From positions 1 through 41,769 of IMG/VR virus record IMGVR_UViG_3300042868_001906: a stretch of DNA of 41,769 bases; one strand, written 5' to 3'. Below, piece by piece: positions 1 to 41,769 of the stretch; positions within the stretch are counted from its first letter, which is position 1; each line of letters opens with the position of its first letter. Under the pieces are notes generated by a model. That model did not search any database. It was given only the letters and a program-made list of their open reading frames with translations, and was not told the DNA's origin. The stretch comes from a virus. Both the position numbers and the translations under genes were made by a program.

Positions 1-1901
1 TCATCATGACCTTCTTTGACTTTTTCTTTTTCTTTTTGTCTTTGGTCTAGTTCTTTACCGTATGCTTGTACTTTCTTACGGAAATCCTTTTCCTGTTCAG
101 GAGTAGTTTCTCCTTTGGAACTTGATTTACGAGCATCGTATTCACCGGTATCTACTTCAGTAACAACAGCTTGGTCATCAGTGTTGATAAAGTTTTCACC
201 AACTAGATCGCCAATCTTTGCAGGACCACCAGTTGGACCCCATTGCCCTGCACGTTTCTGGTCAGCATCTAATTCCTCGTCAACCTTCTCAACATCACTG
301 TGAGCCATACTTGGCTTACCGTTTTCAGGGTTGCGAACGCCGGCTCTCTTTTTCAAGTCTTTCAACAAGTCTTCGTCACTACCGTGACCTAATTTGTTTA
401 ATGCTTTTTGACCAACATCTTTAATCTTGTCAATGATACCTTCATCAACAGGGGAATCGGCTAAGCCACGCTCAACCTGTTTGATCCAACCGCTAACATC
501 ACTTGAACCAATTTCGTCAACATCACCTACAAAGTCAGCTACATCACCGATTGCGTTAGAGACTTTCTCTGGACCGTACTTTGATAATAAGTCTAGACGT
601 TGCATTAAGATTCTACGTAGAATGGCACTAGCAACAGGACTATCAATATCGTCACCACCGTCTAATCTTCCTTCAGGAATACCTTGTGGGTTTAATGCAG
701 TCTGACCACCGTCACCTTCTTCGGCTAATCCAAATGCTTTTAGATTGCCGGCTTCTGTTTTTTCATTGTGAGCTAGTGTTTCTGCGCCGGCAGCTTCGTT
801 GATATCATCATCTACATCTTCTGCTCCGCCTTCACCTGCATCACCTGCAGTATCACCGTCGGTTTCTTCACTAGCTTCGCCACCATCGCCACCTTCAAGT
901 AAGCTATCAGCCCACTCAGCTAGTTCTGTAACTTCAGTCATTTCACTAATGTTCTTAGAAAGTTTAGCTAAGATTGGCATTGCAGATTCAATGCGAGGAT
1001 CAACTGTTTCTTGCACAAACAATTCGTTAACAGCAGTCGTATCACTATCGTCTTCCATCAATGATGGAGTCCATGATTCAAAGTATGCTTCGTATCCACG
1101 CTTACCAGACATACGTGATAATGTTTCACGCAATGAATTATAATGGTTTACACCTTCATTAATTAGTTTTTGACTAGATTCATTGAACTGACCATTACGT
1201 GTAGCACGAACAAAGCCTGCCATCTTTGAATATTCTTCAACTAAGCCTTTGATGTGTTGACCACGGTCATCATACGGTGTACCACCTTCAGCGATGTGAC
1301 GAGCATAAACACGTGCAATGCCAGGCTTTGTGGTGTTCAATAAGAAACGCTCACCGCTTGCATTCTCTACGAAAATACGATTGATGTTACGATAGCGTTG
1401 TTCACCTTCTTCAATCTTACGTGAGTGTTCAATAACGATTTTAACTGAAGGTACAGCATCGCTATAACTAGCACTTTTACCCATTGGGTAATAACCCTCT
1501 GATACTCTTTCTTTCTTGTCCATATGTTCCCTTTGTGCCATGTCGGCTTCTAAATGATTCTCGTTGCGTAATTCAAAACTTAATTGTCTACGTTGTGCCC
1601 AGTTCTTAAGATGACTGATTAGTGCTGTCCAACTGTCAGAATAAGGTGTTCCTGATGTGTTGTCGCTTGGGCTACTAGATACACTATCACCGTAGTATAT
1701 CTTTAATTTTTTAGATCCGTCAATGGAAATCCAAACCTTACCGTAATTTTCACCATCTTTGATGAAATCAAATTTTATGACTGCGGCTTCTTCTGGTACA
1801 GGAGTAATTTTTCCTGTAGCATCCATTGGTTTTGGATTATAACCTTTGTTATCTAAAAGATCGTATAATTTGCGCTGTAAAGCTTCTGAATTGATTGACA
1901 T
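1..1901 (-). CDS. Large acidic phage protein, 3' end cut by window edge
   Basis: The reading frame starts at an ATG at 1901 and stays open to base 1, giving about 633 codons without a stop. I do not recognise a catalytic domain. The N-terminal ~80 residues look globular (IKFDFIKDGENYGKVWISIDG). A region rich in Gly, Asp and Glu follows around residues 325-365, and the visible end is highly charged (DQRQKEKEKVKEGHD). It lies just downstream of the terminase on the same strand, so a structural or morphogenetic role is possible but inferred. No Shine-Dalgarno sequence precedes the ATG. A GATAAATAC box ends only 4 bases upstream, so the mRNA could be nearly leaderless. Confidence 0.8.
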   Translation of the reverse strand, partial: MSINSEALQRKLYDLLDNKGYNPKPMDATGKITPVPEEAAVIKFDFIKDGENYGKVWISIDGSKKLKIYYGDSVSSSPSDNTSGTPYSDSWTALISHLKNWAQRRQLSFELRNENHLEADMAQREHMDKKERVSEGYYPMGKSASYSDAVPSVKIVIEHSRKIEEGEQRYRNINRIFVENASGERFLLNTTKPGIARVYARHIAEGGTPYDDRGQHIKGLVEEYSKMAGFVRATRNGQFNESSQKLINEGVNHYNSLRETLSRMSGKRGYEAYFESWTPSLMEDDSDTTAVNELFVQETVDPRIESAMPILAKLSKNISEMTEVTELAEWADSLLEGGDGGEASEETDGDTAGDAGEGGAEDVDDDINEAAGAETLAHNEKTEAGNLKAFGLAEEGDGGQTALNPQGIPEGRLDGGDDIDSPVASAILRRILMQRLDLLSKYGPEKVSNAIGDVADFVGDVDEIGSSDVSGWIKQVERGLADSPVDEGIIDKIKDVGQKALNKLGHGSDEDLLKDLKKRAGVRNPENGKPSMAHSDVEKVDEELDADQKRAGQWGPTGGPAKIGDLVGENFINTDDQAVVTEVDTGEYDARKSSSKGETTPEQEKDFRKKVQAYGKELDQRQKEKEKVKEGHD

Positions 1902-1905
1902 AGAT

Positions 1906-1914
1906 GTATTTATC
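1906..1914 (-). promoter_or_regulatory. Late-promoter-like box GATAAATAC
   Basis: The minus strand reads GATAAATAC, close to the T4 late consensus TATAAATA and the NATAAATA form of T4-like cyanophages. The same 9-mer occurs at 4498-4506 and 7307-7315, each time before a gene of the virion region. Here it is only 4 bases from the ATG, so it would give an almost leaderless mRNA, or it may be coincidental. Confidence 0.45.
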
Positions 1915-1922
1915 TTTGTATG

Positions 1923-3482
1923 TTAATTCAATACAGCAAAGAAGGGCAAGGGGGCAATGTATTCCTCATGGTCTCGCATATGATTCTCAAGGTTATAGTG
2001 ATAATCACTCAGAACCTGCAAAATACGTACAATCAATAAGCTAGCCATGACCAAATCGTCAGTATCGCCTATTTTTGCCGCATAACTTCCCCCGGATGCT
2101 ACAAATGCTTTTAATTCTGAAATTAATCCAAAGCTATGAATAGTCATCTTTTTGCTCTCTACTAGTGTTTTAAACTTAGCACAGGCTGCGAGTTTGCTCT
2201 TGTTAGTAGTGTTGAATCCCCTACGATTCTTCCCGGCTTCGCTCAAAAAGATACCAGGAATATTACTCTCACCGTATTCATTTAACGAAACAATAGCTGC
2301 CTCACCGATACTGTTATTTTCTATTGAATAGTACAAACTGTTTGGTTCGTTCGTGCATTCAACAATGTATTTGTTAATTTGTGCAATCAATTTAATCTGT
2401 GTAGGAATATCTGTCTTGTTGTGCTTCCACTCACCTATTTGAGTCGTAGTATTAGCTTCAAAGATTTGAATAGCTGCCGGGTCACCACCTGTACCTAAGC
2501 TTGGGTCTAGTGCAACTGCATATATGTTCCCCTTCTCAGGCTTCTTATACCAACGAACTTGTCCCATCCTAGTGGCAGGTTCTTTACCTTCTAGCATGAT
2601 TAGTGTGTTTGGATTGATAAGTGTTTCATCAGCAATAATGAACTCACAACCAATCTCTCGATTGAAACGATCCTCACCAAGTTGGGCCTTCATTTCGTCA
2701 GCCCACTTTTGATCTCGGCCGGGTTGTTCGGTCCAATAAGCACGATAGGATCTGAAACCGTTAACACCTATCTCTGTCTTGTTACCATACTCATCTTCTG
2801 TCTTGTTAGCACCCTTCCAGATCAAAGCAAACTGGTCTTCGTCACTGTTTGGAGTACTTGTGATAATTGCTTTACCACCAGTTGACAATGTAGGCGTAAT
2901 GGCAGTCCAGAATTCTGTCGCAATAGAGGGTCGCACGAATGCGAACTCATCAAGGTATAGTAGAGAGATAGACATACCACGACCTGTGTTTTCGGTTGTT
3001 GTAGCTGAAACAATACGTGATCCGTTTTCAAAGTCAAGTGAGCCTTTGTTATACGTAGTAACACCGGCTTTAATATGGTCGGGACATGCTTCGTATGCAT
3101 AACGAATACGTTGCATAATCTCTTGAGCACCTGTATACTTGTGCGCCGCAATAAGAATTGTACTGTCGGGTACAAACATAGCATACCACAAGAGATAACC
3201 TGCAGCCGAAGTTGACTTACCTGACTGACGAGGCATTAATGATATGGAAAAACGATATCTATGATATGTATCAATTAATCGTTCTTGATATTCCCACGGG
3301 TGATACAACATTGAACCCCTAGTAGGGTGTTGTATGTAAAAGAAGTTATCCATGAAGTATAGATATCCCGTGTTAGGATCGCAACACTTTATAAATTCTT
3401 GCAGATCCTTATCAGTTTTAAATTGCGTCTTTTTATACGGATCTTTAACTAATGAAGGTGCATTGTTGGTAGGTTTACTCAT
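1923..3482 (-). CDS. terL: Phage terminase large subunit (gp17-like)
   Basis: This is the DNA-packaging motor, an ATPase plus headful nuclease, in 519 residues, which fits T4-type large terminases that are somewhat shorter than T4 gp17. The ATPase half shows Walker A MPRQSGKST (83-91), Walker B LLYLDEF (174-180) and a coupling motif TSTPNS (208-213). The RNase H-like nuclease half shows acidic residues in ALDPS (D326), SIENN (E388) and DTDDLV (D475/D476). All expected catalytic residues are present, so it should be active. The gene downstream is 1..1901, and 26 bases upstream lies the 91-residue gene at 3509. It is the strongest single marker that the window is viral. Confidence 0.97.
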   Translation of the reverse strand: MSKPTNNAPSLVKDPYKKTQFKTDKDLQEFIKCCDPNTGYLYFMDNFFYIQHPTRGSMLYHPWEYQERLIDTYHRYRFSISLMPRQSGKSTSAAGYLLWYAMFVPDSTILIAAHKYTGAQEIMQRIRYAYEACPDHIKAGVTTYNKGSLDFENGSRIVSATTTENTGRGMSISLLYLDEFAFVRPSIATEFWTAITPTLSTGGKAIITSTPNSDEDQFALIWKGANKTEDEYGNKTEIGVNGFRSYRAYWTEQPGRDQKWADEMKAQLGEDRFNREIGCEFIIADETLINPNTLIMLEGKEPATRMGQVRWYKKPEKGNIYAVALDPSLGTGGDPAAIQIFEANTTTQIGEWKHNKTDIPTQIKLIAQINKYIVECTNEPNSLYYSIENNSIGEAAIVSLNEYGESNIPGIFLSEAGKNRRGFNTTNKSKLAACAKFKTLVESKKMTIHSFGLISELKAFVASGGSYAAKIGDTDDLVMASLLIVRILQVLSDYHYNLENHMRDHEEYIAPLPFFAVLN

Positions 3483-3508
3483 ACAGTTATTTAGTAGTTA
3501 GTGTACTA

Positions 3509-3784
3509 CTATTTAGAAAATGGGTCTTCGCCGGTAAGATGCGGCTTAGCAAACATAACTTTGAACCACTCTTTATCACCCGGCTTAATATTGTTCTCAC
3601 GCATGTACTGAGATTTCTTTGCCGCTAGCTCATGATTGGGAGTCACTGAAGTTTCTCCTGTAATCTTACCTGACCCGCTTAAACGTTTCAATTCGTCAAG
3701 CGACATATCCTTCTCAGGGACTGTTACATCCTTGAGTTTAGAATATGCCGATTGAAGTTTACTTTGTTTAAATGGATCGAACAT
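3509..3784 (-). CDS. Small hypothetical protein upstream of terL
   Basis: A 91-residue charged soluble protein with no membrane segment or recognisable enzyme motif. It starts MFDPFKQSKL and ends HLTGEDPFSK. Small terminase subunits commonly sit directly before terL, so that role is conceivable. However, no helix-turn-helix or central coiled coil is evident, and T4 gp16 is longer. Treat it as unknown. It is separated from terL by 26 bases and probably co-transcribed. Confidence 0.75.
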   Translation of the reverse strand: MFDPFKQSKLQSAYSKLKDVTVPEKDMSLDELKRLSGSGKITGETSVTPNHELAAKKSQYMRENNIKPGDKEWFKVMFAKPHLTGEDPFSK

Positions 3785-3812
3785 TATACAATTGTACCAG
3801 TGTTAAATTTAA

Positions 3813-4475
3813 TTACACCGGGGTCACTGTGACAATGATACTTGGACTTGCTGGATATCCAATTATGGCATTTCCTGCTATAGTTGGAAAGCTAAACACA
3901 GTTGCACTGGCAGAATAGGCTATTTCATAGTAGTCACCGGAAGTTGCATTAGCAAGAATGTTATAACTTTGAACTACTTGAAGATTTTGGTCTAATGTGA
4001 CAAATCCTGCGCTATCTGGAATAGCTGTGCCATTTTTCTTGAACCATATGGTTGCTGAGGCAGTGGTGCCGCCACCAAGAGCCTTGTCCACTTGTGCGCT
4101 GAACTGAATATTATACAGTCCAGTTTGATTGATGATAATACGACTATTGCTGGCACCTGTCCCCAACACTACATTGCTGGTCGGGTCAGAGTTGTTGAAT
4201 GAAAACCGATATTCAGTATTAGCACTTGCTACAGTTTGTGAGGCATTGCTCCAAAATTGTCCGTATGCCGAAGTGATGCCGCTACTACTAATTGCAGTAA
4301 GTTGGCCGGCATTATTACCAACATAAAGTGCAGGAGGATCAACTTCTAGATTGACAACTAATTCGCCTGGGCGAGCATTGCCGTCATAATTTACCAAAGT
4401 TTCTTGTGCGTTGTCTTTCATTGCGGCACGGGAGATGCCGGTAATGTTTGCGTATGGTGGGGGTGGATTAGCCAT
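3813..4475 (-). CDS. C1q/TNF-like jelly-roll appendage protein
   Basis: 220 residues. The N-terminal part (about 30-65) resembles short phage appendage anchors (PGELVVNLEVDPPALYVGN). The C-terminal part, about 75-220, has the alternating strand pattern of a C1q/TNF-like jelly roll: SNASQTV, FNNSDPTSNV, INQTGLYNIQFSAQ, ATIWFKKNGT and DYYEIAYSASATV. Such domains trimerise on phage fibres and surface decorations, so a virion fibre or head decoration is the likely role. No catalytic motif is visible. The start is preceded by a long palindrome and a late-type box, see 4478-4506. Confidence 0.75.
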   Translation of the reverse strand: MANPPPPYANITGISRAAMKDNAQETLVNYDGNARPGELVVNLEVDPPALYVGNNAGQLTAISSSGITSAYGQFWSNASQTVASANTEYRFSFNNSDPTSNVVLGTGASNSRIIINQTGLYNIQFSAQVDKALGGGTTASATIWFKKNGTAIPDSAGFVTLDQNLQVVQSYNILANATSGDYYEIAYSASATVFSFPTIAGNAIIGYPASPSIIVTVTPV

Positions 4476-4477
4476 AA

Positions 4478-4503
4478 AAATACTCTCTATATAGAGAGTA
4501 TTT
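4478..4503. repeat. Perfect 26-bp palindrome over a gene start region
   Basis: Bases 4478-4490 (AAATACTCTCTAT) are the exact inverse complement of 4491-4503. It fills nearly the whole intergenic gap between the stop at 4502 and the ATG at 4475. In minus-strand RNA it would fold into a hairpin whose 3' arm contains the only purine-rich ribosome-binding candidate (AGAGAG). It could therefore act as a translational switch, a terminator with flanking U residues, or an operator. Its function is inferred. Confidence 0.8.
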
Positions 4504-4506
4504 ATC
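4498..4506 (-). promoter_or_regulatory. Late-promoter-like box GATAAATAC before 4475
   Basis: The minus strand reads GATAAATAC 22 bases upstream of the appendage-protein ATG and overlaps the upstream stop codon. The spacing suits a late promoter, and transcription would begin inside the palindrome. Confidence 0.55.
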
Positions 4507-5233
4507 TAGTTTTTATATTTGGAAATCCTAGAGGAGGTTGTCCCCAAAGTGCAATTGTTTTTGGATCTAAAATATGAGTCATCCACTTCCACCACATTTC
4601 ATGCAATTGGTCAGCGGCTTTTGGCAATTCTATTCCAAACTTATCAGCTAACAACACACGTAGATTTTCGCTTCCATTTTTGGTAAAAAGATTTACGGTC
4701 TTAAACATGAAGCCGTTACTATCATCAATTTTTATGTAACTATCATTGTGAATGCTACCTATTTCAGTAGGGAAATGATAATCTCTCATAGGGCTATGAT
4801 ATTCATAGGTTGTTATTCTATGATAGGGTAGCGTACCCTCTTCTGGATAATCTAAAATGATACCAACATAGTCTTTACCCAACTCTTTCAATATTTCAGT
4901 ATCGTATGCGTGGTAAAAATTAAAGATGTGCCCTTGAATCAATAGCTTTCTGTCATTATTCAATACTTGTTCTTTGGGGATATATTCATATAATCTATCT
5001 ATATGATGTATGTCCTTACCAACATGAGCATTTACATATTTAGGGAAAGTTTTAGTATATGGAACTTTTTTGTATTGTTCTACAAGCCAAGTAGGATAAT
5101 CTTTATCCACCTCTACTCTAGGAGCAAAATCTTTACAGAGGCTAATCATGTTACACACATGATTGCCACCGGTTGCTCCGGGATATATCACGTAGACATA
5201 TTTTGCCTTTTGAAAGTTATCCCGGATAGTCAT
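4502..5233 (-). CDS. Hypothetical protein, possibly sulfotransferase-like P-loop fold
   Basis: 243 residues. The N-terminus reads YVYVIYPGATGGNHVCNMIS (13-32). This hydrophobic strand followed by a Gly-rich, Asn/His loop resembles the 5'-phosphosulfate-binding loop of sulfotransferases, but a canonical lysine is missing. No other motif is convincing. It overlaps the methyltransferase gene by one base (TAATG-type junction at 5233), suggesting translational coupling. The two could act on the same small molecule or glycan. The family assignment is tentative. Confidence 0.6.
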   Translation of the reverse strand: MTIRDNFQKAKYVYVIYPGATGGNHVCNMISLCKDFAPRVEVDKDYPTWLVEQYKKVPYTKTFPKYVNAHVGKDIHHIDRLYEYIPKEQVLNNDRKLLIQGHIFNFYHAYDTEILKELGKDYVGIILDYPEEGTLPYHRITTYEYHSPMRDYHFPTEIGSIHNDSYIKIDDSNGFMFKTVNLFTKNGSENLRVLLADKFGIELPKAADQLHEMWWKWMTHILDPKTIALWGQPPLGFPNIKTR

Positions 5234-5925
5234 TACTTAATATCTAATGGTCTCTGTTTAGTTGCCATGATGCAGAAATACTTTTCTTTCATAGTAACTT
5301 GCTCGCCTGTTTCTTGATTTGGCATACTGATATCAAATTCTAGTACGTTAAAACTATTGATATCAAACCCGGTACGATGCAACAACGCTGCCAATTGATT
5401 CTGTCCTAAGATACTGTAGTGATTCAAGTTATATTCATGTCGGCGATCACAGTCAGGAGCGGGTACTTCAATATAAATCTTGCCACCTTGCTTCAACACA
5501 CGATTGTATTCCATCAAGCTAAAAATAGGATATGGGCTATGTTCTAATGCATGACGCAAGAAGATGAATTCTACAGATTCATCATGGTAACCTTTTTCCT
5601 GCGGTAAGAATGTCAAGTCATATTTCTTAATAGTATGACCTTTCTTTTCACAAATGTCAACGTCACCCGGGCTCAATGTTACACCGGTTAAGTCAGTATA
5701 ACCTCTAGTTTTCATTTCATCTAAGAAGTAACCAGGACCGCAACCTAAATCTAAGATTCTAGTATTCTTGGGTAGATTTAACGGGTCAATATATGTTTTT
5801 ACAACTTCACGTGTCATGTTCTCATGCATCGGGCTATCGCCCTCGTCATAGATATGGGCTGTGTATAGCCACTCGTTGTAAAATTTTAATTTGATTAGGT
5901 CGAGAGTGTTGTTGATATCAATCAT
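5233..5925 (-). CDS. Class I SAM-dependent methyltransferase
   Basis: 230 residues. Motif I is ILDLGCGPG (57-65), followed by a second strand near TGVTLSPGDVDIC, an acidic strand around VEFIFLRHALEH (the methyltransferase-11 style D/LRHALEH stretch) and the GGKIYIEVPAPD strand. These place it in the methyltransferase-11/23 type that methylates small molecules or sugars. The substrate is unknown. The upstream box CTATAAATT at 5938 may drive it. It is coupled to the gene at 4502. Confidence 0.88.
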   Translation of the reverse strand: MIDINNTLDLIKLKFYNEWLYTAHIYDEGDSPMHENMTREVVKTYIDPLNLPKNTRILDLGCGPGYFLDEMKTRGYTDLTGVTLSPGDVDICEKKGHTIKKYDLTFLPQEKGYHDESVEFIFLRHALEHSPYPIFSLMEYNRVLKQGGKIYIEVPAPDCDRRHEYNLNHYSILGQNQLAALLHRTGFDINSFNVLEFDISMPNQETGEQVTMKEKYFCIMATKQRPLDIK

Positions 5926-5937
5926 TGAGATTCCTGT

Positions 5938-5945
5938 AATTTATA
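5938..5945 (-). promoter_or_regulatory. TATAAATT late-promoter-like box
   Basis: The minus strand reads TATAAATT 12 bases before the methyltransferase ATG at 5925, with an AGGA ribosome-binding site between. It differs by one base from the T4 late consensus. Confidence 0.4.
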
Positions 5946-5976
5946 GAATTACTTATTCTCAGAATAGACTGATAAA

Positions 5977-6354
5977 TTATTTTCTCTTGTAGCCCTTAAA
6001 AGGCTTTACAACACTTTGAGTATTAGCAGATGATAATTCTTCACTATCCATATCACCTTTATTTAAATCTTTATACTCTAATCCGGCAGCTTTATATGCT
6101 AATTTAAGCATATCTTGTTCCTCTTTGGTGTAGGCATGTGCAGTATTGTGTTTACCTACCCAACTTTCTGCAGGCATTTCAATTGGATTTATTCCATCAC
6201 TACTTGCTACGGCCATCATTAGACGATTTAAATCATATTGTCTATCATAGCTGTCTATTTTCTTTGAAAAAATATTTAACCCGCGGGTAGCTTGTTGTTG
6301 ATGGTCAGATATTTTGCCAACTTTAGATTCGAATACAAATTCATTTGCTCTCAT
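5977..6354 (-). CDS. Hypothetical phage protein, MRA-x-EF family member 1
   Basis: 125 residues starting MRANEFVFE and ending KPFKGYKRK. The neighbour at 6351 starts MRAKEFITE and ends KPFKGYKK, so the two share both ends although the middles differ. This one carries KISDHQQQATRGL and ESWVGKHNTAHAY segments; I recall similar ones in marine T4-like phage proteins of unknown role, but cannot name a family. The shared termini look like a common docking or processing signal, perhaps for virion assembly, which is inference. It overlaps the neighbour by 4 bases. Confidence 0.8.
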   Translation of the reverse strand: MRANEFVFESKVGKISDHQQQATRGLNIFSKKIDSYDRQYDLNRLMMAVASSDGINPIEMPAESWVGKHNTAHAYTKEEQDMLKLAYKAAGLEYKDLNKGDMDSEELSSANTQSVVKPFKGYKRK

Positions 6355-6746
6355 TTTTTATATCCTTTAAAGGGCTTGAGAGTTGATTGTATATTGGTGT
6401 TAGGTATTTCATTACTATTAGCAGCGGTGACTAATTTTTTACCAGTCTTTCCTACTTTTTTCAAGGTTTTGTCAATAGTATTACCTAGGTCTTCATCGAA
6501 TTCAGAAGAAACTAATTGATGCTCTCCCCAAGATGTTTCTGATTGAAATTCGTTTTTAAATTCATTTTGGACACCATCGTCTTGGCCGCCCTCGCCTCTG
6601 ACGGCAGCAAACGCTACGCCAAATCTATATAACTCATAGAAATCATTATTTTTTAAATCAGGCATGATATAGGTGTTGGGCAAAGAGTAAGATGCAACTG
6701 TTAGTCCATCTGTTCGTTGCTCAGTGATAAATTCTTTTGCTCTCAT
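6351..6746 (-). CDS. Hypothetical phage protein, MRA-x-EF family member 2
   Basis: 131 residues starting MRAKEFITEQRTDG and ending TLKPFKGYKK. It shares its first ~10 and last ~10 residues with the downstream gene at 5977 but has a different middle (DFYELYRFGVAFAAVRGEGG). No catalytic motif is visible. It abuts the appendage gene at 6746 with a one-base overlap and overlaps 5977 by four bases, so all three are likely translated from one mRNA. Function unknown, probably virion associated. Confidence 0.8.
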   Translation of the reverse strand: MRAKEFITEQRTDGLTVASYSLPNTYIMPDLKNNDFYELYRFGVAFAAVRGEGGQDDGVQNEFKNEFQSETSWGEHQLVSSEFDEDLGNTIDKTLKKVGKTGKKLVTAANSNEIPNTNIQSTLKPFKGYKK

Positions 6747-7285
6747 TACGCAGGCTGTTCAGTTGTTAAAGGAATGCTATTTTCAGTGCCTAATACATCA
6801 CCGGAGAATCCTTCTAGACCTAGTGGCATTCCGAGTACTACTTCATTGAAAGTAATTTGAGCCGATACAAAATGCTCTATGGTGGCATTTGCATTGGGGT
6901 TGACTAAAATTCTTACGTTACCACCCACTAAATCCATATTATAATTGGATACCACATAGTTACCAAACATAGTAGTTGCAAATGCAGTAAACTTTACATT
7001 ATTTGCGCCGTTATTAATTGCCGCATTGAGTGTGATGTTTTGACTGTTTGCTGTATTTGGCAAGTATGAATTTATTTGAAAAACACCCTGAGTGAATATG
7101 TTTGCGTCAGTCTCAAAAATAACTTGATTAGCTGTATTTCCAGTAGTGATACCAAGATACGTGAATACACCAGTCGAAAATATTTCTGCAAAGTTGTTAT
7201 TGATTTTTTGAAATGCTGTACGTAGCGGGTCACCTTCACCATCGTTGGGTAATGCGCCTATGTTAATTATTTCCGGGGTGGTCAT
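6746..7285 (-). CDS. Phage tail-fibre/appendage N-terminal-type protein
   Basis: 179 residues. The N-terminus reads INIGALPNDGEGDPLRTAFQ (6-25) and then KINNNFAEIF, an N-terminal module common in phage tail-fibre and baseplate-associated proteins. The rest is rich in Asn, Thr and Ala with beta-strand periodicity and no catalytic residues. A virion appendage is likely. An AGGA ribosome-binding site precedes the ATG and a GATAAATAC late-type box lies 21 bases upstream. Confidence 0.8.
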   Translation of the reverse strand: MTTPEIINIGALPNDGEGDPLRTAFQKINNNFAEIFSTGVFTYLGITTGNTANQVIFETDANIFTQGVFQINSYLPNTANSQNITLNAAINNGANNVKFTAFATTMFGNYVVSNYNMDLVGGNVRILVNPNANATIEHFVSAQITFNEVVLGMPLGLEGFSGDVLGTENSIPLTTEQPA

Positions 7286-7306
7286 GCTAAAATCCTAATG
7301 TATAGT

Positions 7307-7315
7307 GTATTTATC
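7307..7315 (-). promoter_or_regulatory. Late-promoter-like box GATAAATAC before 7285
   Basis: The minus strand reads GATAAATAC, identical to the boxes at 1906 and 4498, 21 bases upstream of the appendage gene. It lies in the 69-base gap between the spanin gene and 7285, a suitable place for a promoter. Confidence 0.6.
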
Positions 7316-7354
7316 AAAAGATGACCAATTGACAAATGAGTGGTTAATATGCTA

Positions 7355-7618
7355 TTATTTTGCAGAGTCAAATATCTTTTTTTGCTCAAGATACCACTCT
7401 TGCCACCCATCTATTTTAGTTGAACATTCATAGTACAAAGAATAGTTATGAACTACGACTTTTAACATGTCAGTTATAGACACCTTGTCACCTTCGACCT
7501 TCTTCAAGTCTTCGCATTTTTTCATTAATTCTGGTGCTGCATTTGGAAATTTTTGTGCGACAGGTACGACTGTGGTCGCACATCCCGAAAGAAATAGAAC
7601 TATTAATATGTGTTTCAT
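7355..7618 (-). CDS. Small lipoprotein, likely outer-membrane spanin (Rz1-like)
   Basis: 87 residues. The N-terminus MKHILIVLFLSGCATT is a short lipoprotein signal with a lipobox ending in Cys13. The mature part is soluble, with three further regions: PVAQKFPNAAPEL, the helix MKKCEDLKKVEG and a C-terminal helix with YYECSTKIDGWQEW. It overlaps by four bases with an upstream gene encoding an inner-membrane coiled-coil protein. This arrangement is typical of two-component spanins, which fuse inner and outer membranes at lysis. The Cys residues at about 35 and 63 could form disulfides. Confidence 0.7.
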   Translation of the reverse strand: MKHILIVLFLSGCATTVVPVAQKFPNAAPELMKKCEDLKKVEGDKVSITDMLKVVVHNYSLYYECSTKIDGWQEWYLEQKKIFDSAK

Positions 7619-8112
7619 TTCTTGTCACCTTTGTTTAATTCAGCAGCCTGATTATGTATATCTACGAATTCCTTAGGTACAGGACAATTTTCAATGTATT
7701 TTATAACTTCTTCTCGTCTTACTCGTTCCGGACCTTCTACTTCTTTGATGATTTCTTTGGTGTTCCATTTATCGACATACTTGATAATGTCGTTGCCCTT
7801 TTCTTTGACTATCTTAGTTTTTTCTACTATTTTTTCTTGGATTTCAATGTTCTTCTCGCTAGACTTAGCTTCAGCCTGTGCAAGTTTTGCTTCCATCTCT
7901 TTGACTTTTAGCTGCCATTCTTTATTGTCAGCTAGCCCGCCCTCAAGATAAACTCCAAGAGTAAGTATCAATAAACTGATAACTTGTATAGCAAATTTAT
8001 AAGCCCTGATAAAGGGGACAAAACCCAAGATGAACCCTGCTATAGTTCCCAGTACACCCACAGCAAAGATAGCGTGAGTGACCCATTCCGGCAGTACAGT
8101 TAATATCCACAT
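7615..8112 (-). CDS. Inner-membrane coiled-coil protein, likely Rz-type spanin
   Basis: 165 residues. Two hydrophobic segments (about 11-33 and 39-57) are followed by a long Lys/Glu/Ala coiled coil (about 65-110). The C-terminus contains NCPVPKEFVDIHNQAAE (about 142-158), which matches the CPVP-x-x-F/W-V-x-x-H-x-A-A ending seen in many Rz proteins. With the overlapping lipoprotein gene this forms an i-spanin/o-spanin pair. Two membrane segments rather than one is slightly unusual; the first could be a holin-like part. No endolysin gene is seen nearby. Confidence 0.7.
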   Translation of the reverse strand: MWILTVLPEWVTHAIFAVGVLGTIAGFILGFVPFIRAYKFAIQVISLLILTLGVYLEGGLADNKEWQLKVKEMEAKLAQAEAKSSEKNIEIQEKIVEKTKIVKEKGNDIIKYVDKWNTKEIIKEVEGPERVRREEVIKYIENCPVPKEFVDIHNQAAELNKGDKK

Positions 8113-8119
8113 AGTACCC

Positions 8120-8128
8120 GTATTTATA
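8120..8128 (-). promoter_or_regulatory. TATAAATAC late-promoter-like box before spanins
   Basis: The minus strand reads TATAAATAC, a full match to the T4 late consensus, ending 7 bases before the ATG at 8112. It lies in the 24-base gap after the aminotransferase stop. It would give a very short leader. Confidence 0.5.
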
Positions 8129-8136
8129 CTAGGTAC

Positions 8137-9198
8137 TCATTCTCCGAAGAATTCATCCACCTTCTCGGCTATATAATTGACTTCAGAATCAGTCAATTCC
8201 GGATAGATCGGTAAGCTAATAACGCCTCTTGATAGCATTACGCTTGTAGAAAGCATGTCCGGCTTTGTCATACCGTTAGTTGTAGGTAAGTCACCTAGCA
8301 CATACTCATAATGACGTTTACAATCAATTCCGTTAACCATCATGTGAGTAAGCAATGAGTTACGATCAGGTAAGTACATTACAAACTTCTGATTGGCATG
8401 TGGATTATTTGTATCAGATAAGCAGGACAATGGTAACTCACTAAATCGTTCGCACCAAAATTTAGCAATCGTTTGTCTACGTATCTGCCATGCATCAATA
8501 TGTTTGACCCTGACCAACAGTTGAGCACAATCTTGCTCACTCATCTTAGAGTTAGTGCCCACATCATAGAAATCAGGTTTGTTGTTGTCTCTATACCTTG
8601 CGGCATATAGATAGAGTTTTTCATCGTTTGTTACGATAGCACCACCGTTGCCACTAGCATTTAGATTCTTAGTAGGGTCAAAACTTATTGCCATACCGCT
8701 ACCAACGTTGCCGTCCGCTACTAACCAATGCTGTGCTCCGTCAACTATAACACCGTGACTGTCTTCATATCTTGCTTCTGGCCATGGTCTACGTCCTGCA
8801 AATCCCATAAGACAATCATATATACCACTAGTTCGCGGTTCACGATTCATTATACCACATTTGTCAGTGTCACCTAGTTCAACGTCCCACCCTGCAGTCA
8901 AAAATGCATTGAGTGTTGCAGGATAAGTTAAGTTAGGTAAACGAACTTTAGGATTACCCTGCATCGTTTGTGTATGCTTAATCTTTTTGTAACGTGCAAT
9001 AATCTCTAGTGCTTGTGTTCCTGAATGCACTGTTACTGCATACTTGGTTTTAGTTTTATGCTTCAACCATTCTTCGAACGAGCGGGTATAATGCCCGTTC
9101 ATTAAAATGCCATCTTTTAATGCACGGTGTGTTGCATCTAGTAATTCTTCACCGATGTTCTTATACTGTCTTACTAGACCGAAGTGTGGTATGTTCAT
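8137..9198 (-). CDS. DegT/DnrJ/EryC1-family PLP aminotransferase
   Basis: 353 residues, normal length for sugar aminotransferases that convert keto-sugar nucleotides to amino sugars. Visible landmarks are HSGTQALE (58-65, cofactor phosphate binding), VDGAQHW (152-158, Asp for the pyridine nitrogen), SFDPTKNLNASGNGGAIVT with the Schiff-base Lys177, and a C-terminal domain with CKRHYEYV. All key residues are present. It overlaps the radical SAM gene by 4 bases (ATGA), and an NAD-dependent epimerase follows upstream, so a modified-sugar pathway is plausible. Confidence 0.92.
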   Translation of the reverse strand: MNIPHFGLVRQYKNIGEELLDATHRALKDGILMNGHYTRSFEEWLKHKTKTKYAVTVHSGTQALEIIARYKKIKHTQTMQGNPKVRLPNLTYPATLNAFLTAGWDVELGDTDKCGIMNREPRTSGIYDCLMGFAGRRPWPEARYEDSHGVIVDGAQHWLVADGNVGSGMAISFDPTKNLNASGNGGAIVTNDEKLYLYAARYRDNNKPDFYDVGTNSKMSEQDCAQLLVRVKHIDAWQIRRQTIAKFWCERFSELPLSCLSDTNNPHANQKFVMYLPDRNSLLTHMMVNGIDCKRHYEYVLGDLPTTNGMTKPDMLSTSVMLSRGVISLPIYPELTDSEVNYIAEKVDEFFGE

Positions 9199-10403
9199 TT
9201 AAGTTTGTATAGGTTGGGGTTAACATCATTTAATGATTGGCTTCGGTGTTGATCCAATAAGTCATTAAATTCAAAGTATTCTGATAATTTTTCTGTGTAA
9301 TCTACATCCTCAAAACATTTATTTTTTAATGCAGTTAGTTTATTATGAAATATAGGCTTTTGATATTTACAGTTAGTACTTACCCATTGTTCAATTAATT
9401 CCCAAGACTTAATTTTAAAATCTAACGGTAAGTTTCTTGCGTTTAGATAATCAGGGTTCTCTAGTATGATAGGGAAAAGTTCGAACGCACATCGTCGTAG
9501 TTTTCTATTAATAGATTCAAAGTATTCAAATAATTCAGTGATTCTATTTAGATTCGTTATCTGTATCACTGGCGACAATCTAATACTAATATTGTTTCCT
9601 AGACTTAATAACTTTTGTAAGTTACTATCAATCTGTGACCACTTACTTGGATATCTCAAGTACTCTTGCATATCACCGTACCCATCAATACTTGCAAAGA
9701 ATATAACAAACTTAAACTGTTTAATCATTGCATAGAATTTAGGATTAGTGTTTGTCATATTGGTGTTAAGCATTAACACAATATTCTTGCTATAACCCAA
9801 GTCAATTAATTGTTCTAGTAATTCAAAGTTCTTTTGATTAATAGTGGGCTCTCCGCCGGTGACATACAGCATTTCAATATTATCTAGCTGTTTTTCTAAG
9901 TTATCAGAAAATGTTTGAGTTTCATACCATGAGTTAATATCTACTTCAGTTAAATCATGAAACTTTGATATAGTAGTATGTGACAATTCATTAAATTCTT
10001 TTGCAAGTTGAGTGCTATTTCTAGGGTTGCAACTTCTACAGTTTAAATTGCACAAGTTACCAAACCGCAAGTCAAAGTAATGAATCTTTACATCAGCTAC
10101 AGGTTCAGTGTACTGTCTATTTTTCCACATGTCATTGTACATTATACGTTGACTTGCGCCGCCGATCTTTTCATGTTGATAGCATTGACTGCACCCATGT
10201 ACTTCCTCCCCATTCAACATCTGTGTTCTTATGTTAATGAAGTCGGTACTGTTATATATTTCTTCAATAGTATCATAACCTAAATTGTATTTTGTTCCGT
10301 CACTTTTCTTTATAAAGTCCTGTGATACACAGCAAGGTTTTATACTACCGTCAGGGTCTACTGTTAGGTTAAGCCACGGCAAAACACAAAAAGTTTTAGA
10401 CAT
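9195..10403 (-). CDS. Twitch/SPASM-like radical SAM protein
   Basis: 402 residues. It starts with a Cys-bearing segment CVLPWLNL...IKPCC (6-26) and GCSQCY (about 71-76), which in this family forms part of an auxiliary iron-sulfur site. The radical SAM signature NLCNLNCRSC (CX3CX2C, about 116-125) follows, then the TGGEP motif (about 182-186). Three more proteins of this architecture lie at 38540, 39813 and 41048. The substrate is unknown. Neighbouring sugar genes suggest glycan or small-molecule chemistry, although related enzymes modify peptides. It overlaps the downstream and upstream genes by 4 and 8 bases. Confidence 0.88.
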   Translation of the reverse strand: MSKTFCVLPWLNLTVDPDGSIKPCCVSQDFIKKSDGTKYNLGYDTIEEIYNSTDFINIRTQMLNGEEVHGCSQCYQHEKIGGASQRIMYNDMWKNRQYTEPVADVKIHYFDLRFGNLCNLNCRSCNPRNSTQLAKEFNELSHTTISKFHDLTEVDINSWYETQTFSDNLEKQLDNIEMLYVTGGEPTINQKNFELLEQLIDLGYSKNIVLMLNTNMTNTNPKFYAMIKQFKFVIFFASIDGYGDMQEYLRYPSKWSQIDSNLQKLLSLGNNISIRLSPVIQITNLNRITELFEYFESINRKLRRCAFELFPIILENPDYLNARNLPLDFKIKSWELIEQWVSTNCKYQKPIFHNKLTALKNKCFEDVDYTEKLSEYFEFNDLLDQHRSQSLNDVNPNLYKLK

Positions 10404-11367
10404 TCTTCTTTGTCCAAAAATCAGAAGTACTTAACCAATCATAATACTTTTGAAATCCTTCTTCTACATCCACTTTAGGATCGTAGCCAAAATCTCTACG
10501 AGCGGCATCAATGTTCAATGCGCCACGACTAGGAAAGTCTGCGTCTTTATCTCGTACATTGATAGTACCTTTACCTGCTAATTTAACTGCAAGATTAGCT
10601 GCATCAAGTAATGTCCTACTATGTGATTTGGTAATATTGTAAGTCTTGTTTGCGGTATTATCAGATAGTGCGGCACCAACGATACCATCTGCGGCATCCT
10701 CTACATAAGTAAAGTCTAATGTCTCCCCGGCACCATTAACATTGAGAGTGCCACCACGCATCGCCGTAAGCATGAACTTAGCGATGACACGATCCTCAAC
10801 ATCAAGTGGACCATATACAGCACTAGGTCTAATAATTGTTCCAACAAGGCCATCACGCCTGCAATAATCTCTAACAAGCCATTCTCCTGCTAATTTCATA
10901 ATACCATATTGACCTTGAGGGTTACATACTACATCTTCTGTAACATCGTCAGTGAAGTCGCCATACACCATTGAACTACTGATATACACGAACTTGCGAA
11001 CATCATATTTTTTGCTTGCTTCCAACAAGTTGAGCAACCCTTCGCTCATAACACGACTCCCCCATGCAGGATTCGCATTGACTACTTTTTGTCTTGGGAA
11101 GCTAGCCATATGAATTACAATCTCTGGCTGCTCTACATTGAAAATGTGATCTACCGATGGTGCATCACATATGTCTCTATCATATATATAACTATCTACT
11201 GCAATTTTCTTTCTACGTTCAGCCATCAAGTAATCAATTTCATCTTGGGGTATGATACCGTAGTTTGTTTTAGTATCCATAATAGATACTAGATGACCTC
11301 GGTCCTGCAGTCGCTTAACTACATTGTGACCTATGAGTCCCAATCCGCCTGTTACTAAAATGTTCAT
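10396..11367 (-). CDS. NAD-dependent epimerase/dehydratase (extended SDR)
   Basis: 323 residues. The Rossmann motif GGLGLIG is at 7-13, the YISSSMVYGD strand at about 127-136 carries the catalytic Ser/Thr region, and YGIMK (about 154-158) is the YxxxK pair. IRPSAVYGP and TFVEDAADG-like segments follow. These fit sugar-nucleotide epimerases or dehydratases; the exact sugar cannot be told. It overlaps its neighbours by 8 and 4 bases and sits with the radical SAM and DegT genes, suggesting one pathway. Confidence 0.9.
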   Translation of the reverse strand: MNILVTGGLGLIGHNVVKRLQDRGHLVSIMDTKTNYGIIPQDEIDYLMAERRKKIAVDSYIYDRDICDAPSVDHIFNVEQPEIVIHMASFPRQKVVNANPAWGSRVMSEGLLNLLEASKKYDVRKFVYISSSMVYGDFTDDVTEDVVCNPQGQYGIMKLAGEWLVRDYCRRDGLVGTIIRPSAVYGPLDVEDRVIAKFMLTAMRGGTLNVNGAGETLDFTYVEDAADGIVGAALSDNTANKTYNITKSHSRTLLDAANLAVKLAGKGTINVRDKDADFPSRGALNIDAARRDFGYDPKVDVEEGFQKYYDWLSTSDFWTKKNV

Positions 11368-11651
11368 TTAAATTTCAATTCAAAAAATGTTATTTGCTCG
11401 TCAGTGAGGTCTGCTCTTATTTGATACTTGTAACCATATGTGCTTATGTCTGCGTGACGATGCCAGCTGGGTTTTTGAATAGCATTCTCCATCACCCATT
11501 TACCTGAATCACTTTGTTGCCAATTCCAAATTGGTTCGGCAGCAAGGAGATCAGGATCATCTACATCACTCAGTCTGAATTCATGAACGATGTGTGTTGA
11601 TGTTATAATATCGCCCTTGTCAGACGGCCATATTCGCTTTGATTTGCCCAT
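11364..11651 (-). CDS. Hypothetical 95-residue protein
   Basis: A soluble Trp-rich protein (IWPSDKGDI, PIWNWQQSDSGKW) with no recognised domain. Its start lies 32 bases inside the 3' end of thyA in another frame, and its end overlaps the epimerase ATG by 4 bases. Both overlaps support a translated gene within the operon. Function unknown. Confidence 0.7.
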   Translation of the reverse strand: MGKSKRIWPSDKGDIITSTHIVHEFRLSDVDDPDLLAAEPIWNWQQSDSGKWVMENAIQKPSWHRHADISTYGYKYQIRADLTDEQITFFELKFK

Positions 11652-12519
11652 GACTCTCGTAGTTTTCTAAGTGAATGTCTTGCATTGTCATTTCAAAGAT
11701 GTTGTTCTTTTGTGAGTTCAACATCAGTGTAGGTGCGGGGAATTCAGTACGTGACAACTGTTCTTTAACTTGCTCAACGTGGTCTTTGTAGATATGAGTA
11801 TCACCCGTACTAATAATCAACTCACCTACTTTCAAACCGCAGTGATGAGCAATCAAATGAGTGAGTAACGCATAGCTACTAATGTTAAAAGGTAAGCCAA
11901 GAAACACATCCACGCTACGCTGGTACATATGACAAGATAGTTCTTTATTTTTGTTGACATAGAATTGACTCATAACATGACAAGGAGGCAATGCCATTTG
12001 ATCTAATTCACCAACGTTCCATGCACTCATAATATGTCGGCGACCATTAGGATCTTTAATCAAACCCTCAAGTAAGTTTGAAAGTTGGTCTACTTCTGTG
12101 CGGTCAACTGCGAGGCGTGTGCCACCTTTATGTGCCGGACCCATGTCTTTTTCAACCGTGTCTTTGTTCCAGTGACGCCATTGTACACCATAGACCCTGC
12201 CGAGATCACCCTCGAACTGCGCTTTCGGTTTCCAATACGGCGCAAGCGCATTCGGGGTCCAGATAGTAGTCTTGCCTTCGGCAGTACCATGGGTGAGTTC
12301 GGCCAGTCTACGTTCATCACTAGAGCCTTCAATGAACCAAAGAAGTTCACCAGCACAAGCTTTCCATGCAAGTTTCTTAGTAGTGATTGCGGGAAAGCCC
12401 CTACGCAAATCAAAGCGAAGATTACGGCCAAAAACACTATAGGTGCCAACACCAGTTCTGTCATCTTTAAGTTCTCCATTGTCTAGTATGTCTTGTAGTA
12501 AATCGTGATATTGTTTCAT
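11620..12519 (-). CDS. thyA: Thymidylate synthase
   Basis: This enzyme converts dUMP to dTMP with methylene-tetrahydrofolate. 299 residues from the ATG at 12519, beginning MKQYHDLLQ, which aligns with the MKQYLEL start of the E. coli enzyme; a TTG four codons upstream is therefore less likely. The N-terminal folate/phosphate loop DDRTGVGT (19-26), catalytic Cys180 in LPPCH, RSVDVFLGLPFNISSY and GDTHIYKDH are present, and the C-terminus ends IKANMAV. A GGAAAAG ribosome-binding site precedes the ATG, and ATGA overlaps the dihydrofolate reductase stop. Phage copies raise dTTP for genome replication. Confidence 0.97.
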   Translation of the reverse strand: MKQYHDLLQDILDNGELKDDRTGVGTYSVFGRNLRFDLRRGFPAITTKKLAWKACAGELLWFIEGSSDERRLAELTHGTAEGKTTIWTPNALAPYWKPKAQFEGDLGRVYGVQWRHWNKDTVEKDMGPAHKGGTRLAVDRTEVDQLSNLLEGLIKDPNGRRHIMSAWNVGELDQMALPPCHVMSQFYVNKNKELSCHMYQRSVDVFLGLPFNISSYALLTHLIAHHCGLKVGELIISTGDTHIYKDHVEQVKEQLSRTEFPAPTLMLNSQKNNIFEMTMQDIHLENYESHGQIKANMAV

Positions 12520-12968
12520 TTTCTTTTCCAAATTTCATATGAGTGGTCGGTATGTTCTTCTTTAAACCAACACACAAATTCTTTTTCTAATTTTACTATA
12601 TCTATAAAAGTATCACAAGTATATTTGGTAAACGTTCTTGATAAATGTATTTCGTCTATTAGATGCCAACTACTGTTAACTAACTTTGCACCGCCGATAA
12701 GCCATACATCATGCAAATCCATAGTGTCTCTGGCTGGTAAACTAGTTAGTGTAGTGATTCCATCTATATGCTGACTAGTCACTACTACGTTAATGCGATT
12801 AGGTAAAGGTTTCTTAGGTAGGCTGTCCCAGGTGTTACGTCCCATCAGTATTACTTTACCTGTAGTCAATGCCTTGAATCTTGGCAAATCGCCCTGAATG
12901 TTAGTCCAGGGCAATTTACCATCAAAGCCTATTCCTCCTTTAGGATCACAAGCTATAATTAGTTTCAT
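12516..12968 (-). CDS. Dihydrofolate reductase
   Basis: 150 residues. This enzyme reduces dihydrofolate, the by-product of ThyA, back to tetrahydrofolate. Visible motifs are IIACDPKGGIGFDGKLPW (4-21), LMGRNTWDSLP (41-51), the IGGAKL NADPH-binding loop (about 96-101) and the C-terminal half with IDEIHLSR. The gene is coupled to thyA by ATGA and to the upstream gene in the same way, so the two folate enzymes are made together. It is slightly shorter than E. coli FolA but complete. Confidence 0.95.
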   Translation of the reverse strand: MKLIIACDPKGGIGFDGKLPWTNIQGDLPRFKALTTGKVILMGRNTWDSLPKKPLPNRINVVVTSQHIDGITTLTSLPARDTMDLHDVWLIGGAKLVNSSWHLIDEIHLSRTFTKYTCDTFIDIVKLEKEFVCWFKEEHTDHSYEIWKRK

Positions 12969-13261
12969 AATTTATTCAATAACCTATCTGTCTCCGGCTG
13001 AACAGTCTCAGCAATACTTTGCACATCTAGTATAAACTCTACGCTAGTGACTTGGTCATCTAATTCATTTAGTTTTCTACTAACTGCTTCTTCTATTTGT
13101 TCTGGGTCAAGTCCTTGACTTAAAAACTTTTGGATGTTGATAGTTTGTTGTCGTTTACCTTCTAACTTGATTATCAATTTCTTAATAAACTGTATCGGTA
13201 CCTTCTGCTTTTCAACGTCTTCAAGAATGTGTTCCCACTTCTGAATAAATTCTGGGCTCAT
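12965..13261 (-). CDS. Hypothetical helical protein
   Basis: 98 residues, mostly helical and charged, for example KRQQTINIQKFLSQGLDPEQ. No catalytic motif or membrane segment is visible. It is joined to its upstream neighbour at 13261 and overlaps the dihydrofolate reductase ATG by 4 bases, so it is translated as part of the folate operon. Function unknown. Confidence 0.75.
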   Translation of the reverse strand: MSPEFIQKWEHILEDVEKQKVPIQFIKKLIIKLEGKRQQTINIQKFLSQGLDPEQIEEAVSRKLNELDDQVTSVEFILDVQSIAETVQPETDRLLNKL

Positions 13262-13926
13262 TATGCACTAACTTTTACTTTTTTGTTATATGCTCTTTTT
13301 GCCTTAGGTGCTTCAACAACAGCTTGTACGGGATCCATAGCAGCCGCTTCTTTCAACAACCGTTGAGCTTCAGCCATCAAGCCTTTAGCCTCAGCACTCA
13401 TCTTCTCAGCTTGCGCTCTAAAATTGTTTGCCAAGTCATTGTCACCTAGCGCACCGTCTGATACTTTAGAAACAGGAGGCATCTTGTCACCGCGTAGTCT
13501 ACGTGCAACATCAGCTGGGTCTTGCAAGCCACGACTTGAATCTAGTTCAGCTAATCGCTTAACAGCGTCTTCACCCTGTTTCATTTCATTCAGAATCTTG
13601 TTCAATTCATCAAGCTTGATTCTAGTGTTTGGTTGAGGTGTCATGAGGATTAAAGAAGTTTGTACTTTCTTTAATTGTCCTTCAAAGTGTAGTGTCTGTA
13701 AGATGCCCTTACCTTCTTGGGTGTATGTGCGATTTAATGCGTCCGCTAAATTTTCACTGTTCTGCCCAATATCAGATTCAATACAGCGAATCAATGGGTC
13801 ATGAATGTGTTGATTTAGTGTCTCAGTATACGATACTAAACACATGTGAGGTTCGCCCGGGACCTCTCTAAAAATAACTGCAACTTTGCGGTCGCCGTGT
13901 TTGCCTACATGTCGTAAAAAACTCAT
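13261..13926 (-). CDS. Hypothetical phage protein with coiled-coil C-terminus
   Basis: 221 residues. The N-terminal half (1-110) is globular, beginning MSFLRHVGKHGDRKVAVIF. The C-terminal third contains an Ala/Glu/Lys-rich helix (about 165-195) and ends with the basic segment KAKRAYNKKVKVSA, which could bind nucleic acid. I recall similar proteins in marine T4-like phages but know no function. A strong AGGAG ribosome-binding site precedes the ATG, and a GTTAAATAC box lies at 13954-13962. Confidence 0.8.
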   Translation of the reverse strand: MSFLRHVGKHGDRKVAVIFREVPGEPHMCLVSYTETLNQHIHDPLIRCIESDIGQNSENLADALNRTYTQEGKGILQTLHFEGQLKKVQTSLILMTPQPNTRIKLDELNKILNEMKQGEDAVKRLAELDSSRGLQDPADVARRLRGDKMPPVSKVSDGALGDNDLANNFRAQAEKMSAEAKGLMAEAQRLLKEAAAMDPVQAVVEAPKAKRAYNKKVKVSA

Positions 13927-13989
13927 ATTATTCTCCTACTAAGATTTACAAAAGTATTTAACTAGATTTCTACTAGTTAAAAAATTTAT

Positions 13990-14244
13990 TTACGACCAAT
14001 ATAATTCGTACAAAACTGCTTCTGCAGGATCTTCAAACGCAGGAAAATAACTGTCACCTGTTATAAAAAAGTCAGTAGAATCATCAGTGTATTGTACTAT
14101 CGAGACTCTACCCGAAAGTTTTGTTATGATCCACAACTTAGACTCAGGAGTCAATAATGTTTTGGCTAAAACAAAATGTTTAGGGGTATATGGTAATTGT
14201 CTATCCCCAAACCAAACTTGTGGATTAATCTCATGCTCAATCAT
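13990..14244 (-). CDS. Hypothetical 84-residue protein
   Basis: A soluble beta-rich protein starting MIEHEINPQVWFGDRQLPY and ending AVLYELYWS. No recognised domain. It overlaps the upstream gene by 4 bases (ATGA). A 63-base gap follows before the gene at 13261. Confidence 0.7.
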   Translation of the reverse strand: MIEHEINPQVWFGDRQLPYTPKHFVLAKTLLTPESKLWIITKLSGRVSIVQYTDDSTDFFITGDSYFPAFEDPAEAVLYELYWS

Positions 14245-14660
14245 TTAGTAAGTGAATCCAGCATCTTGTATTTTTCGTATGCTTCAACTACTGCAGGAGT
14301 AGTATTACGATTGCTAGGTGCTACTTCCATCCACAATCCATCACCATATTCGGCAGGATGACGGTAAGACCCACTGTATCCGTCCCCGACAAAAACCCGA
14401 GGTTGATGAATCTTGCCCGCATTATACAAACGAATTGCCAGATCCGTTACTTTCTCCAGCGGATAGTCCGTCAATACATATTGCTCAGGATTGCGTGAGT
14501 ATGGATTGCCTTGTTTATGATATGCCTCTACTACTTTGATATATCTATCAAAGTCAGGACAGTTAGTGCGAGTTACAATGAACATAACATCATCCTCGGA
14601 CACTTCGCTACGCATAAGACTCGTTAAGCATCCACCAAGACTAAGACCAATAAGTTTCAT
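14241..14660 (-). CDS. Hypothetical protein
   Basis: 139 residues. The N-terminus MKLIGLSLGGCLTSLMRSEV is hydrophobic but probably a buried strand rather than a signal. Later segments include FIVTRTNCPDFDRYI and FVGDGYSGSYRHPAEYG. No family recognised. Four-base overlaps on both sides place it in the same translational chain as 13990 and 14657. Confidence 0.75.
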   Translation of the reverse strand: MKLIGLSLGGCLTSLMRSEVSEDDVMFIVTRTNCPDFDRYIKVVEAYHKQGNPYSRNPEQYVLTDYPLEKVTDLAIRLYNAGKIHQPRVFVGDGYSGSYRHPAEYGDGLWMEVAPSNRNTTPAVVEAYEKYKMLDSLTK

Positions 14661-14908
14661 TTTTTCAGCCTATAATATATTTCAACTTTTTCAAGCAAGT
14701 CATTTAGTGCAGGGTCGCTGTCAGCCATGAACACTGCTCCCTTAAGATTTGCCCAACGTACTTGTATCTCTTGTTCTTTTTGATATGCAGGATCAATACT
14801 GTGCAACGTGCGAGAGCTAGCAGGCTCTCCCGACTTACGGGAGTAGACTGTTTTGCCTCCATCAGGTGATTCGTAAATAACTATTTCTTCACTTGACTTA
14901 ATCATCAT
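14657..14908 (-). CDS. Hypothetical 83-residue protein
   Basis: A small soluble protein (MMIKSSEEIVIYESPDGGKT...). I place the start at the ATG at 14908 (or 14905) rather than at an upstream TTG, because these ATGs overlap the end of a small membrane-protein gene (14898-15017) and would be translationally coupled to it. It has no recognised motif. Its stop overlaps the next gene by 4 bases. Confidence 0.7.
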   Translation of the reverse strand: MMIKSSEEIVIYESPDGGKTVYSRKSGEPASSRTLHSIDPAYQKEQEIQVRWANLKGAVFMADSDPALNDLLEKVEIYYRLKK

Positions 14909-15017
14909 GGTGTTTAACAGCTTTGAATCCTGACCAGAGTACTTTACCAAATGCGTATAGTACTCCGATCACTGCCGCTAATAGAACGGCATAGCCTATT
15001 GTATACAATGCTTCCAT
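14898..15017 (-). CDS. Small single-pass membrane protein (39 residues)
   Basis: A 39-codon frame beginning MEALYTIGYAVLLAAVIGVL and ending KAVKHHDD. Residues 5-24 form one hydrophobic helix, followed by a positively charged tail, giving an N-out/C-in type micropeptide. The ATG lies two bases after the VWA gene stop and is preceded by TAAGGG about seven bases upstream, a usable ribosome-binding site. Its 3' end overlaps the next ATG. The context argues for a real gene. Its role is unknown; small phage membrane proteins may act in lysis timing or superinfection control. Confidence 0.65.
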   Translation of the reverse strand: MEALYTIGYAVLLAAVIGVLYAFGKVLWSGFKAVKHHDD

Positions 15018-15019
15018 AA

Positions 15020-16309
15020 TCAACCCTTATCGTCATACAGAGCATACGTACCGAATGGGGGATTCGGATCTGGGTCACCATGAATGATCCAAGTAGTATC
15101 ACAGTAGTCTTTATCACCCCAAGAACCACAAGGGTAACCGTCAGTGAAACAGATTAGACGCTTGGGCACGTTGCCTACTTTCTTCAAGTAATCAAAGATA
15201 GCATCAAAGTCTGTACCACCGCCGCCCATTGGCTCATACGCATCAATAGTATCCATTGATTCGCTATTGAAATCTTGTGGATTATAAATGTCAGTGTCAA
15301 AGCAGAACACATGAACTTTGTAACCATCAAATGATTCCATCATGCCACCAATCTCACCCAAGAATGCTTGCGCTTGCTTGTTAGAGATAGAACCTGACAT
15401 GTCAATAGCAACGACCACATCAATTTCTTCACCGGGAGTCATGCCGGGCATGATAGCATCCATGTGCCAACTACGGCGTGATGGTCGCATCCAAGAAAAG
15501 TCTGTACGAATTGCGCTAGTCAGGTTAGTCTGAATCAGTTCACGCCAGGGCATGACTGGGTTAGTGTGTTGCTTAATAAGTCGTTCAACACCTAGAGGCA
15601 AACTACCTGCTTCTGCACTTTGAGCGGCATTAATAATTGCTTGCTTGACTTCCTGACGCACACGTTCACGTTCTTCAGGTGACATCTTAGGGCGGCCCTT
15701 GCCTTTACCTTCTTGATCTCCGTCACCATCACCTTCACCATCTTCGTCACCGTCAATGTGATCGTCAATCATCTGGTCAATCAGACTGTTAATGTCAATC
15801 TTTTGAACGTTCTTCATGAGATCATCATAGATTTCCTCGGCCGCCTTACCGTCATACTTTTGTTCGTACAAGCAAGGGACTGTAGTAATGAATTGACCAA
15901 CTTTGTGTCGCTTCAAGTCTGCATTAACTGCGTAGTCATCAGCAATGTTCCAGATTTGAGGATCACGGTGATTACGGCGACCCATGTGATCGTACACCAC
16001 GTGCAAGACTTCGTGACCCACAAGAAACTCAACCTCTTTGGGTTTGAGCATCATAATGAATCGGCTGTTGTAATAGAATTTCAAGCCGTCAGTTGCCGCA
16101 GTACTGCACCAGTCATCGGCATTAATCAATGTCAAACGAGTTGCAAGATTGCCGAAAAACGAATGACGCAATAGCAGACCGATACGTGCTGTTACCAATC
16201 GTTCACGTGCATCATGATCTACTTTTGGATCAGTGGGGCCTACAAGTTTTTCAAACTTGTCGCTTCGTGTCTTTTTCTTAGACTTAGATTTATCAATTAC
16301 TTCGCTCAT
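15020..16309 (-). CDS. VWA-domain metallopeptidase-like protein (DUF2201 type)
   Basis: 429 residues. The N-terminal part has a zincin-like HEVLHVVYDH (99-108), matching the putative metallopeptidase domain found with VWA-like domains. An acidic linker at about 180-200 is followed by a von Willebrand A fold with the MIDAS motif DMSGS (303-307), GGGGTDFDAIF and CFTDGYP. The AAA+ MoxR-type ATPase at 16848 is its usual partner; such pairs act as metal-insertion or protein-remodelling chaperones. A strong AAGGAG site and a consensus promoter (16334-16362) precede it. Confidence 0.88.
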   Translation of the reverse strand: MSEVIDKSKSKKKTRSDKFEKLVGPTDPKVDHDARERLVTARIGLLLRHSFFGNLATRLTLINADDWCSTAATDGLKFYYNSRFIMMLKPKEVEFLVGHEVLHVVYDHMGRRNHRDPQIWNIADDYAVNADLKRHKVGQFITTVPCLYEQKYDGKAAEEIYDDLMKNVQKIDINSLIDQMIDDHIDGDEDGEGDGDGDQEGKGKGRPKMSPEERERVRQEVKQAIINAAQSAEAGSLPLGVERLIKQHTNPVMPWRELIQTNLTSAIRTDFSWMRPSRRSWHMDAIMPGMTPGEEIDVVVAIDMSGSISNKQAQAFLGEIGGMMESFDGYKVHVFCFDTDIYNPQDFNSESMDTIDAYEPMGGGGTDFDAIFDYLKKVGNVPKRLICFTDGYPCGSWGDKDYCDTTWIIHGDPDPNPPFGTYALYDDKG

Positions 16310-16333
16310 ACATACTCCTTAACTGTTACTAAC

Positions 16334-16362
16334 ATTATAGCACAGGCTTGATTTATTGTCAA
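16334..16362 (-). promoter_or_regulatory. Sigma70 promoter, TTGACA-17-TATAAT, extended -10
   Basis: On the minus strand TTGACA (16357-16362) and TATAAT (16334-16339) are separated by exactly 17 bases, with TG one base before the -10. The -35 begins one base after the stop codon of the gene at 16364. It shares the block AATAATTTGACAATAAAT with the promoter before 18326. It should be strongly read by host RNA polymerase early in infection. Confidence 0.92.
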
Positions 16363-16363
16363 A

Positions 16364-16633
16364 TTATTGCAATGTGCGCTTAGGTAGATCAAGGACAGAA
16401 AGGTCCTCTTCTTCCAATTGCTCAATAGTACTTAGCAGGTCTTCTACATCTTCAACTGACAAGTCCTCAAGCAAGGATTCAATGGATACTGGATTAGACT
16501 TTTCAAAAAGACTTCCGTTCTCGGCGCTTTCAGTAATCTCTTTGATTAGTTCATCTAGTTCTTCCTGGGTGCCTTCAAAACTATCAAAACAACCGGGAGC
16601 AAACACTATTTCTAGTTTCTTCTTCTCATTCAT
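16364..16633 (-). CDS. Hypothetical acidic protein
   Basis: 89 residues, strongly acidic, with helical repeats of Glu/Leu (SIESLLEDLSVEDVEDLL). No recognised domain. It overlaps the upstream small gene by four bases. Small acidic phage proteins sometimes mimic DNA or bind host factors, but nothing specific supports that here. Confidence 0.7.
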   Translation of the reverse strand: MNEKKKLEIVFAPGCFDSFEGTQEELDELIKEITESAENGSLFEKSNPVSIESLLEDLSVEDVEDLLSTIEQLEEEDLSVLDLPKRTLQ

Positions 16634-16782
16634 AGTGACAGTCCTCGATATCCTGCATCAAATGCAATACGTGCATAAGGTGCACCTGCTTCAATAGCAT
16701 ACAAGATCATTCCTTGATCCTTAGTCAAACCTTTTGCTCGGGCACTTTGACCAAGAGCATAAAAATACTTTTTACCAGACAT
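16630..16782 (-). CDS. Small hypothetical protein (50 residues)
   Basis: The start is set at the ATG at 16782 because AAGGA lies seven bases upstream. An alternative start at 16812 would lie inside the terminator hairpin. The protein begins MSGKKYFYALGQSARAKGLT and ends AGYRGLSL; it is basic and soluble. Function unknown. It begins just beyond the MoxR terminator, so it depends on read-through or an unrecognised promoter. Confidence 0.65.
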   Translation of the reverse strand: MSGKKYFYALGQSARAKGLTKDQGMILYAIEAGAPYARIAFDAGYRGLSL

Positions 16783-16795
16783 ATCAATCCTTATT

Positions 16796-16828
16796 AAAAA
16801 AAGGGTGAGCATATTGCTACACTCACCC
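16796..16828 (-). terminator. Rho-independent terminator after MoxR gene
   Basis: On the minus strand CTCACCC (16803-16809) closes a stem with GGGTGAG (16822-16828), with a 12-base loop, followed directly by seven Ts. It lies 20 bases after the MoxR stop. Confidence 0.88.
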
Positions 16829-16847
16829 TGTAAAGCTAGTAACTGAA

Positions 16848-17951
16848 TCAGTTACCGGCTTCCACGATGTACTTACCGTACTTCTTATGGAATTCATCAA
16901 AGTTCTTCAATTGAGAAGGCTCAATCGGGAGCTTGTAAGTTTTCAGTGCAATCTTAGCACCCATCACAACCAACTCAGTTTCAAAGTTCTTCATGATGTA
17001 GCTGAAAAAGTTATCAGCCATAACGTGAAACTCTTTGCTATTGACTTTCTTGTTTTCAATAGAGTCACGCAATTCGTAGCACATAGAAATTGTCAGCGAG
17101 TACATAGCCGAAATTTCTTTCACTGACAAGTCAGTGACTTTACCTGAAAGAATGTCAGATGGCTCGGGCATACGACCTGCGATCTTACGGTGTGCTTGAA
17201 ACTTAACAGCAAGACCTTCACCAACTGCACCTGCAACCAAGTTAAACAATGTATCATTGTCAACGTTGACCTCGTCATGCAACAAGTCAGACACGAAACA
17301 CCAGCTACGAGGTGTAGCAAAAGCACGTGATGCAGACTTAGCATCAAAGTCGTACAAGTCTTGTTTTGCAAAAGACAAGTAACCAACAACGTCTTTGTGA
17401 ATGCCTTTGTTCACAGCCCAGTTCTGCCAAGAAGCAAAGTCGGCTCGCATTTCAACGTGAACGAAACGATTAGCGAGGGGCATTGGCATGCGATATGTCA
17501 CACCTTTGTCAGAGTCTCGATTACCTGCCGCAACGATAACAACGTTATCGGGAAGATTGTACTTACCAACACGACGGTTCAGAATCAACTGATAACCTGC
17601 AGCCTGCACTGCTGGGGGTGCCGAGTTCATTTCATCAAGGAACAACACAACGATAGGATGCTCGGCGGCAAATTCTTTGCTCGGCAAGTCAACAGGCTCA
17701 GCCCAGTCCATCTTGTTGATATCTTTGTTGAAGTATGGAATACCGCGAATGTCAGTAGGTTCCATCTGTGCCATACGCAAGTCAATCACCGGGCCGTTCA
17801 GTTCAGCGGCGACCTCAGCAACCACATCAGACTTGCCGATGCCGGGAGGGCCCCAGAGAAACACGGGACGTTTTGCTTTGAATGCTGTCAACAGTGCTTT
17901 ACGTACTTGAACAGAGGTGATTGTCAGATTGTCAGAGAGTTGCGATGCCAT
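16848..17951 (-). CDS. MoxR-type AAA+ ATPase
   Basis: 367 residues. Walker A GPPGIGKSD (34-42), Walker B FLDEMN (104-109) and a sensor-1-like strand VVIVAAGNRDSD are present, with the arginine-rich segment PLANRFVHVEM typical of MoxR/BchI-like ATPases. It probably remodels or loads metal into a partner together with the VWA protein at 15020, two genes downstream. Its own promoter (17991-18019), an AGGAG site and a terminator at 16796 make it a separate transcription unit. Confidence 0.92.
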   Translation of the reverse strand: MASQLSDNLTITSVQVRKALLTAFKAKRPVFLWGPPGIGKSDVVAEVAAELNGPVIDLRMAQMEPTDIRGIPYFNKDINKMDWAEPVDLPSKEFAAEHPIVVLFLDEMNSAPPAVQAAGYQLILNRRVGKYNLPDNVVIVAAGNRDSDKGVTYRMPMPLANRFVHVEMRADFASWQNWAVNKGIHKDVVGYLSFAKQDLYDFDAKSASRAFATPRSWCFVSDLLHDEVNVDNDTLFNLVAGAVGEGLAVKFQAHRKIAGRMPEPSDILSGKVTDLSVKEISAMYSLTISMCYELRDSIENKKVNSKEFHVMADNFFSYIMKNFETELVVMGAKIALKTYKLPIEPSQLKNFDEFHKKYGKYIVEAGN

Positions 17952-17990
17952 TGTGTGCTCCTATGAATGATGGCTTAAGAAAGAAACTGT

Positions 17991-18019
17991 AGTGTAACAG
18001 AGATTTGATTTATCGTCAA
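17991..18019 (-). promoter_or_regulatory. Sigma70 promoter, TTGACG-17-TACACT
   Basis: TTGACG (18014-18019) and TACACT (17991-17996) on the minus strand are 17 bases apart, with TG before the -10. The -35 block AATAATTTGACGATAAATC resembles those before 16309, 18326 and 18799. It drives the MoxR gene. Confidence 0.88.
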
Positions 18020-18026
18020 ATTATTT

Positions 18027-18326
18027 TTACATGATTTGGGCAACGATGCGATTGTACACATCCTTTTTTGCCATCATGTAATCGTAGTCACGTTCGCCGG
18101 GGCGAAAGTTGTTCCATTGATTCTGACCTGCATACGAAATGAGGTCACGCTTCAATGATTCACCTGTATAGCTTGCAATGAAACCGTACAGGTCGTAGTG
18201 TGCGATGAAACCAGAACACTGATAGACAAAGTTGTAACCTGTCTTGTTCAGATTGTCAATGTTTTTGACTGCTTTAACAACGTTAGAGACAATCAATGTT
18301 TTTTGGCGTTCTGTCAGGGGAGTCAT
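18027..18326 (-). CDS. Hypothetical 99-residue protein
   Basis: A soluble helical protein starting MTPLTERQKTLIVSNVVKAV and rich in aromatic residues in its middle (YNFVYQCSGFIAHYDLYGF). No recognised domain. It has its own near-perfect promoter (18359-18387) and an AGGA ribosome-binding site, so it is probably strongly expressed early. Such genes often inhibit or redirect host proteins, but that is only inference. Confidence 0.75.
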   Translation of the reverse strand: MTPLTERQKTLIVSNVVKAVKNIDNLNKTGYNFVYQCSGFIAHYDLYGFIASYTGESLKRDLISYAGQNQWNNFRPGERDYDYMMAKKDVYNRIVAQIM

Positions 18327-18358
18327 TTTAGTTCCTATGTTTCAGTGTCAATACAAGT

Positions 18359-18387
18359 ATTGTATCACAGGGTCCATTTATTGTCAA
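18359..18387 (-). promoter_or_regulatory. Sigma70 promoter, TTGACA-17-TACAAT, extended -10
   Basis: TTGACA (18382-18387) and TACAAT (18359-18364) have 17-base spacing, with TG before the -10. The -10 overlaps an inverted repeat CAATAC-TT-GTATTG, so the 5' end of the mRNA could form a small hairpin. The -35 begins one base after the stop of the gene at 18389. Confidence 0.92.
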
Positions 18388-18388
18388 A

Positions 18389-18799
18389 TTATTCTTCAAA
18401 CGCTCGGCGGAGAATAAGTTCTTGTTTACTAAATGCTTCAATTTCCCAGGGCATACTTAAGTATGCAGTTTTTTTGCTGTACTTTTTTCCCGCCCAAACG
18501 TATGATCCTGACTTTTGGTTCCTCAACGTACCTTTAGCCAATTGCTTTACGTGAACCATTTCGTGTGCAAGTGTCAACCCAATATCTTTCAGGTTGCGGT
18601 GAGGCTTGATGATTACCATATAGCACCCGGTGGCTTCGCTAAGGTCGATAGTTGCACCACTATTTGTGCCGCATTCGTCAGCAATACGAATGACTACTGC
18701 TTTAGTACTATTTTCAAGATTCAGTTGTTTGAACATTGAGGGCAACAGTGCTTCAACGAACTTTTTGTTTCGGCGACTGCCTTCAACTTTGAATTCCAT
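18389..18799 (-). CDS. SprT-like zinc metalloprotease
   Basis: 136 residues. HEMVH (79-83) in LTLAHEMVHVKQLAKG is the HExxH zinc site, and an acidic residue in PWEIEA (about 118-122) fits the third ligand or nearby Glu of SprT-like folds. The N-terminal 60 residues carry the beta strands of this family. Members cleave proteins, often DNA-bound, and in phages the target is unknown. It has its own promoter (18828-18856) and an AAGGA site. Confidence 0.85.
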   Translation of the reverse strand: MEFKVEGSRRNKKFVEALLPSMFKQLNLENSTKAVVIRIADECGTNSGATIDLSEATGCYMVIIKPHRNLKDIGLTLAHEMVHVKQLAKGTLRNQKSGSYVWAGKKYSKKTAYLSMPWEIEAFSKQELILRRAFEE

Positions 18800-18827
18800 A
18801 TCCGAGTCCTTAATCTACACAGTACAT

Positions 18828-18856
18828 AGTATAGCACAACGGGTAATTATTGTCAA
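18828..18856 (-). promoter_or_regulatory. Sigma70 promoter, TTGACA-17-TATACT, extended -10
   Basis: TTGACA (18851-18856) and TATACT (18828-18833) on the minus strand are separated by 17 bases, with TG one base before the -10. The block AATAATTTGACAATAA matches the neighbouring early promoters. Confidence 0.9.
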
Positions 18857-18857
18857 A

Positions 18858-19112
18858 TTATTTCATCAAGTTTGCCATAACCAAAAGTTTTTCTAAATGG
18901 TCTATTGCTTTATTTATTTTTTCAAGATGAGCATCAATCGTAGAGTGCATACGTTTGCGTCTTGCTTCAACTTCTGCTTTGCTCAACTCAGTCACCATGT
19001 TTGTGATATTGTTGAGCATTCGCTGTAAGTCCGGGTTGTACCCAATGCCATTCATTTGAGTACGCAAATTTGTATGTACGTTTTGCCAGTCAAGTGATGT
19101 ATCAATTTTCAT
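18858..19112 (-). CDS. Hypothetical helical protein, predicted leaderless mRNA
   Basis: 84 residues, almost all helical and charged (NNITNMVTELSKAEVEARRK, DHLEKLLVMANLMK), likely a coiled-coil oligomer. No domain recognised. The consensus -10 TATAAT ends only six bases before the ATG, so transcription should start at or beside the ATG and there is no Shine-Dalgarno sequence. This suggests leaderless translation. Confidence 0.7.
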   Translation of the reverse strand: MKIDTSLDWQNVHTNLRTQMNGIGYNPDLQRMLNNITNMVTELSKAEVEARRKRMHSTIDAHLEKINKAIDHLEKLLVMANLMK

Positions 19113-19118
19113 AATGCA

Positions 19119-19147
19119 ATTATATCATGCTATGGATTTTAAGTCAA
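19119..19147 (-). promoter_or_regulatory. Sigma70 promoter, TTGACT-17-TATAAT, extended -10
   Basis: TTGACT (19142-19147) and TATAAT (19119-19124) have 17-base spacing and a TG before the -10. The -35 starts directly after the stop codon of the gene at 19148. Confidence 0.9.
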
Positions 19148-19642
19148 TCACAAATTATGTTGTATGCAAAATTCTTTGACAGTTTCATAGTCAACTTCCA
19201 AATCTATGATACCAACTGTAAGTAAGTATCGGGTGTTATCGCTTAAGTTTAGCACTGCATGGGGCTTTGAGGTATTAAAAATATAATACGATGAATCTTC
19301 ATACATTAATTGTTCAATCTTAGTTACTTCAGCACTTGCTGTTTTTTCACCAAACATCGTATAGCTATCTGGACCTTCAAGCATCATATTCACGGCAACA
19401 TGCCTTGATGCATCAACATGGAAAGCATAATAATTCTTAGGATCCATCTTGAATATTCCGGGCTTGATAGTAAACCTCTTACTCAACGCTACAACTAATG
19501 GATCGTTTTCTAGTATGTGCATAGGGACAGGCATGACATTAAATCCCCGTAGCAACATCCATTCACCGGGGTGCGAATTCTTTGCTAGTGATATTAATTC
19601 TTCTTTGATGAGGCTTTTGGAGTTTAACTTATAATGTGTCAT
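19148..19642 (-). CDS. Putative 2OG-Fe(II) oxygenase/hydroxylase-like protein
   Basis: 164 residues. A possible iron triad is visible: H75-V-D77 in AFHVDAS and H128 in SKPHAVLNL, with Arg138 in DNTRYLLTV suited to bind 2-oxoglutarate. Spacing and strand pattern resemble small aspartyl/asparaginyl or prolyl hydroxylase-like proteins. Substrate unknown. It lies immediately downstream of the tmRNA terminator. No Shine-Dalgarno sequence is seen, and a TATAAATA box ends 4 bases before the ATG, so its expression may be late and leaderless. Confidence 0.65.
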   Translation of the reverse strand: MTHYKLNSKSLIKEELISLAKNSHPGEWMLLRGFNVMPVPMHILENDPLVVALSKRFTIKPGIFKMDPKNYYAFHVDASRHVAVNMMLEGPDSYTMFGEKTASAEVTKIEQLMYEDSSYYIFNTSKPHAVLNLSDNTRYLLTVGIIDLEVDYETVKEFCIQHNL

Positions 19643-19646
19643 GCAT

Positions 19647-19654
19647 TATTTATA
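19647..19654 (-). promoter_or_regulatory. TATAAATA late-promoter-like box
   Basis: The minus strand reads TATAAATA, the exact T4 late consensus, between the tmRNA terminator and the ATG at 19642. The 4-base distance to the ATG would give a leaderless mRNA, so it may be a chance match. Confidence 0.4.
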
Positions 19655-19657
19655 AGG

Positions 19658-19681
19658 GAAAAGGCACCGAAGTGCCTTTTC
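19658..19681 (-). terminator. UUCG-loop terminator after tmRNA
   Basis: A perfect 10-bp stem, GAAAAGGCAC with GTGCCTTTTC, closed by TTCG on the minus strand. The A and U tracts are built into the stem. It ends the tmRNA transcript. The plus strand has the same stem and could also terminate. Confidence 0.9.
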
Positions 19682-19908
19682 TGAGTTTCTGTTACTAGGT
19701 ATGTCTTACCCTAGGATGCTTTTATCAAGCAGCCAATGCGTAAACTGAATCGTTTGCATTTATGGTTTTTTGCTTCTACGACCGGGACCAACGTCTTTCT
19801 ATGCTATGAGCATAACGACTATTATATTTTCCCCCAATCCTAACGGCTTCTACATTGCCGGACTGTCCATTTCAATACTTGTGACCCTGTCGAAACCATG
19901 GCAGGCCC
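19682..19908 (-). ncRNA. ssrA: Permuted tmRNA, coding (5') piece
   Basis: On the minus strand the mature 5' end GGGCCTG begins at 19908 and is followed by GGTTTCGACAGG, the near-invariant tmRNA D-loop signature. GGGCCUG pairs with CAGGUCC of the acceptor piece (20057-20063) in seven pairs, with G3-U70 as the alanine identity pair. ACAGUC (19861-19866) pairs with GACUGU (20109-20114) as part of helix 2. CGGC/GCCG plus AAU/AUU form a PK1-type pseudoknot (19836-19860), followed by UAGUC and the resume codon at 19816. A downstream hairpin (CUAGGGUA with UACCUAG) resembles later tmRNA helices. The 3' end is approximate. Confidence 0.93.
19799..19816 (-). other. tmRNA resume ORF encoding VMLIA then stop
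   Basis: Directly after AATAGTC the minus strand reads GTT ATG CTC ATA GCA TAG. With the alanine carried by tmRNA the tag would be A-VMLIA, much shorter than the 8-15 residues usual in bacteria, but with a small hydrophobic end resembling the LAA/LVA degrons recognised by ClpXP. The frame is set by the conserved UAGUC before the resume codon. The tag lies in a small hairpin (UAUGC with GCAUA). Confidence 0.8.
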
Positions 19909-19921
19909 ATCATAAGAAAAC

Positions 19922-20038
19922 TTAACCTAAATCGTGTAGGATACGCCAGTCGGTATCAGTAAATTTATACATTCCAAAACGCTTGCCGCTAGGCAATCTT
20001 TTACCGCCATTCAAATAATACAATAATTTAGGTTTCAT
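19922..20038 (-). CDS. 38-codon ORF inside the tmRNA intervening segment
   Basis: The 144-base segment between the CCA end of the acceptor piece and the mature 5' end of the coding piece holds an ATG-TAA frame of 38 codons, starting MKPKLLYYLNGGKRLP and containing FGMYKFTDTDWRILHDL. The composition is protein-like, with a basic first half and a FTDTDW end. The ribosome-binding site is weak (AAGAAAG). Nothing equivalent is expected in ordinary permuted tmRNA genes, where this loop is non-coding and removed. Function unknown. Confidence 0.55.
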   Translation of the reverse strand: MKPKLLYYLNGGKRLPSGKRFGMYKFTDTDWRILHDLG

Positions 20039-20052
20039 TTCAAACTTTCTTA

Positions 20053-20121
20053 TGGTGGACCTGGCGGGAGTCGAACCCGCGTCCAAGATCCTTTTCTGTC
20101 TACTTCATACAGTCTTAACTT
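20053..20121 (-). ncRNA. ssrA: Permuted tmRNA, acceptor (3') piece, copy 1
   Basis: On the minus strand this segment ends CAGGTCC-A-CCA with the CCA encoded (terminal A at 20053). The T arm is GCGGG-TTCGACT-CCCGC, with a canonical T-loop. GACUGU pairs with the coding piece. It precedes the coding piece in the transcript, which defines a circularly permuted gene. Its 5' end is set approximately from the promoter at 20124-20152. Confidence 0.92.
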
Positions 20122-20123
20122 AC

Positions 20124-20152
20124 ATTATATAACATCACATAGTTGATATCAA
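20124..20152 (-). promoter_or_regulatory. tmRNA promoter, TTGATA-17-TATAAT, under an 18-bp palindrome
   Basis: TTGATA (20147-20152) and TATAAT (20124-20129) on the minus strand are spaced by 17 bases, ending just before the tmRNA acceptor piece. The -35 lies within a perfect 18-bp palindrome, ATAGTTGATATCAACTAT (20139-20156), which could be an operator for a dimeric repressor. Confidence 0.85.
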
Positions 20153-20166
20153 CTATTTTGGGTATG

Positions 20167-20856
20167 TTACGGTGCTACAGTGTTATTATTCGTAGTAGTT
20201 GTACTAGTAGTTACGTTTGGTTGCAACTGTGGAATAGTGTCTACTAATGTTTGAATACTTGTATTAGCGGCATTAGACACATTAGTAATAGCAGTATTGC
20301 TACTAGCATTTACATTAGTCACCGCAGTTAATCCCGCAGCCGCAGTAGTTCCAACTTGTGCAATCCCGGTCTTCGCTACATCAGTTACAGCAGTAAATCC
20401 TGAATTGGCAATAGCAGTGTTAGATGTTGCCATATTGCCGTTCATTGTAGCAAATGTATCATTAGTGCTTTTTGCAACTGCGGCTGCATTGTTGCTCTGT
20501 GTTATAGCAACTTGACGATTGGCACTGATGCTATAAAATTGAGTTAAGCTAGGCAATAATATACTGGTCCATTGTAGTGCGGTGTCACCAAACGTTTTTG
20601 GAGGATTAACTTGTTGAACTCTGGGGCTGTTTCCAGACTGTGATCCAAAATTGATGCTCATAACGGCAGCAACACGTGCGCCGGGATCAGCAGTTTTTGC
20701 GATTTCTGCCAAGGCCGCATATCTTGCTGTGTCGGACATAGCCTGGGCCTGTGCAATTTTTTGTTGTGTCTCGGCATACAACTGGTAGTCTTTGTTGGTA
20801 GCACAACCGACTGTCATGACAGCTACGGTAAGTGCGATTGCTATATTTTTTATCAT
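20167..20856 (-). CDS. Lipoprotein rich in Asn/Thr/Ala repeats
   Basis: 229 residues. The signal peptide MIKNIAIALTVAVMTVGCAT has a lipobox with Cys18, so it is anchored in a membrane facing the periplasm. The middle helix (25-65) is Ala/Gln rich, and the C-terminal 90 residues are low-complexity with TAVTNV, NTAITNVSNAANTS and a Thr/Asn tail. A virion or cell-envelope role such as superinfection exclusion is possible. A CAGGAG site precedes the ATG; CTAAATAA upstream resembles late boxes. Confidence 0.78.
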   Translation of the reverse strand: MIKNIAIALTVAVMTVGCATNKDYQLYAETQQKIAQAQAMSDTARYAALAEIAKTADPGARVAAVMSINFGSQSGNSPRVQQVNPPKTFGDTALQWTSILLPSLTQFYSISANRQVAITQSNNAAAVAKSTNDTFATMNGNMATSNTAIANSGFTAVTDVAKTGIAQVGTTAAAGLTAVTNVNASSNTAITNVSNAANTSIQTLVDTIPQLQPNVTTSTTTTNNNTVAP

Positions 20857-20895
20857 ACATTTCTCCTGAGTAGATGTAATTATTTAGTCAATTTA

Positions 20896-21009
20896 TTAAC
20901 TTTTAGGTTGAAAAGTCACTGATCCTACTAATTTACGGGTGACCCTGTCATAGAATATGACTGGCCTAATAGGAATAAGCTTACCATTTACCTGCAGGGC
21001 ATTTGGCAA
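20896..21009 (-). CDS. Possible small protein overlapping the zinc-ribbon gene
   Basis: This frame, from a TTG at 21009 (or a GTG at 21084), reads LPNALQVNGKLIPIRPVIFY and then DRVTRKLVGSVTFQPKS. The sequence looks like a real beta-rich protein, but no ATG is available and no Shine-Dalgarno sequence is obvious. It overlaps the end of the zinc-ribbon gene in another frame. It may be a coupled small gene, or the remainder of a longer ancestral gene. The rest of the gap to 20856 shows only a promoter-like region. Confidence 0.35.
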   Translation of the reverse strand: MPNALQVNGKLIPIRPVIFYDRVTRKLVGSVTFQPKS

Positions 21010-21103
21010 AAGGCAATAAAGTCTTTGCAGGCATGTAGCATCCACACAATTTACAAGCTTTGTTTTGCGGAGTATAGTTTTCACACACTATACAACTTTT
21101 CAT
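20981..21103 (-). CDS. Small zinc-ribbon protein (40 residues)
   Basis: A 40-codon frame starting MKSCIVCENYTPQ with two CxxC pairs (C4/C7 and C17/C20), a further Cys22 and C35 in AKCPAGKW. The CxxC-CxxC pattern indicates a zinc knuckle. I recall similar small proteins with a KLCGC...KCP-x-GKW ending in T4-like phages of cyanobacteria and marine bacteria. It was missed by simple length cutoffs. Role unknown, perhaps nucleic-acid or protein binding. Confidence 0.75.
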   Translation of the reverse strand: MKSCIVCENYTPQNKACKLCGCYMPAKTLLPFAKCPAGKW

Positions 21104-21114
21104 TTTAGAATTCA

Positions 21115-21798
21115 TCATATGTTTACTTTAACATTTAATTCTAAAAGCTTTCCTATATACTTATGACCATTACTATTCCAATGTTTAGGGTCTTTGGGTT
21201 CAGGAAATTTAGAAACCATGTCAGCACTATCATAGTGAAATATTTTTTTAGAAAATCCTTCAATATAAGCCGGGCTATGATTTACAATAACATGCGGAAT
21301 CCCTGATTCTTCTAACTCACGAAACATACCAGATAACATTAATCTAAAATAATCTGCCCGAATGTATAAATCATCATATGTTGCTACAAATTCATTGAAT
21401 ACCCTATCATTTTTCAAAACGATAGATGAAAACGGTAAGGAGTGAATACATGGGGTATTGCCTTCATTAGCAGGATTTTCTTTTCTAGTATTGAATATAA
21501 AATCCTTCAGGGCAGGTCTATCTACCAAACAAAAATCCGGATCAGTGTAATCAAATCTAAACTCTGTGGTTAAGTTTATTAAAATAATCTTAGGACGCTT
21601 ACGTATTGCGTACTGAGCCTGTTTAATAATAGCGTAATTAGAGGCTCCGTTGAAGGCTAAATTAGTAAAGCTTAAATTTTTAGCATTACAAAAGAACTCA
21701 AAATAAGGCTGGTGATACCCATCCTCATGAGGATTATCATTTGAACGATAATAACCAGTAGAAAAACTACACCCACATATATATGCATCTACACTCAT
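21115..21798 (-). CDS. SGNH-hydrolase-like protein, duplicated copy 2
   Basis: 227 residues. The block I motif GCSFSTG (9-15) contains the expected nucleophile Ser after a Cys. FNGASNYAI gives the Gly/Asn oxyanion region, and DPKHWNSNGHKY near the C-terminus carries the Asp-His pair. It is clearly paralogous to the gene at 22085 (shared YICGCSFSTG, FNG-S/A-SNY, N-DGH/NGH end). Such enzymes add or remove acyl groups on sugars, or are esterases. The ATG overlaps the stop of 21795 (ATGA). Confidence 0.82.
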   Translation of the reverse strand: MSVDAYICGCSFSTGYYRSNDNPHEDGYHQPYFEFFCNAKNLSFTNLAFNGASNYAIIKQAQYAIRKRPKIILINLTTEFRFDYTDPDFCLVDRPALKDFIFNTRKENPANEGNTPCIHSLPFSSIVLKNDRVFNEFVATYDDLYIRADYFRLMLSGMFRELEESGIPHVIVNHSPAYIEGFSKKIFHYDSADMVSKFPEPKDPKHWNSNGHKYIGKLLELNVKVNI

Positions 21799-21977
21799 TT
21801 TTCACCCGGATATAAAGTATTAAATCGGTCCTTCAACCAAGCCCACTCATAACTGTCACGTAGTTCAAAGAAGTCACCACCAACACTTTCAAAGTTACTC
21901 CAATCATATGTGCATACAGCGTATATCCAATATATGTGCAACCCGATAATTAACAGTGAGAGAACAACAGTAGTCAT
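21795..21977 (-). CDS. Small membrane protein carrying a copy of the giant protein's tail
   Basis: 60 residues from the ATG at 21977; a GTG at 22007 would start inside the tmRNA acceptor and is rejected. Residues 3-22 form a membrane helix. Residues 31-57 (SVGGDFFELRDSYEWAWLK and a following R-F-TLYP) closely match the last ~27 residues of the 1439-residue protein at 22746. It is therefore a fragment of that gene newly fused to a membrane start. It directly precedes an SGNH gene, as the original tail does, pointing to segmental duplication. Confidence 0.72.
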   Translation of the reverse strand: MTTVVLSLLIIGLHIYWIYAVCTYDWSNFESVGGDFFELRDSYEWAWLKDRFNTLYPGEK

Positions 21978-21988
21978 AAAATTTCTTT

Positions 21989-22056
21989 TGGTGGACCTGG
22001 CGGGCACTGCCCCCGCGTCTTGAACTTATTTCTCATCGCTTCATACAGCAATAACT
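21989..22056 (-). ncRNA. Orphan tmRNA acceptor piece, copy 2
   Basis: The minus strand ends CAGGTCC-A-CCA, identical to copy 1, and shares GTAAGTTA near its 5' end and GTATGAAG in the middle. The T arm is GCGGG-GGCAGTG-CCCGC: the stem is intact but the loop lacks the TTCGANY sequence. No coding piece follows; the next gene starts 12 bases later. It has its own promoter (22060-22088). It may be an alternative acceptor for the coding piece at 19908, or a decaying duplicate. Confidence 0.85.
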
Positions 22057-22059
22057 TAC

Positions 22060-22088
22060 AGTGTATATTTATTCTTAGTTGTTGTCAA
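22060..22088 (-). promoter_or_regulatory. Promoter of orphan acceptor, TTGACA-17-TACACT
   Basis: TTGACA (22083-22088) and TACACT (22060-22065) on the minus strand are separated by 17 bases. The -10 directly precedes GTAAGTTA, the 5' part of the acceptor-like RNA, as in copy 1. Confidence 0.85.
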
Positions 22089-22756
22089 CTTGATTTGGGT
22101 ATTGTGCTTGACAATACTTTTGATAACATTGAGTGTCCATCCGCATTGAAATGATTAGGATCTGATGCAATAGGGAAGTGTTTGGTAAAAAACTTATAAG
22201 TATACTGAAGAATATGCGGCATTGAAAAAACGTAGTCATCGTTAAAATTCACAACCTTATAAGGTATTCTTGATGATTTAAGTTGATTAATCATACCCAA
22301 AATCATTAACCGATCTATATCACTTTTCAACCAAGGGTCTATAAATGTCGCTACGTATTCAGTGAGTACTCTATTTTTATTTCCATCAACTAGCGTTAGC
22401 AAAGCAGAGGAGTGTACGCATTTGACTATCTCTGGCTCTATTGTATTCTCTCTGTTGTTGAATACAAAGTTAGCAAGTGTAGGCAAGTCTTTTAATCGTG
22501 CCTCTGGGGTAGTCCAATCAAATCGCAATGGGGTAGTAACATTAACTAAAATTAATTTAGGTTGCTGTTTGATTGCATATTCAACTTGTTTTGCTATTCC
22601 ATAATTTGAAGATCCATTGAATGCAACATTCATGAAGGATAGTCCGTTATCTATACAATATAGTTCTGGGTACGGAGTATTATATTCAACCTGTGTATCA
22701 GTACAATACGCTCCGGTAGAGAAGCTACATCCACAAATATATACATCAGGTTTCAT
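22085..22756 (-). CDS. SGNH-hydrolase-like protein, duplicated copy 1
   Basis: 223 residues. GCSFSTG (9-15) holds the putative Ser nucleophile, FNGSSNYGI matches the oxyanion segment, and DPNHFNADGHSML near the C-terminus supplies the Asp-His dyad. It is paralogous to 21115. Its ATG overlaps the stop of the giant gene. An esterase or acyltransferase acting on glycans is the usual role of such SGNH proteins in sugar-modification clusters. Confidence 0.82.
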   Translation of the reverse strand: MKPDVYICGCSFSTGAYCTDTQVEYNTPYPELYCIDNGLSFMNVAFNGSSNYGIAKQVEYAIKQQPKLILVNVTTPLRFDWTTPEARLKDLPTLANFVFNNRENTIEPEIVKCVHSSALLTLVDGNKNRVLTEYVATFIDPWLKSDIDRLMILGMINQLKSSRIPYKVVNFNDDYVFSMPHILQYTYKFFTKHFPIASDPNHFNADGHSMLSKVLSSTIPKSS

Positions 22757-25700
22757 TAGGATACAAAGTCAAGAATCTATTCTTTAACCATGCCCACTCG
22801 TAGCTGTCACGTAGTTCAAAGAAGTCTCCACCTACGCTATCAAAGTATTCGCTAGCATCTTGTGCTCCACGTAGACACCATTCGCTATGTTCACCTGATG
22901 CTTGTGTCATCCAAACGTTCAATCGTTCTTTGCTCTCGTCTGATGTATCAGATTTCAACTTAACAACTTCACGGAAGCTAGTACGCCATGTTGACCAAAC
23001 ATCCGTATTAAAGTTTGCAACGCCGGACAATAAAGGAACAATCTCATGTTCATCATCCATCGTAAAGTCAAGACCCTTACCATTGTTCTTTAATGTGATC
23101 TTCTTGTTGTACGCAATCATTGCTTGGTGACCGTAGACTAATCCATTGACTGGGTTCTTAGCATGGAATACATAGTGCTTAGGCAATTGCATCCTATCAG
23201 GTTGCCAGTTCCAATCAAACTTACTACTGACTTTCAACTTAGCAAACACAGTAAACATCCATGGTGTATTGCTTGCTTCTGCGGCTGCATGATACGCTTG
23301 GACACGACCATCAACTCCATCAACTCTAACAACACGATTGGCTAATCCATGTGTAACTCTTAACAAGTGTTCATAGTTTTTATCTGCACCCGTCTCACCG
23401 TTACTCAAGAATACAATGTCCATTGGTGTAGACTTGCCCAACTTGCTATTGGTCTTGATATACGGGTAGTCGTACAGTTCACGTTTAACCGATTCTTTAG
23501 CTTCTTTAGGAACAACGATTCTAGTTGCGCCTGTGGTAGTCACGATGATATTCTTGTGCTCAGGTGCCCATAATGACATAGGCTCAACATCAACTACACT
23601 GTTGCTAAGATTATCGTTTGAGGTAAAGATTGCATATGGGAAGTCAAAGTCAGTGTTGATAGTAGACACATGTGTATCACCTTCAGTTGTAATAGAGGGT
23701 GCTGGTAGTCTAGCAACACGCTGATGTTGATTATAATTGATCTTAGTGTACTCTTCCAACTTAGTCATGTCTGCAATCAACTCACGTAGTTTGTTAACGT
23801 TGATTAAGAAGGTATCACCAAACTTCTGTCTGTCGCTAGGGAACACATGCAATTGTTCTTTTGCATATGGGTCACAAATATAACTAAAATCAAAATTACC
23901 GTAGTCGCACACGCTTGAGCATACCCAAATGTAATGTTCTTTCTTGTCAGGTAATGTGTTCAATAGTTCTTTAAACGTTTCAAAATAACTATTCTGATAC
24001 TTGATTAATGACACGGGCTTATCGCCCACACGACTTTGAATTGTTCTAAGAACTTTAGTAACGCTTCTATTGCCGTGATCTACTAGATGAACATCATACA
24101 AGCAGTTAGTTGCAACACTAGTACGTTCTTTGACAAAGTTCAAGTTAGGCAAGTGTTCAATGATTTTCACATACTTTGTATCTGTTGCAAATGAATCACG
24201 ATTAACCATGAACGTTGTACCCCAATGTGACCACTGTGTACCAAACACGTGCACCATCTTCATCTGCCACGGGTTAGGATAGTAATCAAAATCAAAATTT
24301 GAATAATCTAATTCACTATTAAGTATCCAGCATAAGGTTGTACTTGAACGGTTGATACAGCGATTGATAGTATCTACCCATGTGTTCAAGTAACGAGTCT
24401 TCTGTATAGTAGGGAACTGTTTCTTTAATTTTTCAAAGCGGCGAGTAGATTCGTTGTTACCGCGGTCAACAAAAAACATGTCCGCAGAAGCTTTATAATC
24501 TTCAGGCTTTTCTAAGAAGTTGTAATCCTTATACCCTAACTTGTATGCGTTTCCGTTAACAAAGTATGTTTGTTTGTTTTTATCAAATGGATCACCGTGT
24601 ACGTTGACATATCGACTTTGACTTTCTGACGGTCTCCATGAGAAGTCAAAGTTCTTATAATCAACTGAGATATTTAAAGCCCAGAACACTTCATCAGTGT
24701 GTTTTGCTATCAAGTCTTCTAGTGTTGTTTCAATTATATATTGCTTAACAACTGTGTCAGCCGATACTTGAACAGGAGCTTCGTTCATATCAGTCATAAT
24801 AATCACTGCATGTTCATCTGACCCGGGAACTATATATTTTGGTCCGTTATCAATCCATTGATATATTTGAGGAGGGGCAGTATCATCAGGGTGCCAACTC
24901 AAATCAAAACGTGATGTGTCAAAGTCAGACGGTATGACCCAGTTACTTAAAGTAGGTAATTTCTTTGCACGAATAATACGTGTGTCAATGTACTTAGTTG
25001 CTGTAGCACCCTCAACTGTGTATGTTGGGCCACTTGTCTTTTGATGTTGTGTACCAAATTGATAGATGAACGGAGGGTCATCCGGGTGCGGGTGCCATGA
25101 GTAATCAAAACTATTGCTATCAATATCAGGTGGCGTAGTCCAAAGACGATGTGTAGGTGCGGCTATCGCAATATTTTCTTCAATAAATTTAACTTCAGTT
25201 GCACCAGGTGATACGTATCTTGGACCACCTGTCAATACCCATTGAGTTCCAAACTGATATATGTAGGCAGACTCTGTTGCATCAGGGTGCCAGCTAGTAT
25301 CAAACTTAGCGATTTCAACAGACTCTGGCATCTCCCAATATTGATCTGATGGCAAGTGGCGAGCCTTAATGTTATCCATGTACTTTACATCAGTCGCACC
25401 CTCAACTATATAACGAGGACCGCCTGTCTTCTGCCACTGTGTAGCAAATTGATAGATGTACAAGGGATCGTTTGGATTAGGAATCCAGCTGAAGTCGAAT
25501 TCATCTTGTGCGATATCTTTTGGTATCTCCCAATTCAACAAGCTAGGTGCTAGTTTAGCAACTACATTAGTAACATATTTTATTTGTGTTGCACCGGGAA
25601 CAATATATTCAATTGCAGTCATCACTTCAGGTGAATACCACTGACTACCAAACTTGTATATGTATGGTTCTTCTGTTGTATCGGGGTGCCATGAGTAATC

Positions 25701-27065
25701 AAAGTCTTCAATCAACAATCCATTAACATGCGTAAACCCTTGCTTTGACGGCAATCGTTTAGCTTTTAAAATACGTGTGTCAATGTACTTGACTGGACTG
25801 TTTTTATGACAACCGGGAGTAATGTACTTAGGACCGCCTGTCTTCTGATGTTGTGTTCCGAACTGATATATGTAGGGTTCGTCTTCTACATATGGGTGCC
25901 AGCTAAAGTCAAAACTATCACTATCAATGAACGCAGGCACTTCCCAGTTAGTTTTGTCAGGTAATGCCTTTGCCACAACGTCTTCAACATACTTAACCTC
26001 TGTCGCTTCAGGTACAGTATACACTGGTCCACCACTTAATGCCCACTGAGTGGCAAAGTAATAGATGTAAGGAGGGCTAGTATCATCAGGATGCCAGCTA
26101 AAGTCAAAGTTATCAATGTCAATGTTAGAAGGCAATGTCCAATTTTCTTTGGATTCAATGGCTCTTGCTTTCAGCCCATCAATATACTTTACTTCCGTTG
26201 CGTCTTCAACTATATAACGAGGTCCACCTGTCTTCTGATGCTGTGTTCCGAACTGATATATGAACGGAGGCTCTGCGGGACTAGGTTCCCAACTAAAGTC
26301 AAACTTACTTGTGTCAACATTAGTAGGCACTTCCCAGTTATCCATGCAGGGTTTACGTACTGCATTATGATGCATGAATTTATATTCAGTTGCACCCTCT
26401 ACTGCATATTGGACAGATACTTTATCTTCAGGATCATTCCATTGATTACCCCATGCATAGATGTATGGAGGGCTAGTTGGGTTAGGTACCCAACTAAAAT
26501 CAAAATTTTCAATGTCTTCAAACGTATCAAAGTTCTCAGGTTGCTGTGCTAATATTGCTAGACTAGATTCAACATACTTGTGTTGCGTTGCACCTTCAAC
26601 GTGATACTCTACTGTTGGCATTATTGTTCCGGGATACCACTGATTGCCCCAAACATAAATGTACGGTGGCTCAGTTGGATCAGGATGCCATCCAAAGTCA
26701 AACTTAGATTCATCAATAGATTCTAATACTTGCCAATGTTTGTGTGTTGTTGATTTTCTTGGTATGTTATCTACGTCACTACGATAGATAATAATGGCAC
26801 TGAATTCTTTTGCGCAAAGCCAAGTACCACTGTCTTTTTGATACTTGCTAGGCCATACATTGTTGTGACTTTCTGCCCATACATCATTATCGTGTAGGAA
26901 TTCAAAGTCAAAGTCCCAATCAAATCTACTGTAATCGCAGAATTCGTTTATGATCCAAAAGTGCTCAGTAGTAGCTTGACTTCTAGCATCGTTTATGTCT
27001 TGTGCAAACTTTTCTCTTGGGTGTGCGTTGGGTTTCTGTCCGTAGTAAAATACATCTCTTAGCAT
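22746..27065 (-). CDS. Giant repeat protein with glycosyltransferase-like C-terminus
   Basis: 1439 residues. From about 115 to 770 it carries ten clear copies of a ~60-residue unit with core FDFSWHPD...PPYIYQFGTQ, TGGPRYIV and GATEVKYI. Four more degenerate copies lie at about 805, 915, 1055 and 1300. The C-terminal ~300 residues include MDIVFLSNGETGADKNYEHL, a globular domain I associate with phage proteins sometimes labelled glycosyltransferases, though no DxD motif is certain. The protein ends in the VGGDFFELRDSYEWAWLK tail that recurs at 21795. It could be a modular surface, receptor-binding or glycan-handling protein. No signal peptide is visible. Confidence 0.85.
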   Translation of the reverse strand: MLRDVFYYGQKPNAHPREKFAQDINDARSQATTEHFWIINEFCDYSRFDWDFDFEFLHDNDVWAESHNNVWPSKYQKDSGTWLCAKEFSAIIIYRSDVDNIPRKSTTHKHWQVLESIDESKFDFGWHPDPTEPPYIYVWGNQWYPGTIMPTVEYHVEGATQHKYVESSLAILAQQPENFDTFEDIENFDFSWVPNPTSPPYIYAWGNQWNDPEDKVSVQYAVEGATEYKFMHHNAVRKPCMDNWEVPTNVDTSKFDFSWEPSPAEPPFIYQFGTQHQKTGGPRYIVEDATEVKYIDGLKARAIESKENWTLPSNIDIDNFDFSWHPDDTSPPYIYYFATQWALSGGPVYTVPEATEVKYVEDVVAKALPDKTNWEVPAFIDSDSFDFSWHPYVEDEPYIYQFGTQHQKTGGPKYITPGCHKNSPVKYIDTRILKAKRLPSKQGFTHVNGLLIEDFDYSWHPDTTEEPYIYKFGSQWYSPEVMTAIEYIVPGATQIKYVTNVVAKLAPSLLNWEIPKDIAQDEFDFSWIPNPNDPLYIYQFATQWQKTGGPRYIVEGATDVKYMDNIKARHLPSDQYWEMPESVEIAKFDTSWHPDATESAYIYQFGTQWVLTGGPRYVSPGATEVKFIEENIAIAAPTHRLWTTPPDIDSNSFDYSWHPHPDDPPFIYQFGTQHQKTSGPTYTVEGATATKYIDTRIIRAKKLPTLSNWVIPSDFDTSRFDLSWHPDDTAPPQIYQWIDNGPKYIVPGSDEHAVIIMTDMNEAPVQVSADTVVKQYIIETTLEDLIAKHTDEVFWALNISVDYKNFDFSWRPSESQSRYVNVHGDPFDKNKQTYFVNGNAYKLGYKDYNFLEKPEDYKASADMFFVDRGNNESTRRFEKLKKQFPTIQKTRYLNTWVDTINRCINRSSTTLCWILNSELDYSNFDFDYYPNPWQMKMVHVFGTQWSHWGTTFMVNRDSFATDTKYVKIIEHLPNLNFVKERTSVATNCLYDVHLVDHGNRSVTKVLRTIQSRVGDKPVSLIKYQNSYFETFKELLNTLPDKKEHYIWVCSSVCDYGNFDFSYICDPYAKEQLHVFPSDRQKFGDTFLINVNKLRELIADMTKLEEYTKINYNQHQRVARLPAPSITTEGDTHVSTINTDFDFPYAIFTSNDNLSNSVVDVEPMSLWAPEHKNIIVTTTGATRIVVPKEAKESVKRELYDYPYIKTNSKLGKSTPMDIVFLSNGETGADKNYEHLLRVTHGLANRVVRVDGVDGRVQAYHAAAEASNTPWMFTVFAKLKVSSKFDWNWQPDRMQLPKHYVFHAKNPVNGLVYGHQAMIAYNKKITLKNNGKGLDFTMDDEHEIVPLLSGVANFNTDVWSTWRTSFREVVKLKSDTSDESKERLNVWMTQASGEHSEWCLRGAQDASEYFDSVGGDFFELRDSYEWAWLKNRFLTLYPNET
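24820..26710 (-). repeat. Tandem ~60-residue repeats in the giant protein
   Basis: Ten units of about 180 bases encode the FD-(F/Y)-SWHPD, P-YIY-(Q/V/Y/K)-(F/W), (G/A)-TQ-(W/H) and GATEVKY pattern. Two alternating subtypes can be seen: one with TQHQKTGGPRYIV, another with NQW or TQW and a longer insert. One unit (about residues 390-450) has an insertion reading GCHKNSPVKYID. Confidence 0.88.
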
Positions 27066-27073
27066 ACAACTAC

Positions 27074-28570
27074 TTATGAAATGACTTTGACGTTATAAAG
27101 TTTTTCAAATCTGTCAGCATCTTCTCTGTCGTTGACCATCGGCTCACCGCGTATGTTCAATGATGTATTCAGTAGCATCGGGCAGCCGGTCAAGACATAC
27201 CATTTCTCTAGTAGTTCTCTGATTCCGCTTCCATCTTTTGGTACTGTCTGAACCCGACTAGTCCCATCATTATGAACGATAGCAGGAAATAACTGAGGAT
27301 GCCTGCAACGAGCGATGACTTGCATATACCTACTATTATCGAAACCACGAGGCATATCAAAATAGTCATCAACATATTCCTCCAGAATGACCGGCGCAAA
27401 TGGTCTGAACTTTTGTCTTCGTTTGATTTCATTAACTTTGTCCTTTATTTCTTGTCCTCTGGGGTCTGCAAGTAAGCTTCTATTTCCAAGGGCTCTCGGC
27501 CCGAACTCAGCACGACCACTAGCAACCCCAACAATCCTATCACTAAGCAAACGATCAAGAATATCATTAGTGGGATAGCTGCCTTCAATACGATGACCAA
27601 TAAAGCTATTACACCAGTTAACACGCTTACGATAACCGAGGCAGGCAGCGCCCAAACTAGAACCAGCATCACCAGGATTAGGCATAATCCAAATATTCTC
27701 ATAGTAATCTCCTAATAATCTATTTGCTAAACAATTTAATGCAACTCCACCACCATACACTAAGTTCTTGCTTTTACCTAGACTTCTTGCTTTACTCATG
27801 ACATTCTTAATCAATTGTTCTGCAATGAGTTGTGCGCTAAGTGCAATGTCCATGTCATCTGCACCCGCTAAGAACGTATCCGATACACCAGTATGTAGAT
27901 TGTCTTTGAATCTTATTTCACTATACGATTCAATCAATGTGTTTGACATTTCTTTCAGTGGTTTATCTTTACCGTAAGCTGCCATACCCATTAGTATGTA
28001 TTCTTCATCTAGTGGGCGTAGACCTACACGTTCAGTCATTGCTGAATAAAACAATCCAATGCTGTCCGGATATCTCTGTCCCCACAACTTCTTGTACGTT
28101 GCGATACCATTCTTATCGTAATACGCATTCCAAATACTAATCGTGTCAAACTCGCCGATAGCATCAATCACAACTACAGTGGCATCATCATACGGACTTG
28201 TTTGAAACCCTGCAGCCGCATGACTCAAGTGATGATTGTGAGTGTGAATCTTACCACCTCTACCGTCTTGTAACTTATGAAGTAAACCATCACCGATGAT
28301 TTCAGTAGTAAACAAGTTAGATAGATTTGGTTTCTCTCCCGAGCGCAATTGACGTAGGAACTTCATCCATGGACGTTCGTAGTAATGAATCTCTACTTCG
28401 CTATTATCACAGTATTTCAATGCATCTTCAACAATACCCATTGACAAATGTTTGTCATGTTTATGCTTACTGTAGCGTTCACTGTGACCCGCAAAGACTA
28501 TGTTACCATTGCTATCAATGACGCTTAAGGCTGCGTCATGGAAGCCTGCGCTTATACCAATGTAGTTCAT
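27074..28570 (-). CDS. NodU/CmcH-type carbamoyltransferase
   Basis: 498 residues. These enzymes transfer a carbamoyl group from carbamoyl phosphate to a sugar or antibiotic hydroxyl through a carbamoyl-adenylate. Landmarks are MNYIGISAGFHDAAL (1-15), HNHHLSHAA (111-119, metal-binding His cluster), VVVIDAIGEFDT, YGGGVALNCLANR, PNPGDAGSSLGAA, FGPRALGNRSLLADPR and the C-terminal LNTSLNIRGEPMV. All core motifs are present, and the length is a little under the usual 540-600. It is coupled to a 32-residue gene by ATGA. The product is probably a carbamoylated sugar. Confidence 0.93.
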   Translation of the reverse strand: MNYIGISAGFHDAALSVIDSNGNIVFAGHSERYSKHKHDKHLSMGIVEDALKYCDNSEVEIHYYERPWMKFLRQLRSGEKPNLSNLFTTEIIGDGLLHKLQDGRGGKIHTHNHHLSHAAAGFQTSPYDDATVVVIDAIGEFDTISIWNAYYDKNGIATYKKLWGQRYPDSIGLFYSAMTERVGLRPLDEEYILMGMAAYGKDKPLKEMSNTLIESYSEIRFKDNLHTGVSDTFLAGADDMDIALSAQLIAEQLIKNVMSKARSLGKSKNLVYGGGVALNCLANRLLGDYYENIWIMPNPGDAGSSLGAACLGYRKRVNWCNSFIGHRIEGSYPTNDILDRLLSDRIVGVASGRAEFGPRALGNRSLLADPRGQEIKDKVNEIKRRQKFRPFAPVILEEYVDDYFDMPRGFDNSRYMQVIARCRHPQLFPAIVHNDGTSRVQTVPKDGSGIRELLEKWYVLTGCPMLLNTSLNIRGEPMVNDREDADRFEKLYNVKVIS

Positions 28571-28665
28571 TTGTAGATGAATGGGTCTCTTTTACGTAAT
28601 TCTTTGATGCGCTTACGGTACTTGTATTCACGTACCAAATATTTATAAAATCTTACGATAAACAT
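28567..28665 (-). CDS. Very small basic protein upstream of NodU
   Basis: 32 codons beginning MFIVRFYKYLVREYKYRKR and ending RDPFIYK, with about a third of the residues Lys or Arg, likely one amphipathic helix. The evidence for expression is strong: AGGAGAG lies six bases before the ATG, and its TGA overlaps the NodU ATG (ATGA). The gene upstream overlaps it by 13 bases. I recall similar tiny proteins near nodU-like genes of marine phages, but know no function. Confidence 0.75.
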   Translation of the reverse strand: MFIVRFYKYLVREYKYRKRIKELRKRDPFIYK

Positions 28666-29399
28666 TTGTTCTCTCCTATGAAATTGAACAATTCGTCAGC
28701 ATATAAACGATGCGGAACTTCGTTATGATGCCAATACTTAGCTTTGGGATTAGTGTAACCTTCAGTTTTATACTTGGTATAAAAAGAAAGTTCATTGTCA
28801 TCCATATGCATATATTTAGTAGTGTCTATTAAACTAGTGTAGAAATCAAGATGCTTATCAGACGTAAACATGTGCATCACATTGCACATAGTATAATCTA
28901 CATTGTGCATCTTTAAAAAGTATTGAATTTGCAGTACGGCATTGGCACTTACTATTTCTAGGTACTGTGTGTTGTTAGCCATAAATCTATGATAGGCGGG
29001 AATCAATTGCTTTTCTTCCGGGTCAATACCTTCCCAACCCATATTAATACGCAAATAGTCTCTGCCTGATTCAGAGAACCAATCATGTGATGAATTATGA
29101 AAGTCATACCATGACGTTCTATGAAACGGTACTTCCATACGTGTAGATTCAGTCCAACCAATCAATACAAACACTTTCATTTCTTCAGGTTTGTAATTAG
29201 TCTTGAACCATTCTAGTATGCTTCTAGCAATAGTAGGGTTAGTTGACCCCGGCTCAGCAAAGTTGATAGGTTCGTATCCTAGCTTATAAGCAAGTTGATT
29301 GCCGTATGAATTTTGACGGTTGTACTCACTATCTTCTGTGCCATTTATTTCAGATCCAGATGTATGGCTACATCCTGCAATTAACATTATTTTTTTCAT
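28653..29399 (-). CDS. SGNH-hydrolase-like protein
   Basis: 248 residues from the ATG at 29399 (MKKIMLIAGCSHTSGSE). Earlier in-frame starts lie inside the upstream gene and are rejected. Block I is GCSHTSG (9-15) with a Ser after Cys, and the AEPGSTNPT segment supplies the Gly/Asn block. A His/Asp-containing C-terminal segment (YWHHNEVPHRLYADEL) could complete the triad. It is one of five such proteins in the window and overlaps the 32-residue gene. Confidence 0.75.
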   Translation of the reverse strand: MKKIMLIAGCSHTSGSEINGTEDSEYNRQNSYGNQLAYKLGYEPINFAEPGSTNPTIARSILEWFKTNYKPEEMKVFVLIGWTESTRMEVPFHRTSWYDFHNSSHDWFSESGRDYLRINMGWEGIDPEEKQLIPAYHRFMANNTQYLEIVSANAVLQIQYFLKMHNVDYTMCNVMHMFTSDKHLDFYTSLIDTTKYMHMDDNELSFYTKYKTEGYTNPKAKYWHHNEVPHRLYADELFNFIGENKCLS

Positions 29400-29403
29400 A
29401 TTT

Positions 29404-31662
29404 TTAAACGGGGAATGCCGGACGCTTACGTTTGATAGTAGATAGTGATATGGTTGCAACTTCATTGTTCTTCATTGCTTCTTTTTCTGGAATAGCAACA
29501 GTTGTTACACTTGATACTTCGACAGCGTAATCATTGAAATTACCCCAATCACCTTCACCAATGTAATGATTTTTGAATGAGAAATCAACACTTGAATTTA
29601 AATGCAATTCTTCATTTAACAAATCAGTAAAGTCTTGTCCACTACGACCTTCTTCAACATCCCAATCAGGTCTTGCTAATTTACGAGCACGTTTGCTAGT
29701 GTTACTTTGCAATCTACTATAGTCTTGTGCATAGAAAGGTCCCTTACGTCCTGCAGGAGGTAACTCTCTATCATCATATGGGTTCTCTACAGTCTGGTCA
29801 AATGATACATCAAAGTCTGCTGTCCACTTACCTTCATCTGTTATTTTAAACTTATAGACAGCATTAAACATGCCGGGACCAAACTGACTACCAAACTCTT
29901 TCAAGTCAATCTCAGGGTTATATAGTACTTCAGCTTCATACCCACCGCGAGTTCTCCATAGCATTCTAAAGAAAGGCCACATTTCATTTACTAGTGTATC
30001 TGCGAATGGATTGATCTTTGTTTTGATAATGTTATAGTCAAATTTCTCGTATTCAATTTCATTAGCGGTGTTAGGGTTATCAAACTTAATTTTATAGTGT
30101 TCTTTTTCTAATGCAAAACGTACAGGATATCCGATCGGCACTTCAGTGCATCCTGCAAAGAAGTCTAAGAACATGTGAAATGTCTTTACACGTATCATAA
30201 CATGTGTGCCACCTTTTGTGAAATCATTAGAGATCCAATGATTCATATACTTGTGCCAACTAATGTTAAACTTATGCGGGTTTTGACCAACGATTGTCTC
30301 AGGCCCTAAGCCGTAACCTACGCCGAGTCCGGCGTTGTTGATGTTATTGTTACGCATACGCCATAGCAATGTCATTGTATCTGCATAGTCTTGAAAGTCT
30401 TCTGTAGGGAACCCAACAATCCAATTAGTTGCACACCAGATTCCTACTTTCTTACAGTCAATAAAGTTCTGTTCCATCTCTTTGATAGTGACACCTTTAG
30501 CCATATCATCAAGTACTTTCTGAGAACCTGACTCAACTCCAAAGTTAAACATGATGCATCCACCGTCTGCTAAGTCTTGTAAGTATTCTAAGTCCATGCG
30601 ACCATCGCAACGTGCATATCCAGTCCAACGAACTTTCAAATTCTTTTCTTTAAGACCGATTGCAAACGCACGTAGTTCTTTTAAGTTTCCGTTGACTAAC
30701 GAGTCAATGAACCAAACAACATCGGTCCCTTTATTGTAATATAACCATTCAATTTCAGTAATTAAATCTACTGATTGACGTTGACGATACTTCCAAAAGT
30801 GTGTTTCTTCACAGAATGTACATTTAGCAGTGCATCCTCTACTGATCTCTGTGTTGATACCATTAGGTAATTCGTATAGATTGAAGTCGATAGATTCATA
30901 GTCGGGCATAGGAAGCCCGTTAATATTGATGCGCTGGTCTTCAGGTTGATTCAGTATCAAAGGAATGTCACGTTGATTACCTTGCTCAACATCTTCAAGT
31001 AATGCTAGTAAGTTCTGTTCACCCTCACCCACGACTACATAGTCATAATAGGGTTCAATTTTAAACCATGATTTGTGTACGTTAGGGCCACCTACAGCAA
31101 TCTTTATATTAGGCATTCTACGCTTTAATTCACGACACATCCACTTACTAGGTTCTTCACTGATATAGTATATACTGAAGCCAACTACATCAGGTTTCAT
31201 CTCAACTAGTTCATCCACCGCAGCCATGAGAATAGGCTCTAGTACAGGGTGAATATCGTTTAGGTACGTATCTCCTAGCCAATGCCAACTAGAACTAGGA
31301 TCCCATAATCTAAAGGGAAGTTTATTGTTGGGTTGCCAATCATCACGATATTCATTGTATGCTTTAACATTCAAATCCATGATACGTGTTTCATACCCTG
31401 CGCTCTTGGCTACACCACTCAGTCTTGCAAGACTAAACGGGGGCATATAAGGACTCCACTCAGGGCACAATACTAATGCAAGTTTTGTGTCACGTGTTTT
31501 GTAATCCACATACACCGGAGTCAAGTTCTTTTGAATCGTCTTTTTAGCATAAGGTGCAATTGCTTCCATCATACTACGATGACGAGCATCCGCAATGTCC
31601 TCTGTTGGTCTTTCTTTTGGTGCAGCCTTATCTACTGCAAGTGACTTTAAATTGAAATCCAA
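29404..31662 (-). CDS. B12-binding-type radical SAM enzyme (752 residues)
   Basis: The N-terminal ~200 residues form a B12-binding-like Rossmann domain (PPFSLARLSGVAKSAGYETR, DVVGFSIYYI, IAVGGPNVH, VVGEGEQ). The radical SAM core follows, with GCTAKCTFCEE (CX3CX2C) around residue 280 and FNFGVESGS. The C-terminal 250 residues are unlike standard families. Cobalamin radical SAM enzymes methylate or rearrange unreactive carbons, but the usual DxHxxG motif for base-off B12 is not evident, so cobalamin use is uncertain. The start codon is TTG with an AAGGAG site eight bases before it. A promoter lies at 31687-31715. Confidence 0.88.
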   Translation of the reverse strand: MDFNLKSLAVDKAAPKERPTEDIADARHRSMMEAIAPYAKKTIQKNLTPVYVDYKTRDTKLALVLCPEWSPYMPPFSLARLSGVAKSAGYETRIMDLNVKAYNEYRDDWQPNNKLPFRLWDPSSSWHWLGDTYLNDIHPVLEPILMAAVDELVEMKPDVVGFSIYYISEEPSKWMCRELKRRMPNIKIAVGGPNVHKSWFKIEPYYDYVVVGEGEQNLLALLEDVEQGNQRDIPLILNQPEDQRININGLPMPDYESIDFNLYELPNGINTEISRGCTAKCTFCEETHFWKYRQRQSVDLITEIEWLYYNKGTDVVWFIDSLVNGNLKELRAFAIGLKEKNLKVRWTGYARCDGRMDLEYLQDLADGGCIMFNFGVESGSQKVLDDMAKGVTIKEMEQNFIDCKKVGIWCATNWIVGFPTEDFQDYADTMTLLWRMRNNNINNAGLGVGYGLGPETIVGQNPHKFNISWHKYMNHWISNDFTKGGTHVMIRVKTFHMFLDFFAGCTEVPIGYPVRFALEKEHYKIKFDNPNTANEIEYEKFDYNIIKTKINPFADTLVNEMWPFFRMLWRTRGGYEAEVLYNPEIDLKEFGSQFGPGMFNAVYKFKITDEGKWTADFDVSFDQTVENPYDDRELPPAGRKGPFYAQDYSRLQSNTSKRARKLARPDWDVEEGRSGQDFTDLLNEELHLNSSVDFSFKNHYIGEGDWGNFNDYAVEVSSVTTVAIPEKEAMKNNEVATISLSTIKRKRPAFPV

Positions 31663-31686
31663 AAAACGTACTCCTTATATTTCTAT

Positions 31687-31715
31687 ATTATACGTTATTT
31701 AAGTGTATTCCGCAA
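31687..31715 (-). promoter_or_regulatory. Sigma70-like promoter, TTGCGG-17-TATAAT
   Basis: TTGCGG (31710-31715) and a perfect TATAAT (31687-31692) on the minus strand have 17-base spacing in the only sizeable gap (79 bases) of the right-hand gene cluster. A CTTAAATAA stretch inside resembles late boxes. It would drive the block from 31662 down to 22085. Confidence 0.65.
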
Positions 31716-31741
31716 TAGTATAATATTTGCAGGTAGCCAAA

Positions 31742-32509
31742 TTAGAACAACATTCTGTCTGCTTCAGTTATGTTTTTGTCTTGTTCTGGAAATCTTGTAA
31801 CAACTAATGCCCGTGACTCTTCTTCCAAAAGAATTTGAGTGGCATCTAATGCATATTGTTTTGTTGATTTGGACAAAGTTATCCCTATCTTTTCTAAATA
31901 ATTATAATATTTAATAGTAGAGGGATGTCCGTCTACGAACTTACGGTAGTCTTGCAGGCTTCCAGCAATTTCCAATTCGTGCAGTGAGGGGCGCATGTTG
32001 TTGAATGTCTCACTATACACTTCTAATATGTCATCAGGGCCAGCACTATCACAATTCGGGGAGTCAGCATTTGTTTTAAAAGGTACACTAAGCATGGTGA
32101 ATGAATCGCATGGTAAGGATTTTATATATCTAGTTGTAAGGTCGATTAATGACGCATCACGTATCATGTATCCACGTTCATCTGCAAACTTTCTAACCCA
32201 ATCACTTGAATATACATCGTTAACATATACACTTCCGCGGGCGAGCCATCCATGATCTACCCATCTATCTTCTCTTGTATAACTAGAGAACATAATCATT
32301 ACTAAGTCAGTGTCAGTGAACTTAAACCTATTGTTAGCCTCTGCCACTCTGCTTGATATGCATAGGTTGCCGGCTCCGCTCTTCCCTAAATTAAAGAACT
32401 CTGCTTGAGGCATTTCTTTACTTATAAGATCAGCCCATGTTGGCCAGATGTAACTTGTATAGCTACACCCGAATGCAAAGAATCGTTTGTATTTTGTGTA
32501 GTCTATCAT
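31742..32509 (-). CDS. SGNH-hydrolase-like protein
   Basis: 255 residues. GCSYTSYIWP (about 14-23) carries the putative Ser/Thr nucleophile region, NLGKSGAGN matches the second Gly/Asn block, and FVDGHPST near residue 190 supplies the Asp-Gly-His pair. It overlaps the upstream B12-type radical SAM gene by 4 bases (ATGA). Probably an esterase or acyltransferase acting on a sugar. Confidence 0.8.
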   Translation of the reverse strand: MIDYTKYKRFFAFGCSYTSYIWPTWADLISKEMPQAEFFNLGKSGAGNLCISSRVAEANNRFKFTDTDLVMIMFSSYTREDRWVDHGWLARGSVYVNDVYSSDWVRKFADERGYMIRDASLIDLTTRYIKSLPCDSFTMLSVPFKTNADSPNCDSAGPDDILEVYSETFNNMRPSLHELEIAGSLQDYRKFVDGHPSTIKYYNYLEKIGITLSKSTKQYALDATQILLEEESRALVVTRFPEQDKNITEADRMLF

Positions 32510-34428
32510 TGTTTAGTAACCCATGCTTTGCCAAAATTCCGTCTACGTGCAAAGAATATCTGCTCACAGAATCGTTGTAGACTCATAGTTTTATCCTCAG
32601 GGAAGTCAAATTCATATTTGCTAGGAACATTTAACTCTGTATTGTGTTGAATGTATCCTAGAATGTCAAGCTTAGATTCAACAATCAACGGGTATTCACT
32701 GATTCTGCTATGATTAACAACAAATGTTTTCTGGATAGTTAGTAATTCTTGTAATATATCTTCATCAAGTTCAAAGTTATCACGCATGAATTCTTCTATG
32801 ACTTCAAATACATGTTTGTGTTTACCTTGCCCGTGTAAGTTAATCATTGTAGAGTGTATCAGATTCCAACCGTGAATCTCCATACCCTGAATAGGATCAT
32901 GGTCAATCAAACCGTTATCAGTCCAACGTCTATAATGTTCTTTGATTCTATCAATCTCTGAATTGAACCATGGATCAATTTGTACATGTTCTAATAGTTT
33001 CCCGTAGAACAATTCGTACTCAGTACCTTGCTTGTGCAAGTATCTGCTGATAAAGTTAGTGATACCGTTGATATGGAATGTGTTCATGAACCAACTAAAC
33101 ACTTGCGCTTCAACCATATCGTCACGGGGCATATCTTTAGTGGATACGATTACTTCAATGCCCTCTTTCAATTCGTGCTCATTGTACGTTCCTACTAGAT
33201 AATCATATACAATACGACCCTCCAAACGATACAATTTACGCTGAAGCAAGTTCATCTCGGCATTCTCTAACAACTGTGCTTGGTATACAGTAATGCCCGT
33301 ATGATTGCCTGCTTTGAATAGTTTGTAGAAGTTCTGCTTCCAAGTTGTTAATGATTCACCCGGCAATCCTAGAATCAATTCAGTGTACAATGGAATGTTG
33401 AATTCTTCACATAGTTCAAATACTTCTTGAATCTTGTTCATTTCAAGATTCTTACGCTTGATAATGTCTAACACATCATCATCCATACTCTGTACAGATA
33501 GGTTAAGACCCATCTTACTGCCACCTTCGTATATCAATTTGCGTACAATCTCTACAACTTCACGCTTTTGATTCTTTGCCCATGCAATTGTATATGCTTT
33601 AGGATTGTCGTATTCTTTTTGTACAGCAATCAATTTGTCTGCAATCAAACTATCACGCTCAGGAAAGATTCCAAAGTTAGCATCTGTCAAACTAACAAAG
33701 TCACAACTGTTCTTGCCAATCCATTCTAATTCATGAAACACACGTTCAAGATTAAACTTCTTTACTTTGTTATATGTTAAGCTACCCCAGTCACAGAATG
33801 TACATGCGTATGGGCAGCCCCTGTTTGTTTCTAGTGTAGCATTCCATCGTATCTCAGGATGTCTCTCCATGAGACTTTTGAACACATCTGTTAGATATGG
33901 GCTAGGAATTGTGTCTAAGTCATCAATGCGAATAGCATCACCCGTATCAATTGTTTTACCGTTGTCGTTAATTAATAGTCCGGGAATAGATTTATAGTCT
34001 TTGTCTGTTAAAAAGTGTTCAAGGATCTTCTTGAATGATTTCTCACCCTCTAACTTAGCACAGATATCAATGAATGGATATGTTTTAAAGAAGTGAGGCT
34101 TCTCTATAGGGTATTCAGGGCCACCCGCAACAATAAGAATGTCTGGATTAGCTTTCTTTAACTCACGTGCTAACACTGTGTTGTAGCTACGATTCCAAAT
34201 GTATGTACTAAAGCCAACGATAGCATGATCCTTTAATCGTGCTACTGCTTCTTCAATCAAGTCTCTACGCCAAATGAATTCTCCTAATTCGTATTCATTT
34301 GTAATGTTTTCAAATTGCGCTACATATGCCCATAGGACTGCAGGACTATACGGTAAATAGTATGCATTGAATTCTTTAGGGCCTTGTTGAAAATTCGGAT
34401 TGACGAAGCTTATTATTTTCTTTGGCAT
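32506..34428 (-). CDS. B12-binding-type radical SAM enzyme (640 residues)
   Basis: The N-terminal Rossmann-like part (YYLPYSPAVLWAYVAQ, AIVGFSTYIWN, DILIVAGGPEYP) is followed by the radical SAM signature GCPYACTFCDWGS (about 204-216) and LVIGLPGES-type ELILGLPGES. It differs from the 752-residue neighbour in its C-terminus. As with that protein, a canonical DxHxxG B12 motif is not clear. It overlaps the SGNH genes on both sides, by 4 and 53 bases, so each of the two large radical SAM genes is physically linked to SGNH genes. Confidence 0.87.
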   Translation of the reverse strand: MPKKIISFVNPNFQQGPKEFNAYYLPYSPAVLWAYVAQFENITNEYELGEFIWRRDLIEEAVARLKDHAIVGFSTYIWNRSYNTVLARELKKANPDILIVAGGPEYPIEKPHFFKTYPFIDICAKLEGEKSFKKILEHFLTDKDYKSIPGLLINDNGKTIDTGDAIRIDDLDTIPSPYLTDVFKSLMERHPEIRWNATLETNRGCPYACTFCDWGSLTYNKVKKFNLERVFHELEWIGKNSCDFVSLTDANFGIFPERDSLIADKLIAVQKEYDNPKAYTIAWAKNQKREVVEIVRKLIYEGGSKMGLNLSVQSMDDDVLDIIKRKNLEMNKIQEVFELCEEFNIPLYTELILGLPGESLTTWKQNFYKLFKAGNHTGITVYQAQLLENAEMNLLQRKLYRLEGRIVYDYLVGTYNEHELKEGIEVIVSTKDMPRDDMVEAQVFSWFMNTFHINGITNFISRYLHKQGTEYELFYGKLLEHVQIDPWFNSEIDRIKEHYRRWTDNGLIDHDPIQGMEIHGWNLIHSTMINLHGQGKHKHVFEVIEEFMRDNFELDEDILQELLTIQKTFVVNHSRISEYPLIVESKLDILGYIQHNTELNVPSKYEFDFPEDKTMSLQRFCEQIFFARRRNFGKAWVTKQ

Positions 34429-35296
34429 CTTTTTCTTTTATAAATTTTGCTAACTCTTTGGCTATTTCTTTATAGCCTTCCAATGTAGGATGTGACCCGT
34501 CACAGTTAGTTAGATACTTAGATGGCCAATCTCTTACTTTGTAGAAATTGTAATATGCGCCCCAATCTGCCGGCTTCATTAATCCATCTAGGTTAACTAA
34601 ATGTTGCATGAATGCTACATAATCAGTTGACTCATGTATATAGTTATTCCAATCAAATTTATCTGCTAATGAACCTGTATTCTCAGACAGATATGTTCTG
34701 ACGCCGCGGGTATGTTGATTGAAGGCGTTGGCAACAATCAATTTGAATCCGTGCGCTTTTGCAAATGTTTGTACATCTAACAAAGCCATCATTGCTTCAC
34801 TAGCTACAAATTGTTCACTCCATAGCATTTTAGCATAGCAATTCCATAAGGGCGCTTCTGCACCACCGTTGTCTGGAACAGGCCACATTGTTCTCCACTT
34901 GTAATGTACATATTCATTGTTACTATAGAAATCATCCTGATCTGTAGGACGATATGGGTGCTCTTGGAAGAAGTCAAATCGTTCAAATCCACTGAGCATT
35001 AACACAATGTAGCCTTCACTGTTATCCCAGTCTACTTTGTCGCAAAAATGTAATTGATGCACGGCTGCACGATTACCTGTACCACGTGAGCCTAAGTTGA
35101 TTGCTTGATATCCCGGGAAATGATCGCGGGCTAATACATTCACCCAACTGTTCTCATGCTCCATCTCTCTGAGATAATAGTCATCACGCCCTCTTACTTG
35201 AACTCTACCACCGTGATCTTTCCATACTTGTTCAGTATAGCCACCTTCGCCTTGTGTCCAACTACATCCGATACCTACGATATATTTCTTCTTCAT
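34376..35296 (-). CDS. SGNH-hydrolase-like protein
   Basis: 306 residues. GIGCSWTQGEGG (8-19) is block I, NLGSRGTGNRAA is the Gly/Asn block, and NCDGSHPTLEGY near residue 270 is the Asp-His block, so the full SGNH set is visible. Its 3' end overlaps the next gene by 53 bases, and its ATG overlaps the stop of the epimerase gene by 4 bases. It probably acts on the same glycan as its neighbours. Confidence 0.83.
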   Translation of the reverse strand: MKKKYIVGIGCSWTQGEGGYTEQVWKDHGGRVQVRGRDDYYLREMEHENSWVNVLARDHFPGYQAINLGSRGTGNRAAVHQLHFCDKVDWDNSEGYIVLMLSGFERFDFFQEHPYRPTDQDDFYSNNEYVHYKWRTMWPVPDNGGAEAPLWNCYAKMLWSEQFVASEAMMALLDVQTFAKAHGFKLIVANAFNQHTRGVRTYLSENTGSLADKFDWNNYIHESTDYVAFMQHLVNLDGLMKPADWGAYYNFYKVRDWPSKYLTNCDGSHPTLEGYKEIAKELAKFIKEKDAKENNKLRQSEFSTRP

Positions 35297-36270
35297 TCAA
35301 CATCTCGCTTGTCTAAAGTAATTTGTTCGTTGATCCAATTGTATGTTTTGATTAAACCTGATTCTAAATCTTCATCAGGTGTCCAATCAATTGTTTCACT
35401 GATTAGTTTGTTATCACTGTTACGACCCATAACACCTCTAGGACCGTCAATATTACGAATGCTAACATTCTTTCCATTCAATTTTGCTATTAATAACACA
35501 AGTTGATTGATACTAATCATTCTTGTGCTGCCTAAATTCAATGGCCTGTCATAATCACTAGCCATAATTCTTTGCATACCTTCTACACATTCATCAATGA
35601 ATAGAAAGCTACGTGTTTGATTGCCCGGGCCCCATACATCAATTGTGCCACCATCTTCACACATTGCTACTTTGCGACACAATGCCGCCGGCGATTTCTC
35701 TTTACCGTTGTTCCATGAGCCTCGAGGCCCAAATATGTTGTGGAATCTAGCAATACGTGATTCAATTCCGTAATTCCTAGCATATGTCATATACAAGCGT
35801 TCGCTGAATAGTTTCTCCCATCCGTATTCACTATCCGGGTTTGCAGGATATGCTGATTCTTCTGACAACAACGGATTGTCAGGATCTTCTTGATTGTGAC
35901 TAGGGTACATACATGCGCTAGAACTATAAAAGACTTTCTTAATGCCTTTCTTTCGCATAACATCTAACACATTCAAATTGATTGTTGCACTGTTATGCAT
36001 GATATCAGCATCATGTTCACCCGTAAAGATATACCCTGCCCCACCCATGTCTGCGGCTAATTGATATATCTCGTCAGTATCACTACGAATAACGTGGTCA
36101 ACATTACTATGTACACGCAAATCTGCAATGATAAATTCATCAGCTTTAGTTTCATCGTATAGTGGGTAATGTAAATCTGCACCGATTACATAGTGACCTT
36201 GTTCTTTTAACTTCTCTACTAAATGTGTGCCGATGAATCCACCTGCTCCCAATACTAAAATCTTCTTCAT
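35293..36270 (-). CDS. GDP-mannose 3,5-epimerase-like SDR enzyme
   Basis: 325 residues. GAGGFIG (8-14) binds NAD. LAADMGGAGYIF (71-82), SSSACMYP (116-123), the Y149/K153 pair in YGWEK, RFHNIFGPRGSW, KSPAALCRK, QTRSFLFIDECVEG and GVMGRNSDN all match GDP-mannose 3,5-epimerases closely. That enzyme makes GDP-L-galactose or GDP-gulose from GDP-mannose. Plants use it for vitamin C; bacterial relatives use it for surface sugars. A sugar-nucleotide role is well supported, the exact substrate less so. Confidence 0.93.
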   Translation of the reverse strand: MKKILVLGAGGFIGTHLVEKLKEQGHYVIGADLHYPLYDETKADEFIIADLRVHSNVDHVIRSDTDEIYQLAADMGGAGYIFTGEHDADIMHNSATINLNVLDVMRKKGIKKVFYSSSACMYPSHNQEDPDNPLLSEESAYPANPDSEYGWEKLFSERLYMTYARNYGIESRIARFHNIFGPRGSWNNGKEKSPAALCRKVAMCEDGGTIDVWGPGNQTRSFLFIDECVEGMQRIMASDYDRPLNLGSTRMISINQLVLLIAKLNGKNVSIRNIDGPRGVMGRNSDNKLISETIDWTPDEDLESGLIKTYNWINEQITLDKRDVE

Positions 36271-37583
36271 GGAAATCTTTCATTAATTACTTGTTTGATT
36301 CTTTTAGAAATAATTCTACTAGACTTTACTTTTAATGCTTCATAGTTATGATCTAGGATAGGCTTTACTTTAGTTCTGAAATCACGGATCTTGTGTTCAT
36401 CCCATCTACTAATATCATCACAAATCTTTAATATTGCATTCATTCTGATGTATGGGTCACCTATTTCATCATAGCTTTCATCCCAGAACTCACCAAATGT
36501 TTTGAACCCAAAATCACGCAATGCTTTCAAACACCCAGAGACTCCCATTATCATAAACGGGTGCTTCTCTTTAGAGGGTTTGAACGACTTCTCTGTCAAT
36601 GTCAATTCAGGTAAATCAAAGTTTGTTTCAGTTACAATACTTACTAGACTATTCTGATAGTAACTTCGTGCGGCATTATCAAAGTCCTGACACATTTGAT
36701 TGATGTTAGTTTCTCCGTCTAAGACTAAAGGTAATTTAGACACGAATCTATCAATAATTTCATTGGATAAATTTAAATATGTCGTAATATTAGGATTTAT
36801 CGTGCTACTAAACGTAATAGCACGATTTTCAGGATCATGTTCACACATACTGACATATGACTTATCAATCAGATTTGACCTTTCTAATCCAAGAGCCAGC
36901 ATTGTGCGGTGAGGTCTATAACGTCTGTTCCATGTTAGAAACAACTTCTCAGGTACTTTGTTTACATCATATTCAGGTACAGGTGGCAGAGGATCTTGTG
37001 TTAAATGCAATGCTAATGCATCTTGTGATATGGGAAATGATAATAGAATTATTCTATCATCTTGACTAATTCCTCGTCTGATGCAGTAATCATCATACAG
37101 TTCTCGTGCATTCATACATCCCGTTAGATATATGATTTTATGCATAGGAATGCCATTATGATATCTAAAATAAGAATGCATCAAATCTAATTGCTGGTCT
37201 TTTACATAAGCTTCTGCACTCATGTCTAGTAAGAAGAACCCTTTACCGTTTCTAACATGATGTATGATATGTTGCGGGCAATGTGAGAATTCCATAATCC
37301 CCGACTTAGGTAAGAAATATGATTCAAACGGGATGCGCCAAGTCAACGAGAACGGAAAAATATATGTATCTCTATCATCTATCATCATAGTTGATGCTAA
37401 CGTATAATTCTCATCCGAATTATTGAATATCACGTGCCAAATGTTGTCAGCCCAAAAATTGTGACTAGACGTACTTGCACCCGTAGCAACTGCCGACATA
37501 CTTAGTATGTTAGGCAATTCTGTATTCATCATGGGGCCTCGAGGGCCAATCCAACTATAAACTACTTTAATTTTATCAGGCAT
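36267..37583 (-). CDS. Hypothetical protein, possibly a glycosyltransferase
   Basis: 438 residues, soluble. The C-terminal half has SIVTETNFD, LTEKSFKPSKEKHPFMIMG and FKTFGEFWDESYDEIGD. A TEK-x-F/W-KP-x-x-x-x-x-PF-I/M segment is reminiscent of the donor-binding part of GT-B enzymes such as fucosyltransferases. The N-terminal half is unassigned. Located between the epimerase (ATGA overlap) and a radical SAM gene, it would fit a transferase using the sugar nucleotide. Tentative. Confidence 0.6.
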   Translation of the reverse strand: MPDKIKVVYSWIGPRGPMMNTELPNILSMSAVATGASTSSHNFWADNIWHVIFNNSDENYTLASTMMIDDRDTYIFPFSLTWRIPFESYFLPKSGIMEFSHCPQHIIHHVRNGKGFFLLDMSAEAYVKDQQLDLMHSYFRYHNGIPMHKIIYLTGCMNARELYDDYCIRRGISQDDRIILLSFPISQDALALHLTQDPLPPVPEYDVNKVPEKLFLTWNRRYRPHRTMLALGLERSNLIDKSYVSMCEHDPENRAITFSSTINPNITTYLNLSNEIIDRFVSKLPLVLDGETNINQMCQDFDNAARSYYQNSLVSIVTETNFDLPELTLTEKSFKPSKEKHPFMIMGVSGCLKALRDFGFKTFGEFWDESYDEIGDPYIRMNAILKICDDISRWDEHKIRDFRTKVKPILDHNYEALKVKSSRIISKRIKQVINERFP

Positions 37584-37586
37584 TGT

Positions 37587-38555
37587 TTATTTATTTCTTA
37601 TAACTTTGGGTATGATAATATCAGTTCCGCAAATACAATGCTCTTTCCTACAAATAATCTTCTTAGGCCCAATGTTACTTACGTCTTCTAATATATGCCC
37701 TACAGTGCCACCCATGCCACAGCTTGCAAAGCTTACCATGCCTACAGGGTTGATGAAAATACTATCACCTACATTGCATTGCCATCCACTAAAGAAGTTC
37801 TGTCTATCTACAATGATTTCATTACTGTTTGTAGGGCAAACATAATCATCCTCATATCTGTTATAGCTTACGCATTTGCTGGGATTATACGGCTTAGGCA
37901 CTGTAAAGTTCATCTCAGTGTTGTGTTCATTGAGGAACTTTTCTTTCTCAGGATCTTTATACTGCCAAGGACCTGCATTAACACTTAATTCATCATACAA
38001 CGGAGTCCATTCTAATACGTAATTAGGCATTACTGTTTTCAAATGCTCACCGTATTCTACAATCTCCCAGAATCTTTCTTCGTGCATCAGCATCTTTGTA
38101 CAAAGGTAATTCACTTTGTCACATAAGAAGATATTGTTTTCTTTGTACTTTTCTTTGTTACTGAATTCAACATGGAAGCTTGCAACAATGTCATCAAACA
38201 AATGATAGTGTTTCTGCCACCATGCTAATGGACGACTTAGATTAGTATTGACTGCTAGAGTACAGTCAGGAATCTCTTGCTTTAACCATTCACAGATAGG
38301 AATGAAGTTACGCCAAGCTGTAGGTTCGCCACCGCTAAAGAAGAATTTAAAGTTCTTATACCCTACTTCTTTGTAGCGGTTGATTATAACTCCCAAGTTC
38401 TCAATGTACTTGTCTAAGTTACCATCATTGGGATTCTCTCCTCCCCAATTGCCCGGATTGCAATAGCTACATTTGAAGTTACAATAGTTGTTGACTTGCC
38501 ATGTTACTGCGATGTACGGTTCAGGGGCTTCAATTGCAATTAGCTTTCTGCCCAT
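37587..38555 (-). CDS. Radical SAM protein (322 residues)
   Basis: The signature NNYCNFKCSYC (CX3CX2C, about 22-32) is followed by FFFSGGEPTAW (about 67-77) and several later Cys residues (SKCVSYNRYEDDYVCP, GWQCN, SFASCGMGG, RKEHCICG). These could bind additional iron-sulfur clusters. It differs from the four twitch-type proteins in having the radical SAM core at the very N-terminus. Substrate unknown. It overlaps the gene upstream by 16 bases. Confidence 0.88.
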   Translation of the reverse strand: MGRKLIAIEAPEPYIAVTWQVNNYCNFKCSYCNPGNWGGENPNDGNLDKYIENLGVIINRYKEVGYKNFKFFFSGGEPTAWRNFIPICEWLKQEIPDCTLAVNTNLSRPLAWWQKHYHLFDDIVASFHVEFSNKEKYKENNIFLCDKVNYLCTKMLMHEERFWEIVEYGEHLKTVMPNYVLEWTPLYDELSVNAGPWQYKDPEKEKFLNEHNTEMNFTVPKPYNPSKCVSYNRYEDDYVCPTNSNEIIVDRQNFFSGWQCNVGDSIFINPVGMVSFASCGMGGTVGHILEDVSNIGPKKIICRKEHCICGTDIIIPKVIRNK

Positions 38556-39811
38556 TCGTACACCTCTCTGAGTTCTGGTATTACATCTTCAATCTTTTCT
38601 TTTCTAAATTCATTCAATTCATCATTGAATTTCTTGAATTCTAAGATTCCGCCTTTGTTTTCTTCACCCACATTCAAATTGTAGATAATCATTTTGAATC
38701 CATTGTGAATGTCAGGGTTGTCTTTGTAACGATCCTGATAGATACGATACAATTCAGTTAGTCTACGCTTTACATGTTTAGGAAGAATCATGATATTTGC
38801 ATACCATGGGTTAGTTGCTAGGTTGAATCGTGGGCTAGATTTAGTGTCAATAAAGCCTTCATCTAACATGTAATCAAAGAAGTCAGGGAAGTCAAACACA
38901 TTCCATATACTGATTGTAGGAGTAATTTGAAACTCAGCGTGAGGCACTTGTTCTTTCAGTGTGCGAATGTTTTTCACGATTCGTTCCCAATCAGTACCTT
39001 TGCGGATGACTTCAGCAACATCACCCTCAGCATCTAAGCTAGCCCAGATTTTGAGTTTAGGGAACTTCTTCCAATAGCCAATCAAGTCTTTGTCCTTGAA
39101 CTTCAAGCTACTGAAATTGGTTGTGTATGTTAATTCAATCTGTTCGTTCAACCCGTTTTCAATCCAATAATCTAGACACTCATAATGCTCAGGAGTAATG
39201 ATGATTTCACCACCCGCAAAGTATACTTCTAATACGTCTTTAAGATATGGCTTTAGTTTGTTCATAAAGTTCATTTCTTCTGACGCATTAATCACAATCT
39301 TCTTAGTGCCAAAGTACTTTTGATACTCGTCAACACCCATTCTATCTACGAATTCTTGTGCCCATAGACTAGAGCAGCCGGGACCGCAACTACGACATTT
39401 CATGTTGCAAATGCTACTGAATCGTAGATCCATGTACTTCATTTTGAATTCAGAAATCTCACCGTCATCACTAGTTGTTTCACTAATATCTTTAACGTAT
39501 TCTAATCCTCTACGCTTGTTATGACTTTGACGCATTGTCCATGTGCCCATCAATTCTAAGTCATAGCATCTTTTACATGCTTCTACAGGCTCATCGTTAA
39601 GCATCTGTGTACGCATCTTCTTATAATCTTCACTATTCATCATCTGAATAATGGATTCATTGTTGTTGATATCTGCTACAGGTTTGTTACTGTCAGCAAT
39701 ACAGCATGGCATTACACGACCATCAGGCCATGAATGGAAATGCACCCAAGGCAATACACAAAAGTGTTTGCCATGCTTAACTAAGTTTTCTACTACGATT
39801 GGATCTTGCAT
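38540..39811 (-). CDS. Twitch/SPASM-like radical SAM protein
   Basis: 423 residues. N-terminal Cys segment FCVLPWVHF...RVMPCCIA and EACKRCYDLE, then SSICNMKCRSCGPGCSSLW (CX3CX2C, about 135-153) and YFAGGEI in place of GGEP. It is paralogous to its upstream neighbours at 39813 and 41048. The two extra Cys residues after the core motif (CGPGC) are unusual in the set. Substrate unknown. Confidence 0.88.
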   Translation of the reverse strand: MQDPIVVENLVKHGKHFCVLPWVHFHSWPDGRVMPCCIADSNKPVADINNNESIIQMMNSEDYKKMRTQMLNDEPVEACKRCYDLELMGTWTMRQSHNKRRGLEYVKDISETTSDDGEISEFKMKYMDLRFSSICNMKCRSCGPGCSSLWAQEFVDRMGVDEYQKYFGTKKIVINASEEMNFMNKLKPYLKDVLEVYFAGGEIIITPEHYECLDYWIENGLNEQIELTYTTNFSSLKFKDKDLIGYWKKFPKLKIWASLDAEGDVAEVIRKGTDWERIVKNIRTLKEQVPHAEFQITPTISIWNVFDFPDFFDYMLDEGFIDTKSSPRFNLATNPWYANIMILPKHVKRRLTELYRIYQDRYKDNPDIHNGFKMIIYNLNVGEENKGGILEFKKFNDELNEFRKEKIEDVIPELREVYEWAES

Positions 39812-39812
39812 A

Positions 39813-41051
39813 TTATTCTGTTAATTCTCTCAAGCTATTTAATTCGGGGAATATTTCCCATAAACTTTCATTTCTAATTCTATCAATCGAACCCGTATGT
39901 TGCATGAAAATATCTTTGTTTTCTGTCCATGAGTCACTACTAGAAGCAAAATTAACAGCGTCTGTGATTAGTCGTGATAAGCTTGTTCCATCTTGTGTGT
40001 TATTGTTTGCCCACGCCATTGCTTTACTAGCGGCTTCAACTTTCATTGATTTGGGCAATGATTTTGCACAGTAATAGCTAGGATGCACTGCGAGATATAG
40101 ACTATGGTACCAATCTTCTCTGCGAATGATTCCCTTATCTTTCAGATATTGATAGAATTCGCCGATTGTACTGTAATTGAAGATACTGAACACTGTGTTC
40201 ATTTGGAATGAAACATAGTCTAAGTCACGGAACTTTAACAAATTAGATTCAACTACACCCCAATCAGTTCCACTACGCAACCATTCTGCTCGTTCGCCAT
40301 AATGATCTACTGAGCAGGATAACTCAATCTTCTTAAAGTGTTTCCACATGTCTAACAAATCATAGTCTTTGAACTTGATATTGCTAGCGTTCGTGTTGTA
40401 TCTGAGCGTAATATCAGTACGGCCTTTGCGAATCATCTCCTCAAGCATGATATAATGCTCTTCGGTTAGTGTAGGCTCGCCACCTGCAAAGTAAGCTAGG
40501 TCAATATGTTCTACTTGCTCTAATACTTCATTTAGTAGATTACCTTTTGAATCAGCATGAATTACAATAGGGTGCTTAGGATCATGATTGGCTCGCATTT
40601 CTGCTCCCCATTGACTACTGAATTCACTACCACATGTTCTGCATTTGAAGTTGCAAATGTTGCTGAAACGAATGTCAAAATAGTGCATCTTAAAGTCAGG
40701 AACTGTTCCGTCTTCTAATGTTGTAGGAACAATTTCATCAAATCGTTTGCCAAATTGTTCTTTGCTGTAGTTTCTAAAACTATGCGGACCTGAATCTTCA
40801 TGCTTGTAGCAGAAATCACACATTGAATTAGGCTTGTCATTCAACATATCTAAACGTAATTGTTTCATTTGCGGATTATTGAATGCTTCTTTTAGTGTCG
40901 TTTCTTTAGTATTTCCGTACGGCTTTGTATAGTCATTTGAACAGCATGGGTAGATATCTCCCTTGGGTGTTACGTTCAAATGCATCCAAGGAAACATGCA
41001 AAATGTTTTGCTTTCATTAAGCAAATATTCTTTGTTTAAGTTAATTGTCAT
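39813..41051 (-). CDS. Twitch/SPASM-like radical SAM protein
   Basis: 412 residues. FCMFPWMHLNV...IYPCCSND (17-41) and SMCDFCYKHED precede SNICNFKCRTCGSEF (CX3CX2C) and YFAGGEPTLTEEHY. It closely resembles the truncated gene at 41048 (both have TEEHY-ILEEMIR-GRTDI and VDHYG-RAE), showing recent tandem duplication. The upstream gene overlaps it by 4 bases. Confidence 0.9.
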   Translation of the reverse strand: MTINLNKEYLLNESKTFCMFPWMHLNVTPKGDIYPCCSNDYTKPYGNTKETTLKEAFNNPQMKQLRLDMLNDKPNSMCDFCYKHEDSGPHSFRNYSKEQFGKRFDEIVPTTLEDGTVPDFKMHYFDIRFSNICNFKCRTCGSEFSSQWGAEMRANHDPKHPIVIHADSKGNLLNEVLEQVEHIDLAYFAGGEPTLTEEHYIMLEEMIRKGRTDITLRYNTNASNIKFKDYDLLDMWKHFKKIELSCSVDHYGERAEWLRSGTDWGVVESNLLKFRDLDYVSFQMNTVFSIFNYSTIGEFYQYLKDKGIIRREDWYHSLYLAVHPSYYCAKSLPKSMKVEAASKAMAWANNNTQDGTSLSRLITDAVNFASSSDSWTENKDIFMQHTGSIDRIRNESLWEIFPELNSLRELTE

Positions 41052-41769
41052 ATGGGGAATAATCTTTTTCTGTTAAATGGTAATAATTCTACTAACTCAG
41101 GAAATGTTTTCTCAAAGCTTTCCCCTCTGATTCTGTCTAATCGTGTCAATTCTTCTTGGAATTTTCTTTTTTCTATATCCCATGTATCTTTAGCGTAGAT
41201 CCAACCAATAGACTTTTCTAATTCGGTTATCTTACCGCTAGTAAACTTGTTGTCTTTCATCACTTGTATAGCTCTTTCCAAACTTACTTTACCACGATCT
41301 TTTAAATGACTAGGTAATATGTGACATGACAAGTGTTCTGGTGTTGACATGTTATACAAGCTATATACATTGTCTTTTGGTTTGTACAATTCTTTGTCTA
41401 TCAAATATTGATAGAATTCATGTATAGTTAAACAATTGAATACACTCAGTACCGTATTCATTTGTAAATGAATGTACGGTGTCTTTTTAGCTGTCAAGAA
41501 ATTGTTCTCTACGACTCCCCAATTAGTTCCGCTTCTAATGTATTCAGCACGATCACCATAATGATCTACGCTAGCGTAAATCATAATATGCTTTTTAAAC
41601 TTACTCCAAAGGCTTAGTAAATCTTTGTCTTTAAATTTCAAATTGCTAAGATTGGTATTGTAACTTAACTGAATATCTGTCCTACCTGAACGTATCATCT
41701 CCTCAAGTATAACATAATGTTCTTCTGTAATCAAGGGCTCTCCGCCCGCAAAGTATGCAGTTTCTATGT
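41048..41769 (-). CDS. Twitch radical SAM protein, 5' end beyond window
   Basis: The frame runs off the right edge, so only the C-terminal ~240 residues are visible. It begins in the middle of YFAGGEPLITEEHY, after the region that would hold the CX3CX2C motif. The sequence is a close paralogue of 39813. Nothing can be said of its N-terminus or promoter. Confidence 0.85.
   Translation of the reverse strand, partial: IETAYFAGGEPLITEEHYVILEEMIRSGRTDIQLSYNTNLSNLKFKDKDLLSLWSKFKKHIMIYASVDHYGDRAEYIRSGTNWGVVENNFLTAKKTPYIHLQMNTVLSVFNCLTIHEFYQYLIDKELYKPKDNVYSLYNMSTPEHLSCHILPSHLKDRGKVSLERAIQVMKDNKFTSGKITELEKSIGWIYAKDTWDIEKRKFQEELTRLDRIRGESFEKTFPELVELLPFNRKRLFPI

Follow-up and report, generated by a model that had tools for sequence, protein, structure and literature searches.

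The locus considered here raises the question of whether the gene of a phage tmRNA can, in addition to the tmRNA itself, host a gene for a protein. The analysis covered the whole 41,769-nt stretch of the IMG/VR record IMGVR_UViG_3300042868_001906 (hereafter, the window), in which one complete permuted tmRNA was found, on the minus strand. Positions 20114–19725 matched the Rfam covariance model RF04321 over its full length (model positions 1–213), with a score of 112.4 bits (E 2.6e-21) against a gathering cutoff of 47 bits. An earlier note, made from the sequence alone, had read the region as a phage permuted tmRNA with a very short tag and had proposed the covariance model as a check; the match bears out the permuted phage tmRNA, while the five-codon tag was not upheld. 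The acceptor piece lies ahead of the coding piece, and the 7-bp acceptor stem GGGCCTG/CAGGTCC with its G3-U70 pair, the CCA end at 20053, and the signature GGTTTCGACAGG from position 19908 are all present, as the note had described. What the phage encodes here is a tmRNA of the circularly permuted (two-piece) kind. The acceptor piece consists of a helix-2 strand, the T-arm GCGGG-TTCGACT-CCCGC, the CAGGTCC acceptor strand, an A, and CCA; its acceptor half proper occupies positions 20053–20083, and no match to the acceptor pattern was expected by chance in the window. The coding half, which begins with GGGCCTGCCATGGTTTCGACAGGG, comprises the GGGCCTG acceptor strand, the D-loop GGTTTCGACAGGG, the PK1 region, and the tag frame. 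Two-piece tmRNAs of phages are already described as a kind, 53 of them in PMC9004378, and phage tmRNAs are also covered in PMC11915505. Seizure of ribosome rescue by the phage through such an RNA is possible in general terms. Two features had been overlooked in the first reading, namely an ORF in the IVS between the two pieces and a second, lone acceptor half. The features of the locus are summarized in Table 1.

Table 1. Features of the permuted tmRNA locus and of the second acceptor half in the window.
Feature	Position	Strand	Basis
Acceptor (5') piece	20053..20114	-	RF04321 alignment; chance expectation for pattern 0
IVS, 144 nt	19909..20052	-	between CCA (20053) and GGG (19908)
Nested small protein gene, 38 aa, MKPKLLYYLNGGKRLPSGKRFGMYKFTDTDWRILHDLG, stop	20038-19922	-	codon usage and homologues
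Coding (3') piece	19680..19908, 3' end approximate	-	aligned to RF04321 and to 14 relatives
VMLIA, stop; part of optional hairpin insert, not tag	19816-19799	-	alignment with relatives
Tag frame ANDSVYALAA, then second stop (TGA TAA)	19757-19725	-	Rfam alignment; aligned with relatives' tags
Sigma-70-type promoter TTGATA-17-TATAAT, adjoining the acceptor piece upstream	20124..20152	-	11/12 consensus positions
Terminator-like hairpin AAAAGGCACTTCGGTGCCTTTT, after tmRNA	19657..19682	-	hairpin scan
Lone second acceptor half, alphaproteobacterial-type T-loop GGCAGTG	21989..22019	-	pattern match, 0 expected
60-aa ORF, starting 11 nt past the lone CCA	21977-21795	-	tblastn

The tag frame reads GCA AAC GAT TCA GTT TAC GCA TTG GCT GCT TGA, with an alanine resume codon and an ALAA-type end, as in other permuted tmRNAs, and the tags of relatives that align with it are ANDSQFALAA and similar. 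Judged by this alignment, the tag of the window tmRNA is a standard ten-residue ANDxxxALAA degron. The five-codon tag VMLIA, which had been thought to hijack proteolysis, deserves practically no credence. Its reading frame does exist, and tags of 2 aa have been reported for some tmRNAs (PMC11915505); however, the frame sits in an optional hairpin insert of ~42 nt, which most of the 14 closest relatives lack and which in L007 does not retain VMLIA, whereas the conserved frame aligned by Rfam is ANDSVYALAA. The tag given by ARAGORN, ETQKRHFGAFSLINNA, was rejected as wrong, since it extends beyond the terminator-like hairpin.

A long stem, TAAGAAAG.../...CTTATGAT, closes the IVS and is continuous with the acceptor stem; the predicted fold of the IVS has an energy of -59.3 kcal/mol (z -2.4). 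The ORF inside the IVS opens with an ATG 14 nt past the CCA, preceded by a weak SD-like site (AAGAAAG), which the fold prediction places in a paired region, and it ends 16 nt ahead of the cleavage site; hence, the ORF is not nonstop. A frame of this length was open in 6% of shuffles. The codon log-odds of the ORF, calculated after training on 32 ORFs of the window, was 13.85, higher than in all 1022 open non-coding frames tested and than in 89% of true coding stretches of equal length, and the remaining five frames of the same stretch scored -8 to -34. The first, stricter homology searches with the ORF gave no matches, but a looser, degenerate peptide pattern retrieved 13 viral homologues, of which 3 lie inside the IVSs of other tmRNAs (L365, L367, and L372) and 10 are free-standing genes. 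Across 12 sequences, 23 of the 38 positions were invariant, and pN/pS was 0.21–0.52 against all homologues except the near-identical L365/L367. The AlphaFold2 model of the protein was a small three-strand structure (pLDDT 87), for which a fold search returned no significant match. An IVS-spanning ORF with a coding signature and homologues is one mark of what we propose to call an IVS protein cassette, and on these two grounds the window ORF is a small protein gene nested in the tmRNA. A homology search with the neighboring protein (19148-19642) yielded no related loci.

Pattern scans of IMG/VR provided 244 distinct permuted viral tmRNAs for comparison. An IVS-spanning ATG ORF was present in 121 of them and these ORFs formed 54 sequence families, 22 of them multi-member; some of the scan patterns selected for an SD and ATG, so that 121/244 is not an estimate of frequency. 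Among the IVSs of at least 75 nt collected without selection for an ORF, 35 of 113 contained a spanning ORF with an SD and ATG, compared with 4.2 ± 1.9 when the interiors were shuffled; among those of at least 130 nt, the values were 20 of 33 and 0.66. The cargo included a thioredoxin (L107; PF00085, 75 bits), a DUF2061 protein (L059; 73 bits), a PGDYG protein (L184; 27.8 bits), all three recognized with Pfam, and a homing-endonuclease-like protein (L205; PHROG phrog_655, 57 bits), and many cargos were peptides of 22–26 aa resembling membrane segments. The pooled pN/pS was 0.33 (18 families), with several families at 0.04–0.22. The RF04321 cutoff was passed by 43 of the 50 records examined, nearly all of which bore cargo. 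The layout of the IVS was stereotyped: an SD, TAAGGA, usually comes first after the CCA (one scan pattern enriched for it), the ATG mostly follows 9–15 nt past the CCA, and in 61 of 96 cases a TGA stands 4 nt ahead of the coding piece. In 20 of the 121 ORFs, the stop codon lies within the mature tmRNA. Some of the counted ORFs may be due to chance, especially those of 22–30 aa and those ending in the tmRNA (e.g., L073/L117/L122, which were clustered with L008 partly through tail residues encoded by the tmRNA). All examples of cargo are metagenomic, and the examined isolate phages showed none: in X1, Rb1, QDWS359, QDWS595, DLP_6, Bhz51, BUCT628, and XM05, the IVS measures 26–126 nt and carries no recognized cargo ORF. 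Homologues of several cargos were sought in isolate phages and none were found; the thioredoxin has only distant relatives there. In addition, some IVSs without clear cargo (L092, L119, L073, L117, and L122) contain the tRNA T-arm-like sequence GGTTCGA(T/G)TCC, perhaps a relic of tRNA genes in the IVS.

Bacterial permuted tmRNAs served as a control. In 28 of them, taken from genomes of one phylum (that of a betaproteobacterial MAG), the IVS had a median length of 30.5 nt and none contained a spanning ORF. The pattern of an SD and ATG past the tmRNA 3' end gave 3 matches in 257 Gb of genomes from bacteria and archaea, all attributable to chance and none a tmRNA, while a related pattern gave 77 matches in viral contigs. 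Thus, within the limits of these samples, the cargo-bearing IVS looks phage-specific.

Comparison of whole loci pointed to exchange of the cargo. L040 and L069 share 99.9% identity in the 1000 nt upstream and 100% in the 1500 nt that begin with the coding piece, and the sole difference between the two compared loci is that their IVSs carry unrelated ORFs. The reverse situation was found for the window: its IVS is 97% identical to that of L365/L367 and 94% to that of L372, whereas outside the IVS the identity to L367 is 61% over ~100 nt on the acceptor side and 52% in the coding piece. The identical block shared with L367 runs from the T-arm to the D-loop. With different cargo in one backbone and one cargo in different backbones, the phage tmRNA IVS appears to be a site of exchangeable cassettes. 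The probable route is homologous recombination between tmRNA genes, in which the near-universal T-arm/acceptor and acceptor/D-loop flanks would act as homology arms, so that whole cassettes could be swapped and the tmRNA left unharmed. A separate observation concerned the elbow of the phage tmRNAs, where the T-loop and the head of the D-loop covary (TTCGACT with GGTTTCGAC, TGCGAAT with AATAGATTCGAC, and, in 31 of 31 cases, GGCAGTG with ACACAGGATCGAT; e.g., L009, L021, and L056). The pairing types differ even between otherwise similar coding pieces, such as those of the window and L009, and exchange of the elbow appears to involve both partners together.

Co-transcription is suggested by the promoter, which precedes the entire unit. 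Promoters with at most two mismatches were found within 170 nt upstream of 42 of 95 cargo-bearing tmRNAs and in 7 of 95 shuffled sequences. The hairpin after the coding piece is symmetrical and was reported by the scan on the plus strand; on the minus strand its T run is only 4 nt. Since the promoter precedes and the terminator-like hairpin follows, the acceptor piece, the nested gene, and the coding piece should all be part of a single precursor. In bacterial two-piece tmRNAs, the halves are freed by RNase P and tRNA 3'-processing. A permuted transcript is likewise cut by tRNA processing enzymes according to PMC11915505. In the phage, the host RNase P and tRNA 3'-processing enzymes would free both tmRNA pieces and the IVS, and the 38-aa protein could be made from the precursor, which would then double as mRNA, or from the excised IVS. 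In the predicted closing stem, the SD region pairs with the end of the ORF; therefore, translation and tmRNA maturation probably compete or alternate, and loading of ribosomes would be most favorable before synthesis of the 3' strand or after excision. We consider it highly probable that the window locus is an ordinary two-piece tmRNA with the tag ANDSVYALAA and a gene nested in its IVS, carried on a single precursor, and that this site holds swappable cargo across phages. The data establish the anatomy, the swaps of cassettes, and that the ORFs are coding in nature; co-transcription, processing, translation, and the route of recombination are our inferences. A stronger version, which we hold only tentatively and at less than even confidence, makes the pre-tmRNA both messenger and tmRNA precursor, the IVS a slot dedicated to the expression of small phage proteins and fed by recombination, and translation and maturation mutual regulators: the SD would be locked in the processing stem, and a stop at or beyond the RNase P site would make some of the messages substrates of trans-translation.

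The alternative that the cassette serves mainly to regulate the tmRNA itself appears rather unlikely, though it is the most probable of the rival explanations. Translation of the ORF would keep the closing stem open and delay maturation, and maturation would remove the stop codon or the end of the message, turning the ORF message into a trans-translation substrate. The SD within the closing stem, the TGA that in 61 of 96 cases stands only 4 nt short of the cleavage site, and the stops inside the mature tmRNA, for which RNase P cleavage would leave nonstop messages, agree with this scheme. The arfA mRNA, a nonstop message repressed by trans-translation (PMC10107115), is a possible parallel for the latter ORFs, being likewise a small ORF tied to trans-translation; however, arfA is located outside any tmRNA gene, and the window ORF retains its stop codon ahead of the cleavage site. 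Moreover, equally good stems occur in non-coding IVSs, and the free swapping of cargo, enzymes included, suggests passengers over a dedicated regulator.

Precise swaps of cassettes, together with the homing-endonuclease-like protein of L205, would also be compatible with selfish elements of the homing or recombining type, for which the tmRNA is a safe place to insert and which bring the phage no benefit. This explanation is improbable, because only 1 of the 54 families is recognizably endonuclease-like, the cargos are under purifying selection, and the family of the window ORF also occurs as free-standing phage genes. Still less probable is that the locus is an ordinary phage two-piece tmRNA in which the ORF is a functionless chance frame. 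IVSs devoid of an ORF are common among related phages, and an equally long frame is occasionally open in shuffled sequence; nevertheless, a chance frame is contradicted by the 13 homologues with free-standing genes among them, by the coding-like codon use of the window ORF, and by other cargos, which show purifying selection and contain known domains.

A search of the literature for ORFs in tmRNA IVSs, with most subscription papers outside its reach, found none, and we know of no earlier description of protein genes hosted within a tmRNA gene. What is unusual in the locus is the protein-coding cassette in the IVS, which the first reading had missed. The bacterial RF04321 tmRNAs of Alphaproteobacteria, Betaproteobacteria, and Cyanobacteria share with the window tmRNA the gene order, acceptor stem, T-arm, D-loop, and tag, as well as the absence of the IVS from the mature RNA (predicted for the window); unlike the window IVS, which is a protein gene, the sampled bacterial IVSs are short stems. 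The two-piece tmRNAs of phages, e.g., of the methylophage Melnitz, are likewise phage-encoded permuted ssrA genes, but the available text of PMC9004378 mentions no protein-coding IVS. A protein gene that lies inside the tmRNA gene and is removed on maturation is also known from group I intron tmRNAs, where it encodes a homing endonuclease (PMC11915505). There, however, a self-splicing intron interrupts the T-loop of a gene of standard order, whereas in the window the gene is permuted and the T-loop TTCGACT uninterrupted, and the phage cargo lies in the permutation IVS, without an intron, and is mostly non-endonuclease. The permuted tmRNA of GCA-2688965, with a tRNA-Ala gene in its IVS (PMC11915505), also contains a gene within the IVS, but it is a single case and an RNA gene, while the phage IVSs contain many unrelated protein genes. 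The cargo suggests why phages retain permuted tmRNAs, namely as a protected, promoter-driven cargo site. It also represents a hidden class of phage small proteins, as annotation can miss genes inside an RNA gene, and it makes the interplay of translation and trans-translation testable within one transcript.

The lone second acceptor half matched RF04321 with 24 bits at model positions 31-107, and no coding or D-loop half corresponding to it was found within the window. Its T-loop GGCAGTG was considered as a new class and rejected, since the alphaproteobacterial-type tmRNAs of the bacterial sample carry GGCGGTA/GGCAGTA and the type is thus known; a CDS-less inhibitory phage tmRNA of the DS6A type was likewise dismissed, given the acceptor half without its D-loop half. 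Over its N-terminal half, the adjacent 60-aa ORF has two homologues, the IVS ORF of L102 and, in L261, an ORF immediately preceding the coding piece (tblastn, 63% identity over 30–38 aa, E 1e-9 to 1e-11). The half and the ORF together are probably the remains of a second permuted tmRNA that was outlived by its cargo. At its C-terminus, the 60-aa ORF is similar to a different family of small phage proteins (YEWAWLK) that occurs in many of the collected contigs. An unannotated permuted tmRNA of the alpha type was also noticed in the isolate Erythrobacter phage XM05 (L333), with a gene for an HslV-family peptidase just downstream, an arrangement that possibly links tagging with phage-encoded proteolysis. 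As for the wider window, its terminase large subunit (1923-3482, minus strand) is 50% identical to those of PA5oct-like Pseudomonas jumbo phages, and the window probably represents only part of a larger phage genome. At 27074-28570 and 38540-41051 (minus strand), PHROGs also pointed to a Nol-like carbamoyltransferase and two radical SAM proteins.
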